Assembly: GCA_027452045.1 (NCBI GenBank)
Contig: DAIDHH010000090.1
Span: 1-41,346 of the forward strand
DNA from: Gammaproteobacteria bacterium
GTDB taxonomy: Bacteria > Pseudomonadota > Gammaproteobacteria > Steroidobacterales > Steroidobacteraceae
DNA: 41,346 bases
Direction: 5' to 3'
Shown piece after piece: positions 1 through 41,346 of the stretch (position 1 is the first letter of the stretch; every line of letters begins with the position of its first letter). The notes under the pieces were generated by a model, which saw only the letters and a list, made by a program, of their open reading frames with translations, was not told where the DNA came from and ran no database searches. Position numbers and translations under genes: made by a program.

Positions 1-601
1 GGCCGAGGGCCGCGAGCTTCTGCGGGTCGAGCCAGATCCGCATGGCGTAGTCGCCCCCGCCGAAGATCTGCACGTCCCCCATGCCCGGCAGGCGCTTGAG
101 CACGTCGCGAACGTTGCGCACCGCGTAATTGCGCAGGAACAACGTGCTGAAGCGGTTGTCCGGCGAATAGAGGTGGACCACCATGGTCAGATTCGGCGAG
201 CTCTTGGTGGTGGTGACCCCGAGCGAGCGCACCTCTGAGGGCAGGCGTGGCAGCGCCTGCGAGATGCGGTTCTGCACGTGCACCTGCGCCTGATCGATGT
301 CCGTTCCGACCTTGAACGTGATAGTGAGCGCGAGCGAGCCATCCATGGAGGACGTCGAGGACATATAGAGCATGTTCTTGACGCCGACGATGGCCTGCTC
401 GAGCGGCTCGGCGACCGTCTGGGCGATGACCTTCGGGTTCGCACCCGGGTAGGACGCGCGCACGATCACAGACGGCGGCACGACCTCGGGATACTCGCTG
501 ATCGGCAGCCGGAACAGCGCGATGAGCCCCGCGATGGTGACGAAGGTGGAGAGCACCGCCGCGAAGATCGGGCGGTCGATGAAGTAATGCGACAGTTTCA
601 C
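1..601 (-). CDS. RND efflux pump inner-membrane transporter, N-terminal part (runs off window)
   Basis: Proton-driven inner-membrane pump of a tripartite AcrB/MexB-type (HAE1) drug exporter. Reading on the minus strand from a GTG at 601 gives about 200 residues beginning VKLSHYFIDRPIFAAVLSTF, the usual short cytoplasmic start plus first membrane helix. The porter-domain signature follows: YPGANPKVIAQTVAEPLEQ, then SSMDGSLALTITF and QVHVQNRISQALPRLP. The rest of a roughly 1,050-residue protein lies left of base 1. The GTG overlaps the TGA of the adaptor gene (GTGA), so the two are translationally coupled and form one operon. No outer-membrane channel gene is visible, but it could lie beyond the edge. 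The class is certain; the substrate cannot be read from this fragment. Confidence 0.93.
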   Translation of the reverse strand, partial: MKLSHYFIDRPIFAAVLSTFVTIAGLIALFRLPISEYPEVVPPSVIVRASYPGANPKVIAQTVAEPLEQAIVGVKNMLYMSSTSSMDGSLALTITFKVGTDIDQAQVHVQNRISQALPRLPSEVRSLGVTTTKSSPNLTMVVHLYSPDNRFSTLFLRNYAVRNVRDVLKRLPGMGDVQIFGGGDYAMRIWLDPQKLAALG

Positions 602-1851
602 TGGAGCGTTCCGTTCGAGGCGCCCGCGCCGCGGCGCGTGGCATGCGTATCGTTGCGGGCCACCATGGCGCCCCGCGGGCGATCCCCGCCCATGGCGATG
701 AGCTGCGGGCTCACCTGCATCCCGGGCCGTACCCGCATCAGACCTTTGATGACGATGGTCTCACCGGGCTTCAGTCCGCTGCGCACCACGCGCAGGCCAT
801 CGACCATGGGACCGAGATGCACGGCGCGGTACTGCAATTGGTTCTCAGGCCCCAGGACGAGCACGTACTGGGCGGTTTGGTTGGTGCCGACCGCGCTGTC
901 GTTGATGAGCACCGCGGGATAGTGGTCGTTGCCGATCAGCTTCACGCGCGCGAACAGTCCCGGCACGAATTGGCCATCCGGATTGGCGAGCAGTGCGCGG
1001 GCGCGGATGGTGCCGGTGTTCGCATCGAGCGCATTGTCCATGAAGACGAGACGGCCCTCGTGGGGATAGCCGTGCTCATCGTCCAGCCCGACATACACGG
1101 GATTACCTAGTGCGCCGCTGCGCTGGCTCGCGCCACCGTCCTCGCGGCCATCGAGACGTGCGTACTTCTCGAACCTCAGATACGCCTGCTCGTCGGCATT
1201 GAACGACACGTAGATCGGATTGAGCGATACGATCGTGGTGAGCTGCGTACGCCCGCTTGTCACGAGATTACCCACCGTGACGATTGCGCGGCTGACTCGG
1301 CCCGAGATCGGAGCGGTCACACGCGTGAAGGTCAGATTGAGGGCCGCGGCGTCCCGGGCGGCCTCGGCCGCTTCGACGTCCGCCGCCGCCTGACGGGCAT
1401 TGGCGATGCGGGTATCGAATTCGTCCTTGGATATCGCGCGCGCCGCGAGCAGCTTCACCGCTCGTATCCGCTCCGCGCGCGCAAGCCCGAGCGCCGCGCG
1501 CGCCTGATCGAGCTGCGCCTTGGCGCGCAGATACGCGGCCTGGTACGGGCGGGGATCGATGACGAACAGCAACTGCCCCTTGTGAACCTCGCTACCATCG
1601 GTGAAGTCGACGGATGAAATGTATCCCGTGACCCGTGGACGCACGCTCACGTGATGCACCGCCTCGAATCGGCCGGTGAAGGACTGCGAATCCGTGACGA
1701 TGCGCGAGATGACGCGCGCGACCGCGACCCGCGGCGGCGGCGCAGCGGCGGCGGCCTGCTCGGCTGCCTGATTGCGCGCGCAGCCGGCAAGGACGATTGC
1801 GCTCGCGATGGCGGCGATGACGCCTGTCGAAAAGGTGAGTCGATGGTGCAC
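598..1851 (-). CDS. RND efflux periplasmic adaptor lipoprotein (AcrA/MexA type)
   Basis: Membrane fusion protein linking the RND pump to an outer-membrane channel. The 417-residue product starts with a lipoprotein signal: basic MHHR, a hydrophobic stretch and the lipobox LAGC with Cys24 as the lipid-modified residue. It then shows the beta-barrel/lipoyl half (VRPRVTGYISSVDFTDGSEV, with LLFVIDPRPY), a coiled-coil hairpin rich in Ala/Arg (about 105-170) and the returning lipoyl strand TAPISGRVSRAIVTVGNLV. Length is normal for the family. The start is a GTG at 1851 with GGGGAG about 6 nt upstream. The stop overlaps the start of the pump gene. The promoter must lie in 1852-2102. No regulator gene is adjacent in this window. 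Confidence 0.93.
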   Translation of the reverse strand: MHHRLTFSTGVIAAIASAIVLAGCARNQAAEQAAAAAPPPRVAVARVISRIVTDSQSFTGRFEAVHHVSVRPRVTGYISSVDFTDGSEVHKGQLLFVIDPRPYQAAYLRAKAQLDQARAALGLARAERIRAVKLLAARAISKDEFDTRIANARQAAADVEAAEAARDAAALNLTFTRVTAPISGRVSRAIVTVGNLVTSGRTQLTTIVSLNPIYVSFNADEQAYLRFEKYARLDGREDGGASQRSGALGNPVYVGLDDEHGYPHEGRLVFMDNALDANTGTIRARALLANPDGQFVPGLFARVKLIGNDHYPAVLINDSAVGTNQTAQYVLVLGPENQLQYRAVHLGPMVDGLRVVRSGLKPGETIVIKGLMRVRPGMQVSPQLIAMGGDRPRGAMVARNDTHATRRGAGASNGTLQ

Positions 1852-2102
1852 TGAGGTCTCCCCGGATGATCCTTGACCTGTACGACACGGCTCGGCGAGC
1901 AGTGCGTCGATGAAATGTAAGTGCGGAAAGCACGTATCGTATGGTTCGCGAGGCAGAGCCTGGAGGCATCAGTGGGTAGGTGGAGGCCTCTCTCGTATGA
2001 GGGGGGGGGCAAGTCTGAACGGCGATCCGACGCGCGCTTCGATCAGTGTCGCGTTGACACGAGTGCTGTATGCGACGGGACGAGGGGGTGACGCGCGGGC
2101 CG
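1852..2102. other. Intergenic region upstream of the efflux operon
   Basis: 251 bp between the end of tamB and the start of the adaptor gene; both flanking genes point left, so this holds the efflux promoter. No convincing ORF. Visible structure: a run of nine G at 2001-2009; an inverted repeat GTGTC-N5-GACAC at 2046-2060; a shorter one GTGC-N5-GCAC at 1921-1933, either of which could be a repressor half-site pair. No U-rich terminator follows tamB. Promoter hexamers are too weak to place. Confidence 0.4.
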
Positions 2103-5100
2103 TCAATACTCGATCTGGTAGGTGAGTCCGATGCTGCTCCCCGGATCGTTCTCCGGAGTGGTCCCTTGAGCGGTCGCCGTGCCGTTGCCGAGACGCGTTT
2201 GCAGCTTCACATGCCGGGTCAGGTTGATGTCGACACGGACCTGGCTGGTGCCGAGAGTCGTCTGCGTCGCGGCGACATACACCCTGTTCGAGATGTACTT
2301 TCCGGCGGTGACGCTCGCTCCTGCCGTCTGGCCGGTCCCCGTGGCCCCGGGGCGCGCGGCGCCTCCCACCGACAAGGTGTTGAGCCCGAGGCCCTTCTTG
2401 ATCCAGGTGAGCGGATTCCAGCTGCTGCCCCCTCCTCCACCGACGCCCCCCAGGCTCGCAAGCGCCGCTCCGGTCTGCGCCAGCTGCAAAGCCGTGAGCT
2501 GCGATGCGGGCTTGCCGAAGAGCAGCAGGCCGAGGAGGTCGTCCTGGGGAAGCGGCGGGCTGCTCGAGAGCGAGATCGTCGGGGAGTCCGCGTACCCCGT
2601 GATGCGCAACCTCACCGTCGTGGGTGATGGGGACATGACGCTCGTCTGCGCGAGGAAATCGAGCGTGGGGTCGATCCTGCCCTTCAAGCCCTCGCCGTTG
2701 AAGCTCACCCGTCCGCTGTTGAAGTTGAGCGTCGTGCCGGCCAATGAGAACGTGCCGCGAACCAGTGAGAAGCCGCCACCCACCCCGGGATTGGCGCTCG
2801 TGCCGGTGAGCTCGAGTCTGCCCCCGAGCTGTGCATCGAGCCCCCTGCCCTGGACGAAAATGGCGTCCGGAGCCTGCAGGGTGACGCCCAGGCCGATGAC
2901 GAGCGGCCGCCTGGCCGGCGCGGTCCGGATGGCCGCGCCCGGGCGAATCACGTCGAGGGTGGCGACATTCGGCGGGAACCCGTTCGGAACCATGATCGAG
3001 GCCCGGTTGATGTGTACCGTGCCGCTCACGTCGATGCGCCGGCGCAGAGTTCCCGCCACGCGCAGCCGGGCGTCGAGGTTCGCAGTCAGGATATCGCTCG
3101 TGACCGGCTGGATGTGGTGAGCCGAGATGGACACCTCGACCGGCATCTGCGGCTCGAGCACACCGATCGAGCCTTGCGCAGTGAGCTCACCCGGGCCGGC
3201 GCGCGCCGTCAGACTCTCGATCTTGAGGACGCCCTTGGCGCCCACCAGCCGTGCGTTGATCTCGCCCAGGTGAACACCTTCGGCATAGTCGCGCAAATCG
3301 CCGTTCGCGAGTTCGACCGTGCCTCTGATCTGCGGTGCGCGCGCCACGCCGGTCACCGTGGCATCGACCGTCAGCCTTCCCGCAGCCCGCTCACCGCGCG
3401 CCTCGAGGATGGGATTCATGAGCGCCGCATCCAGACTGCCGTCAAGCTTCAAGGCCACCGTACCGCTGGCGTTGAGCGGCGCCCGTCCGCTCAAGGTGAG
3501 CCGCGAGGAACGCCCGGCGTCGAGTTGTGCGGATACATCCGCGACGTTGCCGCGCAGCCGTGCGGAGGCACGGGCCTCGAGCGCGGACAGCCCTTCGGCG
3601 GCCGCATTGGCAAATCTCAGATCCTTGATCTCGAGCGACGCCTGTCCCTCGGGCGCCGCGCGGCTTCCCTCGAGACGGGCCTCGGCATCGAGCGAGCCTT
3701 GCGCCAGAAGATGAGGCACGAATACGTTGGCAAGTGCCGCATCGAGGTGTCGAATGGACAGGCGACAATCGAGCGCGGGAGCAAGCTCGCCGTCGAGCGC
3801 AAGAACGGCCTTCTGCATGCCGAGCCGCACGTGCTTCACTTCGAGACCGCGTGCGAACACCACGCTCGCCGGCGACAGCAACCGGGCGGCCTCGCCTCGA
3901 TAGCGTCCCTCGAGTCGCTCCAGATCGAGTGTTCGGGTGGCAATGTCGAGCCGCGCCGCGGCTTCGAGCGTCGCCGGCGCGCCACGGATGTCGCGCGAGT
4001 GAATCATGAGCTCGAGGGGCAGCGCGTCGATCGGACCGGAGCCTGACAGGCGCACGCTGCCGGAAAAGCCGGCTGTTGCGATGTTGCGGGCCTCGAGATC
4101 GATGCGCGCGTGTGTGCGGCGCGCCCCGGGCGTCAGCGTCGCGCTCCCTTCGACACTGCCAGAGAGGGCGGTTCCGATGAGGGGCTCAAGATCGGCCAGC
4201 CGGTCGATGCGCCAGCGCAGGCTTCCGCGGCCCGCGGCGAGGCCGGGACCTGCGGTCAGATCCCCATCTGCCGCGAAGCTCTTCCACTGCGCGCGTCGGA
4301 TGACGACGTGGAATGCGCGGTCCGCCATCCGCTCGAGCGAGCCATCGAGCCTGAGGGGTGCGCCGTCGAATTCGCCCTGAGCGCGCGCCGTCACACGGGG
4401 CGCCCCGGGAAGTCCCCGCGCCTGAACGCTGGCATCGATCGCTCCGGGAGGCGATCCACGGAGGGAGAGTCTCGATCGGATCCGCAAGCGCGCCACCAGG
4501 GACTTCGGTGTCCCTTGGGTCGTCCCGCGAATCTCGAGCGAGCCCGAGGCCGCGGGGGAAACGAGCGCCAGATCCGGCAATGCGATCTGCCAGCGAGCCT
4601 GCAGCGCGCGTATGGGATTCGGCGCATGCGGCGCGGAGCGTTCCGCGCTGCCCGTTGCAGTCACCGACAGCGCCCGTCCCGAGAGCTCCAGACGCTCGAT
4701 CTCGGCGGTCGTCCCGCTCACGACTCCCACGAGACGCAGCGTCGCATGAGCACCGAGCAGTCGGGCGGTAACGCCTGATCCATTGAGAGCGCCCGTCCCG
4801 CTCACCTCGAGACGGGTCGTCGCGCCCGACTCGGCTACCGTGCCAGAGAAGCCAAGCGTGCCGCCGATGTCCTCATGGTAGAGCGCCGCGAGTGGCGCGA
4901 TGTCGGGCAACTGCAGAGCGAATCGCACGCTTCGGGCACCGCTCGTGAGGGCCTGCGCACGGAGGCTGAACAAGCGGTGCGTCGCCTGCAACGTTAGCGG
5001 CCGGCCCGCCTCATCGAGGTGCAGCGTCGCGGCCAGATCGAGCGGCGAGCCCTGCAAGAGCCCCGGGTGGGGCCCGGGCAGCGCGATGCCGCCGGCAAGC

Positions 5101-6095
5101 GCATGCATCCTGAGCGTGCGGCCGTCACCGGTCAGACTCGCTGTGAGCGTCTCGATCCGCATGCCATCGGGAAGGCGCAGCCCCCTTACATCGAGCGAGC
5201 CGGTGGTGAGCGGCGCGGACACCGGCCCGCGCCAACGACCCCTGAGCGCGATGCTCCGCCAGGAAAGGTCCGGTCGCGGCATCATTGCCGGGGAGGTCAG
5301 CGCGTAAGTCAGCTCGGCCGCGCGATGCTCGAGGTCGAGGGTTCCACCGGCCCTCGCGCGCATCGCTCCAATGCGCCCATCGAGGCGCAGTTGCTCGGCG
5401 TTTCGCGGTCCGGTGAGACTCGCCTGAACCGACACTGCGCCAAGACCGGGAAGATCCACCAGGTGTTCGATCGGACCTCCGGCGGGCTCCTCGAGCCTCG
5501 CGCGGCCAGTCATATGCGAAGGCGCGATGTGCAGGGTGAGCTCGTAGTCACCGGTGCCATTGGTGCGGCGCGCCAGGAGCCGTGCCCGCAGGTCCTCCAT
5601 CGACCGGTAGTGCAGGCTTCCTTGAAGGGTCAGGAGCGCTTTCGTACCGGCGGCCGCAGGCTCCAGATCCAGCGTGTGGATGCTCGCCCGGTCGAGGTCG
5701 ATGGCCGGCAGATGGGCGCTGCCGCCCGAGCGGGCCGGCGAGGGGGCACTGCGAGGGCGCCGCACGAGAGTCAACCGACCGACGTCAAGCTGCTCGACGT
5801 GCAGGTCCCAGGCGAGCAGCGCAAGCGGCGACCATCGCAGGGAAACACCGCTCGCGGTCATCCAGGGCCCCGCGGCGTCGCTAATAGAAAGCCTCGCTAT
5901 GTGGATCCGGGACGGAAACTCTCCCCCGAGGCCGGCGATGCGCACGCGCCCCGAGGTGAGGCTCGCCGTCTCGCGCTCGAGAAGACTGCGCCCGCCCGCG
6001 GTGTTGCCTATCACGATCAGCACGCCGGCGAGCAGCAGCGCCACCAGCACCAATCCCGCGAGGCTCCACGCCGCGATGCGCAACGCGCGATGCAT
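2103..6095 (-). CDS. tamB: Translocation and assembly module subunit TamB
   Basis: Inner-membrane-anchored, periplasm-spanning partner of TamA, a member of the AsmA-like/bridge-like lipid transfer protein group implicated in outer-membrane protein insertion and phospholipid transport. The 1,330-residue product has a single N-terminal signal anchor (about residues 8-32, very Leu/Val/Ala-rich), then RETASLTSGRVRIAGLGGEF, typical of TamB starts. The long middle is repetitive amphipathic beta-strand sequence. The C-terminal TamB domain (DUF490) ends in TYQIEY with an aromatic last residue, and includes LSSSPPLPQDDLLGLLLFGK, a well conserved block. Length is similar to other TamB proteins (about 1,260 in E. 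coli). Its ATG shares one base with the tamA stop (TGATG), so it is the second gene of a tamAB operon. Confidence 0.95.
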   Translation of the reverse strand: MHRALRIAAWSLAGLVLVALLLAGVLIVIGNTAGGRSLLERETASLTSGRVRIAGLGGEFPSRIHIARLSISDAAGPWMTASGVSLRWSPLALLAWDLHVEQLDVGRLTLVRRPRSAPSPARSGGSAHLPAIDLDRASIHTLDLEPAAAGTKALLTLQGSLHYRSMEDLRARLLARRTNGTGDYELTLHIAPSHMTGRARLEEPAGGPIEHLVDLPGLGAVSVQASLTGPRNAEQLRLDGRIGAMRARAGGTLDLEHRAAELTYALTSPAMMPRPDLSWRSIALRGRWRGPVSAPLTTGSLDVRGLRLPDGMRIETLTASLTGDGRTLRMHALAGGIALPGPHPGLLQGSPLDLAATLHLDEAGRPLTLQATHRLFSLRAQALTSGARSVRFALQLPDIAPLAALYHEDIGGTLGFSGTVAESGATTRLEVSGTGALNGSGVTARLLGAHATLRLVGVVSGTTAEIERLELSGRALSVTATGSAERSAPHAPNPIRALQARWQIALPDLALVSPAASGSLEIRGTTQGTPKSLVARLRIRSRLSLRGSPPGAIDASVQARGLPGAPRVTARAQGEFDGAPLRLDGSLERMADRAFHVVIRRAQWKSFAADGDLTAGPGLAAGRGSLRWRIDRLADLEPLIGTALSGSVEGSATLTPGARRTHARIDLEARNIATAGFSGSVRLSGSGPIDALPLELMIHSRDIRGAPATLEAAARLDIATRTLDLERLEGRYRGEAARLLSPASVVFARGLEVKHVRLGMQKAVLALDGELAPALDCRLSIRHLDAALANVFVPHLLAQGSLDAEARLEGSRAAPEGQASLEIKDLRFANAAAEGLSALEARASARLRGNVADVSAQLDAGRSSRLTLSGRAPLNASGTVALKLDGSLDAALMNPILEARGERAAGRLTVDATVTGVARAPQIRGTVELANGDLRDYAEGVHLGEINARLVGAKGVLKIESLTARAGPGELTAQGSIGVLEPQMPVEVSISAHHIQPVTSDILTANLDARLRVAGTLRRRIDVSGTVHINRASIMVPNGFPPNVATLDVIRPGAAIRTAPARRPLVIGLGVTLQAPDAIFVQGRGLDAQLGGRLELTGTSANPGVGGGFSLVRGTFSLAGTTLNFNSGRVSFNGEGLKGRIDPTLDFLAQTSVMSPSPTTVRLRITGYADSPTISLSSSPPLPQDDLLGLLLFGKPASQLTALQLAQTGAALASLGGVGGGGGSSWNPLTWIKKGLGLNTLSVGGAARPGATGTGQTAGASVTAGKYISNRVYVAATQTTLGTSQVRVDINLTRHVKLQTRLGNGTATAQGTTPENDPGSSIGLTYQIEY

Positions 6096-8071
6096 CAGAA
6101 CGCCTGACCGAGGCCGATATAGACCTCGAACCGATCGTCATTCGGGCGCCGATGCACCGGCAGGGCGACATCGAACCGGATGGGTCCGATGGAGGTGTAG
6201 TAGCGCACACCCGTTCCCATGCCCACCCGGTAGACGCCTCCTGAGGCGCGCGAGACACCGCCGCAGGATGAGCTCGAAGCTCCCGTCCCGCGACAGGAGG
6301 CGCTCGAAACCCCTCCGGCATCGACGAAGGCCACAATACCGAAGTTACGGCCGACTCGCTGGCGCAGCTCGAGATTGAGCGCCTGCATGTTCGTTCCCCC
6401 GGTGGGATTGCCGTCCGCAAACTCCGGGCCGACCGACTGATAGCGGTAGCCGCGCACGGTGCCGCTGCCACCGGCGTAGAAGCGCTGATCGGGCGGGAGG
6501 CTGAACTGCGATGCGCCCACGGCCACACCGGCCATGAGCCTGGCGGCGATCACGGTACGTCCGGCGGGATCGGACGGCAGGAGCCGGTGCAGATCGTAGT
6601 AGGTCGCGAGAGTCCCCTGCAGGATGATGAACACCTGGTTGGTGACGCCGCTCGATGCCGTCGGGGCACCGCGCGACAGGGTCGGCGACACGTTTAACGA
6701 GATCCTGAAGCCATGCGTCGGGTCCAACAGGGGCGAGGCCAGATCCGTCGAGTCGAAGCGCGCGGCGAGGGGGAGCGACAGCAGATCGTAATCGTAGTGT
6801 TGGCTCTCCTGGTCGATGATCTCATGCTCGTATGCGAGGCCTGCGCTCGCCTGCCACCTGGCCGAGAGCTTGCGGCTGAGCGTCGTGCCGAGCGTCTCAC
6901 CCGTCTGGGTGTAGGCCTGCAGCGCCTGCCGCAATCCCCGGACCGAAAACCCGAGAGTTTGGCCGCGCCGCTTGAAATCAGGGATCGAATACCCGATCCG
7001 GGCGTCGTAGCCGAGCCCGGTGCTCGCCGTGCCGCCCAGATTGATGGCCTGCGCCGAGACCTCGAGCCGCTCGCCGTTACCGAAGGCGTTGCGATCGCTC
7101 CAATGAACACCCGCGCTGCCCCCGAGATCGCTCGAGTAGGCGGCGGAGAGGCCGACCGTGTGACGCCTGCTCTCGGCGACCGTGAAGGTGATGGGCACCC
7201 GCCCTGCCGGATCGGGCTTGCCCAGCCGGACACTGACCGTGGAGAACAGGCCAAGCGCGAGGAGGTCCTGCCGGGCCCGCTCGACTGTCGCCGCGTCGTA
7301 CAGCTCGCCGCTGTGCACGAGGAGCCGGCGCCTGAGGAGCGCCGGATGGACTGCCTTGAGTCCCTCGATGCGGATGCCTCCGATGCGCACACGCTCGCCG
7401 GTCTTCACCTGGAAAACCAGATTGAGGATGTGCTGTTGCGGCACTTCATAGGCCACCGGCTTGCGAACCTTCGCGAACGCGTAGCCGGCGTCCTGCAGCG
7501 CATCCTGCAGGCGCATCCCGGCCGCGAGCACCTCGGATGCCACCGCCGGGGCGCCCGGCTTAAGGCCGAGCGCCTTTTCCATCCCCTTCGGCAGTGCACC
7601 CTTGATGTCGATGCGCCCCACGTGAAACAGGGGACCGAGCGTGGGACGGATCTTGACACGCGCACTGCTGCTCTTGGGCAGCGCGGTCAGGGCATCGCCC
7701 AAGCCCGCGCTGTCGAGCGCCATCCCGTTGATCGTGATCGCGATCCTGCCCTGGTAGTACCCGAAGCTCTCCAGAACCGTCCGCAGCCGGCCCACATCGC
7801 CCCGTGCGCGCGCGATAAGGCCATAAGGGTCTACCGGAGCCGCGGTGCGCAGTGTCTCGAGCTGCGAGGTCAACTTCATCGTGGAATCGATGGTGCCGTC
7901 GCCCGAGGGTACCCAGTCGACCTGATAGGGCTGCGGATTGGCGGCGCTCGCGCGAGGCGCGCCGAGCAACGCGCAGGCCGCGAGCGGGGCAAGTGCGAGG
8001 ACAGCCCGCGCCGGCGCGAATCGACGGCCACGGCTCGGCGCTCGTATCCCGGTTTCCTGGCTGAGGTGCAT
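6095..8071 (-). CDS. tamA: Outer-membrane translocation and assembly module TamA (Omp85 family)
   Basis: Omp85-type outer-membrane barrel that works with TamB. I start it at the ATG at 8071 (MHLSQETG...), which gives 658 residues: an N-terminal signal with hydrophobic core ending near APRASAAN, three POTRA-like repeats (about 45-320; for example LESFGYYQGRI, then ALQDAGYAFAKV), and a C-terminal 16-strand-type barrel. The barrel carries the Omp85 loop-6 motif as VRGYRYQSVGP, and the last residue is Phe (GLGQAF), as expected for BAM-dependent insertion. The frame is open a further 152 codons upstream, but that stretch is Arg-rich, has no signal peptide in the right place and looks non-coding. 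The gene is somewhat longer than the 577-residue E. coli protein, mostly at the N-terminus. Confidence 0.94.
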   Translation of the reverse strand: MHLSQETGIRAPSRGRRFAPARAVLALAPLAACALLGAPRASAANPQPYQVDWVPSGDGTIDSTMKLTSQLETLRTAAPVDPYGLIARARGDVGRLRTVLESFGYYQGRIAITINGMALDSAGLGDALTALPKSSSARVKIRPTLGPLFHVGRIDIKGALPKGMEKALGLKPGAPAVASEVLAAGMRLQDALQDAGYAFAKVRKPVAYEVPQQHILNLVFQVKTGERVRIGGIRIEGLKAVHPALLRRRLLVHSGELYDAATVERARQDLLALGLFSTVSVRLGKPDPAGRVPITFTVAESRRHTVGLSAAYSSDLGGSAGVHWSDRNAFGNGERLEVSAQAINLGGTASTGLGYDARIGYSIPDFKRRGQTLGFSVRGLRQALQAYTQTGETLGTTLSRKLSARWQASAGLAYEHEIIDQESQHYDYDLLSLPLAARFDSTDLASPLLDPTHGFRISLNVSPTLSRGAPTASSGVTNQVFIILQGTLATYYDLHRLLPSDPAGRTVIAARLMAGVAVGASQFSLPPDQRFYAGGSGTVRGYRYQSVGPEFADGNPTGGTNMQALNLELRQRVGRNFGIVAFVDAGGVSSASCRGTGASSSSCGGVSRASGGVYRVGMGTGVRYYTSIGPIRFDVALPVHRRPNDDRFEVYIGLGQAF

Positions 8072-8405
8072 CACTTCATCGAGAACACATGGGAGGCCCC
8101 ATTGTGGCAGCTCGGGGCGCCGGCCGACGCTCCGAGGCCGCCGCCCGGCTCCATGCCGCGGGCATTGCCGCATCCGGCGTCGCCTCGGGCAGACGCCGCG
8201 GGCCGCCCGGAGGCGATCCATGCCGAGGCGGCAAAGTCCTGGACAGATTCGACCATCGGGGCGCAAGGCTCCGCCAAACCCTCCGACACCTCTCCCGATC
8301 AAGGAAAACAACACCAACGCGCGGCGCACGGCTCCCTCCATGGCCGAAGACGCCCTCCCCAAACACAAGGGGTCGCATCCGCCGGCGGCGCGGTAAGGTT
8401 CGCGG
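8072..8405. other. Intergenic region between the M13 peptidase gene and tamA
   Basis: 334 bp between two genes on the minus strand, so it should contain the tamA promoter. I translated both strands and recognise nothing. A minus-strand 72-codon frame (8289-8071) ends with a TGATG overlap onto the tamA start, the same geometry as tamA/tamB, but its composition (Gly, Ala and Arg rich, no motif) gives no support for a real protein. No clear terminator follows the peptidase gene. Confidence 0.4.
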
Positions 8406-10481
8406 CTACCAGATGCGCACGCGCCTCGCCGGCGCCAGGTACAGCGCATCGCCCGGCTTGACGTCAAAGGCCTTGTACCAGGCGTCGCAGTTGCGCACCG
8501 TGTCCGCCCGGAATTGCGCCGGCGCATGCGGGTCGGTGAGCACCTGACGGCGAAGCGCGGCCGGGCGCATCTTTGCGCCCCAGTTCTGGCCGAAAGCGAT
8601 GAAGAACTGCTGATCTCCGGTCAAACCAGCGACCTCCGGCGCCGCGCTGCCGTGCAGCGAATCGTGATAGGCCTCGTACGCGGCCATCAATCCGCCGAGG
8701 TCGGCGATATCTTCGTCGATCGTCTGGCGCCCATTCACATGGAGCCCGGGCAGCGCTTGGTAACGGTCATACTGCTCCTCCAGGGCCTTGGCTTCTTCCT
8801 CGAAATGCCGGTGGTCGGTGGGCGTCCACCAGTTGCGCAATCGTCCCGCGGCGTCGAACGCGCTGCCTTGCGCATCGAAGGTGTGGCTGATTTCGTGTCC
8901 GATGATGGCGCCGATGGCCCCGTAATTGTGCGCCGCCGGAGCGCTCGCATCGAAGAACGGCGGCTGCAGGATCGCCGCCGGGAAGTTCAATGCGTCCTGA
9001 AGAGGAAGATTGACCGCGTTCACCGTCTGCGGCTCCATCCACCATTCGTGACGATTGACGGGCTTGCCGATCCGGTCGATGTTGTAACGGTACTTCCACA
9101 CCTGCGCCCGCCACACGTTGCCCAGGAGGTCAGACGGTGCGACCCGATAGGTCGAGTAGTCTTTCCAGGTCTGCGGGTAGCCGATTCCGACATAAATCGA
9201 GTCGAGCTTCTTCAGGGCCTCAGCCTTGGTCGAGGGAGCGAGCCAGGTGAGCGCCGTAAGCCGCTTGCGCCAGGCGGCAATCAGGTGTGCGACCATGTCC
9301 TGCGCCCGCGCCTTGGCCTGTGGCGGGAAGTACTTCTTGACGTAAAGCTGCCCGACCGCATCGCCCAGATAGCGGTTCACCAGATCCACGGCGCGCTGCC
9401 AGCGCGGCTGCTGCTGCGGTATCCCTGCGAGCACCCTGCCCTCGAAGGCGAAGGTCTCTTGCGCGAACGGCCGCGAGAGGTACGGCCCATACTGCTCGAG
9501 CAGATGAAAGGCGAGCCAGTCCTTCCATGTGGCGAGCGGCGTCGAAGCCACCAGCGCCGACTCGCCGGTGAAGGCGGCGGGCTGCCACACGTAGAACTGC
9601 CGCTGTTGCGCGAGTCCCGCCGCCGCGAAGTACGCGCGCCAGTCGAGTCCCGGGGCTTTCGATTCGAAATCCGCGGGCGTCCACACATTGTTCGCCCTCT
9701 GCACGACTTCGCTGTCCGAGAGGCTCTCGTGGACCTTGGCGATGGCCCGCTCGAGCGCCAGAACTTTCCGCGCACGCGCGGCCGGCTGCGTGTAGCCCGC
9801 CAGGCGCAGCACGGCCGCGATGTGCCGGACGTATTTCGCCCGGATGCCCCGCATGTGCGCGGAATCCGACAGGTAATACTCGCGGCTCGGCAGCGCGAGT
9901 CCGCCCTGCAGGAGATAAACCGCGTAGACCGCCGGCTGTCTGAATCCGGGCGAGGTCCACAGCCCGAAGAGATTCATGGTGTGGAAATTCGTGTCGTTGA
10001 GCGGATCCACGTCGGCGCGCAGCAACCCGCCCAACACGCTGGCGAGCTGCCGCTTGTCGGCGATGGCCTTCACCCTGGAGAGCTCGGGCTCGAGCGGCTT
10101 CAGTCCGAGCGTATCGAGGGCCTTGGTGTTCATGTACGAGGCGTACAGGTCGGCGATCTTGCGCCTGTTGGAGCCCGCCGGCGCGTTCGACCGCGCGGCC
10201 TCCTTCACGAGAATCGCGACTTGCTTGCGCGTCTTGTCAAGGAGCGAAGTGAAGACACCGACCCCGGCGCGGTCTGCCGGAATTTTCGTCCGCGCAACCC
10301 ATGCGCCGTTGGCGTAGAGGAAGAAGTCGTTGCCCGGCTTGACCTGCGGATCCATGTTGCGCAGCACGATCCCAGGGTCGGCAGGTCGCATTGACTTCTC
10401 CGTCGGCTTCTGCCGCGGCATCGCGGGCGTGGAGAGAAGAAAGGTGGCGGTAAGGGCGGTAGAGACACGAAACCATTGCAC
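8406..10481 (-). CDS. Secreted M13-family zinc metallopeptidase (neprilysin/PepO-like)
   Basis: Zinc endopeptidase of the M13 family, which cuts peptides of limited size in the periplasm or outside the cell. The 691-residue product has the family hallmarks: near the N-terminus PGNDFFLYANGAWV, zinc site HEISH at 529-533 within GAIIGHEISHTFDAQGSAFD, the third-ligand motif DEDIADLGG downstream, and the C-terminal RVRIW. Start chosen at the GTG at 10481: AAGGAG lies 9 nt upstream and the first 24 residues form a plausible signal peptide (QWFRVSTALTATFLLSTPA). The frame is open another 69 codons upstream without support. Monocistronic as far as can be seen. Confidence 0.93.
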   Translation of the reverse strand: MQWFRVSTALTATFLLSTPAMPRQKPTEKSMRPADPGIVLRNMDPQVKPGNDFFLYANGAWVARTKIPADRAGVGVFTSLLDKTRKQVAILVKEAARSNAPAGSNRRKIADLYASYMNTKALDTLGLKPLEPELSRVKAIADKRQLASVLGGLLRADVDPLNDTNFHTMNLFGLWTSPGFRQPAVYAVYLLQGGLALPSREYYLSDSAHMRGIRAKYVRHIAAVLRLAGYTQPAARARKVLALERAIAKVHESLSDSEVVQRANNVWTPADFESKAPGLDWRAYFAAAGLAQQRQFYVWQPAAFTGESALVASTPLATWKDWLAFHLLEQYGPYLSRPFAQETFAFEGRVLAGIPQQQPRWQRAVDLVNRYLGDAVGQLYVKKYFPPQAKARAQDMVAHLIAAWRKRLTALTWLAPSTKAEALKKLDSIYVGIGYPQTWKDYSTYRVAPSDLLGNVWRAQVWKYRYNIDRIGKPVNRHEWWMEPQTVNAVNLPLQDALNFPAAILQPPFFDASAPAAHNYGAIGAIIGHEISHTFDAQGSAFDAAGRLRNWWTPTDHRHFEEEAKALEEQYDRYQALPGLHVNGRQTIDEDIADLGGLMAAYEAYHDSLHGSAAPEVAGLTGDQQFFIAFGQNWGAKMRPAALRRQVLTDPHAPAQFRADTVRNCDAWYKAFDVKPGDALYLAPARRVRIW

Positions 10482-10859
10482 GGCAAGAATCTCCTTGCGG
10501 TGAACCTGCTGGTAACGCGCGGCCGGGGCCGCCGACCAGCCTTGTTTTTTGGAAGTCGTGGATGATACCACGGCCCGCACGGAAGCCCGGGATGGGCGCG
10601 GCTGCCATTTTGTACGAGTAGGTTTCCGCGCCGCACGAACACGAAATTCGGCTGTGGGACCGCGCTCTGTGGCACCTGCACCGTACACCTGAACGGCGGC
10701 CCGGCACGCGTCTGCGTGACGCCCATCTCTAGCGTGGGCGAGACCTCGGTGGTGACGATCGAAGGAATCGGCGAAACCGAATGAGTATTGGCGCGCTCCC
10801 GAGTGGCGACGGTGTCTGGATTTAAGCTCCAGTAACCGGCCATGTCCGCAGGTCTGACA
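10482..10859. other. Intergenic region containing a ferredoxin-domain remnant
   Basis: 378 bp upstream of the M13 peptidase gene and downstream of the TRIC gene. It holds the peptidase leader (AAGGAG at about 10490-10495) and, on the plus strand, the 2Fe-2S remnant listed separately at 10620-10784. The minus-strand frame over the same bases (to 10843) is only the shadow of that remnant. Nothing else recognised. Confidence 0.5.
10620..10784 (+). pseudogene. Remnant of a 2Fe-2S subunit of a molybdenum hydroxylase (IorA/CoxS type)
   Basis: Hidden in an apparently empty stretch. The plus-strand frame through 10653 reads [19 protein letters not shown] and continues [11 protein letters not shown], then VVTIEGIGE and a stop at 10782. 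The four cysteines (codons at 10653, 10668, 10677, 10713) have the spacing C-x4-C-x2-C-x11-C, exactly the plant-type ferredoxin loop of xanthine dehydrogenase-family small subunits, and the flanking TKFGCG and VTTIEG-like blocks also fit. The rest of the protein is missing: about 60 normal N-terminal residues are not recognisable, and the C-terminal helical 2Fe-2S domain is absent. There is no start or RBS. I infer a decayed fragment left after deletion of a molybdenum hydroxylase operon. Confidence 0.7.
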
Positions 10860-11519
10860 TCACCTGCTCCGCTCCTTGGCAGAATGCTCCTCGTAGCAAT
10901 CCAATCGGCGGGCTACCGGCAGATGCCACCCGTGCTCGATGGCCATGTAGCGCAACAGAAAGCACAGCACCCCGCCGACGACAGCAGTGGGCACCGGCGG
11001 AAGCGCTAGCAGCTGACCTCCCACCGCCACTGCTGCCCCGGCGAGAGCCGCCAGCGCGTAAAGATCGGCACGCAGTACCGTAGGTATCTGGTTCACCAAT
11101 ACGTCGCGCACCATGCCGCCACCAATGCCCGTCAGCATGCCGAGCAGCGCAGCCATCACCGGATTGAGTCCGTACACCAGCGCCTTCTGCGCCCCGGCAA
11201 CCGCAAAGAATGCCAGGCCGATCGCATCGAACCACAGCACCGGATTACGGAGCCGCGCAAGGAGCGGATACCAGAAGAAGATCAGGAACCCGGCAAGCAC
11301 GGACACTGCGAGGTACTTCCAATCCGCAATGGCCGCAGGCGGGGTTGCGCCAATCAGCACATCGCGGGTGACGCCGCCCGCATTGCCCGCAGCGAACGCG
11401 AGCACCATGATGCCGAAGATATCCAGTCTGTGCTTGACCGCGGCCACCGCGCCGCTGATGGCAAATACGAACGTGCCGCCGAGATCCAGCACCATGAGCA
11501 AGACGCGTGTCACGTGCAT
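10860..11519 (-). CDS. TRIC-family (UPF0126/YicG-like) membrane protein
   Basis: Small polytopic membrane protein of the bacterial TRIC cation channel family (pairs of three-helix repeats). The 219-residue product has about seven hydrophobic segments and the two repeat signatures: GGTFVFAISGAVAAVKH with FAAGNAGGVTRDVLIG in the first half, and LGMLTGIGGGMVRDVLVNQIP in the second. The GG-x-x-RD motif in each repeat is diagnostic. Start taken at the ATG at 11519 (MHVTRVLL) after an AGGGGGG run; an in-frame ATG at 11552 would add 11 residues. Physiological role in bacteria is poorly defined; family members conduct monovalent cations. It lies 34 bp downstream of nothing on its own strand, so it has its own promoter or follows the M20 gene, which is also on this strand and ends at 11587... 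start proximity suggests co-transcription with that gene. Confidence 0.9.
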   Translation of the reverse strand: MHVTRVLLMVLDLGGTFVFAISGAVAAVKHRLDIFGIMVLAFAAGNAGGVTRDVLIGATPPAAIADWKYLAVSVLAGFLIFFWYPLLARLRNPVLWFDAIGLAFFAVAGAQKALVYGLNPVMAALLGMLTGIGGGMVRDVLVNQIPTVLRADLYALAALAGAAVAVGGQLLALPPVPTAVVGGVLCFLLRYMAIEHGWHLPVARRLDCYEEHSAKERSR

Positions 11520-11586
11520 ACTCGACCCCCCTTTTGCGTTCATCCTTGACAATCTTAAGCCATACTCGTCTTTCCCTGGGGGTATC

Positions 11587-12855
11587 TCAGGCAGGCAGCC
11601 AGGCCAGCGATGCCACCACCAGTGCCTCTACACCGGCTTCCAGAGTCGGATGGATGACCGGCAGAAATCGTGGGTTGTGATTGGTCGGAATATCATTGAT
11701 CCGATTCGCCGCCTTGGCCTTTGCGTAGACTTCGGGATCGATACCGCCGACGAACCAGAAGACCGAGGGGGCGTGCCATTCGGCGCCGAACGACCCGAAG
11801 TCCTCACTGGCCGTAGCCGGGCCGGCCTCCCTCACGCGGGCTGCGGAGAAATGTTGGCGAAAGGCTGCCCCGACCCGCTCACTTGCCTGCGGATCATTGA
11901 CCGCGAGCGGATAACGATCGAGCGGCGTGATCTGCGGCGGCCGGGGAGCTCCGGAGGCAGCTGCCTCGGCGTTGACTATGCGTTCGATCGACGCAAGGAT
12001 GCGCTTGCGAACGTTTTCATCATACGTACGTATGTTCAGCTTGATGATGGCCTCATCGGGAATGACATTTTCCTTCACACCGGCTTGCAGGGCGCCGATG
12101 GTCACCACGGCGGCTTCGGTGGCAGCAACTTCGCGTGAGACGATGGTCTGCAGGCGCATCACCGTGGCAGCGGCCATCACCACCGGATCAATGGCCGATT
12201 GGGGCATCGAACCGTGAGCTCCGCGACCGAAGAGCCTGATCTGGATACTGTCAGCGGCAGAGGTAATGGGTCCAGCACGACTCGCGAGGACACCAGCGGG
12301 ACCCACCATCACGTGCTGGCCGAGCACGACATCAGGTTTGGGGAATCTCTTGAAGAGACCGTCGTCGATCATCGCCTGCGCACCCTGCGCGGTTTCCTCT
12401 GCCGGCTGGAAGACGGCAAGCAATGTTCCTCGCCAGCACATGCGGCTTTGCGCGAGGAGCGTCGTCGCGCCCACGAGCCAGGTCACATGCATGTCATGAC
12501 CGCAGGCGTGCATCACCGGCACATCCTTGCCCTCCGGATCCTTTGCCCGGACTCTGCTCGCGTAAGGGACCCCCGTCGCCTCCTCGACGGGCAGCGCATC
12601 CATGTCCGCGCGCAGCATGACCGTTGGTCCCTCGCCATTTCGCAGTACTCCGACGACGCCGGTTTTGCCGACACCGGTCGTCACCTCGTAGCCGCTGGCG
12701 CGCAGGCGCTCCGCGGCCAGTGCCGCGGTACGAGTCTCCTGCATCGAAAGCTCGGGGTGCGCATGCACATCGGTGTAAAGGGACTCGAGGCTCGGCAGCA
12801 GACGCTGCAGATTCGCCAGCACCGGGCCGGAACGGTCGGCAGACTGGACGCTCAT
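11587..12855 (-). CDS. M20-family amidohydrolase (M20D, hippurate/indole-acetyl-amino-acid hydrolase type)
   Basis: Metal-dependent hydrolase that cleaves N-acyl amino acids or similar amides. The 422-residue product shows the M20D metal site: LRADMDALPVEE (81-92), MHACGHDMH (115-123, with Cys118 and His120 as ligands), FQPAEET (149-155, catalytic Glu) and, near the end, ATASEDFGSF and TNHNPRF with the last ligand His. Length is normal. The central dimerisation domain includes RLFGRGAHGSMPQSAIDPV. Starts at ATG 12855 with GGAG 7 nt upstream. A TAATAT hexamer on the minus strand at 12925-12930 is a possible -10 box. No signal peptide is obvious, although some relatives are exported. Substrate cannot be inferred from neighbours. 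Confidence 0.92.
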   Translation of the reverse strand: MSVQSADRSGPVLANLQRLLPSLESLYTDVHAHPELSMQETRTAALAAERLRASGYEVTTGVGKTGVVGVLRNGEGPTVMLRADMDALPVEEATGVPYASRVRAKDPEGKDVPVMHACGHDMHVTWLVGATTLLAQSRMCWRGTLLAVFQPAEETAQGAQAMIDDGLFKRFPKPDVVLGQHVMVGPAGVLASRAGPITSAADSIQIRLFGRGAHGSMPQSAIDPVVMAAATVMRLQTIVSREVAATEAAVVTIGALQAGVKENVIPDEAIIKLNIRTYDENVRKRILASIERIVNAEAAASGAPRPPQITPLDRYPLAVNDPQASERVGAAFRQHFSAARVREAGPATASEDFGSFGAEWHAPSVFWFVGGIDPEVYAKAKAANRINDIPTNHNPRFLPVIHPTLEAGVEALVVASLAWLPA

Positions 12856-13502
12856 GGGACTTCTCCAATGCCTTGGAAACGGATTTTGGACCGTGGGCCG
12901 TAAAGGTCTGAAGCCGCAAGAGGTATATTACGCGCACCTTTAGCCGCCAGCCTCGTACGCCGCGGTAGTGCTGCGGTCAAGATTGGGGGCAATGACCTGA
13001 ACGCCTCGTGACTCCATTGCCCAGGCAAATGCGCATTGCCTACATCGAGCTGCGCGGGCCCGCCCGGCGCCAAGGTGCAGCCGCCGGGTGCGCCGTCGTG
13101 TCCGCGGATCGGCGCTCGCCCAGCACCTCAAAGGGATTGTGACAGACACAGTCGGGGGTGCACCTGGACACCTCCGGCCATCACGATCTCGATTTGGCCA
13201 CGAGCCTGCTCGCAGCACGAGGGCGAAGCGTACCAACGCCTTGAGTCCGGAGGAGCCCGCGGCACCCGGCTCCTCCTTTTTGGGACAGGCATAATCCGAC
13301 GGCACTCACCTTATGCGGATCTCCTCGTCGGTGATCGCCACGTCCGCCTCCGCAACCGATGCCGAGGCGGTCGAGACTACTTCGCCGACCCGAAGATGCG
13401 TAACTCTGGATATCTCCCCTCACGGTGTCATACAGTGCGAGCGCTGCGGCGCGGCCCCGGCACCCGGGTACGCCGGCGACGGCGTGATTGCGGAGACGAT
13501 AA
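12856..13502. other. 647-bp region with decayed coding sequence
   Basis: Lies between the divergently oriented amidohydrolase and ALDH-like genes. The right half of the plus strand carries the quinone-oxidoreductase-like remnant given separately (13029-13244). After it, a 65-codon plus-strand frame at 13313-13510 contains a lone CxxC (VIQCERCGA) and overlaps the ALDH-like start by 8 bp; it has no RBS and I do not call it a gene. GGAG just before 13503 serves the ALDH-like gene. No RNA gene or terminator recognised. Confidence 0.4.
13029..13244 (+). pseudogene. Remnant of a zinc-less MDR quinone oxidoreductase
   Basis: One reading frame holds two pieces that look like the start and the cofactor-domain end of an NADPH:quinone oxidoreductase. 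The first, from an ATG at 13029, reads MRIAYIELRGPA. The second, from 13158, reads VHLDTSGHHDLDLATSLLAA and continues RGR, like the DTSGxHDxDxxxxLLAxxGR block of the MDR family. They share a frame but are separated by a TGA at 13140-13142, and roughly 150-200 residues expected between them are absent. Another stop follows at 13242. I infer a gene reduced by internal deletion and stop codons. The call depends on short matches made from memory of the family, so it is moderate. Confidence 0.45.
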
Positions 13503-14747
13503 GTGCCTGAGATTGCGGACGTCCTGATTGGCGGAAAATGGGTCGCACCGGCCGGCACAGTGACGCGGGTCGTCACGAACCCGTCGACGCTGGGGTCCGT
13601 GGGGTCGATCGGCATGTCGGATGAGTCGCAGTGGCAGGCCGCCATGCGCGCGGCGCACGGAGCCACGACCGACTGGATGAACCGCAGCTTCCAGGAGCGG
13701 GCCGCGCTGCTCTCCGCAGTAGGCGAAGGATTGCTCGTCAACCAGCGCGAACTCGCGCAGTTGCATGCGCGCGAGAGCGGGCAGGTCTTTACCGAATCCC
13801 TCGACATGGTGCGGCGTGCCGCTGCATGCTGGCGGGTCGACCCAGCCCCATCCCTGGCTCGTGCGGGGCCGGCGCCGAGCGTGTGCCTGGTGTGGCCTCG
13901 ATCCGATGCGGCGCTCCTGGACTGGTCGCACAGGGTGGCGGACCGGCTGGCGCACTGCATACCTTGCGTCACTGCATTGCCGGTGCTCGCACCCCTGACG
14001 GTGCTGCGCGCGGCAGCGGCTTGCGAAGGACTCCCTCTCGGCGTGCTGAGCGTGCTCGTGGGCGAGCCTGTCGCGGCGCAAGGTCCCATGGTCGAGTGTG
14101 TACGACCGGCAGATCCGCCAGCGGCAGGTGACATCGTCTACGTCAGCCGTGACGCAGACCTCAAACTCGCCACGGCGGGCGCGGCCGCGAGGCGGCTGTA
14201 TCACAACGGCCAGCGTGCCGAGCAGAGCGTGCGCGTTTATGTCGAGCGGTCCCTGATCTACACCTTCGCAGACCGTCTGCACGAGTATGTCGCGTTTCTC
14301 GAGGCGGGCGACGCGATCAAGCCGGCGACCGACCTGGGGCCGCTGGCGAGCGCCGACCGCCTGCAGGAGGTGGAAACTCAGGTCGGGCGCGCGCTCCGGC
14401 GCGGCGCACTGCTCAAGCTTGGTGGTCGTCGCTACCAACCCTGGGGTCTGACGGGCTACTTCTTCCAGCCCACGCTGATGATCGAGGGAACGGGCGGGGA
14501 ACGAGCGCCGGACGATCAGATCCGCGGTCCCGTCATCATTCTCACACCGGTGCGCGACCTCGGCGAGGCACTGGCCGATCGACCGGACAAGGATCCCGTA
14601 CGGGTCACTCTTTTCACCGAAGATGTGGAGCGGACGTTGGCAACTGTCAAAATGGACACGGGCCGGGTGCAGATCGATCACATCAAGGCGCCGGGGGAGG
14701 ACTGGTTTCCCTATCAGGCCCGGGGGGCGCGCGCCGCACGACAATGA
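13503..14747 (+). CDS. Aldehyde-dehydrogenase-fold protein lacking the catalytic residues (pseudoenzyme)
   Basis: The 414-residue product follows the ALDH fold from end to end: start IADVLIGGKWVAPAGTVTRV, helix block FQERAALLSAVGEGLLVNQR, APLTVLRAAAACEGLPLGVL at about 163-182, DLGPLASADRLQEV at 277-290 and GYFFQPTLMIEG at 318-329. All active-site motifs are replaced. The PWNFP position reads WPRSD (131-135), the ELGGK segment with the general base is missing, the GQxCxA cysteine loop reads HNGQRAEQSV (234-243) with no Cys, EEIFGP reads DDQIRGP (337-343), and the C-terminal FGGxKxSG is gone. It is about 75 residues shorter than a normal ALDH. The frame is nevertheless intact. GTG start with GGAG about 7 nt upstream. 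Its last bases overlap the next gene (ATGA). It may be a structural or regulatory subunit, or a gene in decay. Confidence 0.8.
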   Translation: MPEIADVLIGGKWVAPAGTVTRVVTNPSTLGSVGSIGMSDESQWQAAMRAAHGATTDWMNRSFQERAALLSAVGEGLLVNQRELAQLHARESGQVFTESLDMVRRAAACWRVDPAPSLARAGPAPSVCLVWPRSDAALLDWSHRVADRLAHCIPCVTALPVLAPLTVLRAAAACEGLPLGVLSVLVGEPVAAQGPMVECVRPADPPAAGDIVYVSRDADLKLATAGAAARRLYHNGQRAEQSVRVYVERSLIYTFADRLHEYVAFLEAGDAIKPATDLGPLASADRLQEVETQVGRALRRGALLKLGGRRYQPWGLTGYFFQPTLMIEGTGGERAPDDQIRGPVIILTPVRDLGEALADRPDKDPVRVTLFTEDVERTLATVKMDTGRVQIDHIKAPGEDWFPYQARGARAARQ

Positions 14748-15439
14748 GCGAGACTGCCAGCAGCATCTACGCTCGGTTGTGTGCGGCGGCGACAGCCGTT
14801 GGACTCGCGTGCCGGGGTGGTTTCCACCCGCAGGACAGCGATGGTGTACCGTACCTCGACGACGAACCCGCTCGCACCGTCGTACTACTCGGATTCACCG
14901 GTCGTGAGCAGTGGTCGTCGTTCGCTGGATCGCCCGAATATGGGGACGGCGCCCCTCACCCGCTCGATCGCTGGTCGCAGCGCGTAGTGGACGAGCTTGC
15001 GGGGCAGTTCGGTGCGCGTGCGCTCTATCCGTTCACGGGACCGCCATGGTGGCCGTTCCAGCGCTGGGCGCAGCGTGCTGAACGTCTTTACGCTTCACCC
15101 CTCGGCGTGCTGCTGCACGCCGACTACGGCCTCTGGCACGCCTATCGCGGCGCAATAGTGCTGTCCGAGACGGTCGACGTGCCGCCGCTGCGCGAATGGT
15201 CAAGTCCGTGCGAATCGTGTCGGGAACCGCCGTGCGTCGGGGCTTGCCCCGCCGGCGCTCTAATCGGCCACCGCTTCGAAGCCGAGATCTGCCGCGCCCA
15301 CGTGATGTCCGAGCACGGCGCCGCTTGCCGCGACCGAGGCTGCCTCGCACGGTACGCGTGCCCCTTCGCTGCGGAACATCGCTACGACGCCACACAGGCG
15401 ACGTTCCATCTTGGGGCGTTCATTGCCAGACGTCGCTGA
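14744..15439 (+). CDS. 4Fe-4S ferredoxin-like protein with QueG-type cluster region
   Basis: 231-residue soluble Fe-S protein. The N-terminal two thirds (RGGFHPQDSDGVPYL, FTGPPWWPFQRWAQRAE, SPLGVLLHADYGLWHAYRGA) match a recurrent but uncharacterised proteobacterial family whose C-terminus resembles the di-cluster part of epoxyqueuosine reductase QueG. Cluster ligands are visible as C156xxC159xxxxC164xxxC168P and C195xxxxC200xxxxxC206P; seven cysteines plus C183 could support two 4Fe-4S clusters, though the spacing departs from the canonical CxxCxxCxxxCP. No signal peptide or membrane segment. The ATG overlaps the stop of the ALDH-like gene (ATGA), so the two are translationally coupled. I infer an electron-transfer or reductase function; no substrate can be given. 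Confidence 0.82.
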   Translation: MSETASSIYARLCAAATAVGLACRGGFHPQDSDGVPYLDDEPARTVVLLGFTGREQWSSFAGSPEYGDGAPHPLDRWSQRVVDELAGQFGARALYPFTGPPWWPFQRWAQRAERLYASPLGVLLHADYGLWHAYRGAIVLSETVDVPPLREWSSPCESCREPPCVGACPAGALIGHRFEAEICRAHVMSEHGAACRDRGCLARYACPFAAEHRYDATQATFHLGAFIARRR

Positions 15440-15475
15440 GCGGGCGCGAGCGCTGGACTGCTTGAAATTTTCTGC

Positions 15476-15763
15476 TGAGCAACGGAGCTGGCCGCCAAGA
15501 CGGTGCGCCGCTACGTGCATGCGGTTCAGACCTCGGGGCAGGCGCGTACCGGCGGCGGGGCGCAGCTCACCAATGAGTTGCTGACGAGACTGCTAGCATC
15601 GCTTCGCCCCCCGCCCGGGCGTCCGCGTGGGGAGGAGTGGGAGAGCTGCCAGGCGCATCGGGAACTTATCGCGCAGTTACGCAAGCAAGGACTGCGGCTG
15701 TCGAAGCTGCGCAAGCATCAGCCCAAGTTGCCCTGCAGCGGATTCCACGAACTCACAGCTTGA
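15476..15763 (+). pseudogene. IS21-family transposase (IstA) N-terminal remnant
   Basis: The frame reads ATELAAKTVRRYVHAVQ, then QLTNELLTRLLASLRPPPGR and ESCQAHRELIAQLRKQGLRL. This is the N-terminus of IstA: helix-turn-helix ending in KTVRRYV, then the linker with xxHRExIxxxLxQGL. The turn of the helix-turn-helix is deleted (the usual ...LARxxGVDRKTVRRYV is cut to LAAKTVRRYV), an in-frame stop precedes it (tga at about 15473), and the DDE catalytic domain and istB are absent. No terminal repeats seen. It marks past transposon activity beside the tRNA-Ser locus. Confidence 0.6.
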
Positions 15764-15785
15764 GCAATGTCCGCTCGAGTAGTCC

Positions 15786-16091
15786 TCAGGCTGCCAAAGG
15801 CTTGACTTTCGGGCGCGCGTGCTGTCGCACCTGCCAGAGATCGTACTGAGCCTGAAGATTGATCCAGATGTCCGGCTCAGTGCCGAAGACTCCAGCCAGA
15901 CGCGCCGCCATATCGGGCGAGACGGGCACGCGACCATTGACGATCGCCGACACGTGCTTACGACTCACTCCAAGAGCGTCCGCCGTCTGCGTGATCGTCA
16001 CCCCGAGCGGTCCCATGTACATTTCCTTGAGGATCTCACCGGGATGAGCCGGGCTGTGCATCCGGCCCGAACTCTCAATGATAGTCTTCAT
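15786..16091 (-). CDS. higA: HigA-type antitoxin (XRE family)
   Basis: DNA-binding antitoxin that neutralises HigB and represses the operon. The 101-residue product contains [20 protein letters not shown], the usual HigA opening, then a helix-turn-helix [19 protein letters not shown] and the dimerisation tail [23 protein letters not shown] at 16091 overlaps the 3' end of higB by 17 bp; an in-frame ATG at 16103 and an internal one ([11 protein letters not shown]) are alternatives. The toxin-first order is typical of higBA. The protein probably binds the inverted repeat at 16355-16371. Confidence 0.9.
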
Positions 16092-16344
16092 AATCCACCT
16101 CATGTGCGTGTCCGTCTTCGAAACGGAACGTCACGCGGTAATTCTCGTTCACCCAAACGGAGTAGCGGCCGCCATGGAGCGGATGAAAGCGCATCCCAGG
16201 CATCGCCATCTGCGCCGCTTGGGTCGCGGCATTGAGGGCGGTAAGGATCAGGTTCAGGCGTTTCGCGTGCTTCGGTTGCACCTTGCGAGCATTCCCTGTC
16301 TCGAAAAGCGCCGCCAGCCCTTTGTGCCTGAAAGTCTTGATCAC
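16075..16344 (-). CDS. higB: HigB-type toxin (RelE/ParE superfamily mRNA interferase)
   Basis: Ribosome-dependent mRNA endonuclease of a type II toxin-antitoxin pair. The 89-residue product begins [20 protein letters not shown], the standard HigB opening, and ends with the core strands [19 protein letters not shown] and [17 protein letters not shown] with the terminal DYH. The catalytic-site residues typical of HigB (basic residues and the C-terminal His) appear present. GTG start at 16344, with no other in-frame start before residue 46. No Shine-Dalgarno is present, and the predicted -10 box lies only 7 bp upstream, suggesting a leaderless message. Intact, so probably an active pair within a region otherwise full of remnants. 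Confidence 0.9.
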
Positions 16345-16351
16345 GGCGCAC

Positions 16352-16380
16352 AGTGTAACCTAATCGGTTACTATCCGCAA
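16352..16380 (-). promoter_or_regulatory. higBA promoter with overlapping operator
   Basis: On the minus strand TTGCGG (complement of 16375-16380), 17 bp, then TACACT (complement of 16352-16357): a fair sigma-70 promoter. A perfect inverted repeat GTAACC-TAATC-GGTTAC at 16355-16371 lies over the spacer and -10 box, where a bound HigA dimer would block RNA polymerase. A further GGTTAC half-site is at 16388-16393. Confidence 0.7.
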
Positions 16381-16409
16381 CCTACATGGTTACAGTGATT
16401 AACGTGCGA

Positions 16410-17546
16410 TCAAGGTTTTGGACGATGGGTCATAATGTCCACGGACCCCATCTCGGCAGCGCCGTGTGATCGCAATTCTCGCCGCAGGAGCGAGGGATCC
16501 GTTCCGGCGGCAAGCAATCGCCGCGCAGCCTGGTGACGGACTCGCGCCTTCTCTAGCGGGACGTCCGGGTAGACGCCCAGCGCGAGCGTCTTCTGTTTCC
16601 CCTTGAAGCGGCAGTTATACCGCCAATAGCGGCCGCCGGTCGGCGCTGCGAGCAGATATAGGCCACCTCCTTCCGAGAACTTTCGCGCCTGTCGCACCGG
16701 GCGGATATGCCGAATCCCGCTGGCAGCTCGGCGAGCCTGCCTCTTTCTCCTGCTCGTCGTGAGTTCTGGTGCGTTGGCGGTTGATACGTCCGACGGCTCC
16801 ATTTTTGGCTCGCGATTCGTTGCACCGCTGTCCGCCATTGCCAGATCCCATAACTGCTTCAGGGAAGTCGCGCCGGGACCTTCCCCGTTGGCGAAGGAGA
16901 ACTGCCCCTTGCGAATACGATGTGCCGGTTCGATGCCGGCGAGTGTAATGGCCGCGGTTCCGAAGGACTTGAGTTCCAACATGGATGCACAGCGGCTCTT
17001 GATGGCCCGATGGTCCTGCTCGATGATGTTGTTGAGATAGCGACGATCTCGCACCACTACCCGCTGCCACCTCGGGTCTTCCTCGCCGAGCATCCGCAAC
17101 GCGAGGCGGCTGGCCTGATTGCCGTCTAAGTTGATCTTGCGCGGCCACTCCGTAGCATTCCTGACCGCCTTGCGAAAAAACGCCTGCGCCGCATCCCGGC
17201 TGCGATCCGCGCAGAGCAGGTGATCGACCGATTTACCCTGCCGGTCAACCGCCCGGTACAGGTAGTGATTGCCGCCGCGCACGGAGATGGCGGTCTCGTC
17301 CATCCGCCCTGAAGAACCCACGGCCTGTGCATAGCGTGCCCAGCGCTTTTCGAATTCCGGTACATACCGCAAGACCCAGCGCAAGATTGTGGTATGGGAG
17401 ACGGCGATGCCCCGCTCGGCCATCATCGCGACCAAATCGCGGTAACTGAGCCGGTATGTGATGTACCAGCGGACGCAGAGCTCGATTATTTCGGCGGGAA
17501 AGCGGCGCCGGCGGTAGATCCGGTCGCGTGCGACGGCTCTCGTCAT
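16410..17546 (-). CDS. Chimeric protein: IS6-family transposase fused to the N-terminal arm-binding domain of a P4-type integrase
   Basis: 378 residues. Residues 1-240 are an IS6-type DDE transposase: helix-turn-helix YRLSYRDLVAMMAERGIAVS, then catalytic D83 (GRMDETAISVRG), D141 (KINLDGNQ) and E176 (NNIIEQDHRAIKSR), closing with GIEPAHRIRKGQF. Residues from about 277 match the DUF4102 arm-type DNA-binding domain of P4-like tyrosine integrases: IRHIRPVRQARKFSEGGGLY, then GGRYWRYNCRFKGKQKTLAL, GVYPDVPLEKAR. The core-binding and catalytic integrase domains are absent. The IS left terminal repeat (16761-16781) falls at codons 256-262, so the frame runs out of the element into the flanking integrase gene without a stop. 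The catalytic triad is intact, so the transposase half could still work. Confidence 0.85.
   Translation of the reverse strand: MTRAVARDRIYRRRRFPAEIIELCVRWYITYRLSYRDLVAMMAERGIAVSHTTILRWVLRYVPEFEKRWARYAQAVGSSGRMDETAISVRGGNHYLYRAVDRQGKSVDHLLCADRSRDAAQAFFRKAVRNATEWPRKINLDGNQASRLALRMLGEEDPRWQRVVVRDRRYLNNIIEQDHRAIKSRCASMLELKSFGTAAITLAGIEPAHRIRKGQFSFANGEGPGATSLKQLWDLAMADSGATNREPKMEPSDVSTANAPELTTSRRKRQARRAASGIRHIRPVRQARKFSEGGGLYLLAAPTGGRYWRYNCRFKGKQKTLALGVYPDVPLEKARVRHQAARRLLAAGTDPSLLRRELRSHGAAEMGSVDIMTHRPKP
16761..16781 (+). repeat. IS6 terminal inverted repeat, 3' side of the transposase
   Basis: Pairs with the complement of 17587-17607 (16 of 21 positions). It lies inside the chimeric reading frame (codons 256-262), marking where IS sequence ends and integrase sequence begins. 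Confidence 0.7.
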
Positions 17547-17586
17547 TCGACACCCCCTCGCAAGGAGGCCCGAATTCTACCTGCCG

Positions 17587-17607
17587 ACCCTCAATGCACC
17601 GGAACCC
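17587..17607 (-). repeat. IS6 terminal inverted repeat, 5' side of the transposase
   Basis: Complement reads GGGTTCCGGTGCATTGAGGG plus T and matches 16761-16781 in inverted orientation. It lies about 40 bp upstream of the transposase start at 17546. Confidence 0.7.
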
Positions 17608-17645
17608 AAATATACCCACGAGGAGTCGAGACAGCAAGAAACCGG

Positions 17646-17723
17646 GTGAGACGCCTTGAGAAACTAAACTCTCTGATTCACCGGGTTTTTTTGATATCTG
17701 AGACGGTGTGAGACCGCTTGAGA
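17646..17723 (+). repeat. Direct repeats near tRNA-Ser, possible integrase arm sites
   Basis: Two 16-bp copies, GTGAGACGCCTTGAGA at 17646-17661 and GTGAGACCGCTTGAGA at 17708-17723, identical at 14 of 16 positions and 62 bp apart. They lie between the tRNA 3' end and the truncated integrase, where P4-type integrases have direct-repeat arm binding sites. Role inferred from position only. The same stretch has an imperfect 11-bp inverted repeat (17639-17649 with 17678-17688) followed by seven T on the plus strand, which could be an old terminator. Confidence 0.4.
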
Positions 17724-17731
17724 CAGAAGGT

Positions 17732-17822
17732 TGGCGGAGAGAGAGGGATTCGAACCCTCGAAGGGCTTTTGACCCTTACACCCTTAGCAGGGGTGCGCCT
17801 TCGACCACTCGGCCATCTCTCC
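17732..17822 (-). tRNA. tRNA-Ser (GCT anticodon)
   Basis: On the minus strand it starts GGAGAGATGGCCGAGTGG and ends TCTCTCC-G-CCA. Acceptor arms GGAGAGA/TCTCTCC pair fully. The anticodon arm is CACCC-CTGCTAA-GGGTG with anticodon GCT, reading AGC/AGU serine codons. A long variable arm (about 17 nt) and GGTTCGAATCC T-arm confirm a class II serine tRNA. CCA is encoded (17732-17734). Position next to csrA and alaS is the conserved gammaproteobacterial arrangement; its 3' end abuts the truncated integrase region, consistent with use as an integration site. Confidence 0.97.
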
Positions 17823-17915
17823 GGATCCGGTCCGCGGGCACAGGCCTGGCGCCTCCCCGCTGGCAAGGGGCGGCATGATACTGCATGCGGGGGGAATTTG
17901 GGACGTCCGATGCGA

Positions 17916-18191
17916 TCAGAGAACCACGTCACTCAGGGGCGCCGATCCCTCGGTCTCGATCTGCTCCGGCTCCGGCCGCGTGTCCTGCTTCGGACCCGGG
18001 GGCGGCCGATCCGTCTGCCCCTGCTCGCGTTCGCGCTGAATGCGCTTGTAGATCTCCTCGCGATGCACGGCAACGCTTTTCGGCGCCTGGATGCCTACTC
18101 GCACCTGATTGCCCTTGACGCCGAGAACGGTCACGGAGACCTCGTCTCCGATCATCAGCGTCTCGCCTACCCGCCTGGTCAGAATGAGCAT
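17916..18191 (-). CDS. csrA: Carbon storage regulator CsrA, with extended C-terminus
   Basis: Small dimeric RNA-binding protein that controls translation by binding GGA motifs in leaders. Residues 1-55 are canonical: [51 protein letters not shown], including the RNA-binding R44 region (VHREEIY). The product is 91 residues rather than the usual 60-65 because of a Pro/Glu/Gln-rich, probably disordered tail after residue 57. ATG at 18191 has AAGGAGG 7 nt upstream, a very strong RBS that includes a GGA; an upstream in-frame ATG at 18224 is less likely. Located between alaS and tRNA-Ser as in E. coli. Confidence 0.96.
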
Positions 18192-18263
18192 GGCTTGACC
18201 TCCTTCTCCATGCCCACTGTACACCCATTGTCCCGGAGCGATGTCCCCGGGGCCTGCCGATGC

Positions 18264-20930
18264 TCAGCCCTTCAAGCGAGTGCGTACCCAGTCCGGGACA
18301 GAGCCGAGCGCGGCCTCGAGCGCCGCGGGATTGCTGCCCCCCGCCTGTGCGAAATCCGGGCGTCCGCCGCCGCGGCCGCCCACTTGGGCAGCGATCGAGC
18401 CAGCCAGCTCCCCCGCCTTCAGGCGGGCGCACTGATCGGCGGTGACCCCGACCACCAGGATCACTTTTTCGGGGCCCTCGACGGACGCCAGGACCACCAC
18501 GGCCGACTTCAGTTTGTCCTTGAGGCGATCGACCGCCGCGCGAAGCGCCGCCGTGTCGGCTCCCGCGACCTGGGTGGCGAGCACCTTGACGCCCTCCACG
18601 TCCACCGCGCCCTCGGCGAGATCAGTGCCCTGACCCGAGGCCAGGCGGTCTTTCAAGGTGCGGATTTCGCGTTCCAGCTGGCGGATGCGCTCGAGCGCAT
18701 CACGCACCTTGTCCTTCACCTCATCCCGCGAGCCTCGCACCAGCTGGGCGACATCCTTGAGGATCGTCTCGCCCTGCTCTATGTAATCGATCGCGCCCTC
18801 GCCCGTGACCGCCTCGATGCGGCGCACGCCCGACGCGACGCCGCTTTCGCTGACGATCTTGAAGAAGCCAATATCACCGGATTGCTGCACGTGGGTACCG
18901 CCACAGAGCTCCATGGAGAAATCCCCCACCCGCAGCACCCGCACGTCTTTCTCGTACTTCTCTCCGAAGAGCGCCATCGCGCCGGCCGCCACCGCATCCT
19001 CGTAGCTCATGAGGCGCGTCTCGGCCGAGGTGTTCAGGCGGATCTGCGCATTGACCAGCCGCTCGATGGTTTCGAGCTGCTCGGGTGTCAGCGGCTGAAG
19101 GTGCGAGAAGTCGAAGCGCAGCCGGTCGGGAGCGACCAGTGAGCCTTTTTGCTGCACGTGGGTCCCGAGCGTTTTGCGCAAGGCCGCATGCAGAAGGTGC
19201 GTCGCAGTGTGATTGAGCATGATCGCGCGGCGTCGCTCGCCATCGACCTGTGCCCGCACCGCATCCCCGACTCGAAGGGTGCCCTCCGCCAGACGGCCCA
19301 CATGCGCATACGCCGCGCCCCGTTTCAAGGTGTCCTGCACCTGGAAGCGTGCACTCGGTCCGCTCAGTGTGCCGGTATCGCCCACCTGACCTCCGGACTC
19401 GGCATAGAAGGGTGTGCGGTCGAGTACCACTTCGCCCTGCTCGCCCAGGGTGAGCGCCTCCACCGGGGTGCCGTCCTTCAGCAGAGCCACGATACGCCCC
19501 TCGGCGGCGAGACCCTCGTATCCCTCGAACACCGTCCGCTCTTTGATTTGAGCACCACCGCGCAGATCGACGCCGAATTTACTCGCCTCCTGGGAGCGGC
19601 GACGCTGAGCATCCATCGCAGCATCGAAGCCGGCCTGATCGATGCTCAGCCCGCGCTCGCGCGCGATGTCGGCGGTGAGATCAGCGGGAAAGCCGTACGT
19701 GTCGTACAGCTTGAACACCACGTCTCCCGGAATGACCGCCATCGATGTGCCGGGGACCGAGCCATCGCTCGGCGCCGGCTCGCTCGCCGGGAGGTTCGCG
19801 ATCACCGCCTCGAGCAGCTCCATCCCGTTCGCCAGCGTCTCCGCAAACCGCTCCTCCTCCTGGCGAAGGACCTGCTCGGCGAGCTTGCGGCCGCGGGTGA
19901 GCTCGGGATACGCGCCGCTCATCTGCCGCTCCAGGACTTCCACCAGCTTGTAGAAAAACGGCTCCGCTATACCGAGTTTGTAGCCGTGCCGGATCGCGCG
20001 GCGAATGATGCGCCGCAGCACATAGCCGCGCCCCTCGTTGGAGGGGAGCACGCCGTCCACGATGAGGAAGGTGCAGGCGCGGATATGATCGGCGATCACG
20101 CGCAGCGAGCTCGACTCGAGGTCATCGGTGCCGGCGAGCCGCGCCGCCGCCTGGATGAGGGTGCGGAACAGATCGATGTCGTAGTTCGAATGCACTCCCT
20201 GCATCACCGCCGAAATCCGCTCGAGCCCCATGCCGGTGTCCACGGAGGGCTTGGGGAGCGGGGTCATCGTGCCATCGGCGGCGCGATCGAACTGCATGAA
20301 CACCAGGTTCCAGATCTCGACGAAGCGGTCGCCGTCCTCATCCGGGGAGCCCGGCGGACCGCCGGCCACCTCCGGTCCGTGGTCATAGAAGATCTCGCTG
20401 CACGGACCGCACGGACCGGTATCGCCCATGGCCCAGAAATTCGACTTCTCGCCCATGCGCGAGAAGCGCTGCGCCGACACCCCGATCTCCTTCAGCCAGA
20501 TGTCCGCGGCTTCATCGTCATCACGAAAGACGGTGACCCAGAGCTTTTCCGGGTCCAGCTTCAGTGTGCCGGTGAGGAATTCCCAGGCGAAGCGGATGGC
20601 CTCACGCTTGAAGTAGTCCCCGAAGGAGAAATTGCCCAGCATCTCGAAGAAGGTGTGGTGCCGGGCGGTGTACCCCACGTTCTCGAGGTCATTGTGCTTG
20701 CCGCCGGCGCGCACGCAGCGCTGGCTGGTGGCGGCGCGGACGTACTCCCGCTTGTCCTTGCCGAGGAAGACGTCCTTGAACTGCACCATCCCTGCATTGG
20801 TGAAGAGCAGCGTCGGATCGTTGCCGGGCACGAGGGGGCTCGAGGCCACGATGGTATGGCCGCGCTCGCGGAAAAATTCCAGGAAGGCGCGCCGCACGTC
20901 GGCCGCGCCAAGGGTGTGAGGCTGGGTCAA
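18264..20930 (-). CDS. alaS: Alanyl-tRNA synthetase
   Basis: Charges tRNA-Ala and edits mischarged Ser/Gly. The 888-residue product has the class II catalytic core at the N-terminus ([40 protein letters not shown], and [17 protein letters not shown]), the editing-domain zinc site [11 protein letters not shown] plus [15 protein letters not shown], and the C-terminal DHHA1-like region ending with the glycine-rich [17 protein letters not shown]. Length is close to the E. coli enzyme (876). Follows recX by 5 bp and precedes csrA, the usual recA-recX-alaS-csrA order. Confidence 0.97.
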
Positions 20931-20935
20931 GGTCG

Positions 20936-21415
20936 TCAGTCCAATTCGAATTCGGCGCCAGTGGCCGCGCGGATATGATCCGATGAAAAGCCCCGGTACT
21001 GCAAAAAACGCGATTGCCGGGCCCTCTCCGGCCAGGATTCCGGGGGGGCGGCACCGAATTTGCGCCGCCGGACCTCTCTTGCCACGGCGCCCCAGTCCGC
21101 TGCGGCCTCGATCGCCGCATCGATCAGGGCCGGGGACGCCCCCCGGGACCTGAGGTCCATGGCGATGCGCAGCGGCCCCTGCCCGCGCTGCGCCCGGTAG
21201 GCCACGAAGCGCTCCACGACGCGCGCATCATCGAGCAGCCGCTCGCAGAGGAGCTCGGCGATCACGGCCGCCGTGGCGAGCGGATCGAAGCCCCGAGACT
21301 GAAGGAGCTCGAGCAGTTCGGCGGCGAGGTGGTCGCGGCGGGCGAGCGCCGCCACCGCGGCCGCGCGGATCGCGCGGCCGTCCCCGGCCCGCTCAGGCGC
21401 TGGCCGCTTCGCCAC
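20936..21415 (-). CDS. recX: RecA regulator RecX
   Basis: Binds within the RecA filament and limits its growth and ATPase activity. The 159-residue product is built from three-helix repeats; recognisable pieces are [60 protein letters not shown] and the C-terminal [21 protein letters not shown] start at 21415 lies inside the end of recA (23-bp overlap), so translation is probably coupled to recA. alaS begins 5 bp after its stop. Confidence 0.93.
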
Positions 21416-22421
21416 TCTGGCGCGGCGGGCGGGCGGGCAGCAGCCGGGAGCGCAGTTCCGCCTCGATCTCCTGCGCCACCTCGCGGTTGCCCTGCAGGTA
21501 GGTGCGTACGTTCTCCTTGCCCTGCCCGATGCGATTGCCCTTGTAGGAGTACCAGGCGCCGGACTTCTCGACGATGCCGAGGTTGCTCGCGAGCTCGATG
21601 ATCTCGCCCTCGCGCGAGATGCCCTGCCCGTACATGATCTCGAACTCGGCCTCGCGGAACGGCGGGGCCACCTTGTTCTTCACCACCTTGACGCGCGTCA
21701 TGTTGCCGACGACCTCCTCGCCGTTCTTGATCGCGCCGATGCGGCGGATGTCCAGGCGCACCGAGGCGTAGAACTTCAGCGCGTTGCCACCGGTGGTGGT
21801 CTCCGGGCTGCCGAACATCACGCCGATCTTCATGCGGATCTGGTTGATGAAGATGACGATGGTGTTCGAACGCTTGATGTTGCCGGTGAGCTTGCGCAGC
21901 GCCTGGGACATGAGTCGCGCCTGCAGCCCCACCTGCATCTCCCCCATCTCGCCCTCGATCTCCGCCTTCGGGGTGAGCGCGGCCACCGAGTCGACCACCA
22001 CGATGTCGACGGCATTGGAGCGCACCAGCATGTCGGTGATCTCGAGCGCCTGCTCGCCGGTGTCGGGCTGCGAGACCAACAGGTCCGCGATGTTGACGCC
22101 GAGTTTCTCGGCGTAGCTCGGGTCGAGCGCATGCTCGGCGTCGACGAAGGCCGCGGTGCCCCCGCTGCGCTGCACCTCTGCGATGACCTGCAGGGTGAGC
22201 GTCGTCTTGCCGGAGGACTCCGGCCCGAAGATCTCCACCACTCGACCGCGCGGCAGTCCGCCGATGCCGAGGGCGATGTCCAGGCCGAGCGAGCCGGTCG
22301 ACACGGCCTCGACGTCATATGTGGCGGCGGCATCGCCCAGGCGCATGACCGAGCCCTTGCCGAACTGCTTTTCGATCTGGCCCAATGCGGCGGCGAGCGC
22401 CTTCTTGCGATTCTCTTCCAT
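21393..22421 (-). CDS. recA: Recombinase RecA
   Basis: Strand-exchange ATPase of homologous recombination and coprotease for LexA. The 342-residue product has Walker [10 protein letters not shown] (66-74), the [17 protein letters not shown] block, Walker [15 protein letters not shown] with [19 protein letters not shown], and loop L2 [21 protein letters not shown] start at ATG 22421 ([10 protein letters not shown]), the conserved RecA start; an in-frame upstream ATG at 22481 would add 20 unrelated residues. No E. coli-type LexA box (CTGT-N8-ACAG) is present upstream. A TGGGATAAT extended -10 sits on the minus strand with its hexamer at 22464-22469. Confidence 0.98.
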
Positions 22422-22463
22422 CTGGCTGTCTCGGGATCGTGGGTGGAGGGGATGTTGCGCGGA

Positions 22464-22472
22464 ATTATCCCA
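22464..22472 (-). promoter_or_regulatory. Possible recA extended -10 promoter element
   Basis: The minus strand reads TGGGATAAT, that is TG-N-GATAAT, about 43 bp upstream of the recA ATG. No good -35 hexamer is visible, as is usual for extended -10 promoters. Position and sequence only. Confidence 0.35.
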
Positions 22473-22561
22473 CAAAGCCATGCCCCACAGCAGCCCGCAA
22501 ATGCGTGCGCAACGTGTTATTTCTCGACAATGAGGATGAGCGCCCCTCGATGGGCCGCTCT

Positions 22562-23590
22562 TTACAGTGGGTAATTTTCCACAACACTGTATACGGAGCC
22601 CGATTCGAGCGTACGGCTCTCGATGAGGGCAAAGGCGTTGCAGCGCCAGTCCACGGGGCGCATCCGCAGGGAAGCGGGCTGCGTCACTTTGCGTGCCACG
22701 GTGACATGCGGGCGGAAGGGCTTGATGTCCGGCGAAAAACCGTCGGCCGCAAGTTGGTCATGAAGCGCCTGAGCCAGCAGACCCGCCGCCGAGGGCCGCT
22801 GATCGGGCAGTGCGCAAAGCACCCGCGGTCGCGGCCAGTGCTCCAGGTGATCGAGCCGCATCTCGAGGGTGATCCCCCGATGCCACATCCGCACCCTGTG
22901 CGCCGCGTCCGCGACCTCCGCGACGCGCCGCTCCGCCACCCCGCCGAGGAAGAGCAGCGTGAGGTGCAGGTTATCCACGGGCACGGGCTGCCCGCCGCTC
23001 GCCCGGACCGCCTCTAGAGTGGCCTCGGCCAGGGCGCTGCGCAGGGCCCCCTCTGGCCAGAGCGCGAAGAAGAGCCTGCGGGCCGCGCCGCGATGCGCCA
23101 GCAGTCTCTGCACCAGGGACAGCGCGTGCGCGACCGCCTGCCGGCGGATCTGCTCACGGTCGCCCTCGAAACGGCGCTCCTCGCAGAGCACCTCGCCGGG
23201 CGGGCCCGCCAGGGCGAACCATACCGTGCCCACGGGCTTCCCGGCGGTGCCGCCATCGGGGCCTGCGATGCCACTCACGGCGACCGCCACCTCGGCCTGG
23301 GACTTGCGGCACGCTCCCGCGACCATCTCTCTCACGGTCGCCTCGCTCACCGCTCCATGCTCCTCGAGGGTGCGCTCTAAGACCCCGAGGTCGCGCATCT
23401 TCGCCGCATTCGAATACGTGACGTATCCGCACTCGAACCACTGCGAGCTGCCCGGAACATCGGTCAGGGCCTTGGCGATCCAGCCGGCGGTGCACGACTC
23501 GGCGGTCGCGATACGCCAGCCCGCCGCGCGCATACCCTGCCCCACCCGTTCGGCGAGCTGGTACAGGTCCCGGTCGCCCATGTGCAGCAT
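22562..23590 (-). CDS. Fusion of nicotinamide-nucleotide amidase (PncC/CinA C-terminal) and RNA 2',3'-cyclic phosphodiesterase (ThpR)
   Basis: 342 residues, two enzymes in one chain. Residues 5-165 are a PncC domain, which deamidates NMN to Na[22 protein letters not shown] (28-47), [34 protein letters not shown]. Residues 171-342 are a 2H-phosphoesterase of the ThpR/LigT type: [19 protein letters not shown], catalytic HLTL at 209-212 and HVTV at 295-298. Short-form pncC beside recA is common in Proteobacteria; fusion to ThpR is not the usual arrangement. The junction around 166-170 (AHRGAA) has no linker. Starts ATG 23590 or 23581; neither has a clear RBS. 141 bp separate it from recA. Confidence 0.92.
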
Positions 23591-23613
23591 GCCGGGCAGT
23601 CTAGCAAGACCTC

Positions 23614-24624
23614 TCAGGTGGCGCGGACCACCAGCGCGGTCGGCAGCATCTGCGACTCCACGGTCTCCCCGCGAATGAGGCCGAGCACCTTGCGCGCGAG
23701 CAGCACCCCCCCTTCCTGCCAGTTCTGGCGGACCGTCGAGAGCGGTGGCAGGAATGTCGCGCCCTGGGGCGTATCGTCATAGCCGATCACCGACACGTCG
23801 TCAGGGACCGACTGGCCGAGCTCGACCAGCGCACGGATCGCGCCCATCGCCACCAGGTCGCTGCAGGCGAAGATCGCATCGAACTGCACCTTGCGGTTCC
23901 GAAGCGAGCGAACCGCCTGGATGCCCGCCTCCAAGGTGAAGTCCGCCCGCCGCATCAACAGCGGCTTGACGTTGTGGCGGGCCAGCTCGTCGACGAACCC
24001 GAACAGGCGCTGCGCCATCTCGGGATGGTCGGGGTTGCCGATAAACACCGGATGACGGCGGCCGATCGAGACGAAGCGCTCGGCGACACTCATGCCGCCG
24101 TGACGGTTGTCGCTGCCGACCACGACATGGCGATCGCCCCCTACCCCGGCGGCGCCCCAGACCACCATGGGCAGGCCCAGCTTGTCGTAGATGTGCACGG
24201 CGTCCTGGTGCGCGCCCTGGCCGAGCAGGATCAGCCCGTCGGCGGCCTGCACCGCCATGTCCACGGCGCCCTGGCGGGTGGTGAGCAGCACGTTGTAGCC
24301 GGCCGAGGTGAGTTCCTGCGAAATCCCGCCGAGCAGCGCCAGCGGGTACGGATCGGCCATCGTGCGCTCCGCGGAGGGCGTCATCTCGACTATGACCGCG
24401 ACGGCGTGACTGCGACGCAGCCGCAGGTTGCGCGCACTGACGTTCAGCTTGTACCCGTGCTTGCGCGCCAGCTGCTGAACCCGCTCGCGCGTGGCGGGAT
24501 TGACGAGTGGGCTGTCGGCGAGCGCCCTCGAGACGGTAATGGTGGAGACCCCGGCGAGCTCCGCCAGGTCGGCCATGGTCAGGTGAGTCGCGCCGGCGGG
24601 TGTTTTCTTCTTTCGATCCGACAC
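23614..24624 (-). CDS. LacI-family transcriptional regulator
   Basis: 336-residue repressor. The N-terminal helix-turn-helix and hinge are clear: TMADLAELAGVSTITVSRAL (16-35), LVNPATRERVQQLARKHGYK and LNVSARNLRLRRS. The rest is a periplasmic-binding-protein-like effector domain: AVAVIVEMTPS, DGLILLGQGAH, GDRHVVVGSDNRHGGMSVAE, ACSDLVAMGAIRALVELGQS, PDDVSVIGYDDTPQG. Length is standard. It is transcribed away from the MFS gene, with an 80-bp spacer containing a 26-bp near-palindrome 13 bp upstream of this gene, so it most likely controls itself and the transporter. The effector is probably a sugar or sugar derivative; nothing shows which. Confidence 0.93.
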   Translation of the reverse strand: MSDRKKKTPAGATHLTMADLAELAGVSTITVSRALADSPLVNPATRERVQQLARKHGYKLNVSARNLRLRRSHAVAVIVEMTPSAERTMADPYPLALLGGISQELTSAGYNVLLTTRQGAVDMAVQAADGLILLGQGAHQDAVHIYDKLGLPMVVWGAAGVGGDRHVVVGSDNRHGGMSVAERFVSIGRRHPVFIGNPDHPEMAQRLFGFVDELARHNVKPLLMRRADFTLEAGIQAVRSLRNRKVQFDAIFACSDLVAMGAIRALVELGQSVPDDVSVIGYDDTPQGATFLPPLSTVRQNWQEGGVLLARKVLGLIRGETVESQMLPTALVVRAT

Positions 24625-24636
24625 AGGGGCTCACGC

Positions 24637-24662
24637 GGGAGAAGATATCGATATCATCTCCC
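24637..24662. promoter_or_regulatory. Palindromic operator between lacI-type and MFS genes
   Basis: GGGAGA-A-GATATCGATATC-A-TCTCCC: a 26-bp palindrome with a perfect 12-bp core and perfect 6-bp arms, broken only by one A/A pair on each side. The central CG dinucleotide and even symmetry are typical of LacI-family operators. It lies between divergent starts at 24624 and 24705, so one bound repressor could control both. Confidence 0.7.
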
Positions 24663-24704
24663 GACGCGCGGCGCCCGTAAAGCCGCTCCGGATGCGAGGT
24701 CGCC

Positions 24705-25964
24705 TTGAACCGTTATCGCATGATCGCCGCCCTGGCGCTGAGCTTCATGATTTTCGCCATTCTGCTGAACAGCGTCGGCACCGTGATCCTGCAGTCGATC
24801 CACTCCTTCGAGGTCGGCAAGCCTCAGGCGAGCCTGCTCGAGCTCTTCAAGGACCTGCCGATCGTCATCACCTCTTTCGTGGTGGCCTCCTTCCTGCCGC
24901 TGCTCGGTTACCGGCGCGCCATCCTGATCGCCCTCGGCATCGTGGCGTGTGCCTGTGCGCTCATGCCGCTGTTCCCGGGATTTCGCACCACGGAACTGCT
25001 GTTCAGCTGCCTCGGCATCTCCTTCGCGCTCACCAAGGTCTCGGTCTACTCCTCGATCGGACTGCTGACCTCGACCAAGGCCGAGCATGGACGCCTCACC
25101 AATACCATCGAAGGTCTGTACATGGTGGGCGTGGTGATCTCCGGATGGCTGTTCAGCGCCTTCATCCGGCCCGGCGTATCGGCCGGCACGGGGTGGCTCA
25201 GGGTGTACTGGGTGCTGGTGGGCGCCTGCGGGCTCGCAATCCTGCTGCTCGCCACCTCGCGGCTCGATGAGTCCGCAGCGCGTGGCACGCCTGCGCGGCC
25301 CGCTCGCAACTCCCTGACCGACACGACGCGCCTGTTCATCCGTCCCATGGTTTACGTGTTCCTGGCATCGACCTTCCTCTACGTGCTCATCGAGCAGAGC
25401 TTCGGCACGTGGCTCCCAACCTTCAACAACGAGGTCCTGAAACTCCCGAACGCGCTCAGCGTGCAGATGGCGAGCATCCTCGCCGCATCCATCGCGATCG
25501 GCCGGGTCGCGGCGGGTCAACTGCTGCGCCGGGTGGCGTGGTATCCGTTGCTCAATACCTGCGTGGTCGGCATGGGGGTGCTCATGCTGCTCGCCCTGCC
25601 GCTCGCCCGCGGGGTGGCGGGCGCGCAGTTCAGCTGGTTCCACGCGCCGGCCGCCGCCTACCTGATCCCGCTCATCGGCCTGCTCATGGCGCCGATCTAT
25701 CCGGTCATCAACTCCGTGGCGCTCAGCGCGTTGCCCAAACACGCCCATGCCGCGATGACCGGACTCATCCTGGTCTTCTCGGCGCTCGGGGGCACCCTGG
25801 GCTCGCGCATCACCGCCATCGTGTTCTCCCGGTTCGGCGGCATCCACGCGTTCTATTTTTCGCTCGTCCCGATGACGCTGCTCCTCGGCACGCTGTTCCT
25901 CTTCAAGCGCGAGACCGGCCGCACCGGCAGCACGGCCGCCGCCGCAAGCGTCGCCGCCGATTGA
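24705..25964 (+). CDS. Major facilitator superfamily transporter
   Basis: 419-residue inner-membrane transporter with about twelve hydrophobic segments, for example [40 protein letters not shown] (with the loop-2 GYRR), [19 protein letters not shown], and [20 protein letters not shown] in the second half. A short central cytoplasmic loop follows residue 190. It resembles sugar-porter-like MFS proteins of the FucP type in outline, but I cannot assign a substrate. TTG start at 24705 with GAGG about 7 nt upstream; an ATG at 24720 (MIAALAL) is the alternative. The shared operator with the LacI regulator suggests induction by the transported compound. Confidence 0.88.
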
Positions 25965-26329
25965 GCCGCGCTCTCGCACTCGCGCGGGCGCCAGTGATCG
26001 GGCACCCAGCGAGGAGACGGCCGGGCTCAGTGGGCCAGTGCCAACGCGGCACGCGCGTCATCATGCTCGAAGGCGGGAGCGAATTCAGCCAGCTCGGCGT
26101 CATCGAGCCCCACGTCCTTGGACCTGGCGATCTGTCTCCATTGAGCCAGCTTCTTCGAGACGGCGCCGGCGAGCGCAAATGGAAACGGCGAATCAAGGTC
26201 GCTCGGGGAGCGACGCGTCACAAACCCCTCGCGCAGCGGCCCCAGAGGCCCTCTACCGGGCACTTTGCGTGCGGGTTCTCGCACTTTGGCGGGCGCCGGG
26301 CTAATCTGCGCTGCTCGCCGCCACCCGAG
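25965..26329. other. Intergenic region upstream of mutS with a HipA-like remnant
   Basis: 365 bp between the MFS gene and mutS, both on the plus strand. The minus strand carries the HipA-like remnant listed at 26027-26284. The mutS frame is open leftwards through here and into the MFS gene, but this part shows no protein-like sequence. No clear terminator or promoter. Confidence 0.4.
26027..26284 (-). pseudogene. Possible C-terminal remnant of a HipA-family kinase
   Basis: The 85-codon frame ends in [20 protein letters not shown] followed by [13 protein letters not shown], which resembles the final helix of HipA-type serine/threonine kinases (WRxxAxxxGLxxxEIxxMAxAFEH). The first 30 residues are Pro/Arg/Gly-rich and do not match anything. 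No kinase core, HipB partner or RBS is present. If correct, this is the tail of a deleted toxin gene; the match is short and made by eye, so it may be chance. Confidence 0.35.
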
Positions 26330-28930
26330 ATGGACAGCAAGTCTTTGAATGATCTAGTAAATTCCCATACGCCGATGATGCAGCAGTACCTGCGCATCAA
26401 GAACCACCATCCCGACGCGCTGCTCTTTTACCGCATGGGGGATTTCTACGAGCTGTTCTACGAGGATGCGCGCCGCGCCGCGGCGCTCCTGGACATCACA
26501 CTCACCACACGCGGTCAGTCCGCGGGCCAGCCCATTCCCATGGCGGGAGTGCCCGCGCACAGCTACGAGAGCTATCTCGCGCGCCTGGTGCGCAAGGGCG
26601 AGAGCGTCGCCATCTGCGAGCAACTCGGGGATCCGGCGAAATCGAAGGGCCCCGTGGAGCGTGAGGTGGTACGCATCGTTACGCCGGGAACGGTAACGGA
26701 TGCCGCGCTGCTCGATGAGCGCCACGACACGCTGCTCGCCGCCGTGGCGAGCGACGGCGAGCGCTTCGGCCTCGCCTGGCTCGATCTCGCCGCCGGTCGC
26801 TTCACGATTCTCGAGGAACGCGGCCGGGTCGCTCTCGATGCGGAACTCGAGCGGTTGAAACCCGCCGAACTGTTGGTTTCCGAGGGCGGCCTGCTGGAGG
26901 AGCCGCGGCGCGGTACAGCGCTGCGCACCCGTCCGCCCTGGCATTTCGAGCTCGCGAGCGCCTCGCGCCTGCTCACCGATCAGCTCGGCACACTCGACCT
27001 GAAGGGCTTCGGCGCCGATGAGCTGCCGCTGGCGATCGGCGCAGCCGGCGCACTGTTGCAATACGTGCGCGACACCCAGAAGACCGCGCTGCCGCACATC
27101 CGCGGTCTCACCGTCGAGGAGCGCTCCGACGCCCTGGTCATCGACGCCGCCACCCGGCGCAACCTCGAGCTCGATGAGAGCCTCACCGGGCGCGAGGATG
27201 CGACGCTGTTCGCCCTGCTCGACCAGTGCGTTACGGCCATGGGCTCGCGCGAGCTGCGCCGCTGGCTCAATCGTCCCCTCACCGACCAGGACGCCCTGCG
27301 CCAGCGCTACCAGGCGCTCGCGACCCTGATCGAGGCACGCCGCTTCGAGGGGTTGCGCGAGCAGTTGCGGAACGTGGGCGACGTCGAGCGAATCCTGTCC
27401 CGGGTGGCACTGCGCTCGGCGCGACCACGCGACCTCACCCAACTGCGCAGCTCACTGTCGGTCCTGCCGGCATTGAAAGCGACGCTCGAGACACTCGATT
27501 CTCCGCTGGTGAGCTCGCTCAACGGGCGGATCGGCGAGCATGGCGAGGTTCTCGAGCTCCTGCGGCGCGCCATTGCCGATGAGCCTGCCACGTTTCTGCG
27601 CGACGGCGGCGTCATCGCGCCGGGATTCGATCCGGATCTCGATGAGCTGCGCCAGATCGCCACCCACACGGACGAGTTCCTGCTCGATCTCGAGCGGCGC
27701 GAGCGCGAGCGCACCGGCATCGCGGGCCTGAAGCTCGGGTACAACCGCGTGCAGGGCTTTTTCATCGAAATCTCGCGCAAGGACGCCGAGCGCGTGCCGA
27801 AGGACTTCGTGCGTCGGCAGACGGTGAAATCCGCCGAGCGGTTCATCACGAGCGAGCTCAAGACCTTCGAGGACCGGGTGCTCGGCGCCCGGGAACGCTC
27901 GCTCGCGCGGGAAAAGGAGCTCTACGAGGAGGTCCTGACCCAGCTCACCGACCGCCTCGGCCCCCTGCAGTCCACCGCCATCGCATTGTCGGAGCTCGAT
28001 GCCCTGGGCGCGCTGTCCGAGCGCGCCTGCACGCTGCAGTGGAGCGAGCCGCGGCTCATGGCGGACCCTGCGCTCGAGATCACCGCCGGCAGACACCCGG
28101 TGGTCGAGCGCTTCGCGACCAACGCCTTCGTTCCGAACGACCTGAAACTGGATGCCGCGCGACGCATGCTCGTGATCACCGGTCCCAACATGGGCGGCAA
28201 ATCGACCTACATGCGCCAGACCGCCATCATCGTGATCCTGGCGCACCTCGGCAGCTTCGTGCCCGCCGAGCGCGCCTCGATCGGCCCCATCGACCGCATT
28301 TTCACCCGCATCGGCGCCGCCGACGACCTCGCGGGGGGACGCTCCACGTTCATGGTGGAAATGACCGAGGCCGCCAACATCCTCAACAACGCCACGGCCC
28401 GCAGCCTCATCCTGATGGATGAGATCGGCCGTGGCACCAGCACCTTCGACGGACTGTCGCTCGCCTGGGCCATCGCCCACCACATTGCCACGCGCTTGAA
28501 GTCCTTCACTCTCTTCGCCACGCACTACTTCGAACTGACGACTCTGACGACGGAAGTCGACGGGTGCGCCAATGTGCACCTCGACGCCACGGAGCATGGC
28601 GATGGCATCGTTTTCCTTCACGCGGTGAAGGAAGGGCCGGCCAACCGCAGCTATGGACTGCAGGTGGCGCAGCTAGCCGGCGTGCCTCGAGAAGTCATCG
28701 GACAGGCCCGCCGGTATCTCGAGGCGCTGGAGTCTCAGCGCGACCAACGCGAGAGCGCCGATGGTGCCGGCTCGCACGGGCATGCGCAGAAGGAGCTGCC
28801 GCTGTTTGCCGCGCCCGAAGCGCCTCCCGCCGATCCCATTCGCGAGGCGCTCCTCGCCCTCGATCCCGATGAGCTTACCCCCAGGGCGGCGCTTGACGCG
28901 TTGTACAGGTTGAGGCGGTTGCTCGATTGA
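26330..28930 (+). CDS. mutS: DNA mismatch repair protein MutS
   Basis: Recognises mismatches and starts methyl-directed or strand-directed repair with MutL. The 866-residue product shows the mismatch-binding motif in the N-terminal domain ([15 protein letters not shown], with Phe-x-Glu), the connector, the lever/clamp ([20 protein letters not shown]), Walker [11 protein letters not shown] (about 617-626), Walker [21 protein letters not shown] and the C-terminal helix-turn-helix ending [10 protein letters not shown] start at ATG 26330 (MDSKSLNDL); the frame is open 307 codons further left but that runs through the MFS gene out of frame and is not coding. The MutS family length is about 850-880. 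Confidence 0.97.
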
Positions 28931-28984
28931 GCGCAATGGCGCGCGGCGCGGGGCGTGCGGATGTACTCGTGTTAAAATGGTAAA

Positions 28985-29218
28985 ATGACAGGTTCGTCCG
29001 AAAGACAGGCCCGTGCGGCGCTGCGGCGTAAGACGACGATTCTGAAGCGCACGCGCCTGGGCGGGGTGGAGCGCGATCTTACGCCCTTGTCCGGACCCGA
29101 GGCGCTGTCGCTGGTGGAGCGGCTGACCCGGGAGAGCTGGACTGCCGCTGGCAGGACATTTCCGCGTTATCGCCGCGATCAGATTCCTGTGCATTTCGTA
29201 CCGGGACATCCCAAGTGA
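28985..29218 (+). CDS. Small conserved-type protein upstream of a nucleotidyltransferase
   Basis: 77 residues, basic, no recognised domain: SSERQARAALRRKTTILKRT, then LTPLSGPEALSLVERLTRES and the tail DQIPVHFVPGHPK. It looks like the small partner that often precedes DUF6036/AbiEii-like nucleotidyltransferase genes. The stop overlaps the next start (GTGA at 29215), so the two are coupled. A TAAAAT hexamer at 28973-28978 lies just 6 bp before the ATG, and no Shine-Dalgarno is seen, so the mRNA may be leaderless. Function unknown; partner or antitoxin-like role is inferred only from the gene pair. Confidence 0.6.
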   Translation: MTGSSERQARAALRRKTTILKRTRLGGVERDLTPLSGPEALSLVERLTRESWTAAGRTFPRYRRDQIPVHFVPGHPK

Positions 29219-29703
29219 TCGACCTTCCCGAGGACTTCCGCGACCTGCTGATGGAGTTGGCGGACGCGGGCGCCGAGTTTGTCCTGGTCGGGGGGCATGC
29301 GGTTGCATTTCATGGCCACCCTCGCGCAACGAAGGATATGGACGTGTTGATCCGCGCCAATACCTCCAATGCGGAGCGGGTATACCGGGCGCTCGCAGCC
29401 TTCGGAGCACCTCTTGAGTCCTTCGAGGTGCAAGCCAAGGACTTTGCGAGTTACGACGGCGTGTTGCAGATAGGTCTGCCGCCACGTCGGATCGACATCA
29501 TCAATCGCGCCGATGGAATCACTTTCGACGAAGCGGTGGCCGAAGGGTCTGGATTCACCCTCGATGGAAGGAAGGTGCCCGTCATAGGACGGGCAGCTCT
29601 GCTCAAGAACAAGCTCGCTACGGGCAGAACACAGGATGCGGCGGACGTTGAGGCATTGGTTTCGCAGGGACGAACGAATCAAGAGCAGGGCGACAAGTCG
29701 TAA
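29215..29703 (+). CDS. Nucleotidyltransferase of the AbiEii/DUF6036 type
   Basis: 162-residue protein with the minimal polymerase-beta-like nucleotidyltransferase fold. The signature hGG-x13-DhD is exact: VLVGGHAVAFHGHPRATKDM then DVLI, with G26, G27, D41 and D43; a third carboxylate is D94 in RRIDIINRADG. The end (AALLKNKLATGRTQDAADVE) is typical of the family, where a conserved Lys-x-x-x-x-R-xx-D helix follows. Related proteins act as toxins or antitoxins that nucleotidylate tRNA or protein partners. GTG start at 29215 overlaps the stop of the small upstream gene. Whether this pair is a true toxin-antitoxin module is inference. Confidence 0.8.
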   Translation: MIDLPEDFRDLLMELADAGAEFVLVGGHAVAFHGHPRATKDMDVLIRANTSNAERVYRALAAFGAPLESFEVQAKDFASYDGVLQIGLPPRRIDIINRADGITFDEAVAEGSGFTLDGRKVPVIGRAALLKNKLATGRTQDAADVEALVSQGRTNQEQGDKS

Positions 29704-29723
29704 TCGGAGGGAACGGAGAAACC

Positions 29724-30161
29724 GTGAGTCCGCTGTTGCGAAACGCCACGCCCGCCGACCTCACGGCCATCCGCGACCTGCTCGAGCGCAATGGCCTGCC
29801 GACGAGCGATCTCGCCTCCTCGGGCGCACGCTTTACGGTCGCCTGTGAGAACACCCGGTTGCTGGGCGCCGGGGCGCTCGAGCGCTTCGGGAGCGCGGCG
29901 CTGCTGCGCTCGGTGGCGGTGGAGCCGGCCCGCCGGGGCCAGGGCCTCGGCCGCCACCTCCTCAAGGCGCTCGAGCTGCAGGCGCGCGCCACGGGCATCA
30001 CCCAGCTCGTGTTGCTCACCCAGACCGCACGGCAGTTCTTCGAGCATCAGGGCTATCGGCCGGTCGATCGCGGGCAGGTCCCGCAGGGGGTTCGGGAGAG
30101 CGCGGAGTTTCGCTCTCTCTGTCCGGCCTCGGCCGAGTGCATGGTGAAATGGCTGCGTTGA
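29724..30161 (+). CDS. GNAT N-acetyltransferase, ArsN2-like
   Basis: 145-residue acetyl-CoA-dependent acetyltransferase. Acetyl-CoA-binding motif A is SVAVEPARRGQGLGRHLLKA (R/Q-x-x-G-x-G/A as RRGQGLG), preceded by GAGALERFGSAALLRS and followed by LVLLTQTARQFFEHQGYRPV. The C-terminal SLCPASAECMVKWLR resembles the CPxSAxxM end of the ArsN2 group, which is usually found in arsenic resistance clusters and linked to N-acetylation of organoarsenical antibiotics. No ars genes are in the window. GTG start at 29724 with GGAG about 7 nt upstream. 20 bp after the nucleotidyltransferase; convergent with the hydrolase gene. Confidence 0.8.
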   Translation: MSPLLRNATPADLTAIRDLLERNGLPTSDLASSGARFTVACENTRLLGAGALERFGSAALLRSVAVEPARRGQGLGRHLLKALELQARATGITQLVLLTQTARQFFEHQGYRPVDRGQVPQGVRESAEFRSLCPASAECMVKWLR

Positions 30162-30205
30162 GCGCAAACCGGCCGCGCGCGCCACTCCTCAACCGCCGAG
30201 GCGGA

Positions 30206-30847
30206 TCACCGCAGCGAAAATCGCCCTTCCTTCAGGAAATGTCCGGTCTCACGCGCCACGCGCGCCGACACGAGCATACCCATGTGACTCACGGGTATGA
30301 CGATATGGTCGCTCGCTCCAGGGAGCCGCGTCTCACTCACCGCCACGGTACCGTCGCTCTCCTCTTCGAATCCGGCGAGGAGCTGTCCGAAGCCGAAAGA
30401 GTATGACCCGGCGATCACCCCGAGCGGCCGGTCGAAGCGCCAGCGCCGCTCGCGAGGGGTCAGCAGCTCTTCGGCGACCGAGCGGCCCATCAGCGCGGTC
30501 ATGAACTGCGAATGACCCGCTTGCACCGCCGCCTTGCTCGCCACGCAGGGCGAGCCGAGAAACACCACTCGGCCCGGGGGCTGGAGCGGATAGCGCTCGA
30601 GGAAGCGGTAGATGACGAGGCCCCCCAGGCTGTGGCCGACGAAATCCACCGTCGCGGGATCGAGGTCGAGCACGAAGTCCTTGAGCTGGGCCGCGATTTC
30701 CTCCATCCCATGTGTCACGGCGGCGTAGGAAAACGCGTGCACGGCGCAGCCGAGATCGCGTGACAGCCTGTGGCGCAGCAGCAGGCCCTCGCCCCCGGAC
30801 ATCCAGAGGCCGTGCACATAGATGACGTGCCGCCGGGTGTCGCTCAC
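30206..30847 (-). CDS. Alpha/beta hydrolase (PGAP1/lipase-like)
   Basis: 213-residue serine hydrolase. After [20 protein letters not shown] (oxyanion-hole HG) comes the nucleophile elbow GHSLGG with Ser73 in [20 protein letters not shown]. The likely acid is Asp in [13 protein letters not shown] and the base His in [12 protein letters not shown], the order seen in PGAP1-like and triacylglycerol lipase-like hydrolases. No signal peptide. GTG start at 30847 overlaps the aspS stop (GTGA), so it is the last gene of the fmdB-to-aspS run. The same frame extends 162 codons upstream inside aspS, but that is shadow sequence. Substrate unknown, perhaps an ester. Confidence 0.88.
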
Positions 30848-32616
30848 ACCTGAGGCGGCGTCCGGACCCGGATGTGCAGCTCGCGCAGCTGCGCCTCGCT
30901 CACCTCGGTCGGCGCATCGGTGAGCGGATCGGCGGCGGTCTGAGTCTTCGGGAAGGCGATCACCTCGCGGATGCTGTCGGCGCCGGCCATGAGCATGGCG
31001 AGGCGGTCGAGCCCGAAAGCGATGCCCCCGTGCGGCGGCGCGCCATACTTCAGCGCATCGAGCAGGAAGCCGAACTTGTTGCGCGCCTCCTGCGCTGCGA
31101 TGCCGAGCAGCTCGAACACCGTCGACTGCATCTCCTGGCGATGGATACGCACCGAGCCACCGCCGATCTCCGAGCCGTTGAGCACCAGGTCGTAGGCCTT
31201 GGCGAGGGCGCTCCCCGGATCGGCGCGCAGCGCCTCGGGATCGTCGAGCTTCGGCGAGGTGAAGGGGTGATGCATCGCGACCCAGCGCCGCTCGTCGGCA
31301 TCCCACTCGAACATCGGGAAATCGACGACCCACAGCGGCCGCCAGCCGCTCTCGATGAGCTTCAGGTCCTGGCCGATCTTAAGACGCAGCGCGCCAAGGG
31401 CATCGCAGACCACCTTCGCGGAATCGGCGCCGAAGAAGATGAGATCGTTATCGGCGGCTCCGGTGCGCTCGAGGATGCCGGCCACCGCCGCATCGCTCAG
31501 GAACTTGACGATCGGGGACTGCAGCCCATCGCGGCCGCGGGCGCGCTCGTTGACCTTGATGTAGGCAAGGCCCTTGGCTCCGTAGCGCGCCACGTACTCG
31601 GTATAGCCATCGATCTGCGAGCGCGGCATGCCACCGGCGCCCGGCACCCGCAGCGCCGCCACCCGCCCCTTCGGATCCTTGGCGGGGCCGGAGAACACCT
31701 TGAAGTCGCAGTCGCGGACCAGGTCCCCGACATCGGTCAGCTCGAGCCCGATGCGCAGATCCGGCTTGTCGGACCCGTAGCGGCGCATCGCCTCGGCGAA
31801 GGTCATGCGCGGAATGGGATCCGGCAGCGCCTGGCCGAGCACCTCCTGGAAGAAATGCCGCACCAGCCCCTCCATGAGCTGCATGATCTGGTCCTGCCCG
31901 AGGAAGGAAGTCTCGATGTCGAGCTGCGTGAACTCCGGCTGACGGTCGGCGCGCAGGTCCTCGTCGCGGAAACAGCGCACGATCTGGTAGTAGCGATCGA
32001 AGCCCGCGACCATCAACAGCTGCTTGAAGATCTGCGGCGACTGCGGCAGCGCGAAGAACTTGCCCGCATGGGTGCGGCTCGGCACCAGGTAGTCGCGTGC
32101 ACCCTCGGGGGTCGCCTTGGTGAGCATCGGCGTCTCGATGTCGAGGAAGCCCTGCTCATCGAGGTAGGCGCGCATGGCGCGGGTGATCCGATGCCGCAGA
32201 CGCAGCCGCCGGCTCATCACCTCGCGGCGCAGGTCGAGGTAGCGGTAGCGCAGGCGCACTTCCTCGCCCACGGTCTCATCGAGCTGAAACGGCAGAGGCT
32301 CGGAGCGGTTGAGAACCTCGAGCTCGCTCGCGAGGAGCTCCACCCGGCCCGAGGCGAGATGCGCGTTCACCGTGCCCTCGGGGCGCTCCCTGACCCGGCC
32401 TTTGACGCGCACCACGAACTCGTTGCGCAGCCGCTCCGCCTCCTTGAACAGCTCCGGGGCGTCCGGATCGAAGACGATCTGCAGCAGTCCTTCCCGATCG
32501 CGCAGATCGATGAAGATGATGCCCCCGTGATCACGCCGCCGGTGCACCCAGCCGGCCACCTCGACCGTCTGTCCGATGAGCCGCTCGTCGACTTGTCCGC
32601 AGTAATGTGAACGCAT
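30844..32616 (-). CDS. aspS: Aspartyl-tRNA synthetase (predicted non-discriminating Asp/Asn type)
   Basis: Class II synthetase, 590 residues, with the bacterial anticodon-binding OB domain, the core motifs (motif 2 [20 protein letters not shown], motif 3 [15 protein letters not shown]) and the bacterial GAD insertion domain. ATG at 32616 (MRSHYCGQ) matches the family start. The anticodon-domain residues that separate enzyme types are His30 (RRRDHGG) and Gly81 (RPEGTVN), as in the non-discriminating enzyme of Pseudomonas, rather than Leu/Lys as in E. coli. Such enzymes also charge tRNA-Asn with Asp, which GatCAB then amidates. The specificity is inferred; the identity of the gene is not in doubt. 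Confidence 0.96.
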
Positions 32617-32727
32617 AAGGGCGGCGATGGTACGAAGCTGGGGCGCCCCCCGCAACCTCAACGACCCTGCGCGGCGGCCTCGGGCTTGCGAACGGCCCGG
32701 CGCCCGCCGTGCGGCGCCCGAACGCGC

Positions 32728-33714
32728 TCAGCCCATCGTGAGGACCGCCGCACCCTGCACGGTGCCGCGGCGCAGACTCTCGAGAGCCGCGTTGGCCTCG
32801 GACAGGGGAAAGCACTGCGCCGTGGCACGCAAGCCGAGCTCCGCGGCGAGACGCATGAACTCTTCGCCGTCGGTACGAGTGAGGTTGGCCACCGAGCACA
32901 GCGAGCGCTCGCCCCAGAGCAGCGCATAGGGAAAGGCAGGAATGTCGCTCATGTGGATACCGGCGCACACTACCCGCCCACCGGGGCGGACGGCCGCGAG
33001 AGCCGCGGGCACCAGTGCGCCGACCGGCGCGAACAGAATCGCCGCATCGAGCGGCTCGGGTGGCGCCTCATCGGATGCGCCCGCCCAGCAGGCCCCGAGG
33101 CGCCGAGCGAAGGCCTGACCTTGCGCATCGCCCGGCCGGGTGAATGCGAACACCCGGCGACCCTCGGCCCGTGCCACCTGCGCCAGCAGGTGCGCGGCGG
33201 CGCCGAAGCCGTAGAGACCGAGGTTCGCAGCCTCCCCGGCCATGCGATACGCCCGATAGCCGATGAGGCCGGCGCACAGGAGCGGGGCGAGCCCGGCGGC
33301 GGGCGCCTCGGCCGGCAGCCTCAGGCAGTAGCGCGCATCGGCCAGGACCTGCTCGGCGTACCCGCCATCGAGGGTGTAGCCGGTGAAGCCTGCCTGCTCG
33401 CACAGGTTCTCCCGGCCTTCGAGGCAGTAGCGGCAGGTGCCGCAGGTCTGCCCCAGCCAGGGCACGCCGACACGCTCCCCGATGCGAAATCCGCTGACCC
33501 CCGGGCCGATCTCGGCGATGGTGCCGACGACCTCGTGACCCGGGGTGAGTGGATAAGGGATGTGCGGCAGCTCGCCATCGAGGAGGTGCAAGTCCGTCCG
33601 GCACACCCCGCACGCCTCGACGGCGATGCGCATCCGATACGGGCCAGGCGGCCCCAGGGACACCTCCTGCAACCGCAGAGGCTCGCCGGGCGCGTGCAGC
33701 CGCATGGCCTTCAT
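32728..33714 (-). CDS. Zinc-dependent alcohol dehydrogenase (AdhA-like MDR)
   Basis: NAD(P)-dependent oxidoreductase of the zinc-containing MDR family, 328 residues. Catalytic zinc ligands are Cys38 (ACGVCRTDLHLLDG) and His60-Glu61 (TPGHEVVG). The structural zinc lobe is CGTCRYCLEGRENLC (Cys91, 94, 97, 105). The Rossmann fold follows with LGLYGFGAAAHLLAQVARAE; the glycine motif is GFGAAAH rather than GxGxxG. Overall like the mycobacterial-type AdhA group. It starts 9 bp after the DUF502 gene and ends 111 bp before aspS, on the same strand, so it interrupts the usual fmdB-DUF502-aspS order. Substrate unknown. Confidence 0.92.
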   Translation of the reverse strand: MKAMRLHAPGEPLRLQEVSLGPPGPYRMRIAVEACGVCRTDLHLLDGELPHIPYPLTPGHEVVGTIAEIGPGVSGFRIGERVGVPWLGQTCGTCRYCLEGRENLCEQAGFTGYTLDGGYAEQVLADARYCLRLPAEAPAAGLAPLLCAGLIGYRAYRMAGEAANLGLYGFGAAAHLLAQVARAEGRRVFAFTRPGDAQGQAFARRLGACWAGASDEAPPEPLDAAILFAPVGALVPAALAAVRPGGRVVCAGIHMSDIPAFPYALLWGERSLCSVANLTRTDGEEFMRLAAELGLRATAQCFPLSEANAALESLRRGTVQGAAVLTMG

Positions 33715-33723
33715 GGGGCGCGC

Positions 33724-34428
33724 TCAGGCGCCAGAGGGGTTTTCCGCCCGCTCCGGTAGCTTTACCTTGGACTCTGGCGCATGTGGTGCCACCACCCCGC
33801 AGGTGATGATCATCTTCATGGCCGCATCGACGCTCATCTCGAGCTCGATGATCTGCCGCCGGGGCACGATCGCGAGCCACCCGGCCGTCGCGTTCAACGC
33901 GGCAGAGATGTAGACCGCTGCGTGCGGCTCACCGGTCTTGGCGGAGATCTCGGGCACGTCCTCCGCGGTGAGGAACCCCAGGCTCCATACCCCTGTGCGC
34001 GGATACTCCACCATGACCACCTTGCGGAACGCGCTCGACTGGGAGAACACGCTCTCGGCGAAGCTCTTCACGCCTCCATACACTGCCCCGACGATCGGGA
34101 TGTGGTGCAGCACCTCCTCGCCCCAGACGAGCAGCCGGCGCCCGATCAGGTTGGTGACCAGCAGCCCGGTCATGAAGAGCACCGCCACGGTCAGCAGCAG
34201 CCCCAGGGCGGGCATGAGGATGACCACCCAGCCCTGGGGCTGGTATCCCGGCGGCAGCGGCAACAGGAGCAACGTCCTGTCCAGCACGTGCACCAGGAAA
34301 GTCACCACCCAGATCGTGACGCCGATCGGCAGCCACACCAGGATGCCGGACACCATGATCCGCCGCAGGAGCGACCCTTTGTTCTTCGGGCTGCTCGATA
34401 CCGGGCGGGCTGTCACCGGGACATTCAA
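33724..34428 (-). CDS. DUF502 family membrane protein
   Basis: 234-residue integral membrane protein of unknown function. Two strong membrane segments lie at about 24-57 (RIMVSGILVWLPIGVTIWVV and onward) and 66-98 (GWVVILMPALGLLLTVAVLF, then MTGLLVTNLIG). The conserved soluble part follows: IPIVGAVYGGVKSFAESVFS, VVMVEYPRTGVWSLGFLTAE, HAAVYISAALNATAGWLAIV with PRRQIIELEMSVDAAMKMII, typical of the family. It starts 4 bp after fmdB. The fmdB-DUF502-aspS neighbourhood is widespread in Proteobacteria and is the best hint to its role, so far undefined. Confidence 0.93.
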   Translation of the reverse strand: MNVPVTARPVSSSPKNKGSLLRRIMVSGILVWLPIGVTIWVVTFLVHVLDRTLLLLPLPPGYQPQGWVVILMPALGLLLTVAVLFMTGLLVTNLIGRRLLVWGEEVLHHIPIVGAVYGGVKSFAESVFSQSSAFRKVVMVEYPRTGVWSLGFLTAEDVPEISAKTGEPHAAVYISAALNATAGWLAIVPRRQIIELEMSVDAAMKMIITCGVVAPHAPESKVKLPERAENPSGA

Positions 34429-34432
34429 GCGC

Positions 34433-34915
34433 TCACCGCTTCGGGCGGCGCTTGGCCGCCGCCTTGGTGCGGGTCACCTTGCCGCGCGGGCGCGCGGCGG
34501 CGCGAGCGCCGGAACCACCGCTCTTGCGGGCAGGCGAAGCGGCGCGGCGCGCGCTCGGTGCGTGAACGATGGCGGGGGTCTTCGGCTCGGGCTTGCTCTC
34601 GGCGGCCTTGGGCGCGCTCTCGGCACCCTTCTCTGGGCTCTTGGCGGCCTCGGGGGTCTTGGCGCCGTCCGCGCTCTCGGACGGCTTGCTCTCCTCGCGC
34701 TCGGCGCCCGCGAGGTTGCGCTGGCGCTCCTTTTCGGTCTTGAAGTCCGTCTCGTACCACCCGCCGCCCTTCAAGCGAAACACCGGAGCGGAGATCAGCT
34801 TGGTGAGGGTCTTCTTGCCGCACGACGGGCACTTCGTGAGCGGCGCGTCCGTGATTTTCTGCATCACTTCGACGTAGTACTTGCAGCTTCGGCACTCGTA
34901 TTCGTAGAACGGCAT
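34433..34915 (-). CDS. FmdB-type zinc-ribbon protein with a long basic tail
   Basis: 160 residues. The first 55 are the FmdB/CxxC zinc ribbon: MPFYEYECRSCKYYVEVMQK with C8 and C11, then KCPSCGKK with C29 and C32, then LISAPVFRLKGGGWYETDF, the usual family end. The remaining 100 residues are a low-complexity Ala/Lys/Pro/Glu tail whose last third is strongly basic (APSARRAASPARKSGGSGAR, ARPRGKVTRTKAAAKRRPKR), like histone H1 or AlgP tails. Typical FmdB proteins stop near 80-110 residues. Family role is uncertain (regulatory zinc ribbon). First gene of the fmdB-DUF502-adh-aspS-hydrolase run; a TATAAT -10 lies upstream. Confidence 0.92.
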   Translation of the reverse strand: MPFYEYECRSCKYYVEVMQKITDAPLTKCPSCGKKTLTKLISAPVFRLKGGGWYETDFKTEKERQRNLAGAEREESKPSESADGAKTPEAAKSPEKGAESAPKAAESKPEPKTPAIVHAPSARRAASPARKSGGSGARAAARPRGKVTRTKAAAKRRPKR

Positions 34916-34950
34916 GGCTGTATGATTTCTGGTTTCGAGACCTGAGGCGG

Positions 34951-34956
34951 ATTATA
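34951..34956 (-). promoter_or_regulatory. Possible -10 box of the fmdB-aspS run
   Basis: ATTATA on the plus strand gives a perfect TATAAT on the minus strand, 36 bp upstream of the fmdB ATG. No good -35 hexamer is present at 16-18 bp. It is the best promoter candidate for the minus-strand gene run that ends at 30206. Confidence 0.4.
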
Positions 34957-35054
34957 CGGTGAGCCGCACTGCGGCGAACGCCCCGCCTGCGACCCGGCCC
35001 GCAATTGGCGCAGACCCGCCCCCGCCGGGCCCCAAGGGCGTCGCCTCGTCTGAC

Positions 35055-37628
35055 TCACGTTTTCGCGAATTGGATCTCCCCGTCCCTCACGCTGACCGCG
35101 ATCCGGTCGCCGGGGTTGAACTCCCCCTTGAGAATCCGCTGCGCCAGGGGGTTCTCGACCTGCTGCTGCAGGGTGCGCTTGAGCGGCCGGGCGCCGTAGA
35201 CCGGATCGAACCCGGCCTCTCCCAGGCGGTCTCGCGCCGCATCGTCCAGGGCGAGCTCCATGTTCCGCTCCTGCAGGCGCTTGCGCAGGTAGAGCAGCTG
35301 GATGTCCACGATGGCGCGGATCTGCTGCGAGCCGAGCGGGTGGAACACCACGATGTCGTCGATGCGGTTGATGAACTCCGGACGGAAACTCTGCTGCACG
35401 ATCTCCATGACCGCGCTCTTCATGCGCACATAGTTGCGCTCACCGGCATATTCCTGGATCACCTGCGAACCGAGGTTCGAAGTCATGATGATCACGGTGT
35501 TGCGGAAGTCAACGGTGCGCCCCTGGCCGTCCGTGAGACGGCCGTCGTCCAACACCTGCAGCAGGACGTTGAACACATCCGGGTGGGCCTTCTCGACCTC
35601 ATCGAGCAGGATCACCGAATAGGGTCGGCGGCGCACCGCCTCGGTGAGATATCCGCCCTCCTCGTAGCCGACGTATCCCGGGGGCGCGCCGATCAGGCGC
35701 GCCACGGAGTGCTTCTCCATGAACTCCGACATGTCGATGCGGATGAGGGACTCCTCGGTGTCGAACAGGAACTCCGCGAGCGCCTTGCAGAGCTCGGTCT
35801 TGCCGACGCCGGTGGGTCCGAGGAAGAGGAACGAGCCGTTGGGGCGGCGCGGATCGGCCAGTCCCGCGCGCGAGCGGCGGATGGCGTTCGCGACGATCTT
35901 GAGCGCCTCGTCCTGGCCGACGACGCGCCGGCCGAGCGCCTCCTCCATCCTGAGGAGCTTCTCCTTCTCCCCCTCGAGCATCTTCGAGACCGGGATCCCG
36001 GTCCACTTGGAAACCACTTCGGCGATCTCCTCCTCGGTCACCTTGTTGCGCACGAGCTGTGGTGTCTTGTTCTCGGCGGCCACCGCCGCGGCGAGACGCT
36101 TCTCGAGCTCCGGAATCCGCCCGTACTGCAGCTCCGCCATGCGTCCGAGATCACTCGCGCGGCGCGCCGCATCGAGCTCGAGCCGCGCGCGATCGAGCTC
36201 TTCGCGGATCTGCGCCGCTCCCTGCAGCGTCGCCTTCTCCGACTTCCAGACCTCCTCGAGGTCCGCGTACTCCTTCTCCAGGCCGTGCAGCGTCTCCTGC
36301 AGGGTCGCCAGACGCTTGCGCGAGGCCTCGTCCTGCTCCTTCTTGAGCGCCTCCTGCTCGATTTTCAGCTGGATGATGCGCCGCTCGAGGCGATCGAGCG
36401 CCTCGGGCTTGGAGTCGATCTCCATGCGGATGCGGGCGGCGGCCTCGTCGATCAGATCGATCGCCTTGTCGGGCAGCTGCCGGTCGGCGATGTAGCGATG
36501 CGAGAGCGTCGCGGCGGCAACGATCGCCGGATCGGTGATATCGACGCCGTGATGGACCTCGTAGCGCTCCTGCAGACCGCGCAGGATCGCAATCGTGTCC
36601 TCCACCGACGGCTCATCCACCAGCACCTTCTGGAAGCGACGCTCCAGAGCCGCGTCCTTCTCGATGTACTTGCGGTACTCATCGAGCGTCGTCGCGCCGA
36701 CGCAATGCAGCTCGCCGCGCGCCAGGGCGGGCTTCAACATGTTGCCGGCGTCCATGGCGCCCTCGGCCTTGCCCGCGCCGACCATCGTGTGCAGCTCGTC
36801 GATGAACAGAATCACCTGGCCTTCCTGCTTGGCGAGGTCGTTGAGCACCGACTTCAGGCGCTCCTCGAACTCGCCGCGGAACTTCGCGCCCGCGATGAGC
36901 GCACCCATGTCGAGCGCGAGGATCCGCTTGTTCTTGAGGCCTTCGGGCACCTCGCCGTTAATTATGCGCTGCGCGAGACCCTCCACGATGGCGGTCTTGC
37001 CGACGCCGGGTTCGCCGATCAGCACCGGGTTGTTCTTGGTCCGCCGCTGCAGCACCTGGATGGTGCGGCGAATCTCATCGTCCCGGCCAATCACCGGATC
37101 GAGCTTGCCGGAGGAGGCGCGCGCGGTGAGATCGATGGTGTATTTCTCGAGCGCCTGGCGGCTCTCCTCGGCGTTCGCGTCGGTGACTTTCTCCCCGCCG
37201 CGCACCTCGTCGATGGCCTTCTCCAGCGCGCCGCGCACCAGTGCGCCGTCCTTGAACAGCTTGGCGAGCGAGCGGTCCTCGAAGGCCGCGAGCACGAACA
37301 GCTCGCTCGGGATGAACTCATCGCCGCGCTGCTGCGCGAGCTTGTCGGTGACGTTCATCACTCGGTTGAGATCGTTGGAGACGTGCACCTCCCCCGGGGT
37401 GCCCTCCACCTTCGGCATCCGGTCGAGCAGCGCGCCGAGCTCCGAGCGCAGCTTGTTGACGTCGGCGCCGGCCTTCGCCAGCAGCGGCCGCACCGTCCCG
37501 CCCTGGCTGTCGATGAGCGCCAGCATCACGTGCGCGGGCTCGAGAAACTGATGGTCGCGCCCGACGGCGAGCGACTGCGCATCGGCGAGCGCCTGCTGGA
37601 ACCGGCTGGTCAGTTTGTCCATTCGCAT
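35055..37628 (-). CDS. clpB: Protein disaggregase ClpB
   Basis: Hexameric AAA+ chaperone that with DnaK resolubilises aggregated proteins. The 857-residue product equals E. coli ClpB in length. The N-domain starts [23 protein letters not shown]-1 carries Walker [10 protein letters not shown] and Walker [15 protein letters not shown]; the coiled-coil M-domain occupies about 410-525 ([20 protein letters not shown] and following heptads); AAA-2 carries [17 protein letters not shown] and [19 protein letters not shown] at 37628 matches the family start; the frame open to 37829 is not coding. A near-consensus RpoH promoter lies upstream, so heat induction is expected. Divergent from the 79-residue coiled-coil gene. 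Confidence 0.98.
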
Positions 37629-37664
37629 AGGGGAAAATCCGCGTCTTATCGGGACTTTGACCGC

Positions 37665-37692
37665 AATTGGGGCGGGGCCCGGCGGGTTCAAG
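37665..37692 (-). promoter_or_regulatory. RpoH (sigma-32) promoter of clpB
   Basis: On the minus strand CTTGAA (complement of 37687-37692), 14 bp, then CCCCAATT (complement of 37665-37672). This fits the sigma-32 consensus CTTGAAA-N12-15-CCCCATnT with one mismatch in each element. The -10 element is 36 bp upstream of the clpB start. Confidence 0.8.
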
Positions 37693-37712
37693 ACCAGGGT
37701 CCGCCGGGTCGG

Positions 37713-37718
37713 TATAAT
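37713..37718 (+). promoter_or_regulatory. -10 box of the small coiled-coil gene
   Basis: TATAAT in GGTATAATCCGC, 34 bp before the ATG at 37753. The -35 region would overlap the clpB RpoH -35 element (37687-37692), so the two divergent promoters share DNA. No clear -35 hexamer. Confidence 0.45.
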
Positions 37719-37752
37719 CCGCACCCCCCGAGCGGCCCTCCGGAGAGCGCAA

Positions 37753-37992
37753 ATGACCGATGACCTGCAAGCCGAGCTCGAGCGACTGCGCGCCGAGAAC
37801 GAGCGCCTGAAGAACGCCGGGCGCGGCAAGCCCGCGATGAAGGTGAGCGAAAAGGGAGCGCTGTCCGTCTATGGGATGGGGCGCTTCCCGGTCACGCTCT
37901 ACAAGGCGCAGTGGCTGCGGCTGCTGTCCATGGCCGATGAGATCAAGGCCTTCATCGAGGCGAACGAGGCGAGCCTGAAGTCAAAGGAATGA
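37753..37992 (+). CDS. Small conserved coiled-coil protein of unknown function
   Basis: 79 residues. The first 23 form a short leucine-heptad coiled coil ([19 protein letters not shown]). The rest is a compact conserved block, [20 protein letters not shown] followed by [20 protein letters not shown], which recurs as a stand-alone hypothetical protein in many unrelated bacteria. No catalytic residues, cysteines or membrane segment. GGAG lies about 9 nt before the ATG. The last 12 bp overlap the 3' end of pgeF tail to tail. The coiled coil and lone domain suggest an oligomeric scaffold or adaptor, but no function is known to me. Confidence 0.85.
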
Positions 37993-38730
37993 CGGATCGA
38001 GCCAGATGAGCGCCGCCATGCGCCCGCACCGGCCGTCGCGCCGGTAGGAGAAGAACCGCGCCGGATCGGAATAGGTGCACCATCCCCCGCCATGAATGCG
38101 CCTGATGCCCAGAGCGGCGAGACGGCGCCTCGCCAGCGCGTACAAGTCGCACTGCCAACGCCCGCGCGCGTTACGGACGAACGCAGCGGTGGCGCCCGGA
38201 TCGGCCGAGGTGAATACGCCATGGACGTCCTCACCGACCTCGAAGCACCCTTGCCCGATCGCCGGGCCGAGCCAGGCGAGAACCCCCGCCGGTGGCGTGC
38301 GCAATGCGCGCACCGTGGACTCCAACACGCCCCCGGCGAGACCGCGCCAGCCCGCATGGGCCGCCGCAACCGCAGAGCCGTCCGCGGCGCACAGGAGCAC
38401 CGGCAGGCAGTCGGCCACCTGCACCACGCAGATCCGCCCGGCGCTGCGCGTGTGAGCGGCATCGGCCAGCGGCACCAGAGCGGTCTCGAGGTCAAGATCG
38501 GCCACCCGGCAGCCGTGGGTCTGCTCGAGCCATGCCGGCTCCGAGGGCAGGTGCAGGCGCTCCCGCAGGCGTGAGCGGTTTTCGGCCACGGCGTCGATGT
38601 CATCGCCCACGTGCGAGGCGACATTGAGGGCATCGAAGGGCGGCGCGCTGATTCCGCCGCTGCGCAGTGTAAAGGCCGCACGGACCGCGGGCGGCGCCGG
38701 CCAGTCGGGCAGGATCAGCTCAACGGGCAT
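37981..38730 (-). CDS. pgeF: Peptidoglycan editing factor PgeF (YfiH family, multicopper-oxidase-like fold)
   Basis: 249-residue protein that in E. coli prevents incorporation of non-canonical L-Ser into peptidoglycan; relatives have also been reported as laccases or purine nucleoside phosphorylases. The three conserved metal-site residues are His72 (LEQTHGCRV), Cys108 (VVQVADCLPVLLC) and His125 (AAHAGWRGLAGGVL). The end includes GWCTYSDPARFFSYRRDGRC, the family closing block. ATG at 38730 is chosen because it overlaps the rluD 3' end by 11 bp as in related genomes; the longer open frame upstream is shadow of rluD. Second gene after rluD. Confidence 0.94.
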   Translation of the reverse strand: MPVELILPDWPAPPAVRAAFTLRSGGISAPPFDALNVASHVGDDIDAVAENRSRLRERLHLPSEPAWLEQTHGCRVADLDLETALVPLADAAHTRSAGRICVVQVADCLPVLLCAADGSAVAAAHAGWRGLAGGVLESTVRALRTPPAGVLAWLGPAIGQGCFEVGEDVHGVFTSADPGATAAFVRNARGRWQCDLYALARRRLAALGIRRIHGGGWCTYSDPARFFSYRRDGRCGRMAALIWLDPSFL

Positions 38731-39736
38731 CGTGCGCGTCCTTCTCGAGTGCGCCGACCAGGCCGGCCATGTCCGCCGGCATGGGCGACTCCCATTCGAG
38801 CGCACGGCCGGTGATCGGATGCGCAAGCGCGAGTCGGGTCGCGTGCAGCGCCTGGCGGGGAAAGGCGGTGAGCGCGGCAACGAGGGCAGCGCCGCATCCG
38901 GCGGGCAGCCGCCGCCTTCCGCCATAGACCGGATCGCCCACGATGGGATAGCCGCCGTGCGCGAGGTGCACCCGGATCTGGTGGGTGCGGCCCGTCTCGA
39001 GCTGCACGAGCGCCAAAGTGTGGGCGCGAAAGCGCTTGATGATGCGGTAATGCGTGACGGCCTCGCGACCATCCTTGCGTACCGCCATGCGCGTGCGTTG
39101 GGTGCGGTGCCTGCCGATCGGGGCATCCACCGTTCCCCCGCCGGTCATGACGCCGGTGCAGATCGCCAGATACGTGCGCTCGATCTCGCGGGCCGCCAGT
39201 GCCGCCACCAGCCCCGTGTGGGCCTCGGGAGTGCGTGCCACCACGAGCAACCCGCTGGTGTCTTTGTCCAGGCGGTGCACGATTCCCGCCCGCGGCACCA
39301 CCGCGAGCTTCGCATCGAGCGCGAGCAGCGCGTTCTGCAGCGTGTGGCTCGGGTTGCCTGCCCCGGGATGCACGACCAGACCCGCCGGCTTGTCGATGAC
39401 GATGAGCGCCTCGTCCTGATACACCACAGCAAGCTGCAACGGCTGCGCCGCGACACGGTGATCGGGCTCGAGCCGCGCCAAGAGGCACACCTGCTCGCCC
39501 CCCGCCACCTTCTCCTTGCCACGCGGATGCCGCCCGTCGACTTCGACGGCGCCGGCCTCGATCCACTGCTGCAGGCGCGCGCGGGAGTACTGCGGCAGCG
39601 CGCGCGCGAGCGCCTGATCCAGGCGCAACCCCGCGGCGTCGGCAGGCAGTTCGAGCCGATGGGTTCGGAACTCCCCGCTCTCCTGCCGGTCGGAATCCGG
39701 AGCAACCGCTGCCGTTTCGCTATACTCTTTGCCCAT
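38720..39736 (-). CDS. rluD: 23S rRNA pseudouridine synthase RluD
   Basis: Makes pseudouridines in helix 69 of 23S rRNA (positions 1911, 1915, 1917 in E. coli numbering). The 338-residue product has an N-terminal S4 RNA-binding domain (about 36-85, GLRLDQALARALPQYSRARL) and the catalytic domain with HRLDKDTSG, Asp157 being the nucleophile. Other blocks: VIDKPAGLVVHPGAGNPSHT and LETGRTHQIRVHLAHGGYPI. ATG at 39736 is the last possible start before the conserved domain; it overlaps by two bases the ATG of divergent bamD. About 28 residues precede the S4 domain, more than in E. coli. rluD-pgeF order is conserved. Confidence 0.96.
   Translation of the reverse strand: MGKEYSETAAVAPDSDRQESGEFRTHRLELPADAAGLRLDQALARALPQYSRARLQQWIEAGAVEVDGRHPRGKEKVAGGEQVCLLARLEPDHRVAAQPLQLAVVYQDEALIVIDKPAGLVVHPGAGNPSHTLQNALLALDAKLAVVPRAGIVHRLDKDTSGLLVVARTPEAHTGLVAALAAREIERTYLAICTGVMTGGGTVDAPIGRHRTQRTRMAVRKDGREAVTHYRIIKRFRAHTLALVQLETGRTHQIRVHLAHGGYPIVGDPVYGGRRRLPAGCGAALVAALTAFPRQALHATRLALAHPITGRALEWESPMPADMAGLVGALEKDAHDAR
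39721..39726 (+). promoter_or_regulatory. -10 box of bamD
   Basis: TATACT with its last base 8 bp before the bamD ATG at 39735. No good -35. A start of transcription near 39733 would make a message starting at ATG 39735 almost leaderless; ATG 39774 would give a leader of about 40 nt. Confidence 0.4.
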
Positions 39737-40541
39737 GCTTTCCAATCCGTCCTCTCGTGGCCGCGCGCGCGGCATGGTAGCGGCCGCGCTGTGCGTCACC
39801 GTGCTCGCCCTCGCCGGCTGCTCGCATCGCAAGCTGGCCCAGTCCGGTCCCGTGCCGCTGTACCAACAGGCCAGGCACCAGCTCGACGATTACAACTACG
39901 CGGGCGCGATCAAGCTCTACGAGCAATTGACGGCCGTCTACCCGTTCTCGTCCCAGGCGCACCAGGCGCAGCTCGACCTCATCTACGCATATTACCGCGC
40001 GGGCGAGACCGATTCCGCCGCCGATGCCATCAAGACCTTCATCCAGCAGAACCCCGCCAACCCGCGGGTGGACTACGCGTACTACATGGAGGGCCTGATC
40101 TACTTCCCCAAGCAGGCGAATCCCGTCGAGCGGCTCTTCGGCGCGCACCTGGCGCAACGTCCGCCGCACAACGTGAGAAAGTCCTTCGCGGCCTTCCGCA
40201 CGGTGGTCACGCAGTATCCGCACAGCGCGTATGCGTTTGACGCGCGAAAGCGGATGATTTACCTGCGCGACCGGCTGGCCTCGTACAACGCCGACGTGGC
40301 GCGGTATTACCTTGCTCGCGGAGCCTACATCGCAGCCGTGCGGCGCGCCGACCTGATCCTCGAGGATTACCAGGGCGCGCCCGCCACCAAGGACGCGCTC
40401 GCCATCATGATCGTCTCCTACGATCGGCTGGGACTGAAGCCACTCGCTGCGCAGGCACGGCAGGTGTACGCGGCCAATTTCCACGGAGAGGTGACCCAGG
40501 TCGCCGCCGCCACCCGGCAGCACTGGTGGCATTTCTGGTGA
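39735..40541 (+). CDS. bamD: Outer membrane assembly lipoprotein BamD
   Basis: Essential lipoprotein of the BAM complex that folds outer-membrane barrels, made of TPR-like helix pairs. 268 residues from ATG 39735. The signal is basic (SRGRARG) then hydrophobic VAAALCVTVLALAGC, with the lipobox LAGC. TPR repeats follow: PLYQQARHQLDDYNYAGAIK, YPFSSQAHQAQLDLIYAYYR, FIQQNPANPRVDYAYYMEGL, ending VTQVAAATRQHWWHFW. ATG 39774 would start directly at the hydrophobic core and lose the basic residues, so the upstream start is preferred. Divergent from rluD with overlapping start codons; convergent with nadE. Confidence 0.95.
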   Translation: MLSNPSSRGRARGMVAAALCVTVLALAGCSHRKLAQSGPVPLYQQARHQLDDYNYAGAIKLYEQLTAVYPFSSQAHQAQLDLIYAYYRAGETDSAADAIKTFIQQNPANPRVDYAYYMEGLIYFPKQANPVERLFGAHLAQRPPHNVRKSFAAFRTVVTQYPHSAYAFDARKRMIYLRDRLASYNADVARYYLARGAYIAAVRRADLILEDYQGAPATKDALAIMIVSYDRLGLKPLAAQARQVYAANFHGEVTQVAAATRQHWWHFW

Positions 40542-40550
40542 GCGTGGGGG

Positions 40551-40568
40551 TCGCCCGCCCTCGGGCGA
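40551..40568. terminator. Hairpin between convergent bamD and nadE
   Basis: TCGCCCG-CCCT-CGGGCGA, a perfect 7-bp GC-rich stem with a 4-nt loop in the 34 bp between two converging genes. There is no T tract on either strand, so it may act as a weak bidirectional terminator or RNA-end barrier. Confidence 0.45.
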
Positions 40569-40575
40569 GCCTGAC

Positions 40576-41346
40576 TTATCGCCGATAGCCGTTGGTGATC
40601 GGGTAGCGCCAGTCCCGCCCGAAGGCGCGGCGGCTCACCCGTACCCCGGGCGGCGCCTGGCGGCGCTTGTACTCGTTGCGTTTGACGAGGTCGAGCACCC
40701 TGCCGACGGTGGCCCGGTCGAAACCTCGGGCCTCGAGCTCATCGACCGACAGATCCTCCTCGATGAAGGCCTCGAGGATGGGATCGAGCACTTCATAGGG
40801 CGGCAGCGCGTCGGAGTCCTTCTGCCCCTCGCGAAGCTCGGCCGAGGGCGGCCGCTCGATCACGCGCTGCGGTATCACCCTGCCGAGGCCGTTGCGGTAG
40901 TCCGCCAGCCGGTACACGAGCAGCTTGCTGCAGTCCTTGATGGGCGCAAAGCCGCCCGCCATGTCGCCATAGAGCGTGGCATAGCCCACCGCCATCTCGC
41001 TCTTGTTGCCGGTGGTGAGCAGCATCCGGCCGGTCTTGTTGGACAGGCCCATGAGCAGCAACATGCGGCAGCGCGACTGGATGTTTTCCTCGGTCGCATC
41101 GGCGGGCAGGCCCGCGAACTCCGGGGTGAGCGTGGCCAATGTGGCCGCGAACATGCCCTCGATGGACAGCACGCTGTATTTGACGCCGAGCAGGCGCGCT
41201 TCTTCCGCCGCATCGGCGAGGCTCATCTCGGAGGTATAGCGCGAAGGCATCATCACGGCATGCACCCGGTCGGCGCCGAGCGCATCCACCGCGACGGCAA
41301 GCGTGAGGGCCGAATCGATGCCACCCGACAATCCCATGACCACGCC
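40576..41346 (-). CDS. nadE: NAD synthetase NadE, C-terminal (ligase) part, runs off window
   Basis: Final step of NAD synthesis: amidation of nicotinic acid adenine dinucleotide. The visible 257 or so codons cover the ATP-pyrophosphatase domain, with the P-loop SGGIDSALTLAVAVDAL, the conserved TTGNKSEMAVGYATLYGDMA block, GGFAPIKDC and the end RRAFGRDWRYPITNGYRR. This end and the spacing match glutamine-dependent enzymes, whose N-terminal nitrilase-like glutaminase domain would lie right of 41346; the first visible Met is internal. Convergent with bamD. Confidence 0.95.
   Translation of the reverse strand, partial: GVVMGLSGGIDSALTLAVAVDALGADRVHAVMMPSRYTSEMSLADAAEEARLLGVKYSVLSIEGMFAATLATLTPEFAGLPADATEENIQSRCRMLLLMGLSNKTGRMLLTTGNKSEMAVGYATLYGDMAGGFAPIKDCSKLLVYRLADYRNGLGRVIPQRVIERPPSAELREGQKDSDALPPYEVLDPILEAFIEEDLSVDELEARGFDRATVGRVLDLVKRNEYKRRQAPPGVRVSRRAFGRDWRYPITNGYRR

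Follow-up and report, generated by a model that had tools for sequence, protein, structure and literature searches.

An in-frame fusion of an IS6-family transposase to the arm-type DNA-binding domain of a P4-type integrase in genomic islands of Steroidobacteraceae

DDE transposases belong to a different class of enzymes from tyrosine integrases. Attachment-site (att) copies of 12–17 bp are a product of tyrosine recombinases and not of IS6 elements, and target selection by Tn7-like transposons is carried out by separate targeting proteins. For IS6 elements, N-terminal zinc-finger extensions have been described, as well as the formation of cointegrates, in which donor and target are joined between two IS copies (PMC7986276); the words "C-terminal" and "integrase" do not occur in the main text of that article. 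Among the open-licence PMC papers listed by literature searches, no title or abstract opening described a DDE transposase stably fused, under selection, to an integrase arm domain.

The fused gene and its terminal repeats

The window (the whole stretch of DNA that was analysed, 41,346 nucleotides of contig C90 of a Steroidobacteraceae genome) contains, on the minus strand, a 378-codon gene that runs from an ATG at 17546 to 16410 (16410..17546) and joins an IS6-family transposase in frame to the arm-binding domain of a P4-type integrase. A preliminary description, made from the sequence alone, had proposed exactly such a chimera, and the ORF, the Pfam and NCBIfam matches and recurrence in nine of 217 genomes of the family establish that it is real. 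The transposase part, delimited by NCBIfam, alignment and dN/dS, covers residues 12–213 (16908..17513, minus strand) and scores 212.7 bits with transpos_IS6 (NF033587; cut-off 125), while Pfam DDE_Tnp_IS240 matches residues 79–215 (8.7e-32). The DDE residues D83, D141 and E176, previously said to be intact, are all present in the window copy and, together with the model score, identify an IS6-type DDE transposase. In an eight-row alignment D141 and E176 are invariant; D83 is found in seven rows and is replaced by N in genome G077.

Residues 214–279 (16710..16907, minus strand) form a linker, recognized by dN/dS and pLDDT, that contains the internal right terminal repeat. It is followed by the arm-type DNA-binding domain, residues 280–357 (16476..16709, minus strand), assigned by Arm-DNA-bind_3 (PF13356; 3e-19), by similarity to PDB entries 3ju0 (1.5e-21, with alignment), 3jtz and 3rmp and by dN/dS; it is of the N-terminal, P4-integrase type. 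The structure model of the chimera, built with eight sequences, is weak overall (mean pLDDT 56, pTM 0.28; below 50 at linker residues 239–285), and only its arm (residues 288–360, pLDDT mostly 81–88) was used. The best structural matches of this predicted fold are the arm domains of the HAI7 and HPI integrases, and it superimposes on 3rmp, which going by its title comes from a study of attP recognition, with an rmsd of 0.8 over 63 columns at 40% identity. As the preliminary description had it, the integrase catalytic domain is missing: no tyrosine catalytic domain was found in the chimera, an HMM detected no integrase catalytic domain in the window, and PF00589 has no match anywhere on contig C90. 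The whole fusion was matched at one place in the source genome (a 198-contig assembly, 75% complete). An assembly artefact or chance read-through was considered and ruled out, because the frame is found in independent assemblies and both halves are under selection.

As is typical of IS6 elements, short terminal inverted repeats (TIRs) surround the single transposase gene, the right one lying within the gene. The left repeat (IRL; 17593..17606, minus strand), which reads GGTTCCGGTGC from 17606, was defined by the repeat match and by homology with the integrase-bearing genome G169, which stops at 17607. The right repeat (IRR; 16762..16775, plus strand), which reads AGTTCTGGTGC from 16762, was defined by the repeat match and by conservation of its 14 bp in eight fused copies. 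The two are 845 bp apart, and the frame of the chimera passes through the IRR, so the earlier remark that the gene reads through its own terminal repeat was correct. Among the listed copies of the lineage, 10 of 12 have AGTTCTGGTGC, not a GG-tipped sequence, at this end, and the TIR-bounded unit is 813–849 bp long in copies without interruption or deletion. In the eight fused copies the 14-bp IRR has a mean pairwise identity of 95%, versus 31–50% in flanking, non-overlapping 14-bp windows (ungapped). It is translated in two frames, as NAPEL in the window and G178 copies and as HQNS-like sequences in the other six aligned. These alignments make it appear that the IRR is held as DNA by selection, alongside both protein domains.

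By inspection, no 8-bp target-site duplication is present at the nine lineage copies that have both flanks or at seven armless relatives with both flanks, and its absence thus does not distinguish the lineage. To the right of the arm, no second TIR was revealed when about 2.5 kb around each transposase were scanned with at most one or two mismatches. That the arm is an ordinary component of the IS was ruled out, since this C-terminal extension lies outside the IRR and the IRR of armless relatives is at the corresponding place.

The integrase seat and the islands

An attachment-type tRNA-Ser(GCT) gene (17732..17822, minus strand; ARAGORN) lies just upstream of the chimera and, as had been stated, in the same orientation, with 125 bp from the tRNA 3′ end to the IS left end. 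This interval contains GTCTC direct repeats with a period of about 10 bp (17617..17731, minus strand), predicted arm-type-like sites that are common to full-length integrase islands. Directly before the IRL there is GGTATATTTG (17607..17616, minus strand), with the motif GGTAnnnnTG, which is also present upstream of intact island integrases; this region may be an integrase promoter. In G169, the nearest relative compared (AlaS 94%), the seat is occupied by a full-length integrase frame of 402 codons from stop to stop, and DNA identity with the window is 90.5% from 20531 to 17607, ending exactly at the IRL. The preliminary description was right in placing the gene at the seat of a tRNA-Ser island integrase but not in taking its disablement for a merely local insertion plus deletion.

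Copies of the lineage occupy seats behind tRNA-Ser, guaA and tRNA-Lys. The fused gene lies behind the guaA 3′ end in G019, G021 and G077; in G116 the IRL is 139 bp behind tRNA-Lys. The integrase islands at guaA in G046, G129, G079 and, less closely, G141 (four of the eight guaA integrase loci, those with att in the fetched flank) match the guaA chimera copies at the left end as far as about TGACGGTAAAACTG, and the similarity breaks off precisely at the IRL. The exact break at the IRL is seen in two island types whose intact versions have dissimilar integrases. Between copies at different att sites, homology extends at most about 12 bp upstream of the IRL and, on the other side, approximately to the end of the arm domain. 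In all ten lineage copies for which 10 bp or more upstream are available, including the armless L119 and the arm-truncated L121, the left flank ends in TG, and in seven of these ten it fits GGTAnnnnTG. Of 16 armless relatives that do not belong to the lineage, one fits, namely the guaA copy; two of the armless relatives, L016 and L023, have unsure flanks, their IRL matches containing 4–5 mismatches.

A GGTA-N8-GGTA repeat, possibly an operator or an arm-type site, precedes the start of otherwise dissimilar integrases at all ten loci listed (L132–L136, L138, L140, L152, L153 and L159) and at three of four guaA integrase loci (L330, L378 and L383). Two armless IS6 copies also occur in the seat. 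L119 (positions 15908–16720, in G156) has the IRR tip of the lineage, is located at tRNA-Ser and is basal in the transposase tree; it is either a pre-fusion state or a case of arm loss. L114u (L114, 3628–4465, in G077) is decayed, belongs to a different clade and is found at the same guaA-island motif as the chimera. Thus, elements that lack an arm can reach the seat as well.

In G178, 17 bp of the tRNA 3′ end are repeated exactly at a distance of 8.05 kb from the IRL. Copies of the guaA end lie on both sides of the chimera island in G019 (−141/+3914), G021 (−141/+4513) and G077 (five copies), and only on the right in G134 (contig edge) and G035 (5′ end replaced); for G116, whose contig ends, no far att copy was found. 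The islands so delimited span about 2.7 to 8 kb. In the window, no second copy of a 26-bp probe was found with up to eight mismatches, so the direct repeat of a tRNA island was not recognized there. An HMM built from 19 sequences was applied to 15 stretches from 14 loci and detected no integrase catalytic domain; as a control, an HMM from the same alignment detected the divergent integrase of G046. In each of the genomes G134, G035, G019, G021 and G077, PF00589 has three matches, all of them outside the chimera island, and the G046-type integrase, found in nine of 217 genomes at 1e-100, is present in none of the chimera genomes.

A further gene behind the chimera is common to G019, G134, G035 and G014 (in the last the chimera is deleted); in G019 it is Fic by Pfam, and four genera have a chimera plus Fic unit. 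In the window, a HigB-like toxin gene (16075–16344) and a HigA antitoxin gene (15786–16103; together 15786..16344, minus strand, Pfam/NCBIfam) may represent the cargo of the island. A guaA array of G072 (contig C165), a genome of another genus, contains a pair with 85% DNA identity to this one, and cargo therefore seems to move between the tRNA-Ser and guaA island types. The tRNA-Ser chimera island of G178 (L112, 1617–8026) contains genes for an AEP-TOTE primase, a ResIII-DUF559 helicase-nuclease and a DUF1016/YhcG nuclease, a cargo that looks defence-like.

Tandem arrays of islands (about 1–15 kb) are present behind guaA at L291–L306 and other loci (G167:C35, G158:C47/C62, G086:C4/C45, G072:C38/C165, G146:C11, G050:C502, G047:C82, G105:C30 and more). 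Three HMMs, for the transposase, the arm and the tyrosine catalytic domain, detected none of these domains in the array islands. Viewed by eye, many of the islands have a common right end of about 150 bp, with CTATCG repeats, CAAGCGGAA, TGACGGTAAG and then the guaA-end repeat, and carry HigBA-, Fic- and ATPase-like genes. Their appearance is that of non-autonomous integrative cassettes.

Recurrence, ancestry and selection

The genomes with transposase and arm in one frame (G000, G178, G195, G077, G134, G019, G021, G116 and G035) belong to seven genera, and their number is a lower bound, as are the other counts from this search of first 200 and then 217 genomes, in most of which between 5 and 12 candidates were scored. 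Six of the nine copies are full length and without a stop; G019 has a TGA at codon 24, the arm tail is altered in G021, and the match in G035 begins at about residue 48. Wrecks of the fused lineage were found in G014, G161, G186 and G043. One fused copy per genome was seen among the 217. Arm domains of the fused type without an adjacent transposase match occur at L155 (G186:C21) and L252 (G090:C12).

In a sample of 396 genomes of the order, family members included, all 23 genomes matching at 1e-60 are members of the family, with no match outside it. Among 80 loci retained from a larger number of matches in a collection of 84,980 species, two match the whole fusion, apparently those of G178 and G134. 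None of the best 5000 plasmid records covers 80% of the query in one place, and none of 21 relatives on viral contigs matches past query residue 236.

In a first tree of 45 arm sequences, the 11 fused-type rows lie on one side of a branch (97/97). In a larger tree, to which five rows including the guaA integrase of G046 were added, 12 fused-type rows form one group opposite 38 integrase rows (99/96; 100% of 200 bootstrap trees). This tree has 84 columns and an unresolved root; its integrases are a selection of closest matches rather than all those in the family, and its fused-type rows include the arm-only remnants L155 and L252, both within the guaA subgroup, and the interrupted L124. Damaged fused copies (L126, L127 and L150) and damaged integrases (L160 and L168) were excluded from both arm trees. 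The 37-row transposase tree also places the 14 lineage rows, broken and armless ones included, in one group (100/98) apart from the other 23, and the subgroups uniting the window copy with G178, G116 with G161, and the guaA copies are common to the arm and transposase trees. Since each tree places the lineage in one group, a single fusion event, and hence a single origin of the fused gene, is favoured by the sequences. The arm of the G046 guaA integrase is 29% identical to the window arm and groups apart from the guaA fused arms. In the first arm tree, a 22-row group (100/99) unites the fused arms with 11 integrases, seven at tRNA-Ser(GCT), two at tRNA-Met and two without a tRNA found. The descent of the fused arm from that integrase branch rests on this group, which was not reproduced as a starred group in the larger tree.

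Nei-Gojobori dN/dS in ten pairs was 0.06–0.17 for transposase residues 1–240 and 0.10–0.25 for the arm; for linker residues 241–279 it was 0.52–1.59 in nine pairs, the tenth being saturated, and dS of distant pairs is close to saturation. For the closest pair, G134–G035 (dS 0.3–0.4), the values were 0.17, 0.53 and 0.10 for transposase, linker and arm, respectively. On these estimates both domains are under purifying selection, with the linker near neutral. The preliminary description had regarded the fusion as the result of a local IS6 insertion with flanking deletion and had called for a search for the same join in other genomes. Such joins exist, and the same extension is carried by IS6 copies at guaA, at tRNA-Lys and in other genera. 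Together with membership in one lineage and purifying selection on both halves, its presence at these other loci contradicts a purely local disabling event.

In every one of the ten pairs that can be formed from the guaA-type genomes G019, G134, G021, G035 and G014, the chimera is more similar than AlaS; for G134–G035, identity is 87% at the amino acid level and 77% at third positions, versus 70% and 42% for AlaS. The chimera of these five genomes has thus probably moved horizontally between genera. The G077 chimera shows no such excess over AlaS. The window–G178 pair, with 56% identity at third positions versus 54% for AlaS and 70% versus 82% for amino acids, is compatible with vertical descent.

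Competing explanations and relation to known systems

The sequence comparisons support a fusion gene that is under selection and that, on the simplest view, arose once. The best explanation is that an IS6 transposase with a gained arm-site reader is carried by integrative islands or directed to them. Targeting through the arm would be its most likely mechanism; that this single-origin gene is selected because the arm tethers an active transposase to island arm-type sites is a tentative proposal, which we put a little short of an even chance. On this proposal, an IS6-family element would have inserted just before the integrase gene of a tRNA-linked island, the transposase frame would have joined the N-terminal arm domain, and the remaining integrase would have been lost. 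The module IRL-transposase-IRR-arm would later have occupied the integrase seat in guaA and tRNA-Lys islands, with most module-bearing guaA islands probably having moved between genera. Through its arm, the DDE transposase would be tethered to arm-type repeats next to the att of integrative islands, and it would act on its own TIRs by IS6 chemistry. As donor DNA beyond the IS would accompany a new copy in an IS6 cointegrate, cointegrate formation may take along what lies beyond the IRR and hence the arm. An exact left and a ragged right boundary would result, which fits the limits of homology between att sites. The chimera would be expressed from the former integrase promoter of the island and inherited and transferred together with it. 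Both the binding of the arm to the repeats and the catalytic activity of the chimera are inferred. The armless L119 and L114u argue against the arm being required, and the seat position could instead reflect promoter selection or recombination between islands. Damage to three of the nine one-frame copies (G019, G021 and G035) and the wrecking of others also speak against tethering of an active transposase, as do the lack of 8-bp duplications and of a TIR-like site right of the arm in the scan, the single fused copy seen per genome, and the G077 copy with its D83N and its lack of excess similarity over AlaS.

The chimera might instead have replaced the tyrosine integrase as the mobility enzyme of the island, with the arm bound to attP-type end arrays and the DDE domain excising and integrating. 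The att copies around the chimera islands of G178, G019, G021 and G077, the lack of an integrase catalytic domain in the 15 stretches, the location of all PF00589 matches outside the islands in the five genomes listed above and the recurrent chimera plus Fic unit agree with this. However, att copies of this length are typical of tyrosine recombinases, the island ends showed no TIRs, and the window island has no recognizable far copy; moreover, related guaA cassettes without the chimera have the same right end and att, so an outside recombinase, for example a G046-type integrase, could move the islands. We consider replacement of the integrase unlikely. Equally improbable, in our estimate, is a domesticated protein bound to arm-type sites, where it would regulate the island, lock it, protect it or keep incoming islands out, catalysis being unimportant. 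A single fused copy per genome, selection on the arm and the position of the IRL shortly before the start codon, a site at which a bound protein could repress, would suit such a protein, as would G077, in which the frame is kept despite D83N, consistent with a DNA-binding role. Yet the DDE residues are kept in seven of eight aligned copies, the TIRs are preserved as DNA, and dN/dS of the transposase is as low as that of the arm.

Two further accounts concern the origin of the join. An IS6 insertion with deletion that disabled one integrase and fused the frames by accident agrees with the seat and the absent catalytic half, but it is scarcely credible given seven genera, one group in both trees and purifying selection; contradicted for this locus, it may nevertheless match the ancestral event. 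Very improbable, too, is a hot spot at which IS6 elements inserted independently into many integrases, with each insertion producing its own read-through fusion. The att sites and repeat arrays do differ, armless IS6 copies sit in the same seat, and the guaA fused arm is matched at least as well by the best full-length integrases (up to 61%) as by the fused arms of G116 (51%) and G161 (61%). Nevertheless, the arms of the guaA copies group with other fused arms and not with the distant G046 guaA integrase, the guaA fused arm has only fused-type arms among its ten closest matches, and the arm and transposase trees are concordant.

A DDE transposase that took up an arm-site reader to find or occupy the integrase seat, or that even acts as the island recombinase, is a possible but rather doubtful general reading of the system. 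The chimera resembles IS6/IS26 elements in its transposase model, DDE residues and TIR-bounded unit, and differs from them by the arm beyond the IRR, the right end TGAGTTCTGGTGC and the absence of an 8-bp duplication. It shares with P4-like integrases (HPI and HAI7; PDB 3jtz, 3rmp and 3ju0) the arm fold, the seat behind a tRNA 3′ end, the upstream region and the repeat arrays, but it has neither a core-binding nor a tyrosine catalytic domain and instead carries a DDE transposase N-terminal to the arm. The att direct repeats and tandem guaA arrays recall tRNA- and guaA-associated islands such as GIsul2 at guaA (PMC9376610), whereas in the chimera islands and many cassette-like islands the models detect no tyrosine integrase. 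The proposed guidance of a DDE transposase by a DNA-binding module is reminiscent of Tn7-like transposons, with the difference that the module would here be fused to the transposase and derived from a tyrosine integrase. If the arm does steer insertion, the chimera would be a natural case of transposase retargeting by an added DNA-binding domain and of one mobile element seizing the control seat of another.
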